From Nesterenkonia aurantiaca (lineage in GTDB: Bacteria; Actinomycetota; Actinomycetes; Actinomycetales; Micrococcaceae): DNA of 64,000 nucleotides. The DNA is taken from the NCBI RefSeq assembly GCF_004364585.1, contig NZ_SOAN01000001.1:62001-126000 (forward strand), read 5' to 3'. The notes below the pieces were generated by a model, which worked only from the letters and a program-made list of their open reading frames with translations, searched no databases and was not told the origin of the DNA. Both the position numbers and the translations under genes were made by a program. Of the stretch, positions 1 through 64,000 are shown in pieces. Each line of letters begins with the position of its first letter. Position 1 is the first letter of the stretch.

Positions 1-133
1 CGAGTACCGACCCGCCGAACAGGAAGCCTGCGGCGGCGAGGAACAGCGCAGGGGTGACGCCGCGCCGGTCCAGCGGACCGGAGACTGCACTCCAGATGAT
101 GATGATCGCCAGTACCGTCGCTGCCACCACCAT
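1..133 (-). CDS. N-terminal fragment of a probable cation:proton antiporter (runs off left edge)
   Basis: A minus-strand frame opens at an ATG at 133 and stays open through 44 codons to the window edge. It reads MVVAATVLAIIIIWSAVSG, then PLDRRGVTPALFLAAAGF and FGGSVL. That is one hydrophobic helix, a short Arg-rich loop and the start of a second helix, the pattern of the first helices of CPA1/NhaP-type cation:proton antiporters, where a similar loop precedes a TAP-like motif. A purine-rich GCGGGA precedes the ATG. Only the beginning is visible, so the family call rests on topology and loop resemblance. Another polytopic membrane protein is possible. Confidence 0.5.
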   Translation of the reverse strand, partial: MVVAATVLAIIIIWSAVSGPLDRRGVTPALFLAAAGFLFGGSVL

Positions 134-305
134 GGGGTCCCGCTTCCGCTTGTGCCCTGTCCTGCAGCATCGGACAGTTCCTCGGACAGGATCCGGAGGT
201 CTGGGCCCGACGCTACCCGCGGATCCACCGCCGAGACAGGGACCAAGTACCCGCTGTGACCATCCCCTGCCGGAAACTCAGAGAAAGAGCCAGTGGATGG
301 CCTGG

Positions 306-491
306 GTCATCGCTGCCTCGCTCACACTGCACTCCTGGCTCCGCCAGGACGACATAGATCACGGACTCCGCTGCGGCCACACGACCCAGGAAACGGCTGA
401 GCTACTCGCAGCCCGCGCCAGGGTCCGACAGCTCGAGCAAGAAATCTCGATCCTCTGACGAACATCCACCTGGCTCGACGAGGAGCCTTGA
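306..491 (+). pseudogene. Decayed IS3-family transposase OrfA fragment
   Basis: In frame from about 306 the sequence reads LTLHSWLRQDDIDHG, then HTTQETAELLAARARVRQLE and QEISIL, followed by TGA. Beyond the stop the same frame continues RTSTWLDEEP. This matches the second half of IS3-type OrfA: the end of the helix-turn-helix (LHxWxRQ), a linker and the leucine-zipper segment whose normal continuation is ILRRAxxW. The N-terminal helix-turn-helix start and the whole OrfB integrase are missing. One base change (CGA to TGA) would explain the internal stop. No terminal repeats were found. It is a remnant, not an active element. Confidence 0.6.
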
Positions 492-507
492 ATCCGAGGG
501 GGACAGC

Positions 508-548
508 AAAAAGGCCCCCGACCTGGTGTTACCAGGTCGAGGGCCTTA
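508..548 (-). terminator. Rho-independent terminator of the initiator tRNA gene
   Basis: An inverted repeat (AAGGCCCTCGACCTGG / CCAGGTCGGGGGCCTT on the minus strand, loop TAACA) is followed on that strand by a run of five T. It lies 6 bases beyond the 3' end of the tRNA. Confidence 0.85.
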
Positions 549-553
549 TCTCG

Positions 554-627
554 TTGCGGGGGCAAGATTTGAACTTGCGACCTCCGGGTTATGAGCCCGG
601 CGAGCTACCGAACTGCTCCACCCCGCG
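554..627 (-). tRNA. Initiator tRNA-fMet (anticodon CAU)
   Basis: On the minus strand the sequence folds as a cloverleaf. The acceptor stem is CGCGGGG/CCCCGCA with discriminator A. The anticodon stem carries three G-C pairs around CTCATAA, and the T-arm is GCAAG-TTCAAAT-CTTGC. The unpaired C1-A72 and the GGG/CCC anticodon stem are the two hallmarks of bacterial initiator tRNA, so this is not the elongator. The CCA end is not encoded. It is a single-gene unit with its own promoter and terminator. Confidence 0.96.
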
Positions 628-640
628 TTGCGACTTGTTT

Positions 641-669
641 AGTCTACGCACACATTTCCTGTGTGCAAA
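641..669 (-). promoter_or_regulatory. Promoter of the initiator tRNA gene
   Basis: Minus-strand -10 TAGACT (641-646) and -35 TTTGCA (664-669) are separated by 17 bases and end 14 bases upstream of the tRNA 5' end. The spacer holds a perfect inverted repeat, GCACACA-N5-TGTGTGC (648-666), overlapping the -35 box. Confidence 0.7.
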
Positions 670-709
670 ATCAGAATGAACGACTTGGTGTGTGACCTCT
701 GACACCCGC

Positions 710-744
710 CTCCCCGTCCGGACCACGAGGGTCCGAACGGGGAG
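710..744 (-). terminator. Hairpin downstream of the UPF0182 gene
   Basis: A 15-pair stem with one mismatch (CTCCCCGTCCGGACC / GGTCCGAACGGGGAG, loop ACGAG) lies 32 bases beyond the stop of the minus-strand membrane-protein gene. No T-run follows, so intrinsic termination is uncertain. Confidence 0.5.
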
Positions 745-775
745 ATTCTGCGGGTTTCAGATCAGCTCCGGAGGA

Positions 776-3700
776 TCACTCCTCCAGGTCAGCCTCGGCC
801 TGCAGGGCATCATCGATGGCCTGCTGCAGCCGCTCCTGGGCCTCGCCATAGGTGGCGAAGTCACCGTCGGAGAGTGCCTCATCCGAGTCCTGGAGCGCCT
901 CGCCTGCGCGATCCAGGGCATCGTTCAGACGCTCCTGAGCGGGACCGGTCGGCGCGGTGGGACCTTCGGTCTCCTCGGCGTCGGTCTCATCCTCGGTGGT
1001 GGCCTCTTCCTCAGCAGGCGCCTCCTCCTCGGTGGCCGCGTCGTCCTCGGCCGGAGCGTCACCCTCGGGCACGTCCAGCTCGGAGTCCACGGCGTCACCG
1101 GTGACACCTGCGCCATCGGCCACAGCCGCGCCGGAGTCGCCGCCGAAGACCTGGTCGAGGGCCTCATCGAGGGTGTCGGCGAAGCCGACCTCCTCGCCAT
1201 AGGCGACCAGCACCTTGCGCAGCGCCGGGTAGGCGGCCGCGGTGCCGGTGGACTGCACGTAGACCGGCTGGACATACAGGATGCCGCCACCGGCAGGCAG
1301 GGTGATCATGTTGCCGTTGATCACCTCGGACGCGCCCTGACGCAGCAGGTTCAGCTCCTGCGAGATCTGCGAGTTCGAGTCGAAGTTCGCCTGAGTCTGG
1401 CCTGGGCCAGGCACTGCGGTGTCACGCGGAAGCTCGAGCAGCCGCAGCTGACCGTAGTCCTCCGCCTTGACCCCGTCCTCGCCGGTGCCGGCATCGCCGG
1501 CGGCGGCGAGGAAGCCGTAGAGCACGTTGCGCTGCTGGGCGCCCTCGGCGATCTGCGGGATGAATGTGCCGGTCAGCGAGAAGGAGGGCTCCTCCTGGTC
1601 CGGCATCTGCAGCGTCATGTAGTACGGCGGCTGCGCCATCGCGTTCTCGTCCTCGACCGTCGGGTCCGAGGGAACGGACCAGGCGTCGTTGTTCTCGTAG
1701 AACGTGCCGGGGTCAGTCACGTGGTAGCGACCGAGCAGCTCGCGCTGCACGCGGAACATGTCCTCGGGGTAGCGCACGTGATCCAGCAGCTCAGCCGACA
1801 TGTTCTCGTAAGGCTGCAGAGCCTCGGGGAAGACCTGCTGCCAGGCCCGCAGGATCGGATCCTCGGTGTCCCAGGCGTAGAGCTCCACCGAGCCGTCATA
1901 GGCATCGACGGTGGCCTTCACCGAGTTGCGGATGTAGTTGACCTGACCGGTGAGCATCGGGGCTCCCTGAGTCAGGGTATCCGTGGTGGCCTGCTCCAGC
2001 TGCTGCTGGGCCGAGTACGGGAAGTCGTTGGAGGTGGTGTAACCCTCCACGATCCACTTCACCCGGCCGTCGACGATCGCCGGGTAGACGTTCTGATCGA
2101 CGTCGAGGAACGGTGCGACTTCCTGCACCCGCTCCCGCGGCTCCCGGTCATAGAGGATCTGCGACTCTTCGTTCATGTCGCCGGAGAGCAGGATCTCTGG
2201 GGACTGGAACTGGATGGCGTAGACCAGCCGGTTGAACAGGCCGCCCACGGAGGGACCGCCCTCACCTTCGAAGGTGTAGACCGTCTCGGTCTCGGAGTCG
2301 GCCGACGCCGGACGGTCGAGCTCCAGCGGGTCGGCTCCCTCGGGTGCGCCGACGATCGAGTACTCCGGAGAGTTCTGACCGAAGTAGATGCGCGGCTCGT
2401 AGTCCTCATCTGAGGCGAGCTCACCACGGGTGGGGATGCCCTGCAGCGTGAAGCTGGGGCGTCCTTCGGGGGTGACGGTGTTGGCGTTGGCCGCGACCAG
2501 TCCGTAGCCGTGGGTGTAGATCAGGTGCCGGTTGACCCAGGAGGCGTCGGTGGGCACGTTCAGCTCACGAGCGGCGATGACCGTGTCGCGGCGTTCGCCG
2601 TCGATCTCATAGCGGTCGAAGCTCAGCGTCTCCGGGAAGGAGTAGTACTGGCGGAACTGCTGGAACTGCCCGAATGCGGCAGAGACCAGGTTCGGATCCA
2701 GCAGTCGGATGTTCTGCGTATTGGCAGCATCTTCCGCAAGCGCACCCGGTGTGGCGGATGCGTCGGCGTCGTAGCTCTCCTGCTCGATCTCGTGCAGGCC
2801 GTAGGCGTAACGGGTCAGTTCCATATTGCGCTCGATGAACGGGGTCTCCAGGGTGCGCTCCGAAGGCTGGACCTGGTACTCCTGGACGAAGAACGGGACC
2901 AGTCCGCCACCGATGATCGCAGTGATCAGCAGCATGGCGGAACCGATGATGGAGAAGCGCCAGCGTCCGGTGATGGCGGTGACGATGAAGATGGCTGCCA
3001 CCAGCACCGCGGCCACGGCCAGGATCGCCTGCGCCGGGATGACGGCGTTGACGTCGGTGTAGAGCGCGCCGGCCCAGGTGCCGCTCTGGTTCTGCAAGGT
3101 GGCGTAGCGGTCGAGCCACCAGTTCGCGCCCTGCAGCAGCAGGAACAGTGCGCCGGTCACGGCGATGTGCCAGCGGGCGGCCCTCTCGACCACGAACTTG
3201 CCGTTGGCCTCGATGCGGATGCCGCCGAAGAGGTAGTGGGTCAGGATGCCGGCGATGCCGGCGACCAGGACTGCCGAGATGAGGAAGCCGTTGATGAACC
3301 CGAGGAAGGGCAGGGTGAAGACGAAGAACGCGAAGTCCATCCCGAATTCGGGGTCTGTCATGCCGAAGGGCTGCTGGTTGATGAACAGCAGCACGTTCTC
3401 CCAGCTGCCCTGGGCCGCGGTGCCTGCGAAGAGGCCCATCAGCACGGGCAGGCCGATCATGAACAGGCGACGCATGGAGTTCAGCGTGCGCTGGTAGCGG
3501 ATCACCGATTCGTTCATCTGGTTCTGCTGGACCTGGGGCCGGTTGCGGAACGCCAGGAACAGGCTGAGCCAGACCAGGCCGGCCATGAGCAGGAACGCGA
3601 TCAGGAAGATCACGCCCCGGGCGATGCGCTCGGTCCAGAAGACGTCTTCATAGCCCAGCTGGTTGAACCAGAGGATCTCGGCGTAGAAGCCGGAAGACGC

Positions 3701-3895
3701 CACAAAAATGCCGATCAGCGCGGCGATGATGATGATCGTCAGCACCAATGCTGACGGCCGCCGCGGCCCGGAACTCCTCGCTGGCCGGTCGGAACCGGAC
3801 CCGCCGGAGTTGTCGCCGCCGTCCCCGCCCGGACCGGAGCCGAACAGGCCTCCGCCGAACGGGTTCGCGGACCCGAATCCCTGAGAGAAACTCAC
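776..3895 (-). CDS. UPF0182 family large membrane protein
   Basis: This 1039-residue protein of unknown function belongs to the UPF0182 (COG1615) family found widely in Actinobacteria. A Gly/Ser-rich N-terminus (1-45) precedes about seven membrane segments in the first 340 residues: ALVLTIIIIAALIGIFVASS, one near 95-115, pairs near 145-200 and 205-220, then helices to about 335. A large soluble, probably extracytoplasmic, region follows. The last 130 residues are an acidic Glu/Ala/Asp tail ending in coiled-coil-like sequence. The start is a GTG with CGAGGG seven bases upstream. It lies downstream of the PDZ protease gene on the same strand, separated by 157 bases that contain a tandem repeat. 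Confidence 0.92.
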   Translation of the reverse strand: MSFSQGFGSANPFGGGLFGSGPGGDGGDNSGGSGSDRPARSSGPRRPSALVLTIIIIAALIGIFVASSGFYAEILWFNQLGYEDVFWTERIARGVIFLIAFLLMAGLVWLSLFLAFRNRPQVQQNQMNESVIRYQRTLNSMRRLFMIGLPVLMGLFAGTAAQGSWENVLLFINQQPFGMTDPEFGMDFAFFVFTLPFLGFINGFLISAVLVAGIAGILTHYLFGGIRIEANGKFVVERAARWHIAVTGALFLLLQGANWWLDRYATLQNQSGTWAGALYTDVNAVIPAQAILAVAAVLVAAIFIVTAITGRWRFSIIGSAMLLITAIIGGGLVPFFVQEYQVQPSERTLETPFIERNMELTRYAYGLHEIEQESYDADASATPGALAEDAANTQNIRLLDPNLVSAAFGQFQQFRQYYSFPETLSFDRYEIDGERRDTVIAARELNVPTDASWVNRHLIYTHGYGLVAANANTVTPEGRPSFTLQGIPTRGELASDEDYEPRIYFGQNSPEYSIVGAPEGADPLELDRPASADSETETVYTFEGEGGPSVGGLFNRLVYAIQFQSPEILLSGDMNEESQILYDREPRERVQEVAPFLDVDQNVYPAIVDGRVKWIVEGYTTSNDFPYSAQQQLEQATTDTLTQGAPMLTGQVNYIRNSVKATVDAYDGSVELYAWDTEDPILRAWQQVFPEALQPYENMSAELLDHVRYPEDMFRVQRELLGRYHVTDPGTFYENNDAWSVPSDPTVEDENAMAQPPYYMTLQMPDQEEPSFSLTGTFIPQIAEGAQQRNVLYGFLAAAGDAGTGEDGVKAEDYGQLRLLELPRDTAVPGPGQTQANFDSNSQISQELNLLRQGASEVINGNMITLPAGGGILYVQPVYVQSTGTAAAYPALRKVLVAYGEEVGFADTLDEALDQVFGGDSGAAVADGAGVTGDAVDSELDVPEGDAPAEDDAATEEEAPAEEEATTEDETDAEETEGPTAPTGPAQERLNDALDRAGEALQDSDEALSDGDFATYGEAQERLQQAIDDALQAEADLEE

Positions 3896-3933
3896 GGATA
3901 AACCCTCGTCTCTATATATGTGCTTGGATACAT

Positions 3934-4018
3934 CGGTGCTGCTGGTTCTTCGATGCTGCTAGTTCTCCAGTGCCTCTGGTCCTTCGGTGCCGGTGAGGAA
4001 CCACTGCTGCTGGTGGGT
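3934..4018. repeat. 17-base tandem repeat in the leader of the UPF0182 gene
   Basis: Five 17-base units run head to tail from 3934. The first is CGGTGCTGCTGGTTCTT. Units 2, 3 and 5 match it at roughly 12-14 of 17 positions, and unit 4 is strongly diverged. The period is not a multiple of three and no gene covers it. It lies 39 bases upstream of the UPF0182 start codon. Confidence 0.7.
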
Positions 4019-4052
4019 CAGCGGGCTGACCCGGCTGGACCGGTTTCCCGGT

Positions 4053-5156
4053 TCAGCTTCCGCAGGGCTCGAGCCCTGCGAGGAAGTCTTCGTCTGAGTC
4101 GCGGACCGCCTCGACGATCGCGTGTCCTTCGGCTACATCCTCGACGGCGTAGGTCGCCAGTCCGTCGGGCACCCGCCCATCGAGTTCCGCGCAGTTCGCG
4201 GCCGGGACGAGGAAGTTCTCAATCCCCTGGGACCGCGCCCCGACGACCTTCTGGGCGATGCCGCCGATGGGTCCGACCGTACCGTCCGGATCCACCGTGC
4301 CGGTGCCGGCCCAGTCCTCGCCGCCGGTCATGGACCCCTCGGTCATCGAGTCCACGAGGCCGAGAGTGAACATCAGCCCCGCGCTGGGACCGCCGACGCC
4401 GTCAAGTTCGATGTCGACGTCCACGGGGAACACGAACTCGTTCCCGAGCATGATTCCCACGTAGTAGTCGCCATCTGCCTCTTGATAGGTGGGGACCTCG
4501 TAGTCGAGCTCCTCGCCATCACGAAGCACTGTCAATGCTACCGGCTGACCTGCGGCGGTGTTGACTGCGTCACGCAGTCCCTGAAGTCCGGTGATGGAGC
4601 TGCCGGCGGCGGCGGTGACCTGATCACCGGGCTGGAGCTGGTCGTCGGTGCCGACCTCGACCGCCTCGGCGGTGAAGTCGATGACGGAGAGCTGCTGGTC
4701 ATAGTCGATGCCCAGCTCGTTGAGTGCGGCAGCCACCGCAAGGTCCTGGGAGCTGGTCATCGCGGCGGTGTTCTGCTGCTGGACCTGCTCCGCGGTGGTG
4801 CCGGAGGGGTAGATCAGCTCGTGGGGCTGGATGTCGGTGCCCGGGTTCAGCCACCCTGTGACGGCCTCCGGGACCCGCACCGTGGAGGTGGGGGCACCGG
4901 CGACGAACACGGTGGTCAGGTTCAGCGAACCCTCCGTGGGAAAGGTCTCTTCTCCGTTGACGGAGATGACAGCCTGATCCTCGATCTCACCGATGGTGTT
5001 GAAGATCGGGCCAGGGCTCTCCACCAGGTAAGGGCTGGGCAGGAGGAGGCTGAGCAGCCCGATGATGAGCGCTGACGTGCCGGCCACCGCCTGCAGGCTT
5101 CTCCGCAGGCTCGGCCTCTTCGGTTTCAGGGTGCGCTCAGTCATGATGATCGGCAT
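4053..5156 (-). CDS. PDZ domain-containing Lon-like (S16) membrane-anchored protease
   Basis: A 367-residue YlbL-type protein: a basic N-terminus, one membrane anchor (about 27-43, ending LLLPSPYLVESPGP), a PDZ domain (about 150-225, LQPGDQVTAAAGSSITG) and a C-terminal Lon protease domain. The Ser-Lys dyad is visible: Ser258 in DGVGGPSAGLMF and Lys303 in GPIGGIAQKVVGAR. The active domain should face outside the membrane and cut exported or membrane substrates; natural targets are not evident. ATGs lie at 5156 and 5144. The first is used because AGGTG lies nine bases upstream; the second is possible. It precedes the UPF0182 gene on the same strand. Confidence 0.93.
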   Translation of the reverse strand: MPIIMTERTLKPKRPSLRRSLQAVAGTSALIIGLLSLLLPSPYLVESPGPIFNTIGEIEDQAVISVNGEETFPTEGSLNLTTVFVAGAPTSTVRVPEAVTGWLNPGTDIQPHELIYPSGTTAEQVQQQNTAAMTSSQDLAVAAALNELGIDYDQQLSVIDFTAEAVEVGTDDQLQPGDQVTAAAGSSITGLQGLRDAVNTAAGQPVALTVLRDGEELDYEVPTYQEADGDYYVGIMLGNEFVFPVDVDIELDGVGGPSAGLMFTLGLVDSMTEGSMTGGEDWAGTGTVDPDGTVGPIGGIAQKVVGARSQGIENFLVPAANCAELDGRVPDGLATYAVEDVAEGHAIVEAVRDSDEDFLAGLEPCGS

Positions 5157-5196
5157 CCATCATCGCACCTGTGACGAGCGTCCCTGGAAGATGACG

Positions 5197-6741
5197 TCAG
5201 GCCCCCGGGGACTTGCCGTCGTATCCGCCGTCGAGGAGCTTCTGCAGCTCCTCGTCGATCTTCGCGGTCTCTTCCTGGCGCTCCGCGCGGCGCTGCTGGA
5301 AGCCGGTGGGATCGTCGAGGTCCTTCTCGTCGGGCTGGACGTCGGGGTGACCCCAGACCTCATCGCGGCCGGACATCCCCTCGGTCTCGCGCAGGTGCGC
5401 CCAGAGGGCGGCGGCGTCACGGAGTCGGCGGGGGCGCAGCTCCAGTCCCACCAGCGCGGCGAAGGTGTCCTCCGCCGGTCCCCCGGAGGCACGACGGCGG
5501 TTCATCGTCTCGCGCAGCCGGGACAGCGATTCCAGGTGTTCGGCGGCCTGGGTGACGACGTCGTCCACCCAGCCCTCGACCAGCGCCAGTGTGGTCTCGA
5601 TCCGCTTGAGCGCGGCCTCCTGCATGGGGGTCCGCTCCTCCGGGAAGAGGCCCTCCCCGAGGATCGAGTTCATCGCCTCCGGGTTGTTCGGATCCATCTG
5701 GCTGGCGGCCTCTTCAATCCGGTCCATGTCGATGTGGATCCCTGCGGCGTACTGGCCGACCGCGTTGAACAGGTCCTGCTCGAGCCAGGGGGCGTTGTTG
5801 AACAGGCGCATCCGGGCGGCTTCACGCAGCGCCAGGTAGAGCAGCACCTCGCGCTTGTCCACGCTGAGGCCCTTGCTGAACTCGCTCACGTTCTTGGGCA
5901 GCAGCGCGGTGGTGTTGCCGGCCAGCGGCAGCCCGGTGTCCGAAGAGGAGACGACCTCCTTGGCGAGTGCACCCACGGCCTGGCCGAGCTGCATGCCGAA
6001 GGCCATGCCGCCCATGGACTCGATCATTCCGGTGATCTGCTGCGCTCCGGCTCCGCCCATCATGGACTCGAGCTCCGGGGGAAGCCCGGAGCCCTGTTCG
6101 CCGAGCTGATCCTTGATGGCGCTGCCCAGCGCCTTGGAGACCGATTCGGCCACCGGTTCGGTCAGCCGCTTCCAGGATTCGAAGGTCTCCTCCACCCACT
6201 GGGCGCGGGACCAGGCCTGGCCGATCTGCCCGGCGGTCTCGAAGGTGGTGGCGCCGTCGAGCCACATGTCAGCCAGGCGCAGCGCGTCGTCGATCTCCTT
6301 GCGCTCGGCGGCCGAGACGCTGGGATCATCCCCGGCGGCGGCCTGACGGGCGGCCTGGCGCGCCATGGACCAGTTGACTGGCCCCTTGTCCTCCTCGGAG
6401 GGGTTCTGCATGGCGGAGAACATGGACTGGACCTGTCCCATGATCTGCTGCATCATCTGCGGGTTCATATCGGCCATGCCGGGGATCTGCGAGGGGTCGA
6501 ACCCGGGAGGGAAGCCGGGGAACCCGCCCGCCTCGCCGGAGCCTGCTGCGCCGGGCGCACCAGGGGTGCCGGTGAACCCGATGCTGGGACCACGCTTGGC
6601 GGCGTCGTCCTTGTCCGCGTCATCGCCGGGGGTCTGGCCGGGCATCTGCCCGCCGAAGAGCTGTTTGAAGAACTCCTCCATGGGGTCACGTGGGTCTTCC
6701 CCGTTGCCCTGGTCGTTGTTGCCGGAGTTGTTCTGGCTCAT
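5197..6741 (-). CDS. DUF2342 / zincin-like family protein
   Basis: A 514-residue member of the actinobacterial DUF2342 family, often annotated as zinc-dependent metalloprotease or putative hydrolase. A Gly/Pro/Met-rich N-terminus (1-100) precedes an all-helical region. The stretch ALREAARMRLFNNAPWLEQD (about 270-290) occupies the place where zincins carry HExxH. No HExxH is present, so protease activity should not be assumed. The start is supported by AGGGAG six bases before the ATG. The gene lies between the PDZ protease and an E1-like gene, all on the minus strand, an order I recall as common in Micrococcales. Confidence 0.85.
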   Translation of the reverse strand: MSQNNSGNNDQGNGEDPRDPMEEFFKQLFGGQMPGQTPGDDADKDDAAKRGPSIGFTGTPGAPGAAGSGEAGGFPGFPPGFDPSQIPGMADMNPQMMQQIMGQVQSMFSAMQNPSEEDKGPVNWSMARQAARQAAAGDDPSVSAAERKEIDDALRLADMWLDGATTFETAGQIGQAWSRAQWVEETFESWKRLTEPVAESVSKALGSAIKDQLGEQGSGLPPELESMMGGAGAQQITGMIESMGGMAFGMQLGQAVGALAKEVVSSSDTGLPLAGNTTALLPKNVSEFSKGLSVDKREVLLYLALREAARMRLFNNAPWLEQDLFNAVGQYAAGIHIDMDRIEEAASQMDPNNPEAMNSILGEGLFPEERTPMQEAALKRIETTLALVEGWVDDVVTQAAEHLESLSRLRETMNRRRASGGPAEDTFAALVGLELRPRRLRDAAALWAHLRETEGMSGRDEVWGHPDVQPDEKDLDDPTGFQQRRAERQEETAKIDEELQKLLDGGYDGKSPGA

Positions 6742-6890
6742 CGGACGCTCCCTGTGGTGATCCTGGTTCGGCCTGAGAAACTCCAGCGTATCCAGCGCGG
6801 CTCGGTGATGTCTGTATGAGCGCGGTCAGTTCGCCACAGGATGAAGTCTTCGGTTCTACGTTGACGGTGGGCGTGGCGCTCCGGATCTGT

Positions 6891-7883
6891 TCACCCGGGT
6901 CCAGGAGTGCGCAATCGGCACTCACATTCCGGATGCGCGGTCACCGGCTCCAGGCTGAGCCACCCGGTCGCGGCGCCGAGCCCGATCTTGCGCGCCGCGG
7001 TCTGCGGCATGAACTGCCCATCGATGACGAGTTGGATCTCGCGGGCCAGCAGGCTCGCCACCACCGCCGCAGCGGATTCCTGCGCGGGTGCCGCATGCCC
7101 GGCGAAGCCGAGGTCCTCCTCGAAGAAGCTGCTCCGTTCCTCGATCGGGGCCTCTTCTGCGAGCGCGGCCTGCGCCGCCGTCCAGTGTGGGTCGGATGCG
7201 GTGCCGTGCAGCTCCAAGCACTGCGGGCAGGGTCCGCGCTCACGGCTGAGCAGCGGTCCGATCTGCCACTCCTCAAGGTGGTGCACCACCGGCAGCACCA
7301 GCCGGGCCCGGGCGGCGGCGGCGAAGAGTCGCGCAGGGTCGACGGCGCGCGCTGCGAAGATCACGTGGATGTCCACCGGTTCCTGCGGCAGCCCGGGGGC
7401 GGCGGCCTCCGGGGTGGCCGGTGGTTGCGGGGGCAGCACCGAGCAGGTGATCACGGTCATCTCGGGGTTCTGCCGCAGGCAGGAGCGCCGGACCGCTCCG
7501 GCGCGGGTTTGACCGACGGCCGCCGCCGGATACCCATCCGCCACGTCCTCACGGTCCACCGGGTGATCGTCGCGCAGCAGCAATAGACCCAGCGGCAGGC
7601 GGGCCAGCTGTTCGGCGAGCAGCGCGCCCGGGCGGGGCAGCCCGTCGATCAACACCGCCGCCAGCTGACGCCTCGCCCGCACCCGGAGCCCCTGCTCGGC
7701 GGTGCCGGGGGCGGCGGCGGCTTCGACGATCCCGCCGGCGGTCCGGGCCTCTCCGAGGCGTTTCAGGGTCTGCTGCGCCGGGCCGATGATCCGCGCCGCC
7801 TGCGCCCCGGCGCCGAGCTGAACGGTGCGCGCGTCGAGCACGAAGGCCTGACTCCAATCCCCTGGCACTGTCCCCGGCAACAT
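6891..7883 (-). CDS. Orphan E1/ThiF-like protein resembling a TOMM cyclodehydratase leader-binding subunit
   Basis: A 330-residue protein with weak similarity to the E1-like (ThiF-superfamily) proteins that present peptides to YcaO cyclodehydratases. The diagnostic part is a split four-cysteine zinc site: CPQCLELHG (Cys219, Cys222) and AHPECECRL (Cys320, Cys322). The segment after the first pair, HGTASDPHW, matches the conserved LHRxxRDPxW of that group. No YcaO, precursor peptide or dehydrogenase lies nearby, and a Gly-rich nucleotide loop is not obvious, so the protein is probably catalytically degenerate. It is divergent from the YgjP-like gene at 7957. The start codon is uncertain. Confidence 0.6.
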   Translation of the reverse strand: MLPGTVPGDWSQAFVLDARTVQLGAGAQAARIIGPAQQTLKRLGEARTAGGIVEAAAAPGTAEQGLRVRARRQLAAVLIDGLPRPGALLAEQLARLPLGLLLLRDDHPVDREDVADGYPAAAVGQTRAGAVRRSCLRQNPEMTVITCSVLPPQPPATPEAAAPGLPQEPVDIHVIFAARAVDPARLFAAAARARLVLPVVHHLEEWQIGPLLSRERGPCPQCLELHGTASDPHWTAAQAALAEEAPIEERSSFFEEDLGFAGHAAPAQESAAAVVASLLAREIQLVIDGQFMPQTAARKIGLGAATGWLSLEPVTAHPECECRLRTPGPG

Positions 7884-7943
7884 GTACCCATGGTGTCAAG
7901 GTTGGAATCGGCCGACGGAGTTTTCCACAGTCTTGGGCCGGGC

Positions 7944-7949
7944 TAGGCT
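7944..7949 (+). promoter_or_regulatory. -10 box for the YgjP-like gene (leaderless)
   Basis: TAGGCT lies 7 bases before the ATG at 7957. TTTCCA at 7922-7927 is a weak -35. There is no Shine-Dalgarno sequence between them and the ATG, which implies a leaderless mRNA and supports this start over the upstream ATG at 7882. Confidence 0.5.
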
Positions 7950-7956
7950 CCTGGGC

Positions 7957-8502
7957 ATGGCGTCGCGGCAGCTTCAGCAACAGCAAGAGATCACGGTGGA
8001 CGGCCAGCAGGTGCTGGTGGTGCGCTCGGCTCGGCGCACCCGGACCATCACCGCTGATCAGGTCGCGGGGACCCTGCGTCTGCGGGTCCCGGTGCGGCTG
8101 AGTCAGCGCGAGATCGAAGATCACGCCCGGGCGTTCCAGAAGAAGCTCAGCCGCCGGGCGGCCCGGCGGCCGCGCAGCGACGAGGAACTGGCGCAGCGCG
8201 CCCGCGCGCTCTCCACCCGGTACTTCGACGGTGTCCCGCAGCCGCAGGCGGTGAGCTGGTCCACCCAGCAGCACCAGCGCTGGGGCTCCACGACCTCGAC
8301 CACCGGCACCATCCGGCTCTCGGCACGGCTGCGCGAGATGCCGGTCTGGGTCCAGGACTCGGTGCTGGTCCACGAGTTGGCGCACCTGATCGAGCCCGGG
8401 CACGGAGCGGAGTTCAAGGCGCTCATCGCGAAGTACCCGCGCACCGCGGAGGCCGACGCGTTCCTGGCCGGGGTCAGCTGGGCGGATCGCCACGCCGACT
8501 GA
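7957..8502 (+). CDS. YgjP-like (M48 / DUF45) metallopeptidase
   Basis: A 181-residue member of the COG1451 YgjP family. The zinc site is HELAHLIEPGHGAEF: His139, Glu140, His143 and His149. The family motif before it (WGSTTSTTGTIRLSARL, about 109-125) is also present. The length matches the family, and no membrane segment or signal peptide is present, so it should be cytoplasmic; its substrate is unknown. An ATG at 7882 would add 25 residues but overlaps the divergent neighbour. The ATG at 7957 is preferred because homology and the -10 box both point to it. Confidence 0.88.
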   Translation: MASRQLQQQQEITVDGQQVLVVRSARRTRTITADQVAGTLRLRVPVRLSQREIEDHARAFQKKLSRRAARRPRSDEELAQRARALSTRYFDGVPQPQAVSWSTQQHQRWGSTTSTTGTIRLSARLREMPVWVQDSVLVHELAHLIEPGHGAEFKALIAKYPRTAEADAFLAGVSWADRHAD

Positions 8503-8603
8503 GCCCGGCCAGGGGGTGCGTAGTAGTGCAGGTGCGGTGCCGCGGCACCGGACTGTGGCTCGATGGCACGCCGAGGCCACCGAGACTGGGGACTTTTGGG
8601 GCA

Positions 8604-8633
8604 ATGTCGACGAGATGTCGACTGAATTAGACT
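8604..8633 (+). promoter_or_regulatory. Promoter with an 11-base direct repeat upstream of the abgT remnant
   Basis: ATGTCGAC occurs at 8604-8611 and again at 8615-8622, one helical turn apart. Six bases later is a -10 box, TAGACT (8628-8633). The first copy lies where the -35 box should be. This looks like a regulated promoter with tandem half-sites for a DNA-binding protein. Confidence 0.5.
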
Positions 8634-8642
8634 GACCGCTCG

Positions 8643-9591
8643 TTGCCCGGCCCGGACCACGACGCCTCTCTGTTCCCGGAGTGGGCAGATGGGAAGCAGA
8701 TGACCGAGCGCATGCGTCACGAGGAGGACGCCGCCGGAGGCGCAGCCACCGCGGTACTCTCGGCAGGACGCGAGCGCGCCCAGGACGGTGCACCGGACGG
8801 CGCGATCACCGAGGACGCCGAGCTGCTGACCTACAGCCGCCGCGAGGTCGCTGCGTTGAAGGCCTCGCTGGTCGCCCTGGGGGTCTTCCTGGTCGCCTAC
8901 TTCTCGCTGCTGTTCCTGCCGATCTCGCCCTTCCGCGGTGAAGGCTCCGACGTCCTGGACGTCTGCCCTGTTGACCGACGTCGCCGTGCCGATCGCGCTG
9001 GCGTTCCTCGTCGTGGGCATCACCTACGGGATCAAGGCCGGCACCATCACCCGGCCCAGCGACATCCCGGAACTGATGGCGCGCTCGATCAAGGAGCTCT
9101 CCGGGGTCATCGTGCTCTTCTTCGCCGCCGCGCAGTTCATCGCCTACTTCGGCTGGTCCAATATGGGCGCGGTGCTGGCCATCGAGGGTGCCCAGGTGCT
9201 CGAACAGCTGGACCTGCCCGCCGGAGTGCTCTTCGCCGGGGTGGTGCTGCTGGTCGCCATGTTCAACTTCGCGATCACCTCGGGCTCCGCCCAGTACACC
9301 CTGATGGCCCCGGTGCTGGTCCCGATGCTGATGCTCGTCGGCACCTCCCCGGAGGTCACCCAGATGCTCTTCCGCATCGGAGACTCCCCCACCAACATCG
9401 TCTCGCCGATGAGCCCCTACATCGCGCTGGTCCTGGGCTATATGCAGCGCTACTACCCGAAGACCCGAATCGGCACCCTCGTCTCGCTGACGCTCCCGGT
9501 CGCCGTCGCCCTGCTCGTGTCCTGGTTCCTGTTCTTCATGCTCTGGTTCGCGATCGGAATTCCGCTGGGGCCTGGCGTTCCGGTCCGCTGA
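8643..9591 (+). pseudogene. abgT-type (p-aminobenzoyl-glutamate) transporter, 5'-truncated and frameshifted
   Basis: Two frames together encode the C-terminal half of an AbgT-family transporter. The first (from about 8643, certain from about 8800) gives LLTYSRREVAALKASLVALG and a membrane helix ending FLPISPFRGEG. The second (readable from 8938) continues LLTDVAVPIALAFLVVG, FAAAQFIAYFGWSNMG, ITSGSAQYTLMAPVLVP and MLFRIGDSPTNIVSPMSPY to the end, WFAIGIPLGPG. These match AbgT helices from about residue 240 onward. The join between 8936 and 8985 needs a one-base frame change, and the N-terminal half (about 240 residues) is absent. A promoter sits just upstream, as if a deletion had fused it to mid-gene. 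An intact M20 peptidase follows. Confidence 0.8.
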
Positions 9592-9654
9592 CCCCACCAC
9601 CCCGATCTGGCCAGGCCAGATCACTGCACCTGTTCACATCGATGAAGGAGACCC

Positions 9655-10890
9655 ATGAACCTTGAGCACCTGACCCGCGAGGACACGGCCGTGCTGACAT
9701 CTGCCCAGCTGTTGGAGATTCAGACGTTCATCACCGAGCACCTGAAGGACGTGTTGGAGGACCTCAGGAGGATCGTGCAGTGTGAGACCCCGAGCCAGGA
9801 CAAGGCCCTGCTCGACGCAGGCCTGACGGAGATCCGCGCACTGACGATCGAGCGGCTGGGCGAGCCGAGCCATGAGGCGCGCACTGAAGGGGGCGAATAC
9901 GGCGATGCGCTCGAGCTACTCTGGCCCGGCGCTCCCGCGGCGGCCGACGACGCCGCAGCTGCGGTGACCTCGGAGGCGCCGGTGACCTCGGTGTGCCACT
10001 ACGACACGGTCTGGCCGGCTGGCACGCTGAGCGTGTGGCCGATGAGCATCGACGGAGACCGGCTGACCGGCCCCGGGGTGCTGGACATGAAGTTCGGGAT
10101 CGTGCAGACGATCTGGGCGGTGCTGGCCCTGCGCTCGGCAGGGATCACGCATGCCCCGGTCCGGCTGCTGCTCACCGGGGACGAGGAGATCGGCTCGGTG
10201 GCGGGACGACCGGTCATCGAGGCCGCCACCAAGGACTCCCGGGTCACCCTGGTCCCCGAGCCCAGCGCCGGCGGCCAGCCGAAGGACCGGCGCAAGGGCA
10301 TGGTCTTCGCCGACATCACGGTCCACGGCGTGGAGGCCCATGCCGGGCTCGAGCCGGAGAACGGGGCCAGCGCGGTGCACGCGCTGGCGGTCCTGGTGCC
10401 CGAGATCGTCGCGCTGGCAGCCCCGGAGCGGGGCACCACCGTGAATGTGGGAACGCTGCAGGGCGGGACCGGGCGCAACGTGGTCGCCGGTCGCGCGGAG
10501 TGCCTGGTCGATGTGCGTGTCACTGAGACCGCGGAGCAGGATCGGGTCGCCGATGCGCTGCGCGCGCTCACCCTGCCCGAGCCCTACCGCTCCGATGAAC
10601 GGCTGCGCCTGGAGCTTCAGGTCGATGCGAACCGTCCCCCGATGAATCCCACCCCGGCTTCGGAGGCCGCGATGGCCCGGCTCGCGCAGCTCGCCGCCGG
10701 CCTGGGCCGCGAGCTGAGTCCCCGGATGGTCGGCGGGGCCTCAGACGCGAACTTCATCTCTGCCCTGGGGCTGCCGGTGCTCGACGGGCTCGGAGCAGTC
10801 GGCGAGGGACCCCACGCCTGGCACGAGCACCTGTTGATCTCCGGGGTGGCCCCGCAGACGGCGCTGCTGGCCGGGATGCTCGCCGAATAG
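9655..10890 (+). CDS. M20 family metallopeptidase, carboxypeptidase G2-like
   Basis: A 411-residue cytoplasmic zinc hydrolase of the M20/M28 superfamily, closest in layout to glutamate carboxypeptidases (CPG2). Metal and catalytic residues: His115 and Asp117 in VCHYDTVWPAG, bridging Asp144 in GPGVLDMK, catalytic Glu177 and metal Glu178 in LTGDEEIGS, Glu in LVPEPSAGG, and a late His in GPHAWHEHLL. A dimerisation domain sits between (VHGVEAHAGLEPENGAS). AAGGAG precedes the ATG. CPG2-type enzymes remove C-terminal Glu from folates and p-aminobenzoyl-glutamate. Its place directly after an abgT remnant makes that substrate plausible. Another N-acyl amino acid or dipeptide is possible. Confidence 0.88.
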   Translation: MNLEHLTREDTAVLTSAQLLEIQTFITEHLKDVLEDLRRIVQCETPSQDKALLDAGLTEIRALTIERLGEPSHEARTEGGEYGDALELLWPGAPAAADDAAAAVTSEAPVTSVCHYDTVWPAGTLSVWPMSIDGDRLTGPGVLDMKFGIVQTIWAVLALRSAGITHAPVRLLLTGDEEIGSVAGRPVIEAATKDSRVTLVPEPSAGGQPKDRRKGMVFADITVHGVEAHAGLEPENGASAVHALAVLVPEIVALAAPERGTTVNVGTLQGGTGRNVVAGRAECLVDVRVTETAEQDRVADALRALTLPEPYRSDERLRLELQVDANRPPMNPTPASEAAMARLAQLAAGLGRELSPRMVGGASDANFISALGLPVLDGLGAVGEGPHAWHEHLLISGVAPQTALLAGMLAE

Positions 10891-10947
10891 CGCTCCTCAG
10901 CGGTGAGCGTCCGGTTGAGCGTGCGGTTCAGCGGCCGGATCCGGGCC

Positions 10948-13137
10948 TCAGATCTCGTTGAGGATCTCGCGGAGCCGGTCGCCGTGCTTCTCGAGCTTGC
11001 GCTCACCGATGCCGGGGACCTTCAGCAGCGCCTCGTCCGAGGTGGGCCTGCGCTCGGCGATGACCTCCAGGGTGGCGTCGGTGAAGATCACGAACGCGGG
11101 CACCTCGAGCTCCTTGGCGTAGTCGCTCCGCCAGGCGCGCAGCTTCTCGAAGAGCGCCTCGTCGTAGCGGGCGGGGCAGCTCTCGCAACGGCGCCGCTTG
11201 ACCTCGGTGCCGTTGGTGAGGACCTTCCCGCAGGTGGAGCAGGTGGAGGCCTTCTTCTTGCGTCCTGAGGCGTTCGGGCTCGGCCCTCCCGAGGGAATGA
11301 TCTTCCGACCGGGCTCCTCCATCCCCATCTCCTTGCGCAGCGGGCGCAGGAATCGGGACGGGGTGCGTCGGCCTCGGCCGCCGGTGTGCCGGGAGGCGGC
11401 GGAGGAGAGGAAGAGGAACTTCCGGGCGCGGGTGATGCCCACGTAGAACAGCCGGCGCTCCTCGTCGACCTCCTTCTGGGTCTTGGCGAAGGTGATCGGC
11501 ATCAGCCCTTCGGAGAGTCCGGCGAGGAACACCGCCTCCCACTCCAGGCCCTTGGCCGAGTGCAGCGAGGCCAGCGTGACGCCCTCCACGGTGGGGGCGT
11601 GCTGCGCGGCGGAACGTTCCTCCAGCTCGGAGATGAAGCTGCGCATGGTGAAGTCTTCGCGCTCGGTGGAGAGCTGGTCCGCGAGTGCGACCAGCGCCGC
11701 CATCGACTCCCAGCGTTCCCGGACCGCGCCGGTGGCCTCAGGCGCCTTCGCGGAGTAGCCGTGAGAGGAAAGGATGTCGCGCACGCTCTTGGACACCGCG
11801 TCCCCGGCGTCGTCGACCAGCGAGGAGGTGCGCAGAGCAGCGAGCGCCTCGCGGACCTCGCGGCGGGAGAAGAACCGTTCGGAGCCGCGGAGCTGATACG
11901 AGATCCCGGCGGTGGCCAGGCTCTGTTCGAACGCCTGGGACTGCCCGTTGGTCCGGTAGAGGATCGCGACCTCGGAGAGCGGCACGCCTTGTTCCTGCAG
12001 CGCCTTGATCTCGGAGGCGATCCAGCCGGCCTCGGTGTCATCGTCGGCGTGCTGGATCAGCTTCGGGACCGGTCCGCGCTCACGCTGCGAGATCAGCTGC
12101 AGCGGCTCGGGCCAGGGCGCCGGATCGGTGAGCTTCACGGACTCCCGGGTGCGGTCGGCCAGCAGCGAGTTCGCCAGCTTCACCACCTCCGGGGTGGAGC
12201 GGTAGTCCCGGACCAGCTTGACCAGGTTCGCCTCCGGGTGGCGGCGCTTGAAGCCGAGCAGGTAGTCCGGGGTGGCGCCGGTGAAGGAGTAGATGGTCTG
12301 CGCGGCATCGCCGACCACGCAGATCTCTTCGCGTCCGCCGAGCCAGAGGTCCAGCATCCGCTGCTGCAGCGGGGAGACGTCCTGGTACTCGTCGACCACG
12401 AAGTGGCGGTACTGCTGGCGCACCTGGGCGGCCACCCGCTCGTCGTCCTCCAGGATGCCCACGTTGAGCAGCAGCACGTCCTCGAAGTCGATCAGATGCT
12501 TGTCCAGCTTCACGTCCTCATAGGACTGATACAGCTTCGCGAAGGTGCGGTGGTCCACTCCCCCGGGCGCGGGACGGCCGGCACCTTCGGCGGTGGCGAC
12601 CTCCAGGTAGGACTCCGGGGTCAGTGTGGAGACCTTCGCCCATTCGATCTCGCTGGCCAGGTCGCGCAGCGCGGCGCGGTCGGTGGTCACGTGCAGCCGG
12701 CGGGCGGCCTCGGCGAGCAGCCGGACCTTGTGGTCGAGGATCTGCGGCATGGTCCCCCCGATGGCCACCGGCCAGAAGTACTGCAGCTGGCGCAGCGCCG
12801 CGGCGTGGAAGGTGCGGGCCTGGACCCCGGGGGCGCCCAGCGCACTGAGCCGGGAGCGCATCTCGGCGGCGGCGCGGGCGGTGAAGGTCACGGCGAGCAG
12901 CCGGTGCGGGTCATAGACCCCGGCCCGGACGCCGTAGGCGATCCGGTGCGTGATCGCGCGGGTCTTGCCGGTCCCAGCGCCGGCGAGGATGCACAGCGGA
13001 CCCTTCAGCGTGGAGGCGGCCAGGCGCTGTTCCTCATCGAGGCCGTCGAGGATCGCTTCGGGCGGGGCCGCGGCGAGCTGGGTGGCCGAGAGCGCGTGTC
13101 CGGTGGAGGAGCTGGAGGAGAAGGCGGGCTGGCTCAT
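10948..13137 (-). CDS. uvrD2: ATP-dependent DNA helicase UvrD2 (SF1A with zinc site and HRDC)
   Basis: A 729-residue 3'-5' SF1 helicase. Motif I is LAGAGTGKTRAITHR (53-59 core), motif II VVDEYQDVSP (about 247), and motif VI VDEERRLFYVGITRARKFLF. After the motor comes a four-cysteine segment, CSTCGK...CESC (about 625-650), and a C-terminal HRDC domain (about 655-729). This order (UvrD core, Cys4, HRDC) is that of mycobacterial UvrD2, which acts in DNA repair and unwinding. Its ATG overlaps the nudC stop as ATGA, so the two are translationally coupled. Confidence 0.95.
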   Translation of the reverse strand: MSQPAFSSSSSTGHALSATQLAAAPPEAILDGLDEEQRLAASTLKGPLCILAGAGTGKTRAITHRIAYGVRAGVYDPHRLLAVTFTARAAAEMRSRLSALGAPGVQARTFHAAALRQLQYFWPVAIGGTMPQILDHKVRLLAEAARRLHVTTDRAALRDLASEIEWAKVSTLTPESYLEVATAEGAGRPAPGGVDHRTFAKLYQSYEDVKLDKHLIDFEDVLLLNVGILEDDERVAAQVRQQYRHFVVDEYQDVSPLQQRMLDLWLGGREEICVVGDAAQTIYSFTGATPDYLLGFKRRHPEANLVKLVRDYRSTPEVVKLANSLLADRTRESVKLTDPAPWPEPLQLISQRERGPVPKLIQHADDDTEAGWIASEIKALQEQGVPLSEVAILYRTNGQSQAFEQSLATAGISYQLRGSERFFSRREVREALAALRTSSLVDDAGDAVSKSVRDILSSHGYSAKAPEATGAVRERWESMAALVALADQLSTEREDFTMRSFISELEERSAAQHAPTVEGVTLASLHSAKGLEWEAVFLAGLSEGLMPITFAKTQKEVDEERRLFYVGITRARKFLFLSSAASRHTGGRGRRTPSRFLRPLRKEMGMEEPGRKIIPSGGPSPNASGRKKKASTCSTCGKVLTNGTEVKRRRCESCPARYDEALFEKLRAWRSDYAKELEVPAFVIFTDATLEVIAERRPTSDEALLKVPGIGERKLEKHGDRLREILNEI

Positions 13138-14216
13138 CGGGGCTGCTGTCCTGCCTGGCCGGTCCGGCCGTTGGCGGCCGCGCCGGTACGGCCGTTGCTG
13201 GCAACACTCGCGCGGTGGGCGGCCGGGCTCGGCTGGGCGTCGGAGGACGCGTGGATCGGGGTGCCGTGCCAGCGTTCGATCAGCGCCCGGGAGATCGAGG
13301 AGCGGGTGGGCAGGCTGACGTCTCCGGCTCCGGCGGCCTCGGCGAGCTCCGACCGGGTGAACCAGCGGACATCGCGGATCTCGTCGCCGTCGGGCCGGGC
13401 CATGGTGGCGTCGTGGGTCACGGCGAAGTGTCCGAGCATCAGCGAGCGCGGGAACGGCCAGGACTGTGAGCCCATATAGCGGATCTCCGAGACGACGACG
13501 CCGGCCTCCTCCGCGATCTCACGGGCCAGTGCCGCTTCCACTGACTCCCCGGCCTCGACGAACCCGGCGAAGGTGGAATAGCGGTGAGTCTCCCAGCGGT
13601 GCGCGGAGCCCAGCAGGATCCGATCCTCGACGTCGAGCACCGCGGTGATCACGGCAGGGTCGGTGCGTGGGAAGGTCTGCGCGCCGCAGTTCGGGCAGGT
13701 CCGTCGCCAACCGGAGACCTCCACCGCGGTGGCGGTCCCACAGGCGGCGCAGAACGGGCTGCGGGCGTGCCAGGTGGTGATCGCCAGCGCCTGGGTGAGC
13801 AGGGCGGCGTCCACCGGGGTCAGCTGGGAGCCGGCGAAGGCCAGGTCCGCCCAGGTGGTGCCGGTGGTCCCGGCGGCGGCCTGCTCATCGGCGGGCTTGG
13901 GGTGGGCCACCGTGACCACGTGCACCGGCGCGGCCTCACCGGGCGTGATGCTGGGAGCGGCGTCGGGCAGCTCGGCGGGGTCCACCGCGCCAAGCGCCAC
14001 GGCGCCCTCGGGCAGCGGCCCGGTGGCCTCTTCATAGTCGAGTCGGTTCCCGCTGAGCCGGGCGCGGCGGCCGAAGAGGCGCAGCACCCGGGTGCCGGGG
14101 GTGGACCAGATCTCGCTGAGCCATTCGGGGCGTTTGCGCTCGGCGTCGAGCCGGTCGATCCGGGCCCCGTCCTGGGGCAGTACGAGCAGGCCTTCGCCAG
14201 GGTCCCGGGAGTGCAT
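13134..14216 (-). CDS. nudC: NAD+ diphosphatase NudC (NUDIX)
   Basis: A 360-residue NudC-type enzyme that splits NAD(H) to NMN(H) and AMP and can remove NAD caps from RNA. The zinc ribbon is Cys156/Cys159 (FCAACG) and Cys174/Cys177 (CPNCG). The Nudix box spans 218-240 (GFVEAGESVEAALAREIAEE). SQSWPFPRSLMLG downstream of it is the NudC signature that confers NADH specificity. Two ATGs lie close together (14222, 14216). The second is chosen because GGAGG is eight bases upstream. An open frame extends far upstream but is antisense to the phosphotransferase gene. The stop overlaps uvrD2 by ATGA. Confidence 0.95.
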   Translation of the reverse strand: MHSRDPGEGLLVLPQDGARIDRLDAERKRPEWLSEIWSTPGTRVLRLFGRRARLSGNRLDYEEATGPLPEGAVALGAVDPAELPDAAPSITPGEAAPVHVVTVAHPKPADEQAAAGTTGTTWADLAFAGSQLTPVDAALLTQALAITTWHARSPFCAACGTATAVEVSGWRRTCPNCGAQTFPRTDPAVITAVLDVEDRILLGSAHRWETHRYSTFAGFVEAGESVEAALAREIAEEAGVVVSEIRYMGSQSWPFPRSLMLGHFAVTHDATMARPDGDEIRDVRWFTRSELAEAAGAGDVSLPTRSSISRALIERWHGTPIHASSDAQPSPAAHRASVASNGRTGAAANGRTGQAGQQPR

Positions 14217-14377
14217 ATGCATACCCTCCACCGTACCGGGCTCGTGGCTGCCGCGAGCACCCAGAAGAGCCATGTGGACAGTGAGCGTCGCCGCATCGGC
14301 AGGACCTTCTGTAGACCAATCCCGCGCGATTTTCTGAATTCCGCGTGGCCTGGCACCGGGTATGGGCTCGGACCCCA

Positions 14378-14383
14378 TACGCT
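14378..14383 (+). promoter_or_regulatory. -10 box for the phosphotransferase gene (leaderless)
   Basis: TACGCT ends 7 bases before the GTG at 14391. No ribosome binding site lies between them, which fits a leaderless transcript. Confidence 0.4.
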
Positions 14384-14390
14384 GGTCCTC

Positions 14391-16007
14391 GTGCGATGGA
14401 CATCGATGGAACTTGCGGCCCTGGCGACCGCGGCAGTGCCGGGGCTCTCCCCCACCGGCGTGGCTGCGGCGGCTGATGACGCCCGCGACTTCACCTCCGC
14501 CGTCGTCATCGACTCCGAAGGTCACCGCTGGAGGATCCGCTCCCCTCAGCATCAGGAGGCAGCGATGCGCCTGGAGACCGAGCTGCAGGTGCTGCGCGGC
14601 TTCTCCACCGGCATCCGCGCCGAGCTGCCCTTCCGGGTCCCCTCCGTCGCGGGCGCCGTGCGCCGCGGGGAGATGCGCACCTTCGTCTACAACCACCTGC
14701 CCGGCACCTCGCTGGAGCTCAGCGCGCTCGCCCAGCAGCCGCAGGCCGTGATCGAGGACATCGGGCGCACCATCGCAGCGATCCATGACCTCGACGAGGC
14801 CGTGGTCGACAACGCCGATCTGCCCCGATACTCCGCCGAACGCTACCGCCAGCGCCGGCTCAACGAGCTGGACCAGGCCGCGACCACCGGGGAGATCCCG
14901 GCCCTGCTGCTGCGCCGCTGGGAACACGCCATGGAGGACCGCGACCTGTGGCGCTTCACGCCAGCCGTCACCCACGGGGACCTGCACGAAGACTCGCTGC
15001 TCATCGAAGGCGAGCGCGTCATGGCGGTCACCGGCTGGACCGACCTGCACAGCGGCGACCCGGCCGATGACTTCGCCTGGCTCACCGCCGCCGGAGACGC
15101 GGAGTTCACCGAGAAGGTCCTCGCGGCCTACCGGCGCCACCGCACCGGCGAGGTCGACGAGCACCTGATGCGCCGCGCCGCGCTGACCGCGGAGTTCGCG
15201 CTGGCCCAGTGGCTGGTCCGGGGCCACGCCAGTGAGAACCCTGAGATGATCGCCGAGGCCAAGGGGCTGCTGGAGCAGCTGAAGACCGACATCGAGACCT
15301 ACGGCGGGCAGCCGATCGCGCTGACCCCCGCCGAGGGCGAAGCGCCGGTGGCACCGGCCGAGGTCCAAGACTCGCGCCCTGTGGCTCGCGCGGGTGCCGC
15401 AGCGACCGTGGCCGATACCGGCGAGTGGGCAGACTCCGGCGAGGACGACGACGAGCCCGCCGTGATCACTGACGCCGCGGCCTCCGGGAGGAGCAACCAC
15501 GAGGACGTCCGTGAAGAGGTCACCGAGGATCACGATCAGACCGGCAAGGTCCCGGCCTTCGCGCCGCGGCCGCTGCCCGGGGATGAGCCCACCGGCTCGA
15601 TCCCGGTGATCATGGACCAGCCGCCAGCTGAGGAGCCGCTCCCGGACCGCATCTTCGAGGAAGAGGACGAGGGCGACCTCCCGATCCACCCCGATGAGGC
15701 CTCCGAGCGTCGGGCGAAGGAGAAGCACTTCTTCCCCGCGGTCGCCTCGGCCAGCTCGGCGGCCTCCACGGAGTCTGCTTCCTCGGCCCAGTCGGCGTCC
15801 TCGGCGCAGTCCGCTGCGCCGGTCGATCATGCAGACCCGGAGCCCTCCAGCTCACCAGCATCTCCCGACTCGCCGGAATCCCCCGATTCCCCGGAGTCGC
15901 CGGACTCCCCGGCGTCTGCCGATTCGGCAGCTTCCCCGGAAGCGGACGAAGACGGCCAGGAGTCGATCTACCAGCGGCACCCGGGCCTGCGCCCACCGGC
16001 CGCCTGA
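14391..16007 (+). CDS. Phosphotransferase (APH / macrolide 2'-phosphotransferase-like kinase fold)
   Basis: A 538-residue protein. Residues 1-300 form an aminoglycoside-phosphotransferase-type kinase fold: N-lobe sequence with WRIRSPQHQEAAMRLE, the catalytic loop VTHGDLHEDSLLI (HGD, Asp as base) and the metal site TDLHSGDPADDFAW (DxxxGDPxxD). The remaining 240 residues are low-complexity and acidic, Ser/Pro/Glu-rich, with short repeats such as SPDSPESPDSPESPDSP. The substrate is unknown; house-keeping APH-like genes of this kind sit beside nudC in many Micrococcales, so antibiotic resistance should not be inferred. The GTG at 14391 keeps the family's VRWTSMELAALA start; the ATG at 14406 is an alternative. 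Confidence 0.82.
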   Translation: MRWTSMELAALATAAVPGLSPTGVAAAADDARDFTSAVVIDSEGHRWRIRSPQHQEAAMRLETELQVLRGFSTGIRAELPFRVPSVAGAVRRGEMRTFVYNHLPGTSLELSALAQQPQAVIEDIGRTIAAIHDLDEAVVDNADLPRYSAERYRQRRLNELDQAATTGEIPALLLRRWEHAMEDRDLWRFTPAVTHGDLHEDSLLIEGERVMAVTGWTDLHSGDPADDFAWLTAAGDAEFTEKVLAAYRRHRTGEVDEHLMRRAALTAEFALAQWLVRGHASENPEMIAEAKGLLEQLKTDIETYGGQPIALTPAEGEAPVAPAEVQDSRPVARAGAAATVADTGEWADSGEDDDEPAVITDAAASGRSNHEDVREEVTEDHDQTGKVPAFAPRPLPGDEPTGSIPVIMDQPPAEEPLPDRIFEEEDEGDLPIHPDEASERRAKEKHFFPAVASASSAASTESASSAQSASSAQSAAPVDHADPEPSSSPASPDSPESPDSPESPDSPASADSAASPEADEDGQESIYQRHPGLRPPAA

Positions 16008-16227
16008 GTTACCTGGCTCGGCCTCCTCACCGTGGAGGAGCCGCATAGTCCAGGTCCCCTGCCGATGGGCCCTCAGCGACGAGGGGCTGCGCCGCCCCGG
16101 AATGATCCCCGCCGCGTCGCAGTTGTCGGGTGAGTGTCTCCACCCGGCTTCCCGGATTCGGCCAGGCTCCACGCGCGCTCTGACAGGCGCACCCTTCCTT
16201 TGACCGGCTGCAGCACAGGATGACGAT

Positions 16228-17475
16228 ATGACCACGGCGGAACAGACCCCAGCAGGCATCGGCTCACCGTACCCGGCCCCCTCCGGGCCCAAGTACACCC
16301 GTAAACAGGTGGCGCTGGCCATCGTCGCTCTCTCGATCGGCGGGTTCGCCGTGGGTGTCACGGAGTTCGCGATCATGGGGCTGCAGCTTGAGGCTGTCGC
16401 TGATCTCGGCATCACCATCCCGCAGGCTGGCCTGCTGATCAGTGCCTATGCCATCGGTGTGGTCATCGGTGCCCCGATCCTCTCCATCCTGGGCGCCAAG
16501 CGCGAGCGGAAGTCCTACGCGTTGCTGCTGCTCGGGATCTTCGTGCTGGGTCACGTGCTGAGCTTCTTCGCACCGAACTACGAGACCATGCTGATCGCCC
16601 GGTTCCTCTCCGGGCTCCCCCACGGCGCCTACTTCGCTGTGGCGGCCCTGATGGCGGCCGAGATGGCTGGCCCTGCCAAGCGCAGCCGCGCGATCGCCGT
16701 CGTTCTGGGTGGTCTGGCGATCTCCAACGTTCTCGGGGTGCCGGTGGTGACCGCAATGGGTCAGGCGTTCGGCTGGCGCTGGATGTTCATCTCGGTGATC
16801 GTGCTCGCGCTGATCACCATGGCCGCGGTGGCCCGCTATGCGCCGCGGCAGATGCCCCCGGCCAAGGCCACGATGCGTTCTGAGATCAAGGGCCTGAAGA
16901 ACAAGCGGCTCTGGGTGGGCATCATGCTCGCCGTGGTCGGCTTCTCCGGCATGTTCGCGCTGTACTCCTATATCGCCCCGGTCAGCACCGAGATCACCGG
17001 GTTCAGCGAGAGTTCGCTGCCCTGGATCGTGGGGCTCTTCGGCGCCGGCATGGTGGTCGGCAACTTCGTCGGCGGCTGGGCGGCGGACAAGTCCGTGCTG
17101 GGCACCGTGGTGATCGCCATGGCCCTGGTGGCGGTGTTCATGGTGCTCTTCGCCTATACCGCGCACATCCCTGCCCTGATGCTGATCTTCCTGTTCCTGG
17201 TCGGCGTCTCGGCCAGCGCGCTGGGCCCGTCGATGCAGACCCACCTGATCGACACGGCCCCGGATGCCCCACAGCTCGCGGCCTCGCTGCACCACTCCGC
17301 GTTCAACGCGGCCAACGCCCTGGGCGCCCTGGTGGGCGGCCAGGTGATCGCCGCGGAGATGGGCCTGCGCGCACCGAGCTATGTCGGCGCCGGCGCCGCT
17401 GTGCTGGGTGTGGGCGTGGCGCTCTACGCGATCCACCTGACTCGGAAGATGAAGACTCCGCGTACTGCGATCTGA
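16228..17475 (+). CDS. MFS transporter, AraJ/DHA1-type exporter
   Basis: A 415-residue, twelve-helix major facilitator of the AraJ/YdhP branch. Helix 1 carries GGFAVGVTEFAIMGL and helix 2 IPQAGLLISAYAIGVVIGAP, both typical of DHA1 drug and sugar effluxers. Helix 4-5 shows ARFLSGLPHGAYFAVAALM. The second half starts near residue 225 (WVGIMLAVVGFSGMFALYSY). The substrate cannot be told from the sequence. AGGA about seven bases before the ATG supports the start. The 220 bases upstream contain a GC hairpin near 16032-16057 and no other gene. The tenA-like gene follows after 49 bases. Confidence 0.88.
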   Translation: MTTAEQTPAGIGSPYPAPSGPKYTRKQVALAIVALSIGGFAVGVTEFAIMGLQLEAVADLGITIPQAGLLISAYAIGVVIGAPILSILGAKRERKSYALLLLGIFVLGHVLSFFAPNYETMLIARFLSGLPHGAYFAVAALMAAEMAGPAKRSRAIAVVLGGLAISNVLGVPVVTAMGQAFGWRWMFISVIVLALITMAAVARYAPRQMPPAKATMRSEIKGLKNKRLWVGIMLAVVGFSGMFALYSYIAPVSTEITGFSESSLPWIVGLFGAGMVVGNFVGGWAADKSVLGTVVIAMALVAVFMVLFAYTAHIPALMLIFLFLVGVSASALGPSMQTHLIDTAPDAPQLAASLHHSAFNAANALGALVGGQVIAAEMGLRAPSYVGAGAAVLGVGVALYAIHLTRKMKTPRTAI

Positions 17476-17512
17476 CCGGTTCACGCTCCTGAAGGGGGCT
17501 GTGCCGGGTGAG

Positions 17513-17518
17513 TAGGCT
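17513..17518 (+). promoter_or_regulatory. -10 box for the tenA-like gene (leaderless)
   Basis: TAGGCT ends 6 bases before the ATG at 17525, with no ribosome binding site between them. Confidence 0.45.
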
Positions 17519-17524
17519 GAGCCC

Positions 17525-18214
17525 ATGAGCTCCCCCACCTCGTTCTCCACCACCGCCGACGTTGCCGCGGACAGTTTCGCCGGACAGCTCCGGCTGGCCA
17601 CTTCCGAGGACTGGGATGCCTCGGTGCATCATCGGTTCGTCGAGGAGCTCTTCGCGGGGACACTCAGCGATGCGGTGCTGGCGCGCTATCTGGTGCAGGA
17701 CTACCAGTTCTTCGATGCCTTCGTGGCGATGCTGGGGGCCTGCGTGGCCACCACCGATTCCAAGCCGGCCCGCCTGCGCTTCGCCGCGCAGCTCGGGATG
17801 CTCGCCGCTGATGAGGACGGGTACTTCCAGCAGAGCTTCGCCGAGCTCGGCGTGCCCGCTTCCGATGTTGTCAGCCCTCATCTTGAAGACCCCACGGAGG
17901 AGTTCATCGGACAGATGTGGGAGGTGGCGCGGTCCAGAAACTACGCGGACCTGCTGGTGGTGCTGGTGATCGCGGAGTGGCTGTATCTGGACTGGGGTCA
18001 GCGGGACCTGCTGCTACCCGAGGCGGCGAAACACCGGGACTGGATCGATCTGCACCGCGGCGAGGAGTTTCGGGAGTGGACCCAGTTCCTGATCGATGAG
18101 CTCAACCGGATTGCCCCGTCGCTGGGATCCGAGGACGGCGCGCGCTTGTCCGCACGGTGGACGCGGGTCGTGGCGATCGAGCGGGCGTTCTTCGATGCGG
18201 CGTACGCGTTCTAA
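17525..18214 (+). CDS. tenA: TenA-family protein (TenA_E-like, catalytic Cys absent)
   Basis: A 229-residue all-helical TenA/thiaminase II fold. Recognisable are the N-terminal LVQDYQFFDAF (about 56-66, the Asp-x-x-Phe-x region that binds the pyrimidine) and the C-terminal EEFREWTQFLIDELNRIAPS. In classical TenA the active-site Cys lies in PCxWxY. Here the segment reads VIAEWLYLDWG, with Ala150 then Glu151 and no Cys. That is the TenA_E arrangement, in which Glu replaces Cys and the substrate is a formylaminopyrimidine-type thiamin breakdown product. No thiamin genes are adjacent. The last four bases overlap the stop of the convergent helicase gene. Confidence 0.82.
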   Translation: MSSPTSFSTTADVAADSFAGQLRLATSEDWDASVHHRFVEELFAGTLSDAVLARYLVQDYQFFDAFVAMLGACVATTDSKPARLRFAAQLGMLAADEDGYFQQSFAELGVPASDVVSPHLEDPTEEFIGQMWEVARSRNYADLLVVLVIAEWLYLDWGQRDLLLPEAAKHRDWIDLHRGEEFREWTQFLIDELNRIAPSLGSEDGARLSARWTRVVAIERAFFDAAYAF

Positions 18215-21162
18215 GCCGTCAAGGTGGGGTGGAAGTAATCATAGAGGCTGCGCGGGACAGGTTTGCCGAAACGTAGCAACATTCGAACCACGGGCAATGG
18301 CGCGCCGGTCTTATTTGCCATGGTTGTTTCCTCCGCGTCCTCTGACTGAGCTTGACCAAGGTAAAAGAAGTCGGTCCCATCAGCGTCGTCGCGTTTCACG
18401 AAAACATGGAGATCTACAGAGTTCTCGACGATCGCTCGTACTTCTTTGCTGGCCAGCGAGCGACGGTTTCGGGTGAACCATCTCATGACACTGGGATCAA
18501 TCAACTCATCCTCGTATGCCACGCTCGCCTCGACGTCGTGCTCCTTGTGCAACGTAACGAAGATGGGGCACTGACCTGAAGCAAGATCGGTGCGGTAGCC
18601 GTATATCGTCGATGCGCTGCTGCGATCCCATCCAAGCAGCCGGGCAACGTCCCGTCGGGAGTACCTCATGCCGGGCGTGAAAGGGCGACTCGGCAAGTAG
18701 GCCCGATTGATATGTGTCGCTGTCTTCAGGATGTCATCGACGTAGTTACTGAAAGGCGAATCACTCTTATACGCCTCAACGATGTGCGGGAGCAGTCGTA
18801 GACTCCCGTCTTGGGTGCGCTTCGCGAGTGGGGCACCGTATCGAGCTCGATCTCCCTGGTTGTAGCCCTCCAGAGTGAAGGTGGCCTGGGCGCTCTGGAG
18901 GACCGCTAGTTCTGAAGGGAGCTCCTGATCCGCAACTACTCTGCGCAGTTCGTCTTCAGTGACTTCCCGATTGTCTAAGAGCTCGCGGAGCATGAGCGCC
19001 TCATGCAGCCGTTTGGCCGGCAACACTTCGTGAGACAACAGTTGCAGTGCTCGAGACTCAGCTGAAGTCAGCCCTGATGGCACTTTGAGAGTCCTAGCAA
19101 CGAGCGCGGGAAAATGTTCGAGACGGGTAGCGAGGACCACGGGATCTACCGACTCATTCTCAACGAAGTCCCAGAGCCGGGGCAGCCGACCTAGTCGCTG
19201 TTGGAGCAGTTCGATTTCTTCCCGCAGGCGCCGCAGATGGTCCATCTTGGCGTCAGCGATGGCCCGAAGCACTCGCTCCCGTGCAATTTCATCAAACCGG
19301 ACACTCGACATGCCAGGCAGGACGCCACCTTCCTCGGCGGCGTTCAGGTTCTTCCGCAGAGACTCTTTGTTCAAAGACTTGTCCCCAAATAGGGCAACCG
19401 GGATGAGGTAATTATTCGCATAATTACCAATAAAGTCAATGACTGTTAGGTAGTCTTTGTCTGGTGCTTTTCTTAAACCTCTGCCAAGTTGTTGAACGAA
19501 TACAATTGCCGACTGCGTCTGACGCAGCATGATGACTTGGTTGATGGACGGGATATCGACTCCCTCGTTGAAGATGTCGACTGTAAGTAGATAGTCGAGC
19601 TCTCCCAGTTCCAACTGCCTCACGGCGTTCTCACGCGTCTCAATAGAGTCTTCGCCGGTCAATGCGGTAGTTCGCAAATAGTGACCCCTGATGGAACGCT
19701 GGTTCAACTCTGCCGAGAGAGCATGTGCCTCGTCTTTCCGGCTACAGAACATGAGACCACGGGTTGGGACGCCTTGTTGGGAGTACTTATCGATGGCATC
19801 GATAATGTGCGATGCCCGCTCTGCTCCAGAGAGCCGGTGCAACTCAGTGCGGTCAGACACTGTTGAACCGTCGTGGAAGACTGCGTCAGGAACGCCGAAG
19901 TAGTGGAAGGGGCTGAGCATGTCTGCCTCTAATGCATCATCGAGTCGAATCTCGTAGGCAACGTTGTAATTGAAGAGCTCGTAAACGTCCGTCCCATCGT
20001 TGCGCTCCGGGGTTGCGGTCATCCCCAGCGCGAAGTCTGGCTTGAGATAGTCGAGGACGCGGCGATATGACGCCGCCCCGGCGCGATGCACTTCGTCGAT
20101 GAGTAGGTAGTCAAAGTCGGTGGGCGAAAGCTGTCGCAAGGCATCTGGTTTGGCGAGAGACTGGACGGTGGCGAACACGTACCGCCTGTCCAGTTGTTTG
20201 ACGGTCCCGGCGAGCTTTCCGTAGTCCTCGCTAGGTCCACCCAAAACTCGCTTGTACTCGTCCATCGCCTTGTCCAGAATCTGTTCACGGTGCGCGACGA
20301 ACAGCAGCCTTCGGGGAGAGGCGGACCGTACATCCAGGGCGGACAGGATGGTCATGCCCGTCCCCGTCGCCGAAATGACGAGTGCTCGGTCATGCCCGGC
20401 CACCCGCACTGCCTCGATGGCTTCCAGCGCCTCCGTTTGCATGGCGTTGGGCTGAACCTCCACGCGATCAGCGTCGGTGATTCGAGGATCAGTCATCTCC
20501 TCGTCTGTACGAAGGTCGATCCGAGAGGTGGATCGCGCCTGCATCTTTATCGCGTCGAACGCCTTGCGATATGCCTCGATCCAAGCGGAACTGAGCGGAC
20601 TTGTAGAAGCAAACTCGTTGGCTACCAGCGCGGAAAGCTGGGCGGCCAGCTGACTGTCCGGTCCTGCAGAAACCTTCATGTTCCACTCGTGGTTTCGCGT
20701 CAACGCGGATTCCGTGAGATTCGCACTTCCCACAAGAGCCGTCACGCTCTTGTGACGCTGAAACACGTACCCCTTGGGATGGAATGCCCGGGATCTGTGG
20801 AGCCCCACTTCCACGTCGATCCCGAGGTCCTTCAAATGTAGGAGGTCCTCGAAAGTGTTGGGAGCGTTGAAGTTCAGGTAATTCGAGGTAACGATCCGTC
20901 CGTGGCCGTCGAAATCGAGCAAATCTTGCTTGAGCATCGCCAACGCGCCAGGAGTAATAAAGGCGACTGAGAAGAAAAACGAACGACTCAGTCGGAGTTG
21001 TTCCCGAATGGTGCGCAAGATAGTGGTTCCTCTTTGACGATCATTCAGAACCAGTTCCGGAGAGTATCTCCCCAACATTGTGCCGTCCGCGCTGATAAAC
21101 CCCCGATTGACGTCGCGCGCTAGTTGATTTTCCGCGTGAAACAGATCGGGGCGGTTGATCAT
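18211..21162 (-). CDS. PLD-like / SF2 helicase / DUF3427 protein with altered Walker A
   Basis: A 983-residue multidomain protein. A phospholipase D-like domain (about 45-190) has one HKD-like site, HPKGYVFQ (His128, Lys130) and GSANLTESAL (144-153). An SF2 (UvsW/DEAH-like) helicase follows (about 240-640): Walker B LIDEVH (352-357), motif III GMTATPER, motif VI VQQLGRGLRK. A DUF3427-type C-terminus covers about 680-983. Walker A reads SATGTGMTILSA: the invariant Lys is Met270 (codon ATG at 20353-20355). If real, ATP hydrolysis should be lost. Such proteins are suspected phage-defence or DNA-processing enzymes; the role here is unproven. The gene is less GC-rich than both flanks (an AT-rich patch at 19388-19480), which suggests transfer. 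It overlaps the NUDIX gene by ATGA. Confidence 0.85.
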   Translation of the reverse strand: MINRPDLFHAENQLARDVNRGFISADGTMLGRYSPELVLNDRQRGTTILRTIREQLRLSRSFFFSVAFITPGALAMLKQDLLDFDGHGRIVTSNYLNFNAPNTFEDLLHLKDLGIDVEVGLHRSRAFHPKGYVFQRHKSVTALVGSANLTESALTRNHEWNMKVSAGPDSQLAAQLSALVANEFASTSPLSSAWIEAYRKAFDAIKMQARSTSRIDLRTDEEMTDPRITDADRVEVQPNAMQTEALEAIEAVRVAGHDRALVISATGTGMTILSALDVRSASPRRLLFVAHREQILDKAMDEYKRVLGGPSEDYGKLAGTVKQLDRRYVFATVQSLAKPDALRQLSPTDFDYLLIDEVHRAGAASYRRVLDYLKPDFALGMTATPERNDGTDVYELFNYNVAYEIRLDDALEADMLSPFHYFGVPDAVFHDGSTVSDRTELHRLSGAERASHIIDAIDKYSQQGVPTRGLMFCSRKDEAHALSAELNQRSIRGHYLRTTALTGEDSIETRENAVRQLELGELDYLLTVDIFNEGVDIPSINQVIMLRQTQSAIVFVQQLGRGLRKAPDKDYLTVIDFIGNYANNYLIPVALFGDKSLNKESLRKNLNAAEEGGVLPGMSSVRFDEIARERVLRAIADAKMDHLRRLREEIELLQQRLGRLPRLWDFVENESVDPVVLATRLEHFPALVARTLKVPSGLTSAESRALQLLSHEVLPAKRLHEALMLRELLDNREVTEDELRRVVADQELPSELAVLQSAQATFTLEGYNQGDRARYGAPLAKRTQDGSLRLLPHIVEAYKSDSPFSNYVDDILKTATHINRAYLPSRPFTPGMRYSRRDVARLLGWDRSSASTIYGYRTDLASGQCPIFVTLHKEHDVEASVAYEDELIDPSVMRWFTRNRRSLASKEVRAIVENSVDLHVFVKRDDADGTDFFYLGQAQSEDAEETTMANKTGAPLPVVRMLLRFGKPVPRSLYDYFHPTLTA

Positions 21163-21557
21163 GAGGTGACGGCTCCCCGAATGATCTCAATCGCAGGGAT
21201 GTCCGCAGGAGCCCAGTTGAGGGCCCCTAGGTCACCTGGCCTGAGCCACACAACGTCGGCATGCTCTATCAGCCGCGGTGTGCCCGACATGAGCTCACAG
21301 AAGAAGGTAGTGAGGGTGACGACACCAAAGTCATATTCGTAGGTCGTGGTGGTGATCTTCTTGCCTACCTGAACGGTGCACTCAAGTTCTTCAGTAATTT
21401 CGCGCTGCAGGGCTTCACGCGGAGTTTCACCAGACTCAATCTTCCCGCCTGGGAACTCCCACATGTCGGGCAAACTGCCTTCCGGACCCCGCTGAGCGCA
21501 CAGTATCTTCCCGTCATCGACGATTACTGCGCCTACAACGTTGATTTCCTTTTTCAC
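21159..21557 (-). CDS. NUDIX (MutT/CTP pyrophosphohydrolase-like) hydrolase, partner of the helicase
   Basis: A 132-residue single-domain NUDIX protein. The box is GGKIESGETPREALQREITE followed by EL (GX5EX7REUXEE), and the core begins INVVGAVIVDDGKILCAQR, the MutT/NudG pattern. The likely reaction is hydrolysis of (oxidised or modified) nucleoside triphosphates to monophosphates. The start chosen is GTG at 21557, with AGAGG six bases upstream; an ATG at 21581 lacks such a site. The stop overlaps the helicase ATG (ATGA), so the two proteins are made together. Like its partner it is less GC-rich than the surroundings. Confidence 0.88.
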   Translation of the reverse strand: MKKEINVVGAVIVDDGKILCAQRGPEGSLPDMWEFPGGKIESGETPREALQREITEELECTVQVGKKITTTTYEYDFGVVTLTTFFCELMSGTPRLIEHADVVWLRPGDLGALNWAPADIPAIEIIRGAVTS

Positions 21558-21613
21558 ACGCCCCCTCTGAGAACCATCCATGGTGTTCTGATCATCCTAT
21601 GGAAGTTCTTCCT

Positions 21614-24600
21614 TCACCCGCCGAAATATTGCCGAGCAGCGTAGATGTACTGTCTCAGCGCTTCCTCCCCCGGAAGATCCGTTCCTGGCACGGTCACGCC
21701 GTGCTCGACGTAGAAGAACGACGCTCCGATCTGTTCCAGCGGCACGCCGTAGAGCCGGTGGAAGGCCAGCCGGTAAACCGCCAGCTGGATCTGCTTCTCG
21801 CGCAGGTCCTTGCCGGTAGGCACCATGCCGGTCTTCCAGTCGACCAGGTCCCAGGTGCACTGCTGCATCTGAGCATTCCGGTCCTCCGCCGACTTCAGCT
21901 CCCAGCGCTCGAAGTCAGCCGCGGTGAGGTCCTGCCCGGCGGCGTCCTTGCCGAAGATGGCGTCGATGCGGCCACGGACCACGACACCGTCCAGGGATGT
22001 CTCGACCGGGATCTCTGCCGCGTACAGGCGTCGCTGCGCCCACTCGGTCGCCACGAAGCGTTCCTTGACCGTGGAGAGGTCGAAGGCGTCGTCGAGGTCC
22101 TCGTCGCCTCGGTGCGGCTCCTCGATCCCGGGCAGCCTGCTGCGGGTCTCGTAGAACTCCTCGATCCATTCATGCATGACAGTGCCGCGGCGTGCCGCCT
22201 GGGAGGGTTTCACCGGCACGGGGCGTCGGGCGAACTCGGCCATGGACTCGGCATTGCGGGCCATGCCCACCACGCTTGAGACACTGATGTGCGCCGGGAA
22301 ATGCGGTTTTCCAGTCCCCCGTTGCTGCTCACGCGCCCGGTCGACCACCCATTCGGCCTCCTGCTCCCAAGGAGTCAGCGGTAGAGCCGCCTCACCCTCT
22401 TCGGCGGACGTCGTCTCGCGCTGCGCGCGATCGGCGGTGGCTTGCTCCACCAGCACGGCGGCCCGGGTCAGCGCGGCACGGCGACCGGGCTGGACCTTCG
22501 GAACCTCCACCGTGTTGATCTGCGGCAGCGTGGCCTGCTCGCCCTCTGCCACCTGCCGGCGGTAGCGGCCGATCGGCAGCGGAGCCAGCGGGTCATAGGG
22601 CCACTGTGCGCCGAAGAGGTCGTTGCCCACCGGGTTATCCTTCATATCGGCAACCTCTGCCCACTCCAACGCCGCCGAGGCGTCGCCGAAGCCATCGGCC
22701 ACTTCGCGGATCTCCTCGAGGAACTCTGAGGGTTCCTTGCCGGCGGATGTGCCGTAGAAGCAGGCACCGGTGCACAGCAGAAGCTTCTTCGCGCGCGTCA
22801 CCGCGACATAGGCCAGGCGCCGTTCTTCCTCCCGGCTGAAGTCCTTGACGTCCTGGGTGAAGACCCGGTTGTCCTCGGTGAACTGCTTCCAGTCGCCCAC
22901 GCCCGCCGATACGGCCCAGGAGCGCAGATCGGGTTGCTCGGACTCCCACTGCGGGATGCTGCGGCGATCTCCGCGAAGCCGTGCCGGCAGCATGCCATTG
23001 CTGCCGGTCCACCGGTCGGCCTTCGCGCTGGGGAACTTGTCCTCGCGCAGCCCGGCCACGGCGACCACGTCCCATTCAAGTCCCTTAGACGCGTGGATGG
23101 TCATCAGCTGGATCGCGCCCGGGGTCGGTTCAACATCCGCCTGCTCCAGGCCACGTTCCTTCTCCTGGGCAGCGTCCAGCCAGTCCAGGAAGCTGCGCAG
23201 GTCCGGGGTGGTCTCAGTCGCCGCGTAGCTCTCGGCCTGATCGATCAGCGCGTCCAGCTGACGTGCGGCGTAGTGCTGTTCCTCCCACGGCCGGGCCGCG
23301 ACCTCGATGTCGAGGCCGGTGTCACTGACGATGCGTTGAATCAGCACGCCCAGGTCCAGGGTGGCCCATTGGCGCAGCCGGCGGATCTGTTCCTTGGCCA
23401 GCAGCAACCGACGGTGCCCCTCGGCGGACAGGCCGAGCCGCTCGGCGTGGTCCGGGGAGTCCTTGAGCCGCTCCAACGCTTCGACCAGGGAGGCGCGTTC
23501 GTCCATCTCCAGTTCGGTGGACTCATACCGGTCCTCGGCGTCGGTGACTCCCTCCCCCGACTGCTCGCTGCCCTGAGGCTGCTCGGAGGCGGGGGCGCGC
23601 AGTCGCAGACCCTCCAGATCGCGGGCGGAGCGCTGCAACTGGAGCAGATCGCGAGGGCCGATCCGGTACCGGGCCCCGGCGAGAATCCGGATCAACGCGT
23701 CGGAGCGGCCGGGGTCGGCAATGACCCGTAGGTAGGCGAGCACCTCAGCCACCTCTGAGGTGCTCAGCAGCCCGGAGAGTCCGACCAGCTCGTAGTCCAG
23801 TCCAGCGAGACGCAGCTGCTCGGCGATGGTCTCCAACTGGGCGCGGGTTCGGGCCAGCACCGCGCAGCTCGGGGCAGTATGGTCCGGGTCACGCTCGGCG
23901 TCGAGCTGCAGCACGGCACTGAGCTGTTCGGTGATCGCTTGGGATTCCTCGATGTCTGAGGTGTACCAGCCGTAGCGCACGGTGGCGGTGTGGGCGCCGT
24001 CGGGTGGGCTCAGCGGTTTGAGCTGACCACGCAGGTGCGCGTTGTGCGCGCGCCATGGCTTGTCGAGGGAGTCCGCGGCGTCCGGCGCGAAGGGTGTCAC
24101 CAGCCGGTTCGCGACATCGAGGATCCGCTCGCCGTTGCGCCAGGCGATGGTGAGCTGCAGCAGCGCGGCGGGACGGCGCTGGTCCGTGACGGGGTCCACG
24201 GCGGGGAAGGACTGCGGGAAGTCGAAGAGCTGCCCGGCGGAGGCGCCGCGGAACCCGTAGATCGACTGATTCGGGTCCCCCACGGCGGTGACCGCGTGGC
24301 CCGTCCCGCTACCGGAGCCGCCGGCGCCGAAGAGGCTGCTGAAGAGCGCGAGCTGCGCGTAGGAGGTGTCCTGGAACTCATCAAGCAGCACCACCTTGTA
24401 CTTCTCCCGCTCGGCCTCCCCGGCGCTGGGGACGTCCTGTGCGATCTGGGCGGCGAAGCGCAGCAGGTCCCCGTAGTCCATGAGCCCCTCGCTGAGCTTC
24501 TTCTCCTGATAACGGCGGACCAGCTCGGCCATCTCGCGGCGCACCCGCAGCGCACGGACCAGATCGATCTGCTTGCCCTTGAGCTCGGCGCCGGCTTCCT

Positions 24601-25285
24601 GCCAGGCATCTACTCGGGCCAGCTCGACGTCGAGGTGGGCCTCCACCGCCTCCGGGGACTGCAGGTGCTCGGCGCAGTCTCCGGCCAGGCGCATCACGTA
24701 TCCGGCGAGGTTGCCTGCCGACTGTTCTGCCTCCACGAGGACCTCGGCGCGGTCGTAGGCGCTGACCAATCGGTGGACCAGCTGCCAGGCCTTGGCCTCT
24801 CCAATGAGCTGGGTCTCGGGCTCCAGGCCGATCTGCAGGCCGTATTCGGTCACCAGCGTGTTCGCGTAGGAGTGATAGGTGGAGACCGCGGGGGCGAGCA
24901 GCTCGGAGATGTCGGCGTGCTCCACGGTGTCGGAGACCTCGACGGGCACCACATCGGCCGGGGAGATCAGCTCCGCCTCCAGCAGCTGCTCGAGCTTCCG
25001 GGTGATTCGTTCACGCAGCTCTCCGGCGGCCTTCTTGGTGAAGGTCACCCCGAGGATCTGGTCCGGACGCACGATCCCGTTGGCGACCAGCCAGACCACG
25101 CGGTCGGCCATGGTGGCGGTCTTGCCCGACCCGGCACCAGCGACGACGAGCATCGGGGCCAACCCGGATTCGATCACGGCCTGCTGTTCGGCAGTGGGGT
25201 AATGCCGGTGCTCGGCGGGGGTGTCCCGCTGAAGCGCATCAGCGATGTCACGGGCGCTGTAGCGCATGGTCTCCAGAGTCATCAT
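21614..25285 (-). CDS. adnB: AdnB-type helicase-nuclease subunit
   Basis: A 1223-residue UvrD/RecB-like motor with a C-terminal RecB-family nuclease. Motif I is VVAGAGSGKTATMADR (49-56 core), motif Ia LGVTFTKKAAGELRER, motif II VVLLDEFQDTSYAQ, and motif VI EERRLAYVAVTRAKKLLL. The nuclease core is visible near the C-terminus: GRIDAIFG, DLVDWKTGM and KQIQLAVYRLAF. AdnA-AdnB is the actinobacterial enzyme that resects double-strand breaks. The first ATG is used; it overlaps the adnA stop as ATGA. The NUDIX/helicase pair follows after a short gap. Confidence 0.93.
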   Translation of the reverse strand: MMTLETMRYSARDIADALQRDTPAEHRHYPTAEQQAVIESGLAPMLVVAGAGSGKTATMADRVVWLVANGIVRPDQILGVTFTKKAAGELRERITRKLEQLLEAELISPADVVPVEVSDTVEHADISELLAPAVSTYHSYANTLVTEYGLQIGLEPETQLIGEAKAWQLVHRLVSAYDRAEVLVEAEQSAGNLAGYVMRLAGDCAEHLQSPEAVEAHLDVELARVDAWQEAGAELKGKQIDLVRALRVRREMAELVRRYQEKKLSEGLMDYGDLLRFAAQIAQDVPSAGEAEREKYKVVLLDEFQDTSYAQLALFSSLFGAGGSGSGTGHAVTAVGDPNQSIYGFRGASAGQLFDFPQSFPAVDPVTDQRRPAALLQLTIAWRNGERILDVANRLVTPFAPDAADSLDKPWRAHNAHLRGQLKPLSPPDGAHTATVRYGWYTSDIEESQAITEQLSAVLQLDAERDPDHTAPSCAVLARTRAQLETIAEQLRLAGLDYELVGLSGLLSTSEVAEVLAYLRVIADPGRSDALIRILAGARYRIGPRDLLQLQRSARDLEGLRLRAPASEQPQGSEQSGEGVTDAEDRYESTELEMDERASLVEALERLKDSPDHAERLGLSAEGHRRLLLAKEQIRRLRQWATLDLGVLIQRIVSDTGLDIEVAARPWEEQHYAARQLDALIDQAESYAATETTPDLRSFLDWLDAAQEKERGLEQADVEPTPGAIQLMTIHASKGLEWDVVAVAGLREDKFPSAKADRWTGSNGMLPARLRGDRRSIPQWESEQPDLRSWAVSAGVGDWKQFTEDNRVFTQDVKDFSREEERRLAYVAVTRAKKLLLCTGACFYGTSAGKEPSEFLEEIREVADGFGDASAALEWAEVADMKDNPVGNDLFGAQWPYDPLAPLPIGRYRRQVAEGEQATLPQINTVEVPKVQPGRRAALTRAAVLVEQATADRAQRETTSAEEGEAALPLTPWEQEAEWVVDRAREQQRGTGKPHFPAHISVSSVVGMARNAESMAEFARRPVPVKPSQAARRGTVMHEWIEEFYETRSRLPGIEEPHRGDEDLDDAFDLSTVKERFVATEWAQRRLYAAEIPVETSLDGVVVRGRIDAIFGKDAAGQDLTAADFERWELKSAEDRNAQMQQCTWDLVDWKTGMVPTGKDLREKQIQLAVYRLAFHRLYGVPLEQIGASFFYVEHGVTVPGTDLPGEEALRQYIYAARQYFGG

Positions 25286-28200
25286 GGCTGGGTCACCTGT
25301 TTCGTGTTCTCGCAGAGCGGGCAGAGCGAGCCGACCAGGCAGCGCTGTTGATTCGGTGAGTGGTATGCCGAGAACACCCGACCGCTCATCACCTCGGCGG
25401 CCTGGGTCAGCTGTTCCAGCGGCCAGCTGGCGTCGGCATCGAGCGCCTCCTGCCGCTGCAGGTTCGAGGCCTTCGCGGATGTGCCCACCTGTAGCAGCGC
25501 CGCACCGCCGCCGGACGGGGCAGGGGCGGAGTCCTGAACGTCGTCTGTCTCGATGAGTGCGCGGTCCACTGCTCCCAACGCCACCAGCAGCTGATAGGAG
25601 CCAAGCTGTCCGTGGGTGAGAATCTCAGCCTTGGTCGGCTGGTGGCGACCGGTCTTGAGGTCGATGACGAAGAGCTCACCGGCCTCGGTGCGTTCCACAC
25701 GGTCGATCACGCCGCGGATCTCCACGGACCTGATCTGGGCGGACCCACCGGGTTCCTCCGGGGGCAGCGGGATCTCCAGGCTGGCTTCGACCTGCAGCTC
25801 TCGGGCGATCACCTGGCGGCCCTGACCCTGAACGTGGCCGAAGTAGCCGGCGAGCTTCTTCAGCATCACCCGGGCGCGGGATCGGTCCTTCTCGGTCTCC
25901 CAGCCCTCCTCGCGGCCCAGGCTGTCCCAACGGGCGTCGAGCTCGGCACCCAGCACTTCGCGGTCGGTCTCCGCCGGGTGGTGCTCGGCGATCTCGTGGA
26001 TCAGCGAGCCGAGCATCCGGCTGAAATCGGTGGCCTCGACGCCACCGGCGGCACCGGTGAACCACTGCAGCGGCGCGTCGATGGCGCTCTGCACCGAGGA
26101 CGGGGAGACCCGGACGGTGTCCTCGGGCTCCAGCAGCGGTGCGGTGGTGCTGAGCTCGGGCAGGCCCCACCAGGTGTCGGGCTCCGCGCCGATGAGTCCA
26201 CCCTCGGCGAGCACGGCGAGCGCCCGGGCCGCCGCCCGGCGCTGAGTCTCGGTGGTCTCATCGATCGTGGGATCGCCAGGGCTGGACCCGGCAGGGCTCG
26301 ACCTGGCAGGGCCGGACCCGGAGAGGGCAGGCTCGGCGGCGTCGTCGAGTTCGGCCTGGATGCTGATCTCCAGGTGGCGGCGCAGCTCGGCGATCAGCCG
26401 GTGGGCGGTGATGGGGCGTGGGATCGCCCCGCTGCGGGCGGTGCGCTCCCCCGGCGGGACCACGAGGTCCAGCAGCATCGAGGGGCTCTCCTCCTGGGCG
26501 TGCACGGCCACGGCGTAGAGCCGGTTCTTCGCCCGGGAGACCGCGGAGGCGAAGAGCCGGTATTCGTCCTGGAGCACGTTCATCCGTTTCACCAGCAGGG
26601 ACTGGGCGGAGGCATCGGCGCGGCCCTCGACGACGTCGACCAGGTGCCCGCTGCCCAACAGCGCTCCACGTGGGTTCAGGTTCGGCCAGGCGCCTTCCTG
26701 GAGTCCGGTGAGGATCACGGTGTCGAACTCCCGGCCTGCCGCGCTGGCGGGAGTCAGGACTTCGATCGCCGCGTCCACTGCGGAGGTCTTGGCCAGGGTG
26801 TCCATGGGGAGTTCGAGCCGCTCGATGTGGTCCACGAACGCGAGCGCGGAGGCCCCGGGGTTCTGGTCGGAGAAGCGTTCCGCCGCCTGGAACAGCGCCA
26901 TCACCGCGTCGAGATCGTGATCGGCCCGGCGTCCCTCGGCGCTGGACCACCGGGTCAGACCCGCCCAGTGGCGGCTGACATCGGCGGCGCTCCAGATCTC
27001 CCAGAGCAGCTCCTCAGGCCCGCTGGCGGGCCCGGCGGCGGCGTGTCCGGCGGCGAGCATCGCGGCGACGCGCTCCAGCCCGCGGGTCAGGTGCTGGAAG
27101 CGGGACTGCGCGCGGACGGCTTCGAAGACCGGATCCCCCGCATTGTTCGCCGCGGCGACCAGCAGCTCATCGGAGCTCCGCGGCTCGGACACCTCTGCCT
27201 CGGCGCGCAGCCGGCGGCGCTCCTGGCTGCGCAGCACCTGGCGCAGACTTCGCAGGGTCATCGAATCGGTCTCGCCATACCGGCTGGTCAGCAGGGTGAG
27301 CACCTCGGGAAGCGGCACGGGGTGCTCGGCCTCGGGCTCCGGCCGAGCAGTCACGAGATGCAGGACGCGCAGCAGCGGGGCCACGGCGGACTCCTGGTTG
27401 AGGATCACATCGCTCATGGACTGACGCACCGGGACGCCCTGGGTCTGGAACATCCGCACCAGCCGTTTGAGCAGCGCGCCGTTGCGGGCGATGACCGCGA
27501 TCTCATCGAAGGGCACGCCGTGCCGGTGGTGTCGGTCCAGGACCTCCTGCAGGACGAACTGCTCGGCCAGGTAGTCCCCGGGCACGATCTCCACGGCGCA
27601 GGACCCGGCCTCGGTGGGCCCGGGCTCGGCGTCGGCCGGTTCAGCGGTGGGCTCGCTGAGCAGCTGCAGCCAGCGCTGGCGCGGCTGCTGGGGTCCCGCC
27701 GGGGAGATCCGGCGCAGAGCCCGCGCGTAGGCCCGGCCCACCGCATCGGTGATCCGGTGGTTTCCCTCGAGCACCATCACGCTGGGCTCGACCCCGGGCA
27801 GGCCGCCATGCGGGTCTGGGGTCATCGATCCGGAGATGCTGCGCCGCACGATGCCATCGATCTCGGCGTCGGTCTCAGGATTCAGCCCGAGCACGCTCTG
27901 GGCCGTGACTCGGCGCGGGGCCACGGTCCAGCTGCGCAGCTTGTCCGGGCGCGCCCCGCGGAAACCCTGCACCGCGGTCTCGGGGCTGGCGAAGGCCAGC
28001 ACGTCAGCGCCGGCGCCGATCAGGCGCAGCAGCCGGTACACCGAGGGGGTGGCTTCCTGCAGGTCATCGACGATGATCCGGCGCAGCCGTTCGCGCTCGG
28101 TCTCGAGGAACTCAGGGTTCTCCTCGAGCAGATTACAAGCCTCGTTGATCAGCCCCGCCGGGTCGAAGGCGTCGGCGTTGGCTCCGGCGTCGAGGTCCTC

Positions 28201-28821
28201 GCGGTAGCGCTGGTAGAGCTCAGCGGCGGCAGCCCATTCCGGGCGTCGGCACTGCTCGGCCAGGCCGCGCAGCTGCTCGGGTGAGACCCCATACTCCGCG
28301 GCGCGGTCGAAGAGCTCGCGGATCTCCTTGCGGAACCCGTCGGTGTCCGCGGCCTCCGCCAAGGAGGCCGGCCAGCTCAGCGGCGGCATCCCGCTCTCGG
28401 GATCCGAGCTCAGCAGCTCACGGATGATGCTGTCCTGCTCGGCCCCGGAGAGCAGCCGGGGCCGGCGCGCGGTGAAGGAGAGGATCTCCCGGCGCCGGGC
28501 CTCCCCCAACAGCCAGAAGGCGTAGGAGGCGAAGGAGCGGGAGGGCTGCTCCGAGAGCGACCCGCCGCGGGGGCTGGTGTCCCGGGCGACCCAGGCCGCC
28601 TCGACCTGTTCGCGCAGCACCGCTGAGGTGGCGCGGGTCGGTGAGAGCAGCAACAGCCGGGAGGAGTCCTGCCCGGACTCCAGATGGCGCAGCGCCAGCT
28701 CCGCCGCCAGCGTCGACTTGCCGCTGCCGGGACCGCCGAAACTCAGGATCGGCCCATGTCCGGGGCGCTCGGCCGCGGCGAGCACCTGATGCTGGGACTG
28801 ATCGAACTCCATGAGGGTCAT
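25282..28821 (-). CDS. adnA: AdnA-type helicase-nuclease subunit
   Basis: A 1179-residue partner of AdnB. Walker A is SFGGPGSGKSTLAAE (29-37 core). Motif II is degenerate: IIVDDLQEATPSV in place of DExQD, as expected for the weaker motor of the pair. The C-terminal RecB-type nuclease shows RGVIDRVE, FVIDLKTGRHQ and LGSYQLLVALG. The tail carries RCLVGSLCPLCEN, a Cys-x6-Cys-x2-Cys group like the iron-sulfur staple of AddB-type nucleases. Start ATGs at 28821 and 28812 are equally possible. It is divergent from the exonuclease gene at 28940. Confidence 0.92.
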   Translation of the reverse strand: MTLMEFDQSQHQVLAAAERPGHGPILSFGGPGSGKSTLAAELALRHLESGQDSSRLLLLSPTRATSAVLREQVEAAWVARDTSPRGGSLSEQPSRSFASYAFWLLGEARRREILSFTARRPRLLSGAEQDSIIRELLSSDPESGMPPLSWPASLAEAADTDGFRKEIRELFDRAAEYGVSPEQLRGLAEQCRRPEWAAAAELYQRYREDLDAGANADAFDPAGLINEACNLLEENPEFLETERERLRRIIVDDLQEATPSVYRLLRLIGAGADVLAFASPETAVQGFRGARPDKLRSWTVAPRRVTAQSVLGLNPETDAEIDGIVRRSISGSMTPDPHGGLPGVEPSVMVLEGNHRITDAVGRAYARALRRISPAGPQQPRQRWLQLLSEPTAEPADAEPGPTEAGSCAVEIVPGDYLAEQFVLQEVLDRHHRHGVPFDEIAVIARNGALLKRLVRMFQTQGVPVRQSMSDVILNQESAVAPLLRVLHLVTARPEPEAEHPVPLPEVLTLLTSRYGETDSMTLRSLRQVLRSQERRRLRAEAEVSEPRSSDELLVAAANNAGDPVFEAVRAQSRFQHLTRGLERVAAMLAAGHAAAGPASGPEELLWEIWSAADVSRHWAGLTRWSSAEGRRADHDLDAVMALFQAAERFSDQNPGASALAFVDHIERLELPMDTLAKTSAVDAAIEVLTPASAAGREFDTVILTGLQEGAWPNLNPRGALLGSGHLVDVVEGRADASAQSLLVKRMNVLQDEYRLFASAVSRAKNRLYAVAVHAQEESPSMLLDLVVPPGERTARSGAIPRPITAHRLIAELRRHLEISIQAELDDAAEPALSGSGPARSSPAGSSPGDPTIDETTETQRRAAARALAVLAEGGLIGAEPDTWWGLPELSTTAPLLEPEDTVRVSPSSVQSAIDAPLQWFTGAAGGVEATDFSRMLGSLIHEIAEHHPAETDREVLGAELDARWDSLGREEGWETEKDRSRARVMLKKLAGYFGHVQGQGRQVIARELQVEASLEIPLPPEEPGGSAQIRSVEIRGVIDRVERTEAGELFVIDLKTGRHQPTKAEILTHGQLGSYQLLVALGAVDRALIETDDVQDSAPAPSGGGAALLQVGTSAKASNLQRQEALDADASWPLEQLTQAAEVMSGRVFSAYHSPNQQRCLVGSLCPLCENTKQVTQP

Positions 28822-28927
28822 TCAATCAGAGCCCCCGGACATGGCTTCGCGCAATAGCTCAACCCCACGTCGCCACGCGGCCGCAGCGGCTCAGGGTGAT
28901 GTCCGCGGCCATGTCCGACCCGCGCGC

Positions 28928-28933
28928 TACCGT
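28928..28933 (+). promoter_or_regulatory. -10 box for the exonuclease gene (leaderless)
   Basis: TACCGT ends 6 bases before the ATG at 28940. No ribosome binding site precedes the ATG. Confidence 0.4.
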
Positions 28934-28939
28934 AGAGCC

Positions 28940-29707
28940 ATGGCCGAGACCCCCACCCTCTTCGAGATCACCCCCAGCAGCGAGTCCTGGCATACCCGCC
29001 GCCGGGTCGGCTTCGACCTGGAGACCACCTCCCGGGACCCCCGGGTGGCGCGGATCGTCTCCGCGGCGCTGGTGATCTTCGACGACGCCGAGGGCAGCAC
29101 CGGCGCCGAGACCGGAGTCGAGGGTTCCCCCGGTGCCGGCTCCCAGCGCGTGCGCACTCGGGAGTGGCTGGTCGATCCGGGTGTGGAGATCCCGGCCGAG
29201 ACCACCGCGATCCACGGCATCTCTACCGAATACGCCCAAGCCAACGGGCAACCCGCGGCCGAGGCGGTCGCTCAGATCACCACGGCCCTGGCGCAGGAGT
29301 TCGCCGCGGGCAGCTCCGTGGTGGTGATGAATGCCCCCTATGACTTCACCGTGCTCCAGCAGGAGGCGCTGCGCCACGGGGTCGAGTTCACCGAGCCGGT
29401 CGGGGTCATCGACCCGCTGGTGATCGATAAGCAGGTGGACAAGTACCGTCGCGGCAAACGCACGCTGAGCCAAATGTGCCTGCACTATGAGGTCGAGCTC
29501 GACGCCGCCCATTCGGCCACCCCGGACGCCTGGGCCGCTGTGGAGGTGGCCTGCGCGCAGGCCGAGCGGTTCCCGCAGCTGCAGATCCCGGCGCCCGAGC
29601 TGCACCGGCTCCAGGCCGGATGGAAGGTCGGACAGGCCGCGGACCTGCAGGAATACCTGCGCCGCACCCGCTCCGACGCCGAGGTCAGCCCGGCCTGGCC
29701 GGTGTGA
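28940..29707 (+). CDS. DnaQ-like DEDDh 3'-5' exonuclease
   Basis: A 255-residue exonuclease domain protein. Motif ExoI is VGFDLETTSRDP (Asp, Glu), ExoII is VVMNAPYDFTVLQ (Asp), and ExoIII is AHSATPDAWAA (His and Asp). The histidine makes it DEDDh type, like the DNA polymerase III epsilon subunit. It is shorter than epsilon fusions and has no polymerase-binding tail, so it is a stand-alone nuclease, possibly in repair given the divergent adnA. The ATG at 28940 is chosen because homology starts there. Its last 23 bases overlap the end of the convergent FGE gene. Confidence 0.88.
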   Translation: MAETPTLFEITPSSESWHTRRRVGFDLETTSRDPRVARIVSAALVIFDDAEGSTGAETGVEGSPGAGSQRVRTREWLVDPGVEIPAETTAIHGISTEYAQANGQPAAEAVAQITTALAQEFAAGSSVVVMNAPYDFTVLQQEALRHGVEFTEPVGVIDPLVIDKQVDKYRRGKRTLSQMCLHYEVELDAAHSATPDAWAAVEVACAQAERFPQLQIPAPELHRLQAGWKVGQAADLQEYLRRTRSDAEVSPAWPV

Positions 29708-30713
29708 ACGCGAGCCGGAACCCGGTGTGACCCAGCGAGGTGTCCGCCGAGGCCGAGGTGCGCGCTGAGGTGCGGTAGCGCCGGCAGTAGGAGCGGTGGC
29801 ACATATAGGAGCCCCCGCGCATCACTGGATACGCTCCGGACCGCGAAGACCCTGACGCGCTGCCATCAGCTCTGGTGAACCCCGAGGCCGTCCACTCCCA
29901 GACATTGCCGGTGGTGTTGAAGAGCCCATACCCGTTGGGCGCGAAGGATTCCGCCGGTCGGGTGCCGATCTCCCCTACGAGCCCCTCCGGGAACTCGCCG
30001 GGGAAGATGTTCATCCGGCGCTGCCCACCCGGGTCCCGATCTGCCCCCCAGGGGTAGGGCTGCTGGTCCAGTCCGCCGCGCGCGGCGTACTCCCATTCGG
30101 TCTCGCTCGGCAGCCGAGCCCCGACCCAGCTGGCATAGGCCTGCGCGTCGCGCCGGGACACCTGCGTCACCGGGTGATCCTCCCGCCCCGCAGCGGTGGA
30201 CCCAGGCCCCTCGGGCGCGAACCAGGCGGCGCCGCGCACCTGCCGCCACCACGGGGTGGAGGGCTCTGGGGCCGGGGCGGCGTCGCGCAGCTCTCGAGCG
30301 AGCAGCCCTTGGAAGACCAGGGCGTCCCCGTGACGTTCGGCGTCGGTGAGGTGCCCGGTGGCCTGCACGAATTGTGCGAACTGCGCCACGGTCACCGTGG
30401 TGGAGCTGATCGCGAAGGCCTCGACGCGGACGGACCTGACCGGGCCCTCACCGTCCTCCGGGTAGGCCTGCGGGTCCACGGAGCCCATTCGGAACTCATC
30501 GGCGGAGAATCCGATCATCGACAGCTCGGAGGAGGCCGCGGCGGCCAGCTGGACGACCAGTGCGGCCTTCGCGGCAGAGTCCGGCGCGACCGGCGTCGTC
30601 GGGGTGGTGCTCGCGGTGCCGTTCGATGCGGCCCTCGGGGCGGCGCTGACAGTTTCCCGGCGTGGCGGGCTGCAACAGGACGCGGGTGCCCAACGGTGCT
30701 GTGCGTCGGTCAT
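29685..30713 (-). CDS. Formylglycine-generating enzyme (SUMF1/FGE family)
   Basis: A 342-residue oxidase that converts the Cys of a CxPxR motif in sulfatases to formylglycine. After a low-complexity N-terminus (1-60) comes the FGE-sulfatase domain: FRMGSVDPQAYPEDGEGPVR, RLPSETEWEYAARGG, FNTTGNVWEW and the active site MRGGSYMCHRSYCRRYR with Cys305 and Cys310, the copper-binding cysteine pair of aerobic FGEs. Both are intact. GGGAG precedes the ATG. It is divergent from the choline sulfatase gene, which carries the matching CAPSR motif. Confidence 0.94.
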   Translation of the reverse strand: MTDAQHRWAPASCCSPPRRETVSAAPRAASNGTASTTPTTPVAPDSAAKAALVVQLAAAASSELSMIGFSADEFRMGSVDPQAYPEDGEGPVRSVRVEAFAISSTTVTVAQFAQFVQATGHLTDAERHGDALVFQGLLARELRDAAPAPEPSTPWWRQVRGAAWFAPEGPGSTAAGREDHPVTQVSRRDAQAYASWVGARLPSETEWEYAARGGLDQQPYPWGADRDPGGQRRMNIFPGEFPEGLVGEIGTRPAESFAPNGYGLFNTTGNVWEWTASGFTRADGSASGSSRSGAYPVMRGGSYMCHRSYCRRYRTSARTSASADTSLGHTGFRLAFTPARPG

Positions 30714-30763
30714 TCTGCTCCCCTGTCTGTCACCTGATCATCGTCGCAGGCCCTCGGATCCCC

Positions 30764-30793
30764 CGGAATTCCGCGGAAGATGACCTGTAGCCT
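30764..30793 (+). promoter_or_regulatory. Candidate promoter and palindromic operator for the sulfatase gene
   Basis: CGGAATTCCG (30764-30773) is a perfect 10-base palindrome lying where the -35 box is expected, 14 bases before a -10 box TAGCCT (30788-30793). It lies in the 153-base gap between divergent FGE and sulfatase genes. Confidence 0.4.
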
Positions 30794-30866
30794 GGCACAG
30801 CGCGCCGCCTGCACTTCTGCGCGCTTCACGCCCATCTCAGTGCTCATCACGAAGGAGGGACACACT

Positions 30867-32492
30867 ATGTCTGACGACCAGAACATCTCACACCACACCG
30901 GAACCGTGTCTCCGCCCGAGCACTCCTCCAGCGTCTCACCTCCTGACACCGTCTCACCTCCGAACATCGTCGTCATCCAGGCTGACCAGATGGCCGCCCA
31001 GGCGCTCGGCGCCTACGGCGACGCCGCCGCGAAGACCCCGCACATGGATGCACTCGCCGAAGACGGAGCCGTCTTCGATCGCGCCTACTGCAACTCGCCG
31101 CTCTGCGCGCCCTCCCGCGCCTCCATGATGACCGGGGTGATGCCCTCTGACCTGGGCTGCTTCGACAACGGGGATGACTTCGCGTCCTCGGTGCCGACCT
31201 TCGCGCACCGACTGCGTCACGCCGGGTATCACACGGCGCTGGTCGGCCGGATGCACTTCGTCGGGGCAGATCAGCACCACGGGTTCGAAGAGCGCCTGAC
31301 CACCGACGTCTACCCGGCTGACCTGGACATGGTCCCGGACTGGACGCTGCCGCTGGAGCAGAAGCTGCAGTGGTACCACGACGCCGACGCGGTCTTCACC
31401 GCCGGGGTCTCCAAGGCCTCGGTTCAGCAGGACTTCGACGACGAGGTCGGTTTTCGCACGCTGCGCCACCTCAATGACCGGGTCCGCGCGAACCAGGCGG
31501 CCGCCGCGGCCGGAGAGGAGGCGCAGCCGTTCCTCATGGTGAGCAGCTTCATCCACCCGCATGACCCGTATGAGCCGCCGCAGGAGCATTGGGACCGGTT
31601 CGCCGACGTCGAGATCCCTGACCCGGCACACCCCGAGGTGCCCGATATCGCGCAGGATCCGCACAGCCATCGGCTCCGCGCGATGAGCGGCTTCGACCAG
31701 CGCTACCCGGACCTGGAGCAGGTCCGCAACGCCCGGCGCGCCTACTACGCGGCGGTCAGCTACATCGATGACCACGTGGGCCGGATCCGCGAGCGCCTGG
31801 ATTCCCTGGGGCTGAGTGAGAACACCGTGATCCTGGTGACCGCCGACCACGGAGACATGCTCGGCGAGCGGGGCCTCTGGTACAAGATGTCGCCCTATGA
31901 GCGCTCCTCCCGGGTGCCGCTGATCGCCTCCGGTCCGGAGCACCTGGTGCCCCGAGGCCGGCATCAGACCCCGGTCTCGCTGCTGGACCTGATGCCCACA
32001 CTGGTGGACCTGGCCGGAGCCCCGTCGCCGAAGGCTGCCGGGGACTCCGTCTTTGAGATCGCCAGGCGTGAGCAGACTGGCGAGATCGGGCCCAAGGACC
32101 GTCCGGTGATCATCGAGTACCTCGCGGAGGGCACCTACCGGCCGCAGCTGAGCATCATCAGCGGGCAGTACAAGTACGTGATCTGCCCGGGCGACGTGGA
32201 TCAGCTCTTCGACCTCGCCGCGGACCCCCATGAGCTGCACAATGCGGCCCGCGAAGACCAGCATGCGGGCACCGTGGCGCGGCTGCGCGGCGAGCTGGAC
32301 TCCCGCTATGACATGGAGGCGCTGGAGGCCGGGATCCTGGAGAGTCAGGATCAGCGCCGGCTCGTCGCCGAAGCCCTGAGCATGGGGCGGAAACGGTCCT
32401 TCGACCACAACCCGGAGCCCGAGCAGCGCTATGTGCGCGGGGACTTCTGGGGCGCCCTGGAGTACGGCACGATCCGCGAGGGCGCCTGCTGA
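30867..32492 (+). CDS. betC: Choline sulfatase-like type I sulfatase
   Basis: A 541-residue alkaline-phosphatase-fold sulfatase. The formylglycine motif is Cys80 in NSPLCAPSRASMMTGV. Metal residues are Asp40 (VVIQADQMAAQALG) and the later TADHGDMLGERGLW. The stretch GRMHFVGADQHHGFEERLT with DVYPADLDMV, and the C-terminus MGRKRSFDHNPEP...RYVRGDFW, are characteristic of choline sulfatases (BetC). These release choline and sulfate from choline-O-sulfate in the cytoplasm. AAGGAGGG precedes the ATG. The N-terminal 32 residues contain VSPP three times and look disordered. Its activator, FGE, is the divergent neighbour. Confidence 0.9.
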   Translation: MSDDQNISHHTGTVSPPEHSSSVSPPDTVSPPNIVVIQADQMAAQALGAYGDAAAKTPHMDALAEDGAVFDRAYCNSPLCAPSRASMMTGVMPSDLGCFDNGDDFASSVPTFAHRLRHAGYHTALVGRMHFVGADQHHGFEERLTTDVYPADLDMVPDWTLPLEQKLQWYHDADAVFTAGVSKASVQQDFDDEVGFRTLRHLNDRVRANQAAAAAGEEAQPFLMVSSFIHPHDPYEPPQEHWDRFADVEIPDPAHPEVPDIAQDPHSHRLRAMSGFDQRYPDLEQVRNARRAYYAAVSYIDDHVGRIRERLDSLGLSENTVILVTADHGDMLGERGLWYKMSPYERSSRVPLIASGPEHLVPRGRHQTPVSLLDLMPTLVDLAGAPSPKAAGDSVFEIARREQTGEIGPKDRPVIIEYLAEGTYRPQLSIISGQYKYVICPGDVDQLFDLAADPHELHNAAREDQHAGTVARLRGELDSRYDMEALEAGILESQDQRRLVAEALSMGRKRSFDHNPEPEQRYVRGDFWGALEYGTIREGAC

Positions 32493-32570
32493 GCTGAGCT
32501 CCCGGCTCCCTGAGGTTCCGGCCTCCTGAGCTCCCTGGGCTTGCGGGGCTTCCTTGGCTGAGGCCTTCAC

Positions 32571-32637
32571 CCCTGGGGCGCTAACGGGTGGAATGACCGG
32601 TGAATCTCGGTGCATTCCGCCCGTTGTCGCCCCAGGG
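32571..32637 (+). terminator. Long hairpin between the sulfatase and alcohol dehydrogenase genes
   Basis: CCCTGGGGCG (32571-32580) pairs perfectly with CGCCCCAGGG (32628-32637). Pairing continues inward: AACGGG/CCCGTT, then GGAATG/CATTCC and a small ACCG/CGGT tip, with only one mismatch and two G-U pairs. It lies 78 bases beyond the sulfatase stop. No T-run follows, so it may be a Rho-assisted terminator or a structured RNA element. Confidence 0.5.
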
Positions 32638-32667
32638 ATGGGGCAGGGGCGGCGAGTCGGCGTTCGG

Positions 32668-32673
32668 TAAAGT
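32668..32673 (+). promoter_or_regulatory. -10 box for the alcohol dehydrogenase gene (leaderless)
   Basis: TAAAGT ends 8 bases before the ATG at 32682, with no ribosome binding site between. Confidence 0.45.
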
Positions 32674-32681
32674 TCGGTCTC

Positions 32682-33722
32682 ATGCGCGCAATGGTGATGG
32701 ATGAGATCGCAGGGTCCTTGGACGTCCGAGAGGTGCCCGACCCCACTCCCCCGGTGGGCGGGGTGGTCGTGGAGGTCCATGCCACCGGCCTGTGCGGGAG
32801 CGACTGGCACGCCTGGGCCGGACATGAGGAGCTCACCCTGCCCCATGTGCCCGGCCACGAGCTTGCCGGCGTCATCTCCGCGGTGGACTCCGGGGTGCAG
32901 CGCTGGTCGGTGGGTGACCGGGTGACGGTGCCCTTCGTGTGCGGCTGCGGCGCCTGCGACTGGTGCCGGAACGGCAACGCCCAGGTGTGCCCGAACCAGC
33001 AGCAGCCCGGCTTCACCCACGATGGATCCTTCGCGGAGCATGTGGCGCTGCACGCCGCGGACACCAACCTTGTCGCCATCCCGGAGGCCGTCTCCTTCGA
33101 GGCCGCGGCGGCGTTGGGCTGCCGCTTCGCCACCGCCTACCGGGCGCTGACCGTGCGTGCCGCGGTGCGCGCCGGAGAATGGATCACCGTGGTGGGCGCC
33201 GGTGGCGTCGGGCTCAGCGCGGTGATGATCGCCAAGGCGCTCGGCGCCCAGGTGATCGCCGTGGACCGCAGCCCCGACGCCCTCCAGGCCGCGAAGGACC
33301 TCGGGGCCGATCGCGTGATCCTCGCCGACGGACGCGACGTCCCGGCGGCGGTGCGTGAGGCCACCGGTGAGGGCAGCGATGTCTCAGTGGACGCCGTGGG
33401 CAGCGAACAGACCTGCGCGGCCGCGATCCTGAGCCTGCGCCGGCGCGGTCGGCATGTACAGATCGGACTGCTGCCCACCAAGACCGGTCTCTCCCAGGTC
33501 CCGATGGCCCGCGCGATCGCTTGGGAGCTTGACCTGTTGGGAAGCCACGGCATGGCCGCCGCTGACTACCCCGGGATGCTGGGGCTGATCAGCAGCGGTG
33601 CGCTGCGCCCGCAGGACCTCATCGAACGCGTGGTCGGGCTCGAGGAGGCGGCCAGGCTGCTGCCCGGGATGCAGCGGTCCGTGACCCCGGGGATGACGAT
33701 GATCAACCCCAGGCTCGCGTGA
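32682..33722 (+). CDS. Zinc-dependent medium-chain alcohol dehydrogenase
   Basis: A 346-residue MDR-family oxidoreductase. Catalytic zinc ligands: Cys and His in TGLCGSDWHAW and PHVPGHELAGV. The structural zinc lobe has four cysteines, CGCGACDWCRNGNAQVC. The Rossmann fold shows VVGAGGVGLSAVMIAKALG. The intact lobes and length fit a functional enzyme of the threonine/sorbitol/alcohol dehydrogenase group. Its substrate is unknown. Placement after the choline sulfatase raises, but does not prove, a link to choline oxidation. Choline oxidation normally uses a flavin (BetA) or iron-dependent enzyme, so I consider this weak. Confidence 0.85.
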   Translation: MRAMVMDEIAGSLDVREVPDPTPPVGGVVVEVHATGLCGSDWHAWAGHEELTLPHVPGHELAGVISAVDSGVQRWSVGDRVTVPFVCGCGACDWCRNGNAQVCPNQQQPGFTHDGSFAEHVALHAADTNLVAIPEAVSFEAAAALGCRFATAYRALTVRAAVRAGEWITVVGAGGVGLSAVMIAKALGAQVIAVDRSPDALQAAKDLGADRVILADGRDVPAAVREATGEGSDVSVDAVGSEQTCAAAILSLRRRGRHVQIGLLPTKTGLSQVPMARAIAWELDLLGSHGMAAADYPGMLGLISSGALRPQDLIERVVGLEEAARLLPGMQRSVTPGMTMINPRLA

Positions 33723-33764
33723 TCACCCCTGAGGCTTCAGGGCCAGCGCCTCAGGCCTGAACCC

Positions 33765-35072
33765 TCAGGGCTGCGCCTGCGCGGCGGCCTTCGCGGCGCC
33801 GGGCAGTGCCTCCAGGATCCGGCCGATCGCGGCGTCGTCGTGGGCTGAGGACAGGAACCAGGCCTCGAACACGCTCGGCGGCAGGTAGACCCCGGCGTCG
33901 AGCATCGCGTGGAAGAACGGTCCGTAGCGGAAGGTCTCCTGGGCCTGGGCGTGGGCGTAGTTGTGCACCCCGGTGGCTGAGGTGCCGAAGGCCACGGAGA
34001 ACAGCGAGCCGACCTTCTGCAGCGTGTGGTCCACCCCGGCCTCGCTCAGCGCGGCGGTGACCCCGTCGGCCACGATCTGGGCCTTCTGATCCACGTGCGC
34101 GTAGACCCCTGCGGTGGCGTGTTCCAGGGTGGCCACCCCGGCTGCCATCGCGACCGGGTTCCCCGAGAGCGTGCCTGCGTGGTAGACCGGGCCGGTGGGC
34201 GCCAGGTGCTCCATGACCTCGCGTCGACCGGCCAGCGCGGCGGTGGGCAGTCCGCCGCCGATGACCTTGCCGAAGGTGAACAGGTCAGGCTCCCAGCCCT
34301 CGACCCGCCCGGAGGCACCCCAGTAGCCGGCCTCGGTGATCCGGAATCCGGTCATCACCTCGTCGAAGATCATCAGGGCCCCGTGGCGCTGGGTGATCTC
34401 GCGGATGAAGCTGTTGAAGCCTGCTTCCGGGACCACCACGCCCATGTTGGCCGGGGTGGCTTCAGTGATCACCGCAGCGATGTGCTCGCCGTGCTCGGCG
34501 AAGACGGCCTCCAGTGCGGCGCGGTCGTTGTATTCCACCACGATGGTCTCGGAGGCCTGCGCCTCGGTGACCCCTGCGGAGCCCGGCAGGCCCAGCGTGG
34601 CCACTCCGGAGCCGGCGGCGGCGAGCAGCCCGTCGGAGTGCCCGTGGTAGCAGCCGGCGAACTTCACCACGATGTTGCGCCCGGTGACCCCGCGGGCCAG
34701 CCGGATCGCGGTCATGGTGGCTTCGGTGCCGGTGGAGACCATCCGGATCATCTCCGCGCCGGGGACCCGACGCCGGACCAGCTCGGCGAGCCGCGCCTCG
34801 GAGGGGTGGGAGGTGCCGAAGCCGAGTCCGGCGTCCACCGCGTCGTGCACGGCTTTGATCACCGCAGGGTGCTTATGCCCCAGCAGCGCTGGCCCCCAGG
34901 ATCCGACCAGGTCCACGTACTGGGTGCCCTCGGCGTCGGTGAGGTAGGGCCCGTCGGCGGAGACCATGAACGCCGGGGTGCCGCCCACCGAGCCGAAGGC
35001 GCGGACCGGGGAGCTCACTCCCCCGGGCATGATCTCGCGGGCGGTGTCGAAGAGTTCCTGGTTCGTGGTCAT
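33765..35072 (-). CDS. hemL: Glutamate-1-semialdehyde 2,1-aminomutase
   Basis: A 435-residue PLP enzyme that makes 5-aminolevulinate from glutamate-1-semialdehyde, the second step of the C5 route begun by hemA in this window. Seen: [35 protein letters not shown] (PLP phosphate site), [10 protein letters not shown] and the Schiff-base lysine in [11 protein letters not shown]. Full family length. It is the last gene of the minus-strand heme cluster, 16 bases after hemB. Confidence 0.97.
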
Positions 35073-35088
35073 CGCGGAGCGGGTCCTT

Positions 35089-36297
35089 TCAGCTGACCGG
35101 CGGGAAGCCGGCGTCGGTGCGGGGTTCGTCAGTGGGTTCGCGCGTCGGCCGGTTCTCGGCCGGTGCGCTGGTCTCCGCCGGTGTCGCAGCCTCAGCTTCT
35201 GCCGGGGCCGCAGTCGTGTGCGGCTGGATCGGTGGGTGCACCGGGGTGTCCGCGCTGGGTGCCGCAGGCGCCCTGTGGGACGGGGGAAGCGGCGCCACCG
35301 GCGCCCGCGTGCTGCCCAGCTCCTCGCGAAGCCATCCGGCCACCTCGGCGGCGTAGTAGGTGAGCACGTTGGTCGCGCCCGCGCGGCGGATCGCGATCAG
35401 CGATTCGGTGATCACCGTGCGCCGGTCGATCCACCCGTTGGCGGCGGCGGCCTCGATCATCGCGTACTCCCCGGAGACCTGATAGGCCGAGACCGGGACG
35501 TCGCTGATCGCGGCGGTGTCCGAGAGGATGTCGAGGTAGGCGCTGGCCGGCTTGACCATCACCATGTCCGCGCCCTCGGCGAGGTCGATCTCCACCTCGC
35601 GCAGCGCTTCGGTGCGGTTCGGGGCGTCCATCTGGTACTGCTTGCGGTCCCCGCTCAGCTGGGAGTCCACGGCCTCGCGGAACGGGCCGTAGAAGCCGGA
35701 GGCGTATTTCGCGGCGTAGGCGAGGATCGGCACGTGCTGGTGTCCGGCCTCGTCCAGAGCCTGCCGGATCACGGCGACCTGGCCGTCCATCATGCCCGAG
35801 GGTGCGACGACGTCGGCGCCCGCCTCGGCCTGGGCCACGCCCATCTCGGCGTAGACCTCCAGGGTGGCGTCGTTGTCCACCTCGCCGGCCTCGTCCACGA
35901 GACCGCAGTGCCCGTGATCGGTGAACTCGTCCAGGCACAGGTCGCTCATCACGACCAGGTCATCGCCGACCCGGTCCTTCACGGCGCGGATGGAGCGATT
36001 CAGGATGCCCTGCGGGTCCAGGCCGGCGCTGCCCTGGGCGTCGCGGTTAGCGGGGATGCCGAAGAGCATGATCCCGGCCAGGCCGAGGTCGCGGGCCTGC
36101 TCGGCGGCGTTGAGCAGCGAGGCTTCGGTGTGCTGGAAGACGCCGGGCATGGAGCTGATCGGCACCGGTTCGGTGAGGCCCTCGCGGACGAAGACCGGCA
36201 GGATCAGGTCGGCCGGGTGCAGCCGGGTCTCGGCCACCATCCGGCGCATGGCAGGGCTGCGGCGCAGCCGGCGTGGGCGCTGTTCGGGGAAACTCAC
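35089..36297 (-). CDS. hemB: Delta-aminolevulinic acid dehydratase (porphobilinogen synthase)
   Basis: A 402-residue enzyme that joins two 5-aminolevulinates to porphobilinogen. The Schiff-base lysines are in [12 protein letters not shown] and [13 protein letters not shown]. The metal-binding loop reads [16 protein letters not shown]: Cys121, Asp123 and Cys131. It therefore mixes the Cys3 (zinc) and Asp (magnesium) types. The catalytic core ends near residue 335. The final 67 residues are Ala/Pro/Thr/Glu-rich, disordered-looking and beyond the usual length of about 330. It lies between hemD and hemL. Confidence 0.96.
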
Positions 36298-36396
36298 GTG
36301 CTACTCCTGGTGATCAGGGGGACGGCGGTCGGTGCGCTCGAGCTGGCCTTCTCGGAAGGGCCCCGCTGAACGTGTCGCCGCCGCACAGTCTAGTTC

Positions 36397-37209
36397 TCAG
36401 CGACCCAGGGCGGCCATCACGGCGTCAGCGCTCGGCTCTGAGAGAACACCGGAGGCGGGGATGCCTCGGCGGGCGAGAGTCTTCGCGGTGGGCCGCCCGA
36501 TGGCCAGCAGTCGGACCCGCTCCGGGAGCCCGAGGTCGGCGAGCCCGTCGGCCGCAGAGGAGCTGGTGACCAGCAGCACCGTGGGGTCTACATGGCTGAG
36601 CCGGTCGCGGCGCAGGTCGGCGGCGAGCTGGTCCAGGTCCAGGAGATCCTCACCCGCCGGCTGCGGCAGCAGTCGCCGTTGCGGATCTCCAGCGACCAGA
36701 ACCCCGCCCACCACCAGAGAGCTGGTCTCATAGGCGCTGACCCGGGTGACCTGCCAACCGGTGTCACTCAGGCCTTCGCGGAGCTCGGACCGGGCCTGGG
36801 CCGACTGTGGCAGCAGCAGCCCACCGTCCTGCCCCGGAGACGGCTCGGGGAACTCCTGGATCATCCCGGCGGCGCTGCTCTCGGCCTGCGGCATCCACGG
36901 GTCGGTGATGCCGGTATGTGTGCGCAGCACCCGGGCGGTGCCGGGACCGACGACGCCGACGCGCGTCTGCGCAGGCAGGGTCCCGTCCCAGCCCAGCTTC
37001 ACCAGAGCCCGGACGGTGTTGGCGCTGGTGAACAGCACCCAGGAGAAGTCGCCGCGGGAAAGCCGGCCGAGCGCCGTGTTCAGCTCGGTGGTGTCCTCAG
37101 GGAGTCGCTGCTCGGTGACCGGGAGGAACCGGACCTGGAGCCCGACCGCGCGCAGACCTGCCTCCAACGGGCCCGTCTGTGCGGGGTCTCGAGTCAGGGC
37201 GATTCGCAT
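36397..37209 (-). CDS. hemD: Uroporphyrinogen-III synthase
   Basis: A 270-residue HemD that closes and inverts hydroxymethylbilane to uroporphyrinogen III. Sequence in this family is poorly conserved. Typical pieces are the N-terminal ALTRDPAQTGPLEAGL, VLFTSANTVRAL (about 58-69), the VVGPGTARVL turn, and a C-terminal TSSSAADGLADLG followed by LLAIGRPTAKTLARRGI. The position between hemC and hemB supports the call. An unrelated plus-strand gene separates it from hemC. Ends 99 bases before hemB. Confidence 0.92.
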   Translation of the reverse strand: MRIALTRDPAQTGPLEAGLRAVGLQVRFLPVTEQRLPEDTTELNTALGRLSRGDFSWVLFTSANTVRALVKLGWDGTLPAQTRVGVVGPGTARVLRTHTGITDPWMPQAESSAAGMIQEFPEPSPGQDGGLLLPQSAQARSELREGLSDTGWQVTRVSAYETSSLVVGGVLVAGDPQRRLLPQPAGEDLLDLDQLAADLRRDRLSHVDPTVLLVTSSSAADGLADLGLPERVRLLAIGRPTAKTLARRGIPASGVLSEPSADAVMAALGR

Positions 37210-37330
37210 GATGCCAGCTTACCGAGAAGAGTCCGAGGACAATGGTGCCCAAGAGTGTGAACCACGTGCCGTGCAGCGACCACGCGCGCGAGGAGACTTC
37301 AGAGGACGCATGACTCGAAAGGGACTTCCC

Positions 37331-38206
37331 ATGACAGCAGAACCGATACTCGTCTCCGGCGCGACAGGCAATGTCGGCCGCGCCGTGGTCGAGCGTCTTC
37401 TGGAGGCAGGTGTTCGGGTGCGGGCTGCGGGAAGAACCGTGGAGTCGGTCCAGGCGGCATTCGGCGACAGGGTCGAGGCGGTGGCCCTGGACTTCACGGA
37501 CGAAGGCACGTGGCGCGGTGCCTTCACCGGGGTGCGACGGATGTTCTTGCTGCGACCGCCACAGCTGGGAAGACCCAAGACACAGATGATTCCCGCGCTC
37601 GAACACGCTCGCGAACTTGGCCTCTCGCAGATCGTGTTCCTGTCCCTGCAGGGGGCGGAACGGAACCCGGTGGTGCCTCATGCTGAGATCGAGAGGTGGT
37701 TGAGGGCCTCAGGAGCGTCCTGGACGTTCGTGCGGGCTTCCTTCTTCCATCAGAATCTCTCAACCACCCACGTCTCAGACATCCGCGACCGTGATGAGAT
37801 CATGGTTCCGGCCGGGCACGGGAGAACCTCCTTCGTCGACGCTGAGGACGTCGGCGCAGTCGCGGCCGCCGCACTGCTCCGTCCGGCGGAGCACAAGAAC
37901 TTGGCATGGACGATCACCGGAGATGAGGCGCTGAGCTACACCGAGGTCGCCGATATCCTCACGGCGGAGCTCGGCAGACCGGTGCGATACACCCGGCCCG
38001 GAGCTCTGCGTTACGGCCTCCATGCCCGAAAGCGACTGGGCATGCCCTGGGGCATGGTGTGCGTGACCATCGCGATCTACACCGCCGCTCGTCTCGGCCA
38101 GGCTGCCGGCATCAGTGCAGATCTTGCCCAGGTGCTGGGCCGAGCCCCCAGGAGCTTCGCTGAGTTCGCTCACCGCCACCGAGGAGTGTGGGATCCCACG
38201 CTTTAG
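37331..38206 (+). CDS. NmrA-like / NAD(P)-binding SDR protein inserted in the heme cluster
   Basis: A 291-residue atypical short-chain dehydrogenase. The N-terminal nucleotide-binding motif is VSGATGNVGRAVVERLLEAG. The rest fits NmrA/QOR2-type proteins (VDAEDVGAVAAAALL, WTITGDEALSYTEVADIL), which act as redox sensors or quinone reductases and lack the usual YxxxK. Two starts are possible, ATG at 37310 and 37331; the second is used because AAAGGG sits at normal distance. It runs opposite to the heme genes and its last four bases overlap the hemC stop. Nothing links it to heme synthesis, and it looks inserted. Confidence 0.85.
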   Translation: MTAEPILVSGATGNVGRAVVERLLEAGVRVRAAGRTVESVQAAFGDRVEAVALDFTDEGTWRGAFTGVRRMFLLRPPQLGRPKTQMIPALEHARELGLSQIVFLSLQGAERNPVVPHAEIERWLRASGASWTFVRASFFHQNLSTTHVSDIRDRDEIMVPAGHGRTSFVDAEDVGAVAAAALLRPAEHKNLAWTITGDEALSYTEVADILTAELGRPVRYTRPGALRYGLHARKRLGMPWGMVCVTIAIYTAARLGQAAGISADLAQVLGRAPRSFAEFAHRHRGVWDPTL

Positions 38207-39222
38207 GCGTCCACCACGTGCTTGAGCAGCCCGAAGTCCTCGGCGAGCAGCTGCTCCGCGACCTGAGTCCCGAGCTGGATCGCACGGTCCACCGAGACCC
38301 GACGGTCCGCCCCGGCCTCGATCGAGATCTCGGCTCCGGCGCGCTGCGTCCTGGTCCCGTCGGGGGCACAGATCACCGAGTCCAGGCGCAGGGTGGCGCC
38401 GCCGTCGGGGTTGTCGTCATAGCGGGCGAGTCCGCCGATCGGTGCTGAGCAGCCGGCGTTGAGCCGGGCCAGCAGCCCCCGTTCCGCTGAGGTCTCCAGC
38501 CGGGCGGGAATGTCGTCGTAGAGCGCCAGCGCCATGCCCAGCGGGGCGGTGGGCTCGGCGTCCTCGGCGCGGACCTCCACGGCCAGGGCACCTTGGCCGG
38601 GGGCGGGCAGCATCACCTCAGTGGGGATCAGCTCGGCGATGTGATGCTCCAGGCCGAGTCGCTTCAGGCCGGCGCCGGCGAGCACGACGGCGTCCAGGTC
38701 ACCTCGGGCGGCATTCGGCGCCTGCGGCGAGGCCTCGGCAGCAGACCCGTGCCCGCGGACCCGGGCCAGCCGGGTGCCCACGTTGCCGCGGATGTCCACG
38801 ATCTCAAGATCAGGCCGTGCCGCGCGCAGCTGGGCGGCGCGGCGCGGGGACCCGGTGCCCACCTTCGCGCCCTGCGGCAGCTGCGCAAGAGGCACATCAT
38901 CAGCGGAGCACAGCGCGTCGCGCACGTCTTCCCGGGAGGGCACCGAGGCGATCGCGAGCCCCTCGAGGTCCTTGGCGGGCAGGTCCTTGAGCGAGTGCAC
39001 CGCCACGTCGCAGGTCTTGTCGAACAGCGCCTGGCGCAGCGCGGAGGCGAAGACCCCGGTGCCGCCCATCTGCGCGAGCGGTCCGGTGAGGATGTCACCC
39101 TCGGTCTTCACCGTGATCAGCTCGTAGCCGGCCTCGGCGTGGGAGGCGAGCGCTTCCGCCGCCGTCGTCGTCTGGGTCAGTGCGAGCTTGCTGCCGCGGG
39201 TGCCTACGGTGAATGTCGCCAT
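38203..39222 (-). CDS. hemC: Hydroxymethylbilane synthase (porphobilinogen deaminase)
   Basis: A 339-residue HemC that links four porphobilinogens. The dipyrromethane cofactor attaches at Cys258 in RLNAGCSAPIGGLA. Other hallmarks are VGTRGSKLALTQT, VHSLKDLPA, GTGSPRRAAQLRAARPDLEI and the Asp in DVAVHSLKD. A stretch rich in Ala/Ser/Pro (about 157-172, HGSAAEASPQAPNAARG) is inserted where most homologues have a short turn. It starts directly after the hemH stop, with no gap. Confidence 0.96.
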   Translation of the reverse strand: MATFTVGTRGSKLALTQTTTAAEALASHAEAGYELITVKTEGDILTGPLAQMGGTGVFASALRQALFDKTCDVAVHSLKDLPAKDLEGLAIASVPSREDVRDALCSADDVPLAQLPQGAKVGTGSPRRAAQLRAARPDLEIVDIRGNVGTRLARVRGHGSAAEASPQAPNAARGDLDAVVLAGAGLKRLGLEHHIAELIPTEVMLPAPGQGALAVEVRAEDAEPTAPLGMALALYDDIPARLETSAERGLLARLNAGCSAPIGGLARYDDNPDGGATLRLDSVICAPDGTRTQRAGAEISIEAGADRRVSVDRAIQLGTQVAEQLLAEDFGLLKHVVDA

Positions 39223-40539
39223 CTAGCTCCTCTGGACGTCCTTGCGGAAGCGGGTGCAGTTGCAGGGTCCGCAGATGCCGGACCACTTGCCGGGCACGAC
39301 CTGCTCGCCGAAGCCCACGGGCTCGCCGTTGACGCCTTGGAGGTACTCGCTGAGCACATCGACGAGTCCGGAGACGAACTTCTCCTGGATGCCCGGGGTC
39401 GCGGCACGGTGGTAGGCCAGGCCGAGCTCCGCGGCGGTGTCCTTGGCCTCGGTGTCGAGGTCCCAGAGCACCTCCATGTGGTCGGAGACGAAGCCGATGG
39501 GCATCACCACCACACCGGCGACGCCGGCCTCGGCATCTTCGGTGAGGGCGTCGTTGATGTCTGGCTCCAGCCAGGGGGTCTTCGGGCTGCCGGAGCGGGA
39601 CTGGAAGGTCAGTGAGTGTTCCAGACCCTCGGCCTCAGGGACGCTGGCCATCAGGTGGCGGGCGACGGCGAGGTGCTCGGCCGAGTAGACGTCGGTGCCG
39701 TATTCCTCGATCACCCGGTCCGGGCCCATGGCCTCGGCGTTGCGGCTGGGGATGGAGTGAGTGACGAAGACGATCTTCGGCTGCGCCTCGGCCTTGCCGG
39801 CCTGCTCCAGCTGCGCCCGGACGTCGGCGATGCCCGCGGCCAGGGCGTCCTTGAACGGGTCGATGAACGCCTTGTCCATGAAGAACTGGCGGACCTTCAC
39901 CACACTCATCTCCTCGCGCAGCCCGGTCTCGTCCAGGGTCAGCGAGAAGTCCTCGCGGTACTGCCCGCAGGAGGAGTAGCCGTTGTACGCGGAGGTGACC
40001 AGCGCCAGGATCCGGCGGTGTCCGGCGGCGTGCATCTCGCGGAAGGTCTCGGTGAAGAAGGGGTTCCAGTTGCGGTTGCCCCAGTACATCGGGATGTCCA
40101 GCTGGCGGGCGGCGACCTCGGCCTCCAGTGCGGCCTTGAGGTCCCGGTTCTGCTCGTTGATCGGGCTGATCCCGCCGTTGGCGCGGTAGTGGGTGGCGAC
40201 CTCTTCGAGCCGCTCATCCGGGATCCCGCGACCGCGGGTCACGTTGCGCAGGAACGGGAGCACGTCGTCCTGACCCTCGGGACCGCCGAAGGAGGCGAGC
40301 AGGATCGCGTCATAGTTGCCCGGCTCGTCCTTGGTGGAGCCCTCCGCGTAGTCCACCGGCAGCGGGGCCGGGACCTCGGCGGCCTCGGGCGAGGTCTCGG
40401 TGCCCGGGGTGGGTGTGGTCTGAGAGGAGTCCGCCACTGCCGAGGCGGCCTGCTCCTCGGTGGGGTGATCGGAGGTCTCGGTCGGGTGGGCCGGGCCGGT
40501 GTTCTCGGCCGACTCGGTGTTGTCTGGGGTGATCGTCAC
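39223..40539 (-). CDS. hemH: Ferrochelatase, coproporphyrin III type (CpfC)
   Basis: A 438-residue chelatase. In Actinobacteria it inserts iron into coproporphyrin III to give coproheme. The core begins near residue 76 (YDAILLASFGGPEGQDD) and carries ITSAYNGYSSCGQYRED, with a catalytic His in FVTHSIPSRN. The C-terminal SGICGPCNCTRF plus the Cys in YSSCGQYR are the four [2Fe-2S] ligands of actinobacterial ferrochelatases. The first 75 residues are a Thr/Glu/Pro-rich extension. The GTG start overlaps the hemQ stop as GTGA. Confidence 0.95.
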   Translation of the reverse strand: MTITPDNTESAENTGPAHPTETSDHPTEEQAASAVADSSQTTPTPGTETSPEAAEVPAPLPVDYAEGSTKDEPGNYDAILLASFGGPEGQDDVLPFLRNVTRGRGIPDERLEEVATHYRANGGISPINEQNRDLKAALEAEVAARQLDIPMYWGNRNWNPFFTETFREMHAAGHRRILALVTSAYNGYSSCGQYREDFSLTLDETGLREEMSVVKVRQFFMDKAFIDPFKDALAAGIADVRAQLEQAGKAEAQPKIVFVTHSIPSRNAEAMGPDRVIEEYGTDVYSAEHLAVARHLMASVPEAEGLEHSLTFQSRSGSPKTPWLEPDINDALTEDAEAGVAGVVVMPIGFVSDHMEVLWDLDTEAKDTAAELGLAYHRAATPGIQEKFVSGLVDVLSEYLQGVNGEPVGFGEQVVPGKWSGICGPCNCTRFRKDVQRS

Positions 40540-41246
40540 AGCAGGACCTCAGCGATCTCCGACGCGGCCTTCAGGCGGCGGCCGGTATAGAAGGGAATTT
40601 CGTCACGCACGTGATAGCGGGTCTCGGACTCGCGCAGCTTGCGCATCATGTCCACCAGGTCGGTGAGCTTCGGCGCCTCCAGCGCGAGCAGCCACTCCCA
40701 GTCGTTCAGCGCGAACGCGGAGGTGGTGTTGGCCAGCACCGAGGGGAACTCCTGGCCGAGCAGGCCGTGCTCGCGCAGCATCTTTCCGCGCTTGGCCGGG
40801 TCCAGCAGGTACCAGTCATAGGAGCGGTTGAACGGGTAGATGACCAGCCAGTCCTCCGGGGGCACCCCGAGGGCGTAGGCCGGGACGTGGCTGCGGGCGA
40901 ACTCGGCGGTGCGGTGCACGCCCATCGCGGAGAACGCGATCCGGGTCTGGGAGAACATCGCGGTGCGGCGGATGCGGCGCACCGCTGCCTGCAGGTCCTC
41001 GGCGGAGGGACCGGTGACCCAGGTGAGGATGTCGGCCTCATCGCGCATGGCGGAGACGTCGTAGGTGCCGCGGAAGCTGACCTCTTGATCGGCGAACGTT
41101 CCGGCGAGCTCATCGAACTCGACCTCCACGTCAGCGCCCTGCGGCGCGGATCCGGTCCGCGCGAAGACGGTGTAGAGGGTGAACCAGTCCTTGCCCGAGG
41201 TGTTGACCTCTTCGGGCGTGCGCTGAGCGTTGCTGCCGTAGCTCAC
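40536..41246 (-). CDS. hemQ: Coproheme decarboxylase (HemQ/ChdC)
   Basis: A 236-residue chlorite dismutase-fold enzyme that turns coproheme into heme b with peroxide, the last step of the coproporphyrin-dependent route. Family sequence: WFTLYTVFARTG, YDVSAMRDEADILTWV, YPFNRSYDWYLLDPAKRGKM (tyrosine region and proximal area) and SNKxxF-like stretches. An ATG lies at 41264, but GGAGG five bases before the GTG at 41246 makes the shorter form more likely. It is coupled to hemH by a GTGA overlap. A 128-base gap upstream may hold its own promoter. Confidence 0.93.
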   Translation of the reverse strand: MSYGSNAQRTPEEVNTSGKDWFTLYTVFARTGSAPQGADVEVEFDELAGTFADQEVSFRGTYDVSAMRDEADILTWVTGPSAEDLQAAVRRIRRTAMFSQTRIAFSAMGVHRTAEFARSHVPAYALGVPPEDWLVIYPFNRSYDWYLLDPAKRGKMLREHGLLGQEFPSVLANTTSAFALNDWEWLLALEAPKLTDLVDMMRKLRESETRYHVRDEIPFYTGRRLKAASEIAEVLL

Positions 41247-41392
41247 AGATGCCTCCATCAGCATTGATCGTCCGTGCGGGGCCTAGGTGGTGATGTCCCG
41301 CATCCAGCTTATCGCCCGGCCTTCCACGGTTTTCTACATGACGTCGAAAAAAGTGACGGACCGCTCACGCAGGTATGACCGGTGTGGCGGGT

Positions 41393-43096
41393 TCAGCGAG
41401 AGGTGCGCAGGATCGTCACGGCGGCGGCCCGTGCGTCGGGCACCACCCGGGCCAGCCCGGTGCCTGCGAACCAGGCGCCGATCATGTGCAGCCCGGGCCG
41501 CCGCTCCCCCGAGGGCTGCACCGCGGTGGACTCCTGGGCCGACCCCGCGGCGGAGGCCTCGGCGAGGCGTTCACGCAGCGCGGTGATCCGCTCGGCGTGC
41601 CCGGCGGAGCTCTGCGGCAGCGCCTTGCGCCAGCGGATCACGCTGGCCTCGAGGATCTGGTCCGCGTCGATGGGGATCCCGAAGAGTGCGCCGATGTCGG
41701 CTGCGGCGGCGGCAAGCAGCTGCTCGTCGCTGGACTCCGCGCCCAGTGCCTCCTGATGCCGCGGCCCGACCCGTCCGTAGGACAGGCGCACCACGTGGTG
41801 GCCGGGCCCGTGCGCGTGGGTCACGGCGGTGTCCGCCCATTCCCATTTGGAGCTGATGTGCGTCATCGCCTTGGCTGCGATGTCTTGTACCTGCGGAGCC
41901 ACCAGCACCCCGGTGCCGCGCGGGTGGTCATCAAGCTCCGGGGCGTCGAGGATCATCGAGACCAGGGCGACGCCGCGGTCCGGCGCGGCGGCCCCCTGCT
42001 TCAGCCCAGCGGCCCCGTGCTCACCGCCGGGGGCCTCCTTCGCACCGCCCGGGGCCTCCTGCGCTCCGCCGGGGGTCAGGCCGGTGAGGTCCAGTCCGCT
42101 CAGGTCGACCACGGACCCGACCAGCTGCACCGCGGCAGGGGCATCCAGGGCGAGGATCACATGATCCGGGCCCTCGTCGGCGATCAGCGCGGCCAGGTCG
42201 GTGACCTCGGTGTTGAGCCGGAGCTCCACGCCGAGCCGAAGCAGCTCCGCCTCCAGGGCGCCGACCAGGCGGTTGAGCCCGCCATGCAGCGAGTTCACCG
42301 CGGAGCCTGGCGGGGCCTTGGACTTCACCAGGGCCACGGCGCGGGCCAGCGAGCCCTCGCGCAGCATCGCCTCGAAGAGTCCGGGGGCGGCGTTGTTCAT
42401 GTCCAGGTCATCCGGGTCGGCCGAATGCACCCCGGACACGATCGGGGTGACCAGCCGGTCCAGCACGGCCTGGCCCATCCGGTCCCGGACCACCTCGCCC
42501 AGCGTGATCTGCCCGGATCGGGCGGCGTCGGCCTGCACCCAGGACTCCATGGAGGCGGTGAGGTCCTCGGCGGCGCGGCGCGCCTCCGCCTCGCCCAGAA
42601 TCGCCACCACATCGGGGGCCATCGGATCGGCGGGGATGCCCAAGATCCCGGTGGCCGGCAGCGGGGCCGCCAGATCCGGCAGCTGCAGCCAGGCCGCAGA
42701 GTGCTGCGGAGCCACCACCTGTTCGTGGAGACCCAGCTCCTGCAGCAGCTTCGGCACCACCGGGGAGCGGGTCGCGAAGGCCTCTGCCCCGGCGTCGTAG
42801 GCGACCCCACCCATCTCGTGGGCACCGATCGCCCCGCCCAGCCGGTCTCCGGCCTCGTAGAGCGCCACCGTGGCACCGGCGCGGGCCAGGTCCCAGGCGG
42901 CGATCAGCCCGGCGATGCCTCCGCCGACCACGGCGACATGCGGCGGCCCGGCCGGTGAGCCCGTCGGTGAGCCCTCCGGCGCACCGGCGGCCGACCCGGC
43001 TGACTCGCCGGCGGAGGCACTGGAGGCCGCGCCCACCCGGGCGCTGACCTCAGCGTCGGCGGGGTCGCTCGAGGGGGCGTTGATCGGCGCGTTCAT
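41393..43096 (-). CDS. hemY: Coproporphyrinogen III oxidase, HemY/CgoX type
   Basis: A 567-residue FAD enzyme that oxidises coproporphyrinogen III to coproporphyrin III. The dinucleotide motif is AVVGGGIAGLIAAWDLARAG (about 55-75), then YEAGDRLGGAIGAHE. The C-terminal FAD motif is GLHMIGAWFAGTGLARVVPD. Residues 1-50 are an Ala/Ser/Gly extension. An internal low-complexity insert (PGGAQEAPGGAKEAPGGEH) lies about midway. It is between hemE (11-base gap) and hemQ. Bacterial protoporphyrinogen oxidase is the older name; the neighbouring hemQ indicates the coproporphyrin substrate. Confidence 0.94.
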   Translation of the reverse strand: MNAPINAPSSDPADAEVSARVGAASSASAGESAGSAAGAPEGSPTGSPAGPPHVAVVGGGIAGLIAAWDLARAGATVALYEAGDRLGGAIGAHEMGGVAYDAGAEAFATRSPVVPKLLQELGLHEQVVAPQHSAAWLQLPDLAAPLPATGILGIPADPMAPDVVAILGEAEARRAAEDLTASMESWVQADAARSGQITLGEVVRDRMGQAVLDRLVTPIVSGVHSADPDDLDMNNAAPGLFEAMLREGSLARAVALVKSKAPPGSAVNSLHGGLNRLVGALEAELLRLGVELRLNTEVTDLAALIADEGPDHVILALDAPAAVQLVGSVVDLSGLDLTGLTPGGAQEAPGGAKEAPGGEHGAAGLKQGAAAPDRGVALVSMILDAPELDDHPRGTGVLVAPQVQDIAAKAMTHISSKWEWADTAVTHAHGPGHHVVRLSYGRVGPRHQEALGAESSDEQLLAAAAADIGALFGIPIDADQILEASVIRWRKALPQSSAGHAERITALRERLAEASAAGSAQESTAVQPSGERRPGLHMIGAWFAGTGLARVVPDARAAAVTILRTSR

Positions 43097-43107
43097 CCAG
43101 GCAGCGC

Positions 43108-44328
43108 TCAGTCCTCGTAGCCGATCTCGTGGATCAGGCTGACCACGCGGGTGAGCACCTCCGGGTCGGTCTCCGGGGGCACCCCGTGGCCGAGGTTGAG
43201 CACATGTCCGGCCGCACCGGAGCCGGCCGCGATGATCTCGCGGACATGCTTCTCCAGCGTGGGCCAGTCCGCTGGCAGCAGCGCCGGGTCGATGTTGCCC
43301 TGCAGCGGGGTCTCGGCCCCGACCCGGCGGGTGGCCTCTGCCAGGTTCAGCCGGTAGTCCACCCCGACGACGTCGGCGCCGGCCGCGCGCAGCAGGTCCA
43401 GGATCTCCCCGGTGCCGGTGCCGAAGTGGATCAGCGGGGCGGTGACCCGGTGGCCCTCGGGCGTGGTCCCGCCGAGGTCCTTGACGTGAGTGAAGGCTTC
43501 GGCGGAGTGGCGCAGCACGTGCCGGGCATAGTCCTCGCGGCTCAGCGAGCCGGCCCAGGAGTCGAAGAGCTGCGCGGCGGAGGCGCCGGCCATCAGCTGG
43601 GCGCGCATGAACCGGCCGGAGACCTCGGCCGCCCAGGAAGCCAGAGCGTGCCAGGTCTCCGGGTCTGCGTGCATCATGGTGCGCGGGCCGAGGTGGTCCC
43701 GGGAGGGCCTGCCCTCCACCATGTAGGCGGCCAGGGTGAACGGAGCGCCGGCGAAGCCGACCAGCGGGGTGGAGCCCAGCTCGGCCACGGTGCGCTTGAC
43801 GGCCTCGGTGATCGGCGCGAAGGCGGCGTCGTCGAGCGTGGGCAGTGCCTCGACGTCGGCGCGGGTGCGCACCGGGGAGCCCAGCACCGGTCCGACCCCG
43901 GGCTGGATCTCGACGTCGATCCCGGCCAGGCGCAGCGGGATGACGATGTCGGAGAAGAAGATCGCCGCGTCCACGTCGTGCCGGCGCACCGGCTGCAGCG
44001 TGATCTCGGAGGCCAGCGCCGGATCCAGGCAGCTGTCCAGCATTGTGGTGCCCTCACGCAGCGCCCGGTACTCCGGCAGTGAACGGCCCGCCTGGCGCAT
44101 GAACCACACCGGGCGGCGGTGCGGGCGTGTGATCTCTCCCGCACTGTTACGTCCGCCGCGATACTGGTTCAGCAGCGCGGAGTCGGCGGTGAGCCCGGTG
44201 AGCAGCGGGTGGTCCTGCGGCAGCTGCGCCGTGGAACCCTGGGAACGTACGGCTGCCCGCGGGATGGCGGTGACGGAGCCGGTGGCCGGAGAGGACGCGG
44301 CCATGCCGGCGAAAGATCCAGAAGTCAT
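43108..44328 (-). CDS. hemE: Uroporphyrinogen decarboxylase
   Basis: A 406-residue HemE that decarboxylates uroporphyrinogen III to coproporphyrinogen III. Signature sequences are PVWFMRQAGRSLPEYRALR (substrate loop), FFSDIVIPLRLAGIDVEI (catalytic Asp), GFAGAPFTLAAYMVEG and FGTGTGEILDLL. The N-terminus is about 40 residues longer than usual. Start ATGs lie at 44337 and 44328; neither has a clear ribosome binding site, and a later start is possible. First gene of the minus-strand heme cluster, divergent from hemA. Confidence 0.95.
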   Translation of the reverse strand: MTSGSFAGMAASSPATGSVTAIPRAAVRSQGSTAQLPQDHPLLTGLTADSALLNQYRGGRNSAGEITRPHRRPVWFMRQAGRSLPEYRALREGTTMLDSCLDPALASEITLQPVRRHDVDAAIFFSDIVIPLRLAGIDVEIQPGVGPVLGSPVRTRADVEALPTLDDAAFAPITEAVKRTVAELGSTPLVGFAGAPFTLAAYMVEGRPSRDHLGPRTMMHADPETWHALASWAAEVSGRFMRAQLMAGASAAQLFDSWAGSLSREDYARHVLRHSAEAFTHVKDLGGTTPEGHRVTAPLIHFGTGTGEILDLLRAAGADVVGVDYRLNLAEATRRVGAETPLQGNIDPALLPADWPTLEKHVREIIAAGSGAAGHVLNLGHGVPPETDPEVLTRVVSLIHEIGYED

Positions 44329-44371
44329 ATGCCACATTCTCCACTTTTCCGCGGCACAGTTCGACCCGCTG

Positions 44372-44377
44372 TAGAAT
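44372..44377 (+). promoter_or_regulatory. -10 box for hemA
   Basis: TAGAAT ends 10 bases before the GTG start of hemA, in the 59-base gap shared with divergent hemE. Between them is the palindromic core GACGTC within ATGACGTCG (44380-44388). Confidence 0.5.
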
Positions 44378-44387
44378 CAATGACGTC

Positions 44388-45851
44388 GTGGTACTTATTT
44401 CTCTCGTTGCCACCCACTCGGAGCTGGACCTCGAGACGGTGGGCACTCTCAGCGCAGGAGCGGCCGAGCTGGCCGGGTCCGTGCACATGCCTGCCGTGAC
44501 GCTGGCCACCTGCAACCGGATGGAGATCTACGCAGAGTCCACCGGGGGATCCCATGATGATGTCCAGAGCACCCGGGAGCGGCTGCTCGACCTCGTGGCC
44601 GAGACCTCCGGGCTGGACCGTGAGCTGGTCGGGCGCTCCTTCCGCACTCTGGTGGAGGACGACGCCGTCTCACACCTCTTCGAGGTCGGCGCCGGTCTGG
44701 ACTCCGCGGTCATCGGTGAGCGCGAGATCGCGGGCCAGGTGCGCAAATCCCTGGCCGACGCCCAGCACGCCGGGACCATCTCCGGAAGCCTGACCAAGCT
44801 CTTCGAGACCGCCTCGCGGACCGCCAAGGATGTCGGCACCCGCACCGCGCTGGGCTCCCGCGGACGCTCCATCGTCTCGGTGGCCCTGGACATCGCCGGG
44901 GACATGCGTGGCGACGGCCCCGCCTTCTACCCCGGCGCCAAGGTCGTGCTGATCGGCACCGGCGCCTATTCCGGGACCTCGCTGGCCCAGCTGGTCGAGC
45001 GTGGGGTCACCGATATCGGGGTCTTCTCCGGCTCCGGGCGCGCCGAGGACTTCGTGGCCGAACGTGCTGGCGGCGCCCGGGCGCTGCAGATGCAGGAGCT
45101 GCCCACCGCCTTCCGTGAGGCCGATGTGATCATCGGCTGCTCCGGCGGCAACCGCCGGATCACCGCCAAAGAGGTCGAGAACCTGGCCGGACTCACCGGG
45201 GACGCCCCCCGGCGGAAGCCGCTGACCGTCATCGACCTGGCCCTCTCCCACGACTTCGATCCCGACGTCGCAGAACTCGAACGTGTAGACCTGATCACCC
45301 TGGAATCGGTGAAGATGGCCGCTCCCGGAGAGACCGAGGACTCCGTGCAGGAGGCGCGCGACGTCGTGCGCTCCGCGGTGGAGACGTACCTCACCGAGCG
45401 TCGCGAGCGCACCGCCGATGACGCCATCGTCGCGCTGCGCCGGCACACCCAGTCGCTGCTGGATGAGGAGATGGACAAGATCCGCAGGCAGCACGGCTGC
45501 ACCGGAGCCACCGAGGAGGTGGAGTTCGCGGTGCGCCGGATCGTGCGCAAGATGCTGCACACCCCCACGGTGCGGGCCCGCGAGATGGCCGCCGCAGGGC
45601 GCACCGAAGACTACGTGCGGGCGCTTCAGGACCTGCACGGCATCGAGGTCACGGTGCGCGAAGAGACCACCCGCACCGCCCCGGCGAAGCGTCGGCGCGC
45701 CGAAGAGTTCTCCGCCGCGGAGCTCGCTCAGATGGCCAGCTACCTCACCAAGGTCCCCTTCGGCGGGTTCTGCCAGCATCACCGCCCCGGCGAGTTCGCG
45801 ATCGAGCGCATCGACGCCGTGCGCGACCTGGACATCCGCCGCGCCAGCTGA
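44388..45851 (+). CDS. hemA: Glutamyl-tRNA reductase
   Basis: A 487-residue NADPH enzyme that reduces glutamyl-tRNA to glutamate-1-semialdehyde, the committed step of the C5 heme pathway. The catalytic Cys42 sits in TLATCNRMEIYAES. The NADPH domain has VVLIGTGAYSGTSLAQLVERG, and the central domain SAVIGEREIAGQVRKSL. GTG start as in other actinobacterial homologues. The C-terminus continues past the dimerisation helix into a short variable tail (AEFAxxLTKVPFGG-like, HHRPGEFAIERID). No ribosome binding site is present, so the mRNA may be near-leaderless. Confidence 0.96.
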   Translation: MVLISLVATHSELDLETVGTLSAGAAELAGSVHMPAVTLATCNRMEIYAESTGGSHDDVQSTRERLLDLVAETSGLDRELVGRSFRTLVEDDAVSHLFEVGAGLDSAVIGEREIAGQVRKSLADAQHAGTISGSLTKLFETASRTAKDVGTRTALGSRGRSIVSVALDIAGDMRGDGPAFYPGAKVVLIGTGAYSGTSLAQLVERGVTDIGVFSGSGRAEDFVAERAGGARALQMQELPTAFREADVIIGCSGGNRRITAKEVENLAGLTGDAPRRKPLTVIDLALSHDFDPDVAELERVDLITLESVKMAAPGETEDSVQEARDVVRSAVETYLTERRERTADDAIVALRRHTQSLLDEEMDKIRRQHGCTGATEEVEFAVRRIVRKMLHTPTVRAREMAAAGRTEDYVRALQDLHGIEVTVREETTRTAPAKRRRAEEFSAAELAQMASYLTKVPFGGFCQHHRPGEFAIERIDAVRDLDIRRAS

Positions 45852-45987
45852 GCCGGCCCCTCCCCGGGCCGTTCGCCTCGACTGCAGGAATGACTTCAGG
45901 CGGAGGGTGGTCGGAGCAGGGCTGCGTCGTGCCTCGGCCAATTGGGCGATGGGCGTGCGCGGTCACTGGACCGAAAGGCATCACCTC

Positions 45988-46573
45988 ATGAAGGCAGCCG
46001 TCGTCAACACATTAGGATCCCCACTCGAGATCGTCGAGCTCGACGAGCCGCACCCGCAGGCCGGCCAGGTGCTGGTGCGTCTGGAGACCTCCGGCCTCTG
46101 TCACACCGACATCCATGCCGCCCAGGGAGACTGGCCGGTGAGGCCTGTGGTCAGTGCCGATACTGCATCGATGGCCGCGAGACGCTCTGCGAGTCCCAGC
46201 GCAACAGCGGCTGCTCCGTGCACGGAGCCTTCGCGGAGTACGCCGTGGCCAGCTCCAAGTACGTCGTCGCGGTGCCCGACGGGATGCGCCCCATCGAGGC
46301 GGCCCCGCTCAGCTGCGCAGGAGTGACCCCTATAAGGCGCTCAAGGTCGCCAAGGTGACTCCGACCGAGCGCGTCGGGATGTTCGGCATCGGTGGCCTGG
46401 GCCACCTGGCGGTGCAGTACGCGCGCATCATTGGCGGCACGGTCGTCGCCGTGGACATCGAGCAGGCCAAGCTCGACCTCGCCGCGGAGCTGGGGGCGGA
46501 GCAGCTGGTCAACGAAGCCATGGCCGAGGTGCTCTCCGGCAAGGTCGCGGCACGTCTGGTCTTCCAGTTCTAG
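45988..46573 (+). pseudogene. Wrecked adhP-type zinc alcohol dehydrogenase
   Basis: Pieces of one AdhP-like gene survive in order but in different frames. Piece 1: MKAAVVNTLGSPLEIVELDE to SGLCHTDIHAAQGDWPV. Piece 2, after about 40 missing residues including the PGHE zinc motif: [19 protein letters not shown] to [10 protein letters not shown]. Piece 3, after a one-base shift: [35 protein letters not shown] to GAEQLVN. Piece 4, after about 110 missing residues: [19 protein letters not shown]. The intact start keeps a ribosome binding site (GAAAGG). Two internal deletions and a frameshift make it non-functional. Confidence 0.88.
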
Positions 46574-46590
46574 GAGCCCCGTGACAACAA

Positions 46591-46659
46591 AAAAATCGTA
46601 GACCTGTGGGTTTGTCGGAGAGCTCAAGCTCTGCGATTCACCCCAGGTCTACGATTTTT
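46591..46659. terminator. Strong bidirectional hairpin terminator
   Basis: AAAAATCGTAGACCTG (46591-46606) pairs perfectly with CAGGTCTACGATTTTT (46644-46659). The stem continues through GGG/CCC and an inner CGGAGAGCT/AGCTCTGCG arm. Each strand ends in a T-run (seven T on the minus strand, five on the plus). It terminates the osmoprotectant transporter operon on the minus strand and lies just after the adhP remnant on the plus strand. Confidence 0.85.
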
Positions 46660-46691
46660 CGCGCCCCGGAGGGGATCCCCTCCGGGTCGGG

Positions 46692-47597
46692 TCAGTCCAG
46701 GCCCTGTTCGCTGAGCCAGTCGGCGGCGACATCGGAGGCGTCAGCCTGCTCATCGACGCTCTGGCTGTTCAGTGAGATCAGTTCTTCGCTGGTCAGCGCG
46801 GCGTTGACCTCGTCGAGCACCGCGGCTGCGGCGTCATCGACCCGCTCGGAGACCACGGGGAGCACGTTCTGTGGCAGCACCAGCTCCTCGGGATCCTCGA
46901 GCACCACGAGGTTCTCGGCTTCGATGATCGGATCGGCGCTGTAGATGTCGGCGACCTCCACGTCCCCGCTCACCAGCGCGTCCACGGTCAGCGGACCGCC
47001 GGAGTCCTGCACCGTGACCACGCTGATCTCCACGCCATAGACGTCCTGGAGCCCTTCGGGGCCATAGGGGCGGGTCTCGAACTCGGAGTTCGCCGCGATC
47101 CGCAGATCCTCGATCCCTGCCAGGTCGGAGATCTCGGTGAGGTCGTTCTCCTCGGCGAACTCGGCGGTGACCACGAAGCTGTCCTGGTCGGTGGCCTCGG
47201 CGGGTTCCAGCACGCGCAGACCCTCCGGCAGCGTCTCCCCCAGCGCGGCGGTGATCTCCTCCAGGCTCGCCGCCTCGGCGTCCTCGTCGTAGTACTGCAG
47301 GAAGTTGCCCGCGTACTCGGGGAAGATGTCGATGGCCCCGGATTCGATCTCCGAGACATAGACCTCGCGCTGGCCGATGTCGAACTCGCGTTCGACCTCG
47401 ATGCCTTCGGCCTCCAGCGCCTGGGCGTAGAGCTCCGCGATGATCGTGTTGGAGTAGTACTGCTGGGATCCGATCACCAGGGCCTCACCCTGCTCACCCT
47501 CTGAGTCATCGCCTTCGGCGAGCGGGTCTCCGCCGCCGCAGCCGGTCAGTGCCAGAGCGGCGATCGTTCCTGTGACCATAAGTCCGGTGGTCTTCAT
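46692..47597 (-). CDS. opuCC: Glycine betaine/choline-type ABC transporter substrate-binding lipoprotein
   Basis: A 301-residue lipoprotein with signal sequence and lipobox LALTGCGGG (Cys20). The mature part fits the OpuAC/OpuCC family: VIGSQQYYSNTIIAELYAQ, SGAIDIFPEYAGNFLQYY, and the closing stretch VSGDVEVADIYSADP. This family binds glycine betaine, choline, carnitine or related osmoprotectants. Acidic residues dominate the surface. It is the last gene of the operon, 94 bases after the second permease, and is followed by the strong hairpin. Confidence 0.92.
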   Translation of the reverse strand: MKTTGLMVTGTIAALALTGCGGGDPLAEGDDSEGEQGEALVIGSQQYYSNTIIAELYAQALEAEGIEVEREFDIGQREVYVSEIESGAIDIFPEYAGNFLQYYDEDAEAASLEEITAALGETLPEGLRVLEPAEATDQDSFVVTAEFAEENDLTEISDLAGIEDLRIAANSEFETRPYGPEGLQDVYGVEISVVTVQDSGGPLTVDALVSGDVEVADIYSADPIIEAENLVVLEDPEELVLPQNVLPVVSERVDDAAAAVLDEVNAALTSEELISLNSQSVDEQADASDVAADWLSEQGLD

Positions 47598-47691
47598 AGT
47601 CGTCCTCTTTCTCTCGGAAGCTCCGACTTGGGCGGCAACTTGTCCTAGGGAGAAATCTTCGCAGAAACTTCAGCTCTCTGACGGAGTGTGA

Positions 47692-48420
47692 TCAATTCGC
47701 AGTCATATTCGCCCGGACCCTGCGCGAACGGGTGCCTGTGCCAGGAGCCGTTCCCGGCCCAGCCAGTCCCGGGACCCGGCGCAGCAGCCGCTGGGTGAGG
47801 CCGAAGGCAGCGTCCACCAGGATCGCCAGCAGGATCACCACCAGTGAGGCGCCGAGCATCACCGAGTAGTCATAGGTCTGCAGCCCCAGGAACAGCTGCC
47901 GTCCAAGCCCACCGGCACCGACATAGGCAGCGAGCGTCGCGGTGGCGATGATCTGCAGCGCGGCGAGCCGCAGACCGCTCAGGATCAGCGGCAGCCCCAG
48001 CGGGATCTCCACCCGGGTCAGGACCTGCCAGCCGCTCATCCCCTGCGCGCGTGCTGCATCCACGGTGGCCTGGTTCACCGATTCCACACCGGCATAGGCG
48101 CCGGCCAGCACCGAGGGTGCGGCCAGGACCACCAGGGCCACCATCGGGGCGGTGAGCCCGATCCCGGTGAACAGCGCCACCAGGGTGAGCAGGCCCAGGG
48201 TGGGCAGTGCCCGAGCGGCTCCGGTCGCGACGATCGCGATGCCGCGACCCTTGCGGGTGTGCCCGATCGCCAGGCCCAGCGGCAGCGCGATCACCGCTGA
48301 GATGCCCAGCGCGATCAGCGTGTAGCCGAGGTGTTCCAGGGATCGCACCCAGAGCCCTCCGGGTCCGGACCAGGCGTCGGCGGTGAGCAGCCACTCCAGC
48401 GCCTCGAGGATGTTGGTCAT
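47692..48420 (-). CDS. Osmoprotectant ABC transporter permease
   Basis: A 242-residue integral membrane subunit of the OpuC/ProW type, with about six helices (TLIALGISAVIALPLGLAIG, ALPTLGLLTLVALFTGIGLT, ILAILVDAAFGLTQRLL). The cytoplasmic coupling loop reads TVDAARAQGMSGWQVLTRVE, the EAA motif that contacts the ATPase. The C-terminal 20 residues are basic and Gly/Thr-rich. Its ATG overlaps the stop of the previous permease (ATGA). Confidence 0.92.
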   Translation of the reverse strand: MTNILEALEWLLTADAWSGPGGLWVRSLEHLGYTLIALGISAVIALPLGLAIGHTRKGRGIAIVATGAARALPTLGLLTLVALFTGIGLTAPMVALVVLAAPSVLAGAYAGVESVNQATVDAARAQGMSGWQVLTRVEIPLGLPLILSGLRLAALQIIATATLAAYVGAGGLGRQLFLGLQTYDYSVMLGASLVVILLAILVDAAFGLTQRLLRRVPGLAGPGTAPGTGTRSRRVRANMTAN

Positions 48421-49094
48421 GCCGCGACCTCCCGCGCCCGGGCCAGCAGCGGACGACGACGGCGGCTGTGCTGCCAGGGCATCAGCATCCGCCCGGCCAG
48501 GACCAGCAGCAGGTCACAGATCAGGGCCAGCACCACGGTCATCAGGATCCCGGCCACGATGGAGCCGATGATGTTGCGAGCGAAGCCGTCGGTGAACAGC
48601 GAGCCCAGCGAACTGACCCCGAGCACGGCGCTGACCGAGACCAGGCTGATCGAGCTCACGCAGACCACGCGCACCCCGGCGAGCAGGGCGGGACCGGCCA
48701 GCGGGAGCTCCACGGTGAAGAAGCGGCCGACCCCGGAGAACCCGATCGCAGTGGCGGAGGTGCGCACGTCATCGGTGACCGCGTCCAGCGCCTCGGCGGC
48801 GGAGCGGACCATCAGCGCAAGGCCGAAGATCGAGAGCGCGATGACCACATTGAGCGGATCGCGCACCGAGGTGCCGATCAGCGCGGGCAGCAGGATGAAC
48901 AGGGGCAGCGAGGGCACCGCGTAGAGCAGACCGGTACCGGTGAGCACCGGTTCGCGCAGCGCCCGCACCCGGTTCGCGCCCCAGGCCAGTGGGATCGAGA
49001 GCACGAAGGCGATGATCACCGCGGGCAGGCTCAGCGCCAGGTGCGCCAGCGTCAGCTCCCCGATCCGCGGGAGGTTGTCCAGGATCCAGTTCAT
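48417..49094 (-). CDS. Osmoprotectant ABC transporter permease
   Basis: A 225-residue partner of the permease downstream. It has LTLAHLALSLPAVIIAFVLS, LLYAVPSLPLFILLPALIG and the loop DDVRTSATAIGFSGVGRFF, which is the coupling EAA-like motif. The two different permeases form the heterodimeric channel usual in OpuC-type systems. It overlaps the ATPase gene upstream and the second permease downstream, each by ATGA. Confidence 0.92.
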   Translation of the reverse strand: MNWILDNLPRIGELTLAHLALSLPAVIIAFVLSIPLAWGANRVRALREPVLTGTGLLYAVPSLPLFILLPALIGTSVRDPLNVVIALSIFGLALMVRSAAEALDAVTDDVRTSATAIGFSGVGRFFTVELPLAGPALLAGVRVVCVSSISLVSVSAVLGVSSLGSLFTDGFARNIIGSIVAGILMTVVLALICDLLLVLAGRMLMPWQHSRRRRPLLARAREVAA

Positions 49095-50005
49095 GGCCGC
49101 TGGACGCGGTCGGCCTGCGCACGGTCGGCCTGCGCAGGGCCGGGCTGCGCAAGGTCGGTCTGCGCCGGGTCAGGCTGCGCCGGGCCGGGCTGGGAGTCCA
49201 CCACGCCCAGCGGCCGGCCCTGGGCGTCGGAGATCAGCCAGCCGCCGTCGTCGGCCGTGGCCGCGGTCAGTGAGCGCCGGCCCGAGTCCAGGCCCAGGAA
49301 GCGTGAGACGAACTCGTCCTGCTGGTTCTGCACCAGCTCGGCCGGGGTGCCCGCGGCCGCGACCTCGCCGCCGGCCTTGAGCACCACGATCTGGTCCCCC
49401 AGGGTCAGTGCCTCGTCGATGTCGTGGGTGACGAAGATGATGGTCTTCTTCAGCTCCGCCTGGACCCGGGAGAGCTCGCGCTGCAGCTCCACGCGCACCA
49501 GCGGGTCCACCGCGCCGAAGGGTTCGTCCATGAGCAGGATGTTCGGATCTGCGGCGAGTCCGCGGGCCACGCCGACGCGCTGCTGCTGGCCTCCGGAGAG
49601 CTGGCCGGGGTAGCGGGTGCCCAGCGCGGCGTCGAGGCCGACGATCTCCATGAGCTCGTAGCCGCGGGCCCGGGCGTCGGCCCGGGAGGCCCCGTTGAGC
49701 CGGGGCACGGTGGCGATGTTGTCGATGACCCGGCGGTGCGGCAGCAGCCCGGAGTGCTGCATCACATAGCCGATGCGGCGGCGCAGCGCGACCGGTTCGG
49801 CCGCGGCCACGTCCTCCTCATCGATGAGCACCGCGCCGGTGCTGGGCTGAACCATCCGGTTGACCATGCGCAGCAGCGTGGTCTTCCCACAGCCTGAGGA
49901 GCCCAGGAGCACCGTGGTCGTGTGCGAAGGCACGGTCAGGCTGAAGTCTTGGACCGCGGTGGTCCCGTCCGGGTAGGTCTTGGTGACCTGCCGAAATTCA
50001 ATCAT
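49091..50005 (-). CDS. opuCA: Osmoprotectant ABC transporter ATP-binding protein
   Basis: A 304-residue ATPase. Walker A is LLGSSGCGKTTLLRMVN, the signature LSGGQQQRVGVARGLA, Walker B ILLMDEPFGAVDP and the switch IIFVTHDIDEALTLGD. The usual tandem CBS domains of OpuCA are missing or reduced. The last 30 residues are a run of AQxD-type repeats encoded by a 15-base DNA repeat. The ATG at 50005 (MIEFRQVTKTYPDG) has GGAGG upstream and overlaps the methyltransferase stop (ATGA). It would energise the two permeases. Confidence 0.93.
   Translation of the reverse strand: MIEFRQVTKTYPDGTTAVQDFSLTVPSHTTTVLLGSSGCGKTTLLRMVNRMVQPSTGAVLIDEEDVAAAEPVALRRRIGYVMQHSGLLPHRRVIDNIATVPRLNGASRADARARGYELMEIVGLDAALGTRYPGQLSGGQQQRVGVARGLAADPNILLMDEPFGAVDPLVRVELQRELSRVQAELKKTIIFVTHDIDEALTLGDQIVVLKAGGEVAAAGTPAELVQNQQDEFVSRFLGLDSGRRSLTAATADDGGWLISDAQGRPLGVVDSQPGPAQPDPAQTDLAQPGPAQADRAQADRVQRP
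49108..49194. repeat. 15-base tandem repeat encoding the C-terminus of the ATPase
   Basis: Almost six units of the form GGTCGGCCTGCGCAC. Units 1 and 2 differ by one base and the others by a few. On the coding strand each unit adds five residues such as AQADR, AQTDL and AQPGP, at the end of the ABC ATPase gene. Confidence 0.8.
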
Positions 50006-50907
50006 GACGCCTCCATCAATGCCTGTCGGTGGACCTGCGCATGCTCGCCCAGACGATTCTCCATCACATCCATGGCCTGCGGGGAGGAGTCGATGCAGAT
50101 GAAGCGGCGTCCGGTCTCCACGGCCACGGCGCCCAGGGTCCCGGAGCCGGCAAAGAAGTCGAGCACCCAGTCCCCCGGGTTCGAGGAGGCCTGGACCATC
50201 CGGCGCACCAGCCCCACCGGCTTCTGCGTGGGGTAGCCGGTCTTCTCCCGGCCGGTGGGCGAGACGATGGTGTGCCACCAGACATCGGTGGGCAGCTTGC
50301 CCAGCGCGACCTTCTCGGCGGTGACCAGGCCTGGCGCCATATACGGCTCGCGATCCACGGCCTCGGCGTTGAAGATGTAGCCCGCGGGGTTCTTCACATA
50401 GACCAGGATGGTGTCGTGCTTGGTGGGCCAGCGCTTCTTGGTGCGCCCGCCGTAGTCATACGCCCAGATGATCTCGTTGAGGAAGCACTCCCGCCCGAAG
50501 ATCGCGTCACACAGGACCTTGGCGTAGTGCACCTCGCGGTAGTCCAGGTGCAGGTAGAGGGTGCCCTCATCGGCGAGCAGCCGCCAGGCCTGGAGCAGCC
50601 GGGGCTCGAGGAACTCCCAGTAGTCGGTGAAGGAGTCGTCGTATTCGGCCAGCGCACGGCGGACCGTGTCATAGCTGCGTCCGGCGAAGCCCACCCGGTT
50701 GCCCTCACCGTCGGGGCGCCGGGTGTTGGTGGTCTTGGTGGCCCGCTGGGCCCGCCCGGTGTTGAAGGGCGGGTCCAGGTAGATCACGGTGAAGGCGCCG
50801 TCGGGCAGGTCCGGCAGGAGCTCGAGGTTCTCCCCCTCGAGCACCTGCGAACCACCGGTGGGGTCGAAGCTGCGGCTGCGCGCCGCAGCACTCTCCCCGG
50901 CACTCAC
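50002..50907 (-). CDS. Site-specific DNA methyltransferase (beta-class amino-MTase)
   Basis: A 301-residue N6-adenine or N4-cytosine methyltransferase. Motif IV is VIYLDPPFNTG (Asp45-Phe48) near the N-terminus, and motif I is VLDFFAGSGTLGAVA near the C-terminus. That order defines the beta class. DPPF in place of DPPY/SPP does not settle the base. There is no restriction endonuclease beside it, so it may be an orphan epigenetic or DNA-protection enzyme. The GTG start lies 11 bases after the DEAD-box gene. The stop overlaps the transporter ATPase start by ATGA. Confidence 0.9.
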   Translation of the reverse strand: MSAGESAAARSRSFDPTGGSQVLEGENLELLPDLPDGAFTVIYLDPPFNTGRAQRATKTTNTRRPDGEGNRVGFAGRSYDTVRRALAEYDDSFTDYWEFLEPRLLQAWRLLADEGTLYLHLDYREVHYAKVLCDAIFGRECFLNEIIWAYDYGGRTKKRWPTKHDTILVYVKNPAGYIFNAEAVDREPYMAPGLVTAEKVALGKLPTDVWWHTIVSPTGREKTGYPTQKPVGLVRRMVQASSNPGDWVLDFFAGSGTLGAVAVETGRRFICIDSSPQAMDVMENRLGEHAQVHRQALMEAS

Positions 50908-50918
50908 ATCGTTGCCGT

Positions 50919-52691
50919 TCAGCTCTCGCTGGAGGCGTTCTCGCCGCCGGAACCGGAGCCGCCGCGACGACGACGCCGCCTGGGCTGGGTGGCGGACTCT
51001 GAGCCTTCGGACGGCGCAGCGGAGGCGGCAGGCTGACCCTGCTGCGCGGCGGAGCCGGCGTCCTCGCCGCCGCGGGTGCGGCGGCGGTTGCGGCTGCGCG
51101 GAGCGGATGCGCCCTCGGCTGCAGGTGCGGAGTCCTGAGCAGTGCTTTCGCTGCGGTCACGACCGCGGCCGGAGTCCCGGCCGCCGGAGCGTGCGCCGCG
51201 GGAGGAGTCGCGATCGCCGGAGCGTCCGCCGCGTCCACCATCGCGGTCACCGCCGCGTCCGCCGCGACCGGGTTCCCGATCGCCGCGTCCGCCGCTGGAC
51301 CTGCGCTTCTCAGGTCCGCCCAGGTCCTCGAGCTCCTCGGCGTCCAGACCGGCCTTGGAGCGCTTATGCCGTGGCAGGCGCCCCTTGGTGCCCTTGGGGA
51401 TGTCGAGGTCCTCGTAGAGGTGCGGCGAGGAGGAGTAGGTCTCGATGGGCTCCGGGATGCCCAGGCCGAGCGCCTTGTCGATGAGCTTCCACTTGGGCAT
51501 GTCCTCCCAGTCCACGAAGGTCACCGCGATGCCGGTCTTGCCCGCGCGGCCGGTGCGGCCCACCCGGTGCAGATAGGCCTTCTCATCATCGGGGGCGGTG
51601 AGGTTGATGACGTGGGTGATGTCGGTGACGTCGATGCCGCGGGCGGCGACGTCGGTGGCGACCAGCACGTCGATCTTCTCGTTGCGGAAGGCGCGCAGCG
51701 CCTGTTCGCGGGCGCCCTGGCCCAGGTCGCCGTGGATGGCGCCGGCGGCGAAGCCGCGGGACTGCAGCTCTGCGGAGAGCCTGTCGGCCTGGCGCTTGGT
51801 CCGGGTGAACACGATCGTGCGGCCTCGGCCCTCGGCCTGGAGCAGACGGGCGATGACCTCGTCCTTGTCCAGGTGGTGCGCGCGGTAGACCAGCTGCCGG
51901 ATGTCCTTCTTGGTGATGCCCTCATCCAGCGGATCCGCAGCAGAGATGTGCGTCGGCTTGGACATGTAGCGGCGCGCCATGGCGACCACCGGGCCGGGCA
52001 TGGTCGCGGAGAACAGCATGGTCTGGCGACCGACCTCCGGGACGGCGGAGAGCAGGGTCTCCACGTCGGGCAGGAAGCCGAGGTCGAGCATCTCATCGGC
52101 CTCGTCCAGGACCACGATGTTGACGTTCTTCAGCTTCAGGTGGCGCTGCCGGTGCAGGTCGATCAGCCGGCCGGGGGTGCCCACGACGATCTCGACGCCG
52201 CGGTCCAGCTCTTCGATCTGCGGCTCGTAGGCGCGGCCGCCGTAGATGGTGGCCACCCGGATGCCGCGGCGTGCCGCGGCGACCTTGATGTCGGAGGCCA
52301 CCTGCACGGCGAGCTCGCGCGTGGGGGCCACGATCAGCGCCTGGGGCGCTCCGGGTGCCGGGAGGTCGTCATAACCGGGGTCATCAGGGCTGGTCACGCG
52401 CTGGATGGCGGGGATGCCGAAGCCCAGGGTCTTGCCGGTGCCGGTCTTGGCCTGGCCGATGATGTCGTAGCCGCCCAGCGCGATCGGAAGGGTCTCCGCC
52501 TGGATCGGGAAGGGCGTGGTGATTCCCTTGGCGGCCAGGGCCTCGACGATCTCGGGGCGCACGTTGAAGTCTGCGAAGGTGAGGCTGGAGGCTTCGACGG
52601 CCTCCACGAGCTCGGGGTCAACGGCGGAGATGCTGTCGTCAATCTCGGCGGCTGAGGACTCGGTGGTCTGTTCAGTCATAGGTACTTTCAT
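50919..52691 (-). CDS. DEAD-box RNA helicase with RG-rich tail
   Basis: A 590-residue helicase. Q motif about 62 (TPFPIQAETLPIAL), motif I IGQAKTGTGKTLGFG, Ia APTRELAVQV, motif II VVLDEADEMLDLGF, motif III FSATMP, motif VI YLHRVGRTGRAGKTG. The C-terminal 160 residues are basic and Arg/Gly/Asp-rich (RGARSGGRDSGRGRDRSES), an RNA-binding tail. Such helicases act in ribosome assembly and cold adaptation. The first ATG (52691) shares a base with the DUF3107 stop (TAATG); the ATG at 52679 is an alternative. Confidence 0.93.
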   Translation of the reverse strand: MKVPMTEQTTESSAAEIDDSISAVDPELVEAVEASSLTFADFNVRPEIVEALAAKGITTPFPIQAETLPIALGGYDIIGQAKTGTGKTLGFGIPAIQRVTSPDDPGYDDLPAPGAPQALIVAPTRELAVQVASDIKVAAARRGIRVATIYGGRAYEPQIEELDRGVEIVVGTPGRLIDLHRQRHLKLKNVNIVVLDEADEMLDLGFLPDVETLLSAVPEVGRQTMLFSATMPGPVVAMARRYMSKPTHISAADPLDEGITKKDIRQLVYRAHHLDKDEVIARLLQAEGRGRTIVFTRTKRQADRLSAELQSRGFAAGAIHGDLGQGAREQALRAFRNEKIDVLVATDVAARGIDVTDITHVINLTAPDDEKAYLHRVGRTGRAGKTGIAVTFVDWEDMPKWKLIDKALGLGIPEPIETYSSSPHLYEDLDIPKGTKGRLPRHKRSKAGLDAEELEDLGGPEKRRSSGGRGDREPGRGGRGGDRDGGRGGRSGDRDSSRGARSGGRDSGRGRDRSESTAQDSAPAAEGASAPRSRNRRRTRGGEDAGSAAQQGQPAASAAPSEGSESATQPRRRRRRGGSGSGGENASSES

Positions 52692-52924
52692 TAGGCGACC
52701 GCGGCTGCGAAGCCCACGGTCTGTTTGGTGTCGGAGCCGATCTCCACATAGCCGATGGACGCGACGGGCACGACGATCTTCTTGCCGCGGCGGTCTTCCA
52801 GGCTGAGCAGCGGCTGCGCGCCTTCGATGGCGGTGGCCACGGCCTGCTCGATCTCTTCGGGCTTGGCGTCGGTCTCGATGACGATCTCGCGAGAGACGTG
52901 CTGAATGCCGATACGTACTTCCAT
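52691..52924 (-). CDS. DUF3107 small protein
   Basis: A 77-residue actinobacterial protein of unknown function that matches DUF3107 end to end: MEVRIGIQHVSREIVIETD, a Glu/Ala helix, then KKIVVPVASIGYVEIGS. AAGGAG lies five bases before the ATG. It is followed directly by the DEAD-box helicase gene with a TAATG stop-start junction, so co-translation is likely. The leader carries a long two-tier hairpin (52950-53008). Confidence 0.88.
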   Translation of the reverse strand: MEVRIGIQHVSREIVIETDAKPEEIEQAVATAIEGAQPLLSLEDRRGKKIVVPVASIGYVEIGSDTKQTVGFAAAVA

Positions 52925-52949
52925 GCCAACTCCTTGAATCTATGGGCTG

Positions 52950-53008
52950 CGCCCACTTCGAAGAGTTCCGCAGCCGCCCGGATGCGGGCGCGTGCAGAGA
53001 AGTGGGCG
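52950..53008 (-). promoter_or_regulatory. Structured leader of the DUF3107-DEAD-box operon
   Basis: CGCCCACTTC (52950-52959) and GAAGTGGGCG (52999-53008) pair perfectly over 10 bases. Inside is a second stem CGCCCG/CGGGCG closed by a GATG loop (52975-52990). The element lies between the promoter at 53025 and the DUF3107 ribosome binding site. A leader hairpin before an RNA-helicase operon suggests RNA-level control. Confidence 0.6.
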
Positions 53009-53024
53009 GGTTTACCTGCGTTCG

Positions 53025-53030
53025 AGTCTA
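53025..53030 (-). promoter_or_regulatory. -10 box of the DUF3107-DEAD-box operon
   Basis: TAGACT on the minus strand just beyond the TetR stop codon, about 100 bases upstream of the DUF3107 start. No clear -35 box was seen. Confidence 0.4.
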
Positions 53031-53031
53031 C

Positions 53032-53682
53032 CTACCTTGCGCTGTCTGTGCTTTCAGACTCTTTCGGGAAGCCCGAGATTCCGCGCCAAGCCAAACGCGC
53101 GGTCAGCTGGGCGGAGACCTCACGGTCCGGGCGCTCGGAGAGCCGGCTCCAGTGCCGGGCTGCGGAGAGCGCCATGCCGATGAGGCCGTGGCCCAGCATC
53201 GTGGCCTCGGCCATCGGCTGTCCGGTGTCATCGGCGATGACCTCCGCGATCGCACCTGCCATGTCGTCGTGGAATCGCTCGAGCCGGTCTTCGACCTCTT
53301 CGTCGTTGTCCATGCCCGAGGTGAAGACCAGCCGGTAGGCCTCGTCCTTGCGGGAGATGAACTCATAGAAGGCCCCCATGGTGGCCTGCACCCGGTCCTT
53401 GTTGTTCTCACAGGTCGAGAGCGCCTGGGTGAGCTCATGCTCCAAGGCACCCAGATGGGTGTCCAGCAGCCCCAGGAACAGCTCGTGCTTGCCGGGGAAG
53501 TGCTGGTAGAGCACCGGTTTGGAGACCTGGGCCATCTCGGCGATGTCATCCATCGATGCGCCGTGATATCCCCGGGCCACGAAGACCTGCAGCGCGCACT
53601 CCAGCAGCTGGGTCCGGCGCTGTTCCCGGGGCAGCCGCTTGGCGCGCACGATGCCGGCGGGGTCTCTGGTGCTCTGACTCAT
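53032..53682 (-). CDS. TetR-family transcriptional regulator
   Basis: A 216-residue repressor type. The helix-turn-helix lies at about 35-70 (GASMDDIAEMAQVSKPVLYQ then HFPGKHELFLGLLD). The C-terminal domain is all-helical and carries a DUF-like ligand-binding fold. Its target is unknown. In other actinobacteria a TetR gene often precedes DUF3107 and the DEAD-box helicase in this order. Its stop is next to the promoter of that operon. Confidence 0.88.
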   Translation of the reverse strand: MSQSTRDPAGIVRAKRLPREQRRTQLLECALQVFVARGYHGASMDDIAEMAQVSKPVLYQHFPGKHELFLGLLDTHLGALEHELTQALSTCENNKDRVQATMGAFYEFISRKDEAYRLVFTSGMDNDEEVEDRLERFHDDMAGAIAEVIADDTGQPMAEATMLGHGLIGMALSAARHWSRLSERPDREVSAQLTARLAWRGISGFPKESESTDSAR

Positions 53683-53709
53683 GGGGACAGTCTATTCAGC
53701 GCCGGCGCC

Positions 53710-53779
53710 GAGGCCACCGGGAGAGCACCGCGGCAGAGGCCACCGGGACAGCGCCGTGGCCGATGCCACCGGGCCGGCG
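53710..53779. repeat. 26-base tandem repeat upstream of the TetR gene
   Basis: Nearly three units with period 26, beginning GAGGCCACCGGG at 53710, 53736 and (with one change) 53762. The region is between the TetR start and the permease stop. It is too short and spacer-free to be a CRISPR. Confidence 0.6.
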
Positions 53780-53780
53780 C

Positions 53781-54674
53781 TCAGCCCTTCTCCGCTCCGG
53801 CGTTCGCCCCCTGGGTGAAATAGCGCTGGAACACGATGAACACCAGCGCCGTCGGGATGGTCATCAGCAGCGCCGCCGCCATGGCCACCGGATATTGATT
53901 CCCCGAGCCCAGCCCTCCGGTGGTGAACCCGGCGACGCCGCGGGTCAGCGTGTAGAGGGCCGGGTCGTTGGTGGCCACGATGAAGTGTCCCAGCTCGTTC
54001 CAGGACCCCTGGAAGGACAGGATGGTCAGGGTGATCAGCGCCGGCTTGGCCATCGGCAGCACCACCGACCAGAAGGTCCTGAAGGTGCTGGCCCCGTCGA
54101 TCCGGGCCGCCTCCTCCACCGATTCCGGGATGGTCTCGAAGAACTGCTTCATGATGAAGATGCCCGCGGCGTCGATCATCAGCGGCACGATCAGCGCCGG
54201 GTAGGTGTTGTAGATCCCGATGTAGTTCAGGATCAGGAACTTCGGGATCAGCAGCACGATCCCGGGGACTGCCATGACCGCGAGCAGACCGGTGAACAGC
54301 GCGATCCGTCCGGTGAACTTCAGCCGGGCCAGCGCGTAGCCGGCGAGGGAGCAGAAGAACACCCGCCCGACGGTGACGCAGAGCGTGACGATCACACTGT
54401 TGGTGAACCAGGTCGGATAGTTGGAGCTGAACAGCGTCTCCCACGCCCCGGTGGTGAAGGGGTCGGGGGTCAGCGAGAGCGCGTTGCCGGTCGCATCCGG
54501 GTCGGTCTTGAACGACGTGACCAGCTGGATGATGAAGGGATAGATGTAGAGCAGCGCGAAGAAGATCAGCATCCCGTAGAACCAGAACTTCTTCACCCGC
54601 GAGGGCCTGCCCTCCCCCACCGCGGCCACCACTGGCCTGATCGGGGCGCGGTCGTCTTTGCTGGGTGCACTCAT
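53781..54674 (-). CDS. Sugar ABC transporter permease (MalG-like)
   Basis: A 297-residue permease of the MalG/CUT1 group with six helices (FWFYGMLIFFALLYIYPFII first). The coupling loop is VEEAARIDGASTFRTFWSVV, with the usual Pro after it. The C-terminus ends QRYFTQGANAGAEKG, typical of MalG proteins. It overlaps the MalF-like gene by ATGA. Last gene of the importer operon. Confidence 0.93.
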   Translation of the reverse strand: MSAPSKDDRAPIRPVVAAVGEGRPSRVKKFWFYGMLIFFALLYIYPFIIQLVTSFKTDPDATGNALSLTPDPFTTGAWETLFSSNYPTWFTNSVIVTLCVTVGRVFFCSLAGYALARLKFTGRIALFTGLLAVMAVPGIVLLIPKFLILNYIGIYNTYPALIVPLMIDAAGIFIMKQFFETIPESVEEAARIDGASTFRTFWSVVLPMAKPALITLTILSFQGSWNELGHFIVATNDPALYTLTRGVAGFTTGGLGSGNQYPVAMAAALLMTIPTALVFIVFQRYFTQGANAGAEKG

Positions 54675-55795
54675 GAGCTCTGCGCCTTTCGCTGGGTCTC
54701 TTCGACGATCACTGGGGTCGGGCGCCTGCGCTGCCGCCGTCTCACGCCGCGATCGGCGCGCTTCTGGGCTGAGGCGTCCTTATCGCGCATCAGCCAGCGC
54801 TGGGTCGTGGTCAGGATGAAGATGATCGCGAAGAGGATGAACGCGATGGCCGCGCCCTGGCCCCAGTCACCATTGGTGAAGGCCGCCTGGTAGGACAGAT
54901 ACGCCGGGGTCAGGGTGGTCTTGGCGGGCCCGCCCTGAGTCATGACATACATCTGATCGAAGACCTGCCAGGTCCCGATGAAGCCCAGGGTCACCACCAG
55001 CAGGATGGTCGGGCGCAGGTGCGGGACCGTGACGTTCATGAAGCGCTGCCACTTATTGGCGCCGTCGACCATCGCCGCCTCCTCGACCTCCACCGGCAGG
55101 TCCTGCAGACCCGCGAGGAAGAGCAGCATGAAGGTCCCGGCGGTGGTCCAGATGACCTGCATCATGATCGCGCTCAGCGCCACCGATGGCCCGGAGAACC
55201 ACTCCCAGAAGGAGAGCCCCATGACGGAGGGCTCGGTCATCCAGGAGGGCGGGCTGGCCAGGCTCCACAACCCGACGGCGTCGCCGAAGATGTGGATCAG
55301 GCCGCGAGAGTCCTGGAACCAGTTGGGGCCGTTGACCCCGAACCAGCCCAGCACGTTGTTGATCGCCCCGCTGCCGGCGAAGAGGAACAGGAACAGCAGC
55401 GAGATGGCGACCGAGGAGACCACCGAGGGGAAGTAGAAGGCGGTGCGGAAGAACGTGCGGCCCTTCAGGAACCGGTTGTTCAGCAGCACCGCGAGGCTCA
55501 GCGCCAGGATGGTCTGCAGCGGCACGACGCCCAGGACGTAGTAGAAGGTGTTGCGGAAGGAGATCATCAGGTCCTGGCGGGCGAGCCCGGGATCCGCCAG
55601 CAGCGCGTTGTAGTTCTCCGTGCCGATGAAGTTCACATCACGCGAGATGGGGCTGCCGCTGCCGCTCCAGTCGCTGAGCGAGACCCACAGCGCCATGCCG
55701 ATCGGCGCGACGAGGAACACGCCCAGCACCAGGATCGCCGGGCTGACGAAGAGCCACCCCGCGCCCTGTTGGCGCTGTGGGTCTCGAGACTTCAC
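54671..55795 (-). CDS. Sugar ABC transporter permease (MalF-like)
   Basis: A 374-residue CUT1 permease. The first helix is GWLFVSPAILVLGVFLVAPI. An EAA loop near 236-255 reads VEVEEAAMVDGANKWQRFM, followed by VPHLRPTILLVVTLGFIG. The basic, Arg-rich C-terminus (about 345-374) is unusual for the family. The cluster has no ATPase gene, so a shared MsiK-type ATPase is expected elsewhere. It overlaps the binding-protein gene by ATGA. Confidence 0.92.
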   Translation of the reverse strand: MKSRDPQRQQGAGWLFVSPAILVLGVFLVAPIGMALWVSLSDWSGSGSPISRDVNFIGTENYNALLADPGLARQDLMISFRNTFYYVLGVVPLQTILALSLAVLLNNRFLKGRTFFRTAFYFPSVVSSVAISLLFLFLFAGSGAINNVLGWFGVNGPNWFQDSRGLIHIFGDAVGLWSLASPPSWMTEPSVMGLSFWEWFSGPSVALSAIMMQVIWTTAGTFMLLFLAGLQDLPVEVEEAAMVDGANKWQRFMNVTVPHLRPTILLVVTLGFIGTWQVFDQMYVMTQGGPAKTTLTPAYLSYQAAFTNGDWGQGAAIAFILFAIIFILTTTQRWLMRDKDASAQKRADRGVRRRQRRRPTPVIVEETQRKAQSS

Positions 55796-57051
55796 TGCTC
55801 CAGCACCGCCGAGGCGTTGGAGTCGAAGCTCTCCATCATCTGCTGCAGGTCTGCGGTGGCGATGCCCTCGAGCTGCGAGTTCAGATCCGCCACCACCTGG
55901 GTCATGTCCGGGGCGTTGACGGGGCCGCGGCCGTAGTCGCCGCCGGCGATGAACGGTGCGTCCTCGGGGAAGGCCGAGGAATAGTCCTCGGTCGCGGCCT
56001 GGCGCGAGGGCATCACGCCGAAGGCCTCCGCGAACTCAAGCTGCTGCTCAGGAGTGGAGAGGTGGTTCACCAGGTCGACGGCCTGGGTCTGCGCCTCGGA
56101 GTCGGCGGCGATGCCCCAGCACTGGCTGAACAGCAGGGTGCCCGGTCCTGCCGAGCCCTCGGGGAGCTCGGCGACGGTGTAGTCGACGTCCGGGTAGTCA
56201 TTGCTCATGGCGCCGCGGATCCAGTTGCCCTCGATGGTCATGGCGGCGCGCTCGGTGCCGAAAGCCTCCCCGCCCCAGCCGGCGTCGACGTCCCCGGCAT
56301 AGGCGAAGCTGCCCTCGGCGATGTTCTCCTTGGCGTATTCCAGACCTGCCAGGACCTCCTCGCTGGTGCCGGTGGGCTCGGTGGCGTCTTCGTTGAGCCA
56401 CCAGCCGCCGTTGCCGACCACGAAGGCGCCGACCCGATCCACGCCGGGAGAGAAGACCAGACCGGTGGTGTCGCCCTCGGTGAGGGTCTCGGCGACCTCG
56501 GCGAGCTCCTCGTAGGTGGTGGGGATGTCCTCGTCGGTCAGACCCGCGGCCTCCCACTTCTCGGTGTTGATCTGCAGCCCGAGGGTGGAGAAGTCCTTGG
56601 GCGCACACCACTGGGTGTCCTCATAGGTGAACGCCTCCTGCAGGGCGGGGAAGTAGTCCTCGTTGTCCTGCGCCTCGTAGGCGTGGAGGTTGCCGTCCGA
56701 GGCCTGCTGCGCGACCTGGGCCGCGTCGAGGTAGAAGATGTCCGGCGGGTTGCCGCCGGCGAAGCCCTGGGCCAGCTCCTGGTTCATGTCGGCGGCCACT
56801 CGGACCTCCACCTCGTTGCCCGAGGCCTCGGCCCACTCTGCCGCCGCCTCTTCCACCGCGGCGGTCTCCGCCTCACCGGAGGAGGCGATCAGCATCACCA
56901 GGCTGGCTTCGCCCTCGGCGGAGGTGGCCTCCTCGGCGTCGCCGCCGGCGTCCTGATCCTCGAAGCCGTCACCGCCGCATGCGGTGAGCGCGAGGATGCT
57001 GGCGAGTCCCACCGCGAAGGGGGCGGCGAGGCGGTTCTTCTGGTTCTTCAT
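55792..57051 (-). CDS. Sugar ABC transporter substrate-binding lipoprotein
   Basis: A 419-residue exported lipoprotein. The lipobox is LALTACGGD (Cys25), followed by an Asp/Glu/Ala-rich linker. The periplasmic-type fold (SBP_bac_1) has LAQGFAGGNPPDIFYLD and a central MTIEGNWIRGAM. This is the CUT1 group that binds oligosaccharides. The divergent debranching enzyme suggests a maltodextrin-like ligand. It overlaps lacI by ATGA. Confidence 0.92.
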   Translation of the reverse strand: MKNQKNRLAAPFAVGLASILALTACGGDGFEDQDAGGDAEEATSAEGEASLVMLIASSGEAETAAVEEAAAEWAEASGNEVEVRVAADMNQELAQGFAGGNPPDIFYLDAAQVAQQASDGNLHAYEAQDNEDYFPALQEAFTYEDTQWCAPKDFSTLGLQINTEKWEAAGLTDEDIPTTYEELAEVAETLTEGDTTGLVFSPGVDRVGAFVVGNGGWWLNEDATEPTGTSEEVLAGLEYAKENIAEGSFAYAGDVDAGWGGEAFGTERAAMTIEGNWIRGAMSNDYPDVDYTVAELPEGSAGPGTLLFSQCWGIAADSEAQTQAVDLVNHLSTPEQQLEFAEAFGVMPSRQAATEDYSSAFPEDAPFIAGGDYGRGPVNAPDMTQVVADLNSQLEGIATADLQQMMESFDSNASAVLEQ

Positions 57052-58088
57052 GGCGTGCCTTTCATTGATGTGGTGACGGTACTGGCACCAACAGTGAGGG
57101 TCGGGAGGAACAGTGCGCCCTGGGTCGGAGCGGGGGCGCCGGCAAGCTGGTCGTGCACGACTGTCAGCAGGTGTTCGGCGATCTCATCCAGCGGCTGGAC
57201 CAGGGTCGAGATGTCGTGCAGCTGGGCCGTGGCCGAGCCGTCGAACCCGGTGATGCCGATATCGCGTCCAGGCCGCCAGCCTCGCGCCAGGGCTGCCTGC
57301 TGGACCCCAAGGGCAAGCACGTCAGAGGCGCAGACCACGGCGTCCCCGACCGCAAGGCCATCCAGCAGCCGCTCTGCGGCGCTGATCGCCTGGCTCAGCG
57401 ACTGCGGGGCAGCCGCCTCCGGACCCAGGGCCAGGCCGTGCTGCTCGACCCCTGCGAGCCAGCCGAGCCGGCGGTCGTCACCGACCGCGGAGCCGGCGGG
57501 CCAGCCCAGGAAGCCCACGGTGCGGAACCCGGTCTCGGCCAGGTGCGCGACGGCGGCGCTGGTGCCGGCGGAACCGTCGACGTCGGCCCACCACACTCGA
57601 GAGGAGTCGTCATAGATGCGCCCGAAGGAGGCATAGGGGATCCCGGCCTGTTCCAACCAGTCGGGGCGCGGATCGGCCGGATGGGTGTCGGTGAGCACGA
57701 AGGCGTCGACCAGGCGTCGCCGGACCATGTCCTGGTAGCCGCTGAGCATCGGGAACGCCTCTCGCGAGGCGAAGGGCACCATATGGCAGGCGTGGCCCGG
57801 GGCGGCGAGGGTCAGCGCGGTGAGGAAGGGCAGGGCCACTTCGCTCGGGGTGCCCGTGACCGCGTTGAGCTCGGTGCCCACCGCGCCCGCCCGCTGGTGC
57901 CGCAGTGTGCGGGCGGCGCTGGAGGGACGGTAGTTCAGCTCCTCGACGACCTGGAGCACCCTCGAGAGAGTATCGGGACTGACCCGTTCGGGGCTGTTGA
58001 TCGCATTGCTCACGGTCTGGCGCGAGACTCCCGCGGCTCGCGCGACATCGACGATCGTGGCGCGTGCCGGGTGGGGCATGTTCAACAT
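57048..58088 (-). CDS. LacI-family transcriptional regulator
   Basis: A 346-residue repressor: helix-turn-helix at about 9-30 (ATIVDVARAAGVSRQTVSNA), a hinge RPSSAARTLRHQ, then a periplasmic-binding-like effector domain. The downstream importer genes are coupled by ATGA, so it controls its own operon. The likely operator is the pair of overlapping palindromes at 58138-58155, placed between it and the debranching gene. AAGGTG precedes the ATG at 58088. Confidence 0.93.
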   Translation of the reverse strand: MLNMPHPARATIVDVARAAGVSRQTVSNAINSPERVSPDTLSRVLQVVEELNYRPSSAARTLRHQRAGAVGTELNAVTGTPSEVALPFLTALTLAAPGHACHMVPFASREAFPMLSGYQDMVRRRLVDAFVLTDTHPADPRPDWLEQAGIPYASFGRIYDDSSRVWWADVDGSAGTSAAVAHLAETGFRTVGFLGWPAGSAVGDDRRLGWLAGVEQHGLALGPEAAAPQSLSQAISAAERLLDGLAVGDAVVCASDVLALGVQQAALARGWRPGRDIGITGFDGSATAQLHDISTLVQPLDEIAEHLLTVVHDQLAGAPAPTQGALFLPTLTVGASTVTTSMKGTP

Positions 58089-58137
58089 CAGCTCACCTTG
58101 ATTCTTGATCTTCAGGTCGATGTGGGTAGCATTAGAT

Positions 58138-58155
58138 CGTTCATTTGAACGTTCA
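58138..58155. promoter_or_regulatory. Overlapping LacI-type operators
   Basis: CGTTCATTTGAACG (58138-58151, arms CGTTCA/TGAACG) overlaps TGAACGTTCA (58146-58155). TGAACGTTCA has the central CG typical of LacI-family sites. The sites lie 50 bases before the lacI start and 71 bases before the debranching start, near CATAAT (-10-like) at 58154 and 58171. Confidence 0.7.
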
Positions 58156-58225
58156 TAATGTGTCCCAAGTCATAATGGACCGGCGGCGATCGCCTGTCAA
58201 GACGAAGCAAAGATCTGGAGCTCTC

Positions 58226-60124
58226 ATGTCCGAACAGCAACCCTGGCTGCACGATCTGGAGATCGCCGTGAACGGCCCGGCGACGGCACTGAGCACCAGA
58301 TCAGGCCAGATGGGCGACGGAGCCACCGGATGGATCGTCGATGACCGGCGGATCCTGCGCAGCCTGCATGCCAGCCTCTCGGACCAGGACACGGTGCCGG
58401 TCGCGGCCTCGAGCTCCGGGCCCACCTCACACTTCTGGGGCGCGGCTCGGCACCTGGGAGATCCCGGAGCCGACCCGACCGTGGATGTGCACCAGAAGAC
58501 CCACGTCGGGCTGCATGAGCTGCTCGTGGAGATCACGGTCAGCTCCCGCGCCTCGGAGCCGGTCGTCACCGACCTGCTGGTGACCGTGGGCGCCGACGGC
58601 ATCGACCTCTCCGAGGTCAAGGGCGGTCAGATCACCGGCACCGCACCCTCGATCCGGCTGGAGGAGCAGGTCTTCTGGCAGGATGCACGCCACCGCACCA
58701 CCGTGCACCCGAGCCCCGCACCGCAGGCGGTGGAGCAGCTGGATCCGAGCCGCCTCCGGCAGACCTGGCCGCTGCGGCTGAACCCTGGGCAGAGCACCAC
58801 CGTGAGCCTGCGCTTCGAGGCGATCCGGACCCGCGCCAGCGCCCACGACGCGGACTCCGGAGCCGCGGCCTGTGACTGGGACGGTCTCGAGGTGACCGGC
58901 GACGACGCCTGGCGGGATCTGGTCCAGACCAACCTCACCGACCTGAAGCACCTGCTGCAGAAGGATCCAGAGGCCCCGGAGGACGTCTACGCCGCCGCCG
59001 GCACCCCCTGGTACCTGACCCTCTTCGGGCGCGACTCGATCTGGGCGGCCCGCATGATGCTGCCCTACAGCCCGGGACTCGCCCGCGGCACGCTGCGGAC
59101 GCTGGCGCGACGCCAAGCACGCTCGGCCGACCCGGCCACGGCCGCCGAGCCCGGCAAGATGCTCCATGAGGTGCGGCGGGAGATCTACGCCCACGGAGAG
59201 ATGGAGCTCCCCACGGTCTATTACGGCACGGTCGACGCGACGCCGCTGTGGATCGTGCTGCTGCACGAGGCCTGGGAATCCGGGCTCGACCTCGGCGAGG
59301 TCCGCGAGCTGCTGCCGACCCTGCACGCGGCCCTGGACTGGCAGGCCGAGGCGGTGGACGCCTCCAGCGACGGGTTCCTGCGCTATGTGGATCACAGCGG
59401 CAAGGGACTGAGCAACCAGGGCTGGAAGGACTCCGGCGACTCGATGCGCCGGGCCGACGGCTCCATCGCCCCGGCGCCCATCGCCCTGCTGGAGGCCCAG
59501 GCCTATGCGGTCCAGGCCGCCCATGGCGCAGCCGAGCTGCTCGACGCCCTGGGCGAGGCTGGGACGCAGGACTGGAGGGCCTGGGGGCGGTCGCTGGCCC
59601 AGCGGGTGCGCGAGCGCTTCTGGGTCGAGCGCGACGGCGAGCGCTACCTCGCGATGGGTCTCGACGCCGTCGGAGATCCCATCGACGGAGTGGGAAGCAA
59701 CATGGGCCACGCGCTGGGCACCGGATTGCTGAGCGATCAGGAGGAGAAGCTGGTGGTCGAGCGGCTCACCCGCCCGGACATGCTGCGGCGCTTCGGCATC
59801 GGGACGCTCTCGGCGGAGAACCCCGCCTATAACCCCACCGGGTATCACACCGGCTCCGTATGGGTCCACGACACCGCCATCATCCTGCGCGGCATGGCGC
59901 AGGGCGGCTACTCCCGCGAGGCTGACCAGGTGTTCGACGCGCTGGTCCGGCTGAGCGCGCGCAGCCAGCACCGCTTCCCTGAGCTGATCGCCGGGGATCC
60001 CGTGGGGCAGGACCCGGTGCCCTATCCGGCGGCCTGCCGACCGCAGGCGTGGTCTGCCGCCAGCGCCGCGGTGCTGCTGCAGCACACCCATCGGCGCCAC
60101 ACCCGCCAGGACCTCGGAGGCTAG
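58226..60124 (+). CDS. Glycogen debranching-type amylo-alpha-1,6-glucosidase
   Basis: A 632-residue protein. Residues 10-220 match the glycogen-debranching N-terminal (GDE_N) beta-domain. Residues 250-620 form an alpha/alpha toroid hydrolase: LTLFGRDSIWAARMMLPYSP (GRDS motif), DATPLWIVLLHEAWE, GWKDSGDSMRRADG and GYHTGSVWVHDTAIILRGM. It should release terminal alpha-linked glucose in the cytoplasm from imported oligosaccharides; the exact linkage is unknown. GGAG before the ATG at 58226 sets the start. It is divergent from lacI and so probably co-regulated with the importer. Confidence 0.85.
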   Translation: MSEQQPWLHDLEIAVNGPATALSTRSGQMGDGATGWIVDDRRILRSLHASLSDQDTVPVAASSSGPTSHFWGAARHLGDPGADPTVDVHQKTHVGLHELLVEITVSSRASEPVVTDLLVTVGADGIDLSEVKGGQITGTAPSIRLEEQVFWQDARHRTTVHPSPAPQAVEQLDPSRLRQTWPLRLNPGQSTTVSLRFEAIRTRASAHDADSGAAACDWDGLEVTGDDAWRDLVQTNLTDLKHLLQKDPEAPEDVYAAAGTPWYLTLFGRDSIWAARMMLPYSPGLARGTLRTLARRQARSADPATAAEPGKMLHEVRREIYAHGEMELPTVYYGTVDATPLWIVLLHEAWESGLDLGEVRELLPTLHAALDWQAEAVDASSDGFLRYVDHSGKGLSNQGWKDSGDSMRRADGSIAPAPIALLEAQAYAVQAAHGAAELLDALGEAGTQDWRAWGRSLAQRVRERFWVERDGERYLAMGLDAVGDPIDGVGSNMGHALGTGLLSDQEEKLVVERLTRPDMLRRFGIGTLSAENPAYNPTGYHTGSVWVHDTAIILRGMAQGGYSREADQVFDALVRLSARSQHRFPELIAGDPVGQDPVPYPAACRPQAWSAASAAVLLQHTHRRHTRQDLGG

Positions 60125-60128
60125 CGGG

Positions 60129-60986
60129 CTAGCGGCGCGTGGGGCGGATCGGCTCGCTCCCGGTGGCCAGCGCACACAGCGCCTCCACCGTCTCCCAGGG
60201 GGTGGTGTTCTCCCCGATGAGATTGTCCTTGCCGGTCCCGTGGTAGTCCGAGGAGCCGGTGATGAGCAGGTCGTGGCGGGCCGCGAGCTCGCGAAGCACC
60301 TCGCGGCCGGACTCGGGGTTGTCCCGGTGGTAGACCTCCACGCCGGCCAGACCGGCGGCGACCATCTCCTCGAGCTGCTCCGCGCTGACCGTGCGACCGC
60401 GCGCCGAGGCCATGCCGTGGGCCAGCACCGGCACTCCCCCGGCCGCGCGCACCAGCCGGATCGCCGTCACCGGATGCATGTTGTCCTGACCGACGTAATA
60501 GGGCGAGGCCGCATGCAGCAGGTGATCGAAGGCCTCCTGCCGGTCCGCCACCGCGCCGATCCCGACCAGGGCGTCTGCCAGGTGGGGGCGCCCGACCGTG
60601 GCTCCCGCGCTGACATGCTGTTCCACGGTCTCCCAGGTCAGCGGGAAGTCCACCGAGAGTCGATCCGCGATCCGTCGAGCGCGGTGCAGCCGACCGTCAC
60701 GGGCCTGCGCGACCGCTGAGGCGAGTCCCGGGTGCTGCGGGTCATGGAGGTAGCTCAGCAGGTGGACGCTGATCCCGTTCTCGGTCAGCGTGGTGATCTC
60801 CATACCGGGCAGCAGAGTGATCCGGTGCTCCCGGGCGGCCGCGATCGCCGCGTCCCAGCCCGAGGTGGTGTCGTGATCAGTCAGCGCGAGCCCCTGCAGT
60901 CCGGCGGCCGCCGCGGCGGCGATCACCGCGGCGGGAGACTCGGTGCCGTCGGAGACGTGTGAATGGGTGTGCAGGTCCACGCTCAT
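60129..60986 (-). CDS. PHP-domain phosphoesterase (TrpH/RNase AM-like)
   Basis: A 285-residue metal-dependent phosphoesterase. HTHSHVSDG (His6, His8) at the N-terminus, ALTDHDTTSGW (Asp-His) and GMEITT are the PHP metal site. The C-terminal ITGSSDYHGTGK supplies further ligands. It is like YciV/TrpH enzymes, which hydrolyse 3',5'-nucleoside bisphosphate and short RNA 5' ends. The start at 60986 (MSVDLHTH) is the family start. It ends five bases from the debranching gene, which converges on it. Confidence 0.92.
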   Translation of the reverse strand: MSVDLHTHSHVSDGTESPAAVIAAAAAAGLQGLALTDHDTTSGWDAAIAAAREHRITLLPGMEITTLTENGISVHLLSYLHDPQHPGLASAVAQARDGRLHRARRIADRLSVDFPLTWETVEQHVSAGATVGRPHLADALVGIGAVADRQEAFDHLLHAASPYYVGQDNMHPVTAIRLVRAAGGVPVLAHGMASARGRTVSAEQLEEMVAAGLAGVEVYHRDNPESGREVLRELAARHDLLITGSSDYHGTGKDNLIGENTTPWETVEALCALATGSEPIRPTRR

Positions 60987-61056
60987 GGGCTCAAGCCTAC
61001 CGGCCAGCCCCCGGCAGGACCGGCGCCGCGCACCCGCCTCGGCGGACGGGCCCACC

Positions 61057-61062
61057 TAGACT
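61057..61062 (+). promoter_or_regulatory. -10 box for the aminopeptidase gene (leaderless)
   Basis: TAGACT ends 7 bases before the ATG at 61070. No ribosome binding site lies between. Confidence 0.5.
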
Positions 61063-61069
61063 GGATTCC

Positions 61070-62662
61070 ATGACCAGTTCAGACAAGCACGAAGAGTTCG
61101 ACGTCGTCGCCGGCGCCTCCGCACCCGGCTTCACCCCCGCTGAGGCGCAGGAGCTCGGGGACCGGGTGAACAATCGCTCGCAGCGACCCACCTCCGAGGC
61201 GTTCAAGGAGTTCATGGCCTCCAGCTGGGCCCCGGCGGAGCCGGTCCAGCATGAGCGCGATGAGGTCGCCGAGCATGCAGCCGCACGCCGCAGCGCGGTC
61301 TCTGCGCAGTTCCCCAACGAGCGGCTGGTGATCCCGGCGGGGCCGCACAAGGTCCGCTCCAATGACACCGACTACCGGTTCCGGCCACACTCCGCCTTCG
61401 CCCACCTCTCCGGACTCGGCGTGGACCACGAACCCGGCGCGGTGCTGGTCTTTGAACCGGTGGAGGACGGCAGCGGAGATCACGGCTCCGGCCATGAGGC
61501 CACGCTCTACTTCAAACCGATGGCAGGTCGGGACACCCAGGAGTTCTACGCCGACGCACGCAACGGAGAGTTCTGGATCGGACCCCGGCCCGGGCTCCAG
61601 GAGTTCTCCCAGCGGCTCGGGCTGCGCACCGAGGACTCCGGCGCCCTGGAGGTGGCGGTGACCAAGAACGCCGGGCCGGTGGAGTTCGGCGGCACCCGGA
61701 TCAGGCTGCTGCGCGAGGTCGACCTGGACGTGGACGCCCTGGTGGACACCTCTCGGATCAACACCACCGTGGATCTGGAGACCTCCGACGCGTACGACGG
61801 CGAGCTGGCTGAGGCTCTCTCCGAGCTGCGCCTGGTCAAGGACGCCTGGGAGATCGCCCAGATGCGGGTCTCGGTGGCGGCCACCATCGCCGGCTTCCAC
61901 GACGTCGTCGCCGTCCTGCCACGCGCGGCAGAGCACGCGCGGGGCGAACGGATCGTAGAAGGAGCCTTCTTCGCCCGCGCGCGCCTGGAGGGCAACGACC
62001 TCGGCTACGACACGATCGCCGCCTCCGGGAACAACGCGACCGTGCTGCACTGGATCCGCAACCACGGTGCCGTGCGCCGCGGGGACCTGCTGCTGCTCGA
62101 CGCAGGAGTCGAGGCTGACTCGCTCTACACCGCAGACATCACCCGCACGCTTCCGGTGACCGGGGAGTTCTCCCCCACCCAGCGCAAGATCTATGACGCG
62201 GTCCTGGCCGCGGCGGATGCCGCGTTCGCCGCGGTCCGGCCCGGGATCAGGTTCCGCGACATCCACACCGCCGCGGTGCGGGTGCTGGCGGAGCATCTCG
62301 ATGACTGGGGCCTGCTCCCGGTCAGCCTCGAGGAGGCACTGGAGGAGACCGGCCAGCATCACCGCAGGTGGATGCCACATGGCACCAGCCACCACCTTGG
62401 CCTGGATGTCCACGACTGCGCCCAGGCAAAACGTGAGCTCTACCTCGACGGGGTGCTGGAACCCGGAATGGTCTTCACCATCGAACCCGGCCTCTACTTC
62501 AAGAACGAGGATCTCGCGGTGCCGGCGGAGTTCCGCGGCATCGGTATCCGCATTGAAGACGACGTGTTGGTCACCGAGGACGGCGCGGAGAACCTCTCCG
62601 CCGCCCTGCCGCGCACCGCGGAGGAGATCGAGCAGTGGATGCAGGGAATCTGGAGTTCCTGA
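61070..62662 (+). CDS. Aminopeptidase P family (M24B) metallopeptidase
   Basis: A 530-residue Xaa-Pro aminopeptidase. The N-terminal domain (40-290) includes YRFRPHSAFAHLSGLGVD. The C-terminal pita-bread domain carries the metal ligands: Asp in LLLDAGVEADSLYTADITR (two Asp), His in HGTSHHLGLDVHD, Glu in FTIEPGLYF, and Glu in IRIEDDVLV. It releases the N-terminal residue before proline in the cytoplasm. The extra N-terminal stretch of about 40 residues is common in actinobacterial homologues. Confidence 0.94.
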   Translation: MTSSDKHEEFDVVAGASAPGFTPAEAQELGDRVNNRSQRPTSEAFKEFMASSWAPAEPVQHERDEVAEHAAARRSAVSAQFPNERLVIPAGPHKVRSNDTDYRFRPHSAFAHLSGLGVDHEPGAVLVFEPVEDGSGDHGSGHEATLYFKPMAGRDTQEFYADARNGEFWIGPRPGLQEFSQRLGLRTEDSGALEVAVTKNAGPVEFGGTRIRLLREVDLDVDALVDTSRINTTVDLETSDAYDGELAEALSELRLVKDAWEIAQMRVSVAATIAGFHDVVAVLPRAAEHARGERIVEGAFFARARLEGNDLGYDTIAASGNNATVLHWIRNHGAVRRGDLLLLDAGVEADSLYTADITRTLPVTGEFSPTQRKIYDAVLAAADAAFAAVRPGIRFRDIHTAAVRVLAEHLDDWGLLPVSLEEALEETGQHHRRWMPHGTSHHLGLDVHDCAQAKRELYLDGVLEPGMVFTIEPGLYFKNEDLAVPAEFRGIGIRIEDDVLVTEDGAENLSAALPRTAEEIEQWMQGIWSS

Positions 62663-62787
62663 CGACGGTGTTCCCCCAACGCCTGAGAAGTATGCTACAG
62701 CGGCCACATGACTGTGATGAAGGCAATCTTTGTCAGGCGCGTGGCGTTCCTGACTACTTCTCAACAGGCGTTACGCTGGATTAAGAC

Positions 62788-62802
62788 GAACCTGTCAGGT
62801 TC
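62788..62802. promoter_or_regulatory. Inverted repeat before the GlsB-like gene
   Basis: GAACCTG-T-CAGGTTC, seven-base perfect arms with one base between, lies just upstream of the ribosome binding site AGGAGG of the GlsB-like gene. It could be an operator or a small leader hairpin. Confidence 0.45.
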
Positions 62803-62823
62803 AGAATTCATAGGAGGAAAACC

Positions 62824-63099
62824 ATGGGAATTATTGCTTGGCTCGTACTGGGCCTCATCGCCGGCGCCATCGCTCGGGCCATCCTGCCCGGCAGCCAGCC
62901 CGGCGGCTGGATCGCTTCACTGATCACCGGTGTGCTCGGCGCACTGGTGGGCGGCTTCATCGCCTCCGCCGTCTTCGGCGTGAACGTCAACGACTCGTTC
63001 TTCGATCTGCCCACATGGCTCTTCGCCATCGGTGGCGGCGTGATCGTGGCCTTCATCTGGCAGGCCGTCACCGGTCGCCGCGGTCGCAAGACCGTCTGA
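62824..63099 (+). CDS. GlsB/YeaQ/YmgE-family stress-response membrane protein
   Basis: A 91-residue protein with three predicted helices: IIAWLVLGLIAGAIARAI, ASLITGVLGALVGGFIASAV and PTWLFAIGGGVIVAFIWQAV. The Gly-rich GxxxG pattern and the length match the GlsB/YeaQ transglycosylase-associated family, small membrane proteins induced by envelope or acid stress. AGGAGG is at optimal distance from the ATG. A strong hairpin follows at 63179. The role in this organism is unknown. Confidence 0.93.
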   Translation: MGIIAWLVLGLIAGAIARAILPGSQPGGWIASLITGVLGALVGGFIASAVFGVNVNDSFFDLPTWLFAIGGGVIVAFIWQAVTGRRGRKTV

Positions 63100-63178
63100 A
63101 CCGCTTCAGCCTGAGCCGCTTCGGCGCGAAGTCCGGTTCCTGACGGAGCCGCCACCGCACCGAGCTGGCAGCAGCTTC

Positions 63179-63234
63179 AGAAGCGCCCCGCACGTCCGAG
63201 CTCCACAGGAGCATCGGATGTGCGGGGCGCTTCT
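63179..63234. terminator. Bidirectional hairpin terminator
   Basis: AGAAGCGCCCCGCAC (63179-63193) pairs perfectly with GTGCGGGGCGCTTCT (63220-63234), and an inner TCCGA/TCGGA arm extends it. It lies between the plus-strand GlsB-like gene and the end of the minus-strand gene at 63276. T-runs are weak. Confidence 0.75.
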
Positions 63235-63275
63235 GCGTGTGCCGGAGGGTTCCTGCGACTCGCCAGGTGAAGGCA

Positions 63276-64000
63276 TCAGCTGCGCGGGGAGTCCTCCGGT
63301 CCGGTCTGCTCTGGCCGGGTGGGCTGGTCTGGCCGGGTGGGCTCCCCCGGCTGGCTGGGCTGCCCTGGCTGGGTGGGCTGGTCTGGCCGGGGGCGCTCCC
63401 CCGGCTGGTCAGGCTCAGGCCTGTGCACTGCCGGTGCTTCGGCGGCGGGCATGCGCACGCCATAGCGCGGGCGGCCATCGGGAAGGTCGTTGTACCCGGC
63501 GACCGGCGCCTGGGGCGCTGGTGCGGGCGCCGTCGCCTGATCGGACTCCGGCTCCCCTACTCGCTGCTCCCCAGCACCCTGCTGATCGGCACCCTGCTCT
63601 CCGGCCCCCTGCTGATCGAACCCCGGCCGGCTCGAGGCCTGCTGGTGCCGGGCCTCGTGGCCCGCTGCCTGCTGGGCGGGTGCGGGCTGCGCCGAACCCG
63701 GCTGGGCGGGTGCCGAGGCTGGCGGGGAGGAGGTGAGCCGGACGGAGGGCTGAGAGGTCGGATCGTTGGAGGCGTTGAGGCTCATCACTGCGGCTCCAGG
63801 GACCAGCTGGCGGGCGCGCTGAGCGGCGGAGAACTCGCAGACCACGTCAAAGGTGGTCGCCACGAGTTGGGACGAGGAGGCATACTCGCGCTTGCCCTTG
63901 CGCATGGCGAAGCCGATCACTCCGATGATCATCCAGATCGCCATGCCCAGCACCACCGAGAGCGCCAGGTTGTAGATGCTGGCCTCCGGGCTGAACAGGT
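63276..64000 (-). CDS. Membrane protein with Pro/Gln-rich cytoplasmic tail (runs off right edge)
   Basis: An open minus-strand frame reaches the window edge. The visible part begins LFSPEASIYNLALS, then one membrane helix (VLGMAIWMIIGVIGFAM) and a basic RKGKREY stop-transfer. The remaining 200 residues are Ala/Gln/Pro-rich low-complexity sequence with repeats (QQGAGEQGADQQGAGEQ and PDQPTQPGQPSQPGEPTRPD). No family is recognised. The start lies outside the window. Confidence 0.6.
   Translation of the reverse strand, partial: LFSPEASIYNLALSVVLGMAIWMIIGVIGFAMRKGKREYASSSQLVATTFDVVCEFSAAQRARQLVPGAAVMSLNASNDPTSQPSVRLTSSPPASAPAQPGSAQPAPAQQAAGHEARHQQASSRPGFDQQGAGEQGADQQGAGEQRVGEPESDQATAPAPAPQAPVAGYNDLPDGRPRYGVRMPAAEAPAVHRPEPDQPGERPRPDQPTQPGQPSQPGEPTRPDQPTRPEQTGPEDSPRS
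63310..63415. repeat. Degenerate repeat coding for Pro/Gln tail
   Basis: Repeats of the form CTGGCCGGGTGGGCTGGT, imperfect and of variable length, in the 3' part of the edge gene. They encode QPGQPSQPGEPTRPDQP-like sequence. Confidence 0.55.

What the first reader, a model, noticed from the sequence alone, without database searches (positions are those of the whole stretch)
18211..21557. Two-gene lower-GC island: PLD-SF2 helicase-DUF3427 coupled to a NUDIX hydrolase
The unit sits between tenA and adnB, is less GC-rich than its flanks, and is joined by an ATGA overlap. A nuclease-like PLD domain, a helicase and a nucleotide pyrophosphatase encoded together are a plausible anti-phage or DNA-quality-control system: NUDIX would clear or sense modified nucleotides while the helicase/PLD arm handles DNA. 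I recall this pairing as recurrent but cannot prove it here.
Basis: partly seen in the sequence, partly recalled or inferred. Interest (0 to 1): 0.75.

Follow-up and report, generated by a model that had tools for sequence, protein, structure and literature searches.

The report
Modified-DNA restriction enzyme with NUDIX partner
A bacterial enzyme of the kind that shreds DNA carrying methylated cytosine is encoded, in many distantly related bacteria, next to an enzyme of the kind that destroys the methylated-cytosine DNA building block, which suggests that cells with this defence must keep that building block out of their own DNA.

Summary
In detail: two overlapping minus-strand genes, about 56% GC between 66-68% GC flanks. 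The 'helicase' is a full-length homologue of SauUSI, a type IV restriction enzyme that cuts 5mC/5hmC DNA; its DUF3427 region covers the SRA reader. The NUDIX is PADLOC candidate PDC-S07; [quoted passage not shown] The pair recurs: 70 of 80 named SauUSI loci carry the NUDIX within 250 bp, in two arrangements that changed repeatedly. Relatives of the NUDIX also sit, in single cases, beside McrBC, an SRA-like gene and GmrSD, so it may follow the modified base, not the nuclease. Best reading: modification-dependent restriction plus a pool-cleaning partner that prevents self-restriction and may starve modified phages. Adjacency is mentioned in print twice in passing; I found no proposed mechanism. 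Against: five Lactobacillaceae genomes keep the nuclease without a strong NUDIX match, many such NUDIX genes stand alone, and I found no assay of a paired NUDIX. The window copy has Met for the Walker A Lys, so its nuclease may be inactive. The tenA-adnB site is a variable defence slot; the pair is in 5 of 30 genus genomes.

The parts
18211..21162 (-). SauUSI-family type IV (5mC/5hmC-dependent) restriction enzyme homologue, 983 aa
   Evidence: 7clg_A E 1.3e-214 over 12-976; PADLOC mREase_IV E 3.8e-213
21159..21581 (-). NUDIX hydrolase (PADLOC PDC-S07, NudG-like); likely real start GTG at 21557; overlaps the nuclease gene by ATGA
   Evidence: PDC-S07 E 1.1e-53; nearest solved chains 5x1x E 5.2e-45, 3gwy E 5.4e-23; start from relatives
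20548..21129 (-). PLD-type nuclease domain (about residues 12-205; limits approximate), HxK at H128/K130
   Evidence: PLDc_2 at 89-175; H128 and K130 invariant in 10 of 10 sequences; align with H119/K121 of SauUSI
20350..20373 (-). Walker A motif of the SF2 ATPase; the Lys position reads Met here
   Evidence: 9 of 9 other sequences Lys
18235..18672 (-). C-terminal target-recognition (SRA-fold in SauUSI) region, inside the Pfam DUF3427 match (residues about 831-976)
   Evidence: alignment to 7clg; SRA fold of the SauUSI TRD and pocket residues from PMC7913695
17525..18214 (+). tenA-like gene (name from the finding), one edge of the variable slot (context)
21614..25285 (-). adnB-like gene (name from the finding), other edge of the slot (context)

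Best explanation
The unit is a modification-dependent (type IV) restriction module with a dedicated nucleotide-pool cleaner. The SauUSI-type enzyme recognises 5-methyl- or 5-hydroxymethyl-cytosine in incoming DNA through its SRA domain and, with ATP, cuts and shreds that DNA (shown for SauUSI in print; inferred here by homology). Shredded methylated DNA, salvage, or a phage that makes modified cytosine as a nucleotide would raise 5-methyl- or 5-hydroxymethyl-dCTP, which polymerases can insert into the host chromosome and so create targets for the cell's own nuclease. The NUDIX hydrolyses these triphosphates to monophosphates. It therefore prevents self-restriction and may also deny modified phages their precursor. 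It is usually the first gene of the pair, as an antidote would be (inference). In the window itself the nuclease probably cannot hydrolyse ATP, so there the unit may be crippled.
For: Full-length SauUSI homology. The 5mC-contacting residues Y831, F841, D858 and W868 of SauUSI align with identical residues; I842 is Val and M829 is Tyr (alignment, residues). The NUDIX is closest to NudG-like models, below their cut-offs, and to 5x1x and CTP-pyrophosphohydrolase chains. 3GWY has kcat/Km 4.8e6 for 5-Me-dCTP and 4.4e6 for 5-hm-dCTP, with 5-OH-dCTP about 50-fold lower. A Bacteroidota NUDIX paired with SauUSI matches 3GWY at E 2.5e-39. Asp127 stands where MutT has Asn, as in NudG. 70 of 80 SauUSI loci carry the NUDIX, 60 upstream co-directional and 10 downstream convergent by best hit; each of the 70 has a hit within 250 bp, with 2 other hits in about 708 kb of flank. 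The arrangement changed repeatedly. NUDIX relatives also lie beside McrBC plus an SRA-like gene (L241), in a co-directional 4-nt overlap with an SRA-like gene (L292), and between GmrSD and an SRA-like gene in one strand (L303). dN/dS about 0.07 for both genes against the nearest relative.
Against: I found no assay of a paired NUDIX; the substrate is inferred from relatives. The best 3GWY substrate in that table was the ribonucleotide 5-Me-CTP (6.7e6), and MutT too has weak 5-Me-dCTP activity. Six of the 10 exceptions are Lactobacillaceae; five of those genomes were searched and have no strong PDC-S07 match (best E 1.7e-5 to 5.8e-14), yet keep a long SauUSI ORF; other Lactobacillaceae (L163, L182, L186) do have the NUDIX. 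In three exception genomes (L138, L148, L155) a strong NUDIX lies on another contig; in L187 it does too, near a contig end, so linkage is open there. A single SauUSI polypeptide suffices for restriction in E. coli (PMC3874153), though E. coli has NudG. PDC-S07-like NUDIX genes are far commoner than the nuclease: 172 of 396 phylum genomes at E 1e-12 against 40 of 396 with DUF3427; 44 of 165 NUDIX rows in the tree have no such neighbour. 14 of 14 more distant DUF3427 loci read in the phylum lack the NUDIX. C5-methyltransferases are not significantly rarer in carriers: 1 of 5 against 11 of 25, Fisher p 0.62.
Confidence: 0.55

Rival explanations
1. Offence only: the NUDIX is a second antiviral arm that destroys the 5-hm-dCTP or 5-Me-dCTP made by phages with modified cytosine, forcing them to use ordinary cytosine; self-protection plays no part.
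For: Same substrate evidence; single cases beside other type IV families. A review raises conversion of the host pool to 5hmdCTP as a cue for phage detection (PMC12707154, passage).
Against: It does not explain why the NUDIX is usually upstream and, in the window, overlaps the nuclease gene, or why it would be needed beside a nuclease that already attacks such phages. I did not test whether the hosts meet such phages.
Confidence: 0.2
2. Generic housecleaning: the NUDIX is a MutT-type enzyme for oxidised nucleotides that happens to travel with the nuclease, for example to limit mutation after DNA damage.
For: Called 'DNA repair' and MutT homologues in Bell et al. 2020; similarity to MutT models.
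Against: The best curated model is the NudG-like one, though below its cut-off; Asp stands where MutT has Asn (that this Asn reads the base is recalled); several partners share modified-cytosine readers rather than a damage theme.
Confidence: 0.13
3. Regulatory: the NUDIX controls the nuclease by hydrolysing a nucleotide signal or by protein contact.
For: ATGA coupling; NUDIX and nuclease distances correlate, r 0.62 against a permutation maximum of 0.17 over 79 pairs, which shared ancestry alone would also give.
Against: SauUSI works alone in vitro (PMC3874153); NUDIX relatives also accompany unrelated nucleases; NUDIX-box residues are conserved.
Confidence: 0.08
4. Passenger effect of defence islands: the NUDIX is only a frequent island gene.
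For: It is listed as a defence candidate; the site is variable among relatives.
Against: 70 of 80 loci have it within 250 bp against 2 other hits in about 708 kb of flank; both arrangements occur. I ran no comparison with random members of other defence families.
Confidence: 0.04

Closest known systems
SauUSI (type IV restriction enzyme, PDB 7clg, PMC7913695)
   Same: Domain order PLD - SF2 ATPase - coupler - SRA; alignment over 965 of 983 residues; HxK and most 5mC-pocket residues
   Different: Window copy has Met at the Walker A Lys; the Glu of HxK(x)4E aligns with Gln here; the passages I read do not mention a NUDIX partner (searches for mutT, pyrophosph and operon in the text gave 0)
PDC-S07 (PADLOC candidate defence gene)
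   Same: NUDIX matches it at E 1.1e-53
   Different: A candidate without mechanism in the passages I saw; here it is seen as the partner of modified-cytosine restriction enzymes
E. coli NudG / B. fragilis Q5LBB1 (3GWY), 5-methyl-dCTP pyrophosphatases
   Same: NUDIX box and Asp of the PAD motif; 3GWY is the second-best solved match
   Different: Substrate of the window NUDIX not assayed; score below the NudG equivalog cut-off
DCTPP1-like MazG gene with GIY-YIG/Schlafen-g3 helicase
   Same: Also a dCTP-pyrophosphatase-type gene beside a nuclease-helicase; in tandem with this pair in 5 loci
   Different: Unrelated fold and partner; in the order sample a separate unit

Membership tests
SauUSI family | Full-length PLD-SF2-coupler-SRA homology | tested here: met
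   7clg E 1.3e-214, residues 12-976
SauUSI family | HxK catalytic pair of the PLD nuclease | tested here: met
   H128, K130
SauUSI family | Functional Walker A (Lys) | tested here: not met
   Met in the window; Lys in the 9 other aligned sequences. Member by descent; activity doubtful in this copy
SauUSI family | 5mC-contacting residues of the SRA domain | tested here: met
   Y, F, D, W identical; Ile to Val, Met to Tyr
Type IV restriction | Cleaves 5mC/5hmC DNA and not unmodified DNA | not testable with these tools
   needs assay
NudG-type 5-methyl-dCTP pyrophosphatase | NUDIX box residues intact | tested here: met
   G45 G46, E52, R60 E61, E64 E65 invariant in A2
NudG-type 5-methyl-dCTP pyrophosphatase | Asp instead of MutT Asn in the PAD motif | tested here: met
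   D127; the role of this residue is recalled
NudG-type 5-methyl-dCTP pyrophosphatase | Passes the curated NudG model PRK10546 | tested here: not met
   107 bits against cut-off 156
NudG-type 5-methyl-dCTP pyrophosphatase | Hydrolyses 5-Me-dCTP | not testable with these tools
   needs assay; reported for 3GWY and NudG in print
Toxin-antitoxin-like pair (self-protection) | Nuclease toxic without partner | not testable with these tools
   SauUSI alone was cloned and active in E. coli, which has NudG
Toxin-antitoxin-like pair (self-protection) | Partner present wherever the nuclease is | tested here: not met
   10 of 80 loci lack it nearby; of 9 of those genomes searched, 4 have a strong NUDIX on another contig and 5 have no strong match

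The most novel reading that the evidence does not exclude
Restriction of modified cytosine carries a general autoimmunity cost, paid by a dedicated nucleotide sanitiser: unrelated type IV nucleases (SauUSI, McrBC, SRA-nucleases, GmrSD) have each acquired a 5-methyl/hydroxymethyl-dCTP pyrophosphatase that stops bases recycled from destroyed DNA from marking the host chromosome. A parallel DCTPP1-like plus GIY-YIG/Schlafen-helicase module follows the same logic with another fold.
Probability: 0.35. Interest if true: 0.85.

Novelty: new variant of a known kind. Interest (0 to 1): 0.7.

Why it matters
SauUSI is described as sufficient on its own. If such enzymes need a nucleotide-pool guard in their native hosts, that explains a very common but unexplained neighbour gene, gives candidate PDC-S07 a function, and makes a question testable: how cells with 5mC-cutting nucleases avoid damage from recycled modified bases.

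Tried and rejected
Generic SF2 helicase or RadD/type I HsdR identity: curated matches lie in the ATPase and PLD parts and far below cut-offs. In 50,697 phage records 3 held a place covering at least 80% of the query; one, a S. aureus contig, was read. DCTPP1-like MazG as regular third gene: present in 4 of 80 named loci and one plasmid, but by coordinates 0 of the 62 PF12643 places listed in the order sample lie at the 30 NUDIX loci, and 18 of 20 read sit beside a Schlafen-g3 helicase instead, so I do not count it as part of the unit. C5-methyltransferase exclusion: not significant. A sharp class split of DUF3427 proteins (NUDIX only with the SauUSI-type class) failed outside the phylum sample: L280, L284, L304 and L318 are divergent SauUSI-like genes with a NUDIX. 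AlphaFold of the slot HNH protein was too poor to use (pLDDT 39), and the HNH protein has no solved relative by sequence. The SRA-like model is also weak (pLDDT 50) and its matches have TM-scores of only 0.2-0.4; still, all 11 PDB matches at E 0.001 or better are MspJI, ScoMcrA, SUVH9 or KRYPTONITE.

Paper searches that found nothing: Nudix + McrBC + type IV restriction, phage defence candidate + PADLOC + embedded, 5-methylcytosine + restriction endonuclease + MutT + neighboring gene. SauUSI + Nudix gave one paper, an unrelated co-mention. PDC-S07 gave 6 papers, of which I saw passages of two. Found in passing: the Bell 2020 figure legend and the S. suis co-localisation. bioRxiv itself is not held; many subscription papers are not either.

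Rows dropped: the NUDIX tree left out L188 (too short) and the second copies L265, L274, L295; it has few columns for its rows. The nuclease tree lacks L173 and L174, and labels L188 as without NUDIX although a fragment is there.

Full report
WHAT IS THERE. Both are about 56% GC; the flanks are 66-68%. The upstream gene encodes a NUDIX hydrolase. Many relatives begin at MKK, so the GTG at 21557 is the likely start. The downstream gene encodes a 983-residue protein.

THE LARGE PROTEIN. It matches SauUSI (7clg) from residue 12 to 976 at E 1.3e-214 and the PADLOC model for type IV methyl-directed restriction enzymes at E 3.8e-213. From PMC7913695 (passages) SauUSI is a PLD nuclease, an SF2 translocating ATPase, a coupler and an SRA domain; it cuts near S-5mC-N-G-S sites where the base may be 5mC or 5hmC, and shreds DNA. 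In the window protein the HxK pair is present, and four of the five residues modelled to contact the flipped base are identical (Y, F, D, W; the fifth is Val for Ile). 'DUF3427' is thus not unknown here: the match (residues 709-977) spans coupler and SRA. One residue is alarming: the Walker A Lys, kept in the 9 other aligned sequences, is Met in the window. SauUSI needs ATP hydrolysis, so this copy may be inactive, unless the draft sequence is wrong at that point. Both genes are otherwise under purifying selection against the nearest relative (dN/dS 0.07).

THE SMALL PROTEIN. It is PADLOC candidate PDC-S07 (E 1.1e-53). Among solved chains it is nearest to 5x1x ('Mutator mutT protein') and then 3gwy (B. 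fragilis). The 3gwy protein was assayed: kcat/Km 4.8e6 for 5-Me-dCTP and 4.4e6 per M per s for 5-hydroxymethyl-dCTP, with no discrimination between the two, 6.7e6 for the ribonucleotide 5-Me-CTP, and about 50-fold less on 5-OH-dCTP (PMC5158307, passages). NudG has a reported 3e5 for 5-Me-dCTP (PMC3744803, passages). The window NUDIX keeps the NUDIX box and has Asp where MutT has Asn. The match of substrates is the key point: the nuclease family attacks 5mC and 5hmC in DNA, and the NUDIX relative destroys these two as triphosphates.

RECURRENCE. 70 of 80 have the NUDIX, 60 upstream on the same strand and 10 downstream convergent by best hit; L188 is only a fragment at a contig end. Each of the 70 has a hit within 250 bp; 2 further hits lie elsewhere in about 708 kb of flank. 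By record titles the hosts include Actinomycetota, Bacillota, Bacteroidota and one Bathyarchaeota MAG. The 10 without it are one contig-end case (L138), one short contig (L187), two Staphylococcaceae (L148, L155; family recalled) and six Lactobacillaceae (L151, L169, L177, L181, L183, L185). Nine of those ten genomes could be searched: a strong NUDIX lies on another contig in four (L138, L148, L155, L187; in L187 near a contig end), and only weak matches were found in the five Lactobacillaceae. In the phylum sample (40 of 396 genomes with DUF3427) the 6 strong loci read carry the NUDIX, as does the window; 14 of the 34 weaker places were read and none does. A S. aureus contig in the phage collection has it, and so has an L. 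plantarum plasmid. Trees suggest that the two arrangements interconverted several times: at least 8 changes forced by starred branches for the convergent form on the nuclease tree (FastTree), at least 4 on the NUDIX tree, which has few columns.

OTHER PARTNERS. I then started from the NUDIX. In 297 genomes of the order, 35 matches passed E 1e-38 and 30 loci were read: 23 of 30 lie beside a SauUSI-like gene; 1 beside McrB, McrC, a NucS-like and, convergent, an SRA-like gene (L274/L241); 1 directly after an SRA-like gene, same strand, overlapping by 4 nt (L292); 1 near HNH_2 and MutH-like genes (L291); 2 beside DUF6119; 2 beside none of these. In 398 genomes of the phylum of an Oceanobacillus locus 44 matches passed and 30 were read: 12 beside SauUSI-like genes, 1 between GmrSD and an SRA-like gene on one strand (L303), 1 beside a DUF2357-PDDEXK_7 (McrC-type) gene (L315), and 16 without any of the partners searched for, whose neighbours were not scanned with Pfam. 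SRA support by sequence is weak (SAD_SRA E 0.0094 for L241, 0.00038 for L303, none for L292). A weak AlphaFold model of the L292 protein still finds MspJI, ScoMcrA, SUVH9 and KRYPTONITE, SRA-bearing proteins by my recollection except where the entry says so, as its 11 PDB matches at E 0.001 or better, at low TM-scores. So the shared property of several partners seems to be reading modified cytosine, not the type of nuclease. Each non-SauUSI case is a single locus. In the phylum sample, 7 of the 10 best PDC-S07 matches belong to a SauUSI pair and 3 lie in genomes without DUF3427; one of these three is the McrBC case.

THE SITE. In the genus, 24 of 30 genomes have some match to the large protein, but only 5 have a full-length one; all 5 have the NUDIX beside it. 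Three sit between tenA and adnB, one between an MFS gene and adnB, and one (G025) near a contig start with no adnB in the 9 kb read. Elsewhere the slot holds a roughly 310-aa HNH_2 protein (L050, L055, L058; cut by the contig end in L054; broken frame in L056), or, on the tenA side, a C5-methyltransferase/MzaC-like cluster (L053, adnB not reached). Synonymous divergence of the pair against the nearest relative (dS 1.36 and 0.86) exceeds that of adnB (0.38), which fits exchange rather than strict vertical descent. The slot looks like a defence hotspot.

MECHANISM. Shown: homology, adjacency, and in print the activities of relatives. Inferred: the NUDIX of the pair acts on 5-Me/5-hm-dCTP; doing so keeps such bases out of host DNA; and without it the nuclease would attack the host. 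[quoted passage not shown] Against it stand the Lactobacillaceae, the lone NUDIX genes, and SauUSI's sufficiency in E. coli, where NudG might stand in.

WHAT IS KNOWN. The SauUSI-MutT adjacency is mentioned in a figure legend for Streptococcus (PMC7641849, section 11 read), and PDC-S07 with type IV restriction was co-localised in 23 of 23 cases in S. suis (PMC12813430, passages). Neither proposes a mechanism in what I read. The searches for one are listed under Tried and rejected; (two of six terms) listed 30 of 160 papers, and none of the 30 listed had the word nudix.

VERDICT. The nuclease is a known kind; the coupling to modified-nucleotide hydrolysis, and its possible spread to McrBC, SRA-type and GmrSD enzymes, is a new and directly testable proposal.

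Noticed in passing
L404-L423; L427:10730-12857 (own genome): A DCTPP1-like (PF12643) gene of about 109 aa is next to a Schlafen-g3 helicase gene (GIY-YIG found in the one scanned) in 18 of 20 loci read; the window's own genome has such a pair elsewhere. It looks like a separate dCTP-pyrophosphatase plus nuclease-helicase module.
   Followed up: partly
L050:3853-4788, L055:3647-4576, L058:9262-10203: The tenA-adnB slot of relatives holds an HNH protein of about 310 aa, distantly like phosphorothioate-DNA restriction enzymes (L050, NCBIfam E 4.6e-17, below cut-off); possibly another modification-dependent nuclease.
   Followed up: partly
L053:1-9252: In one relative the tenA side of the slot holds a C5-cytosine methyltransferase with an MzaC-like ATPase and further genes, i.e. 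a system that would write 5mC where others keep a 5mC-cutter.
   Followed up: no
L426:8433-12178 (own genome): The window's genome also has a McrBC pair at lower GC (59-60%) than most of its neighbours, so the strain may have another 5mC-dependent system.
   Followed up: no
L287, L288 (1495-3381): The same NUDIX family directly upstream of a DUF6119 gene, a family of unknown function (Pfam run on L287 only).
   Followed up: no
L242:1951-4361: A divergent NUDIX ORF follows directly after a Schlafen-g3 helicase gene that matches PADLOC candidate PDC-S41.
   Followed up: no
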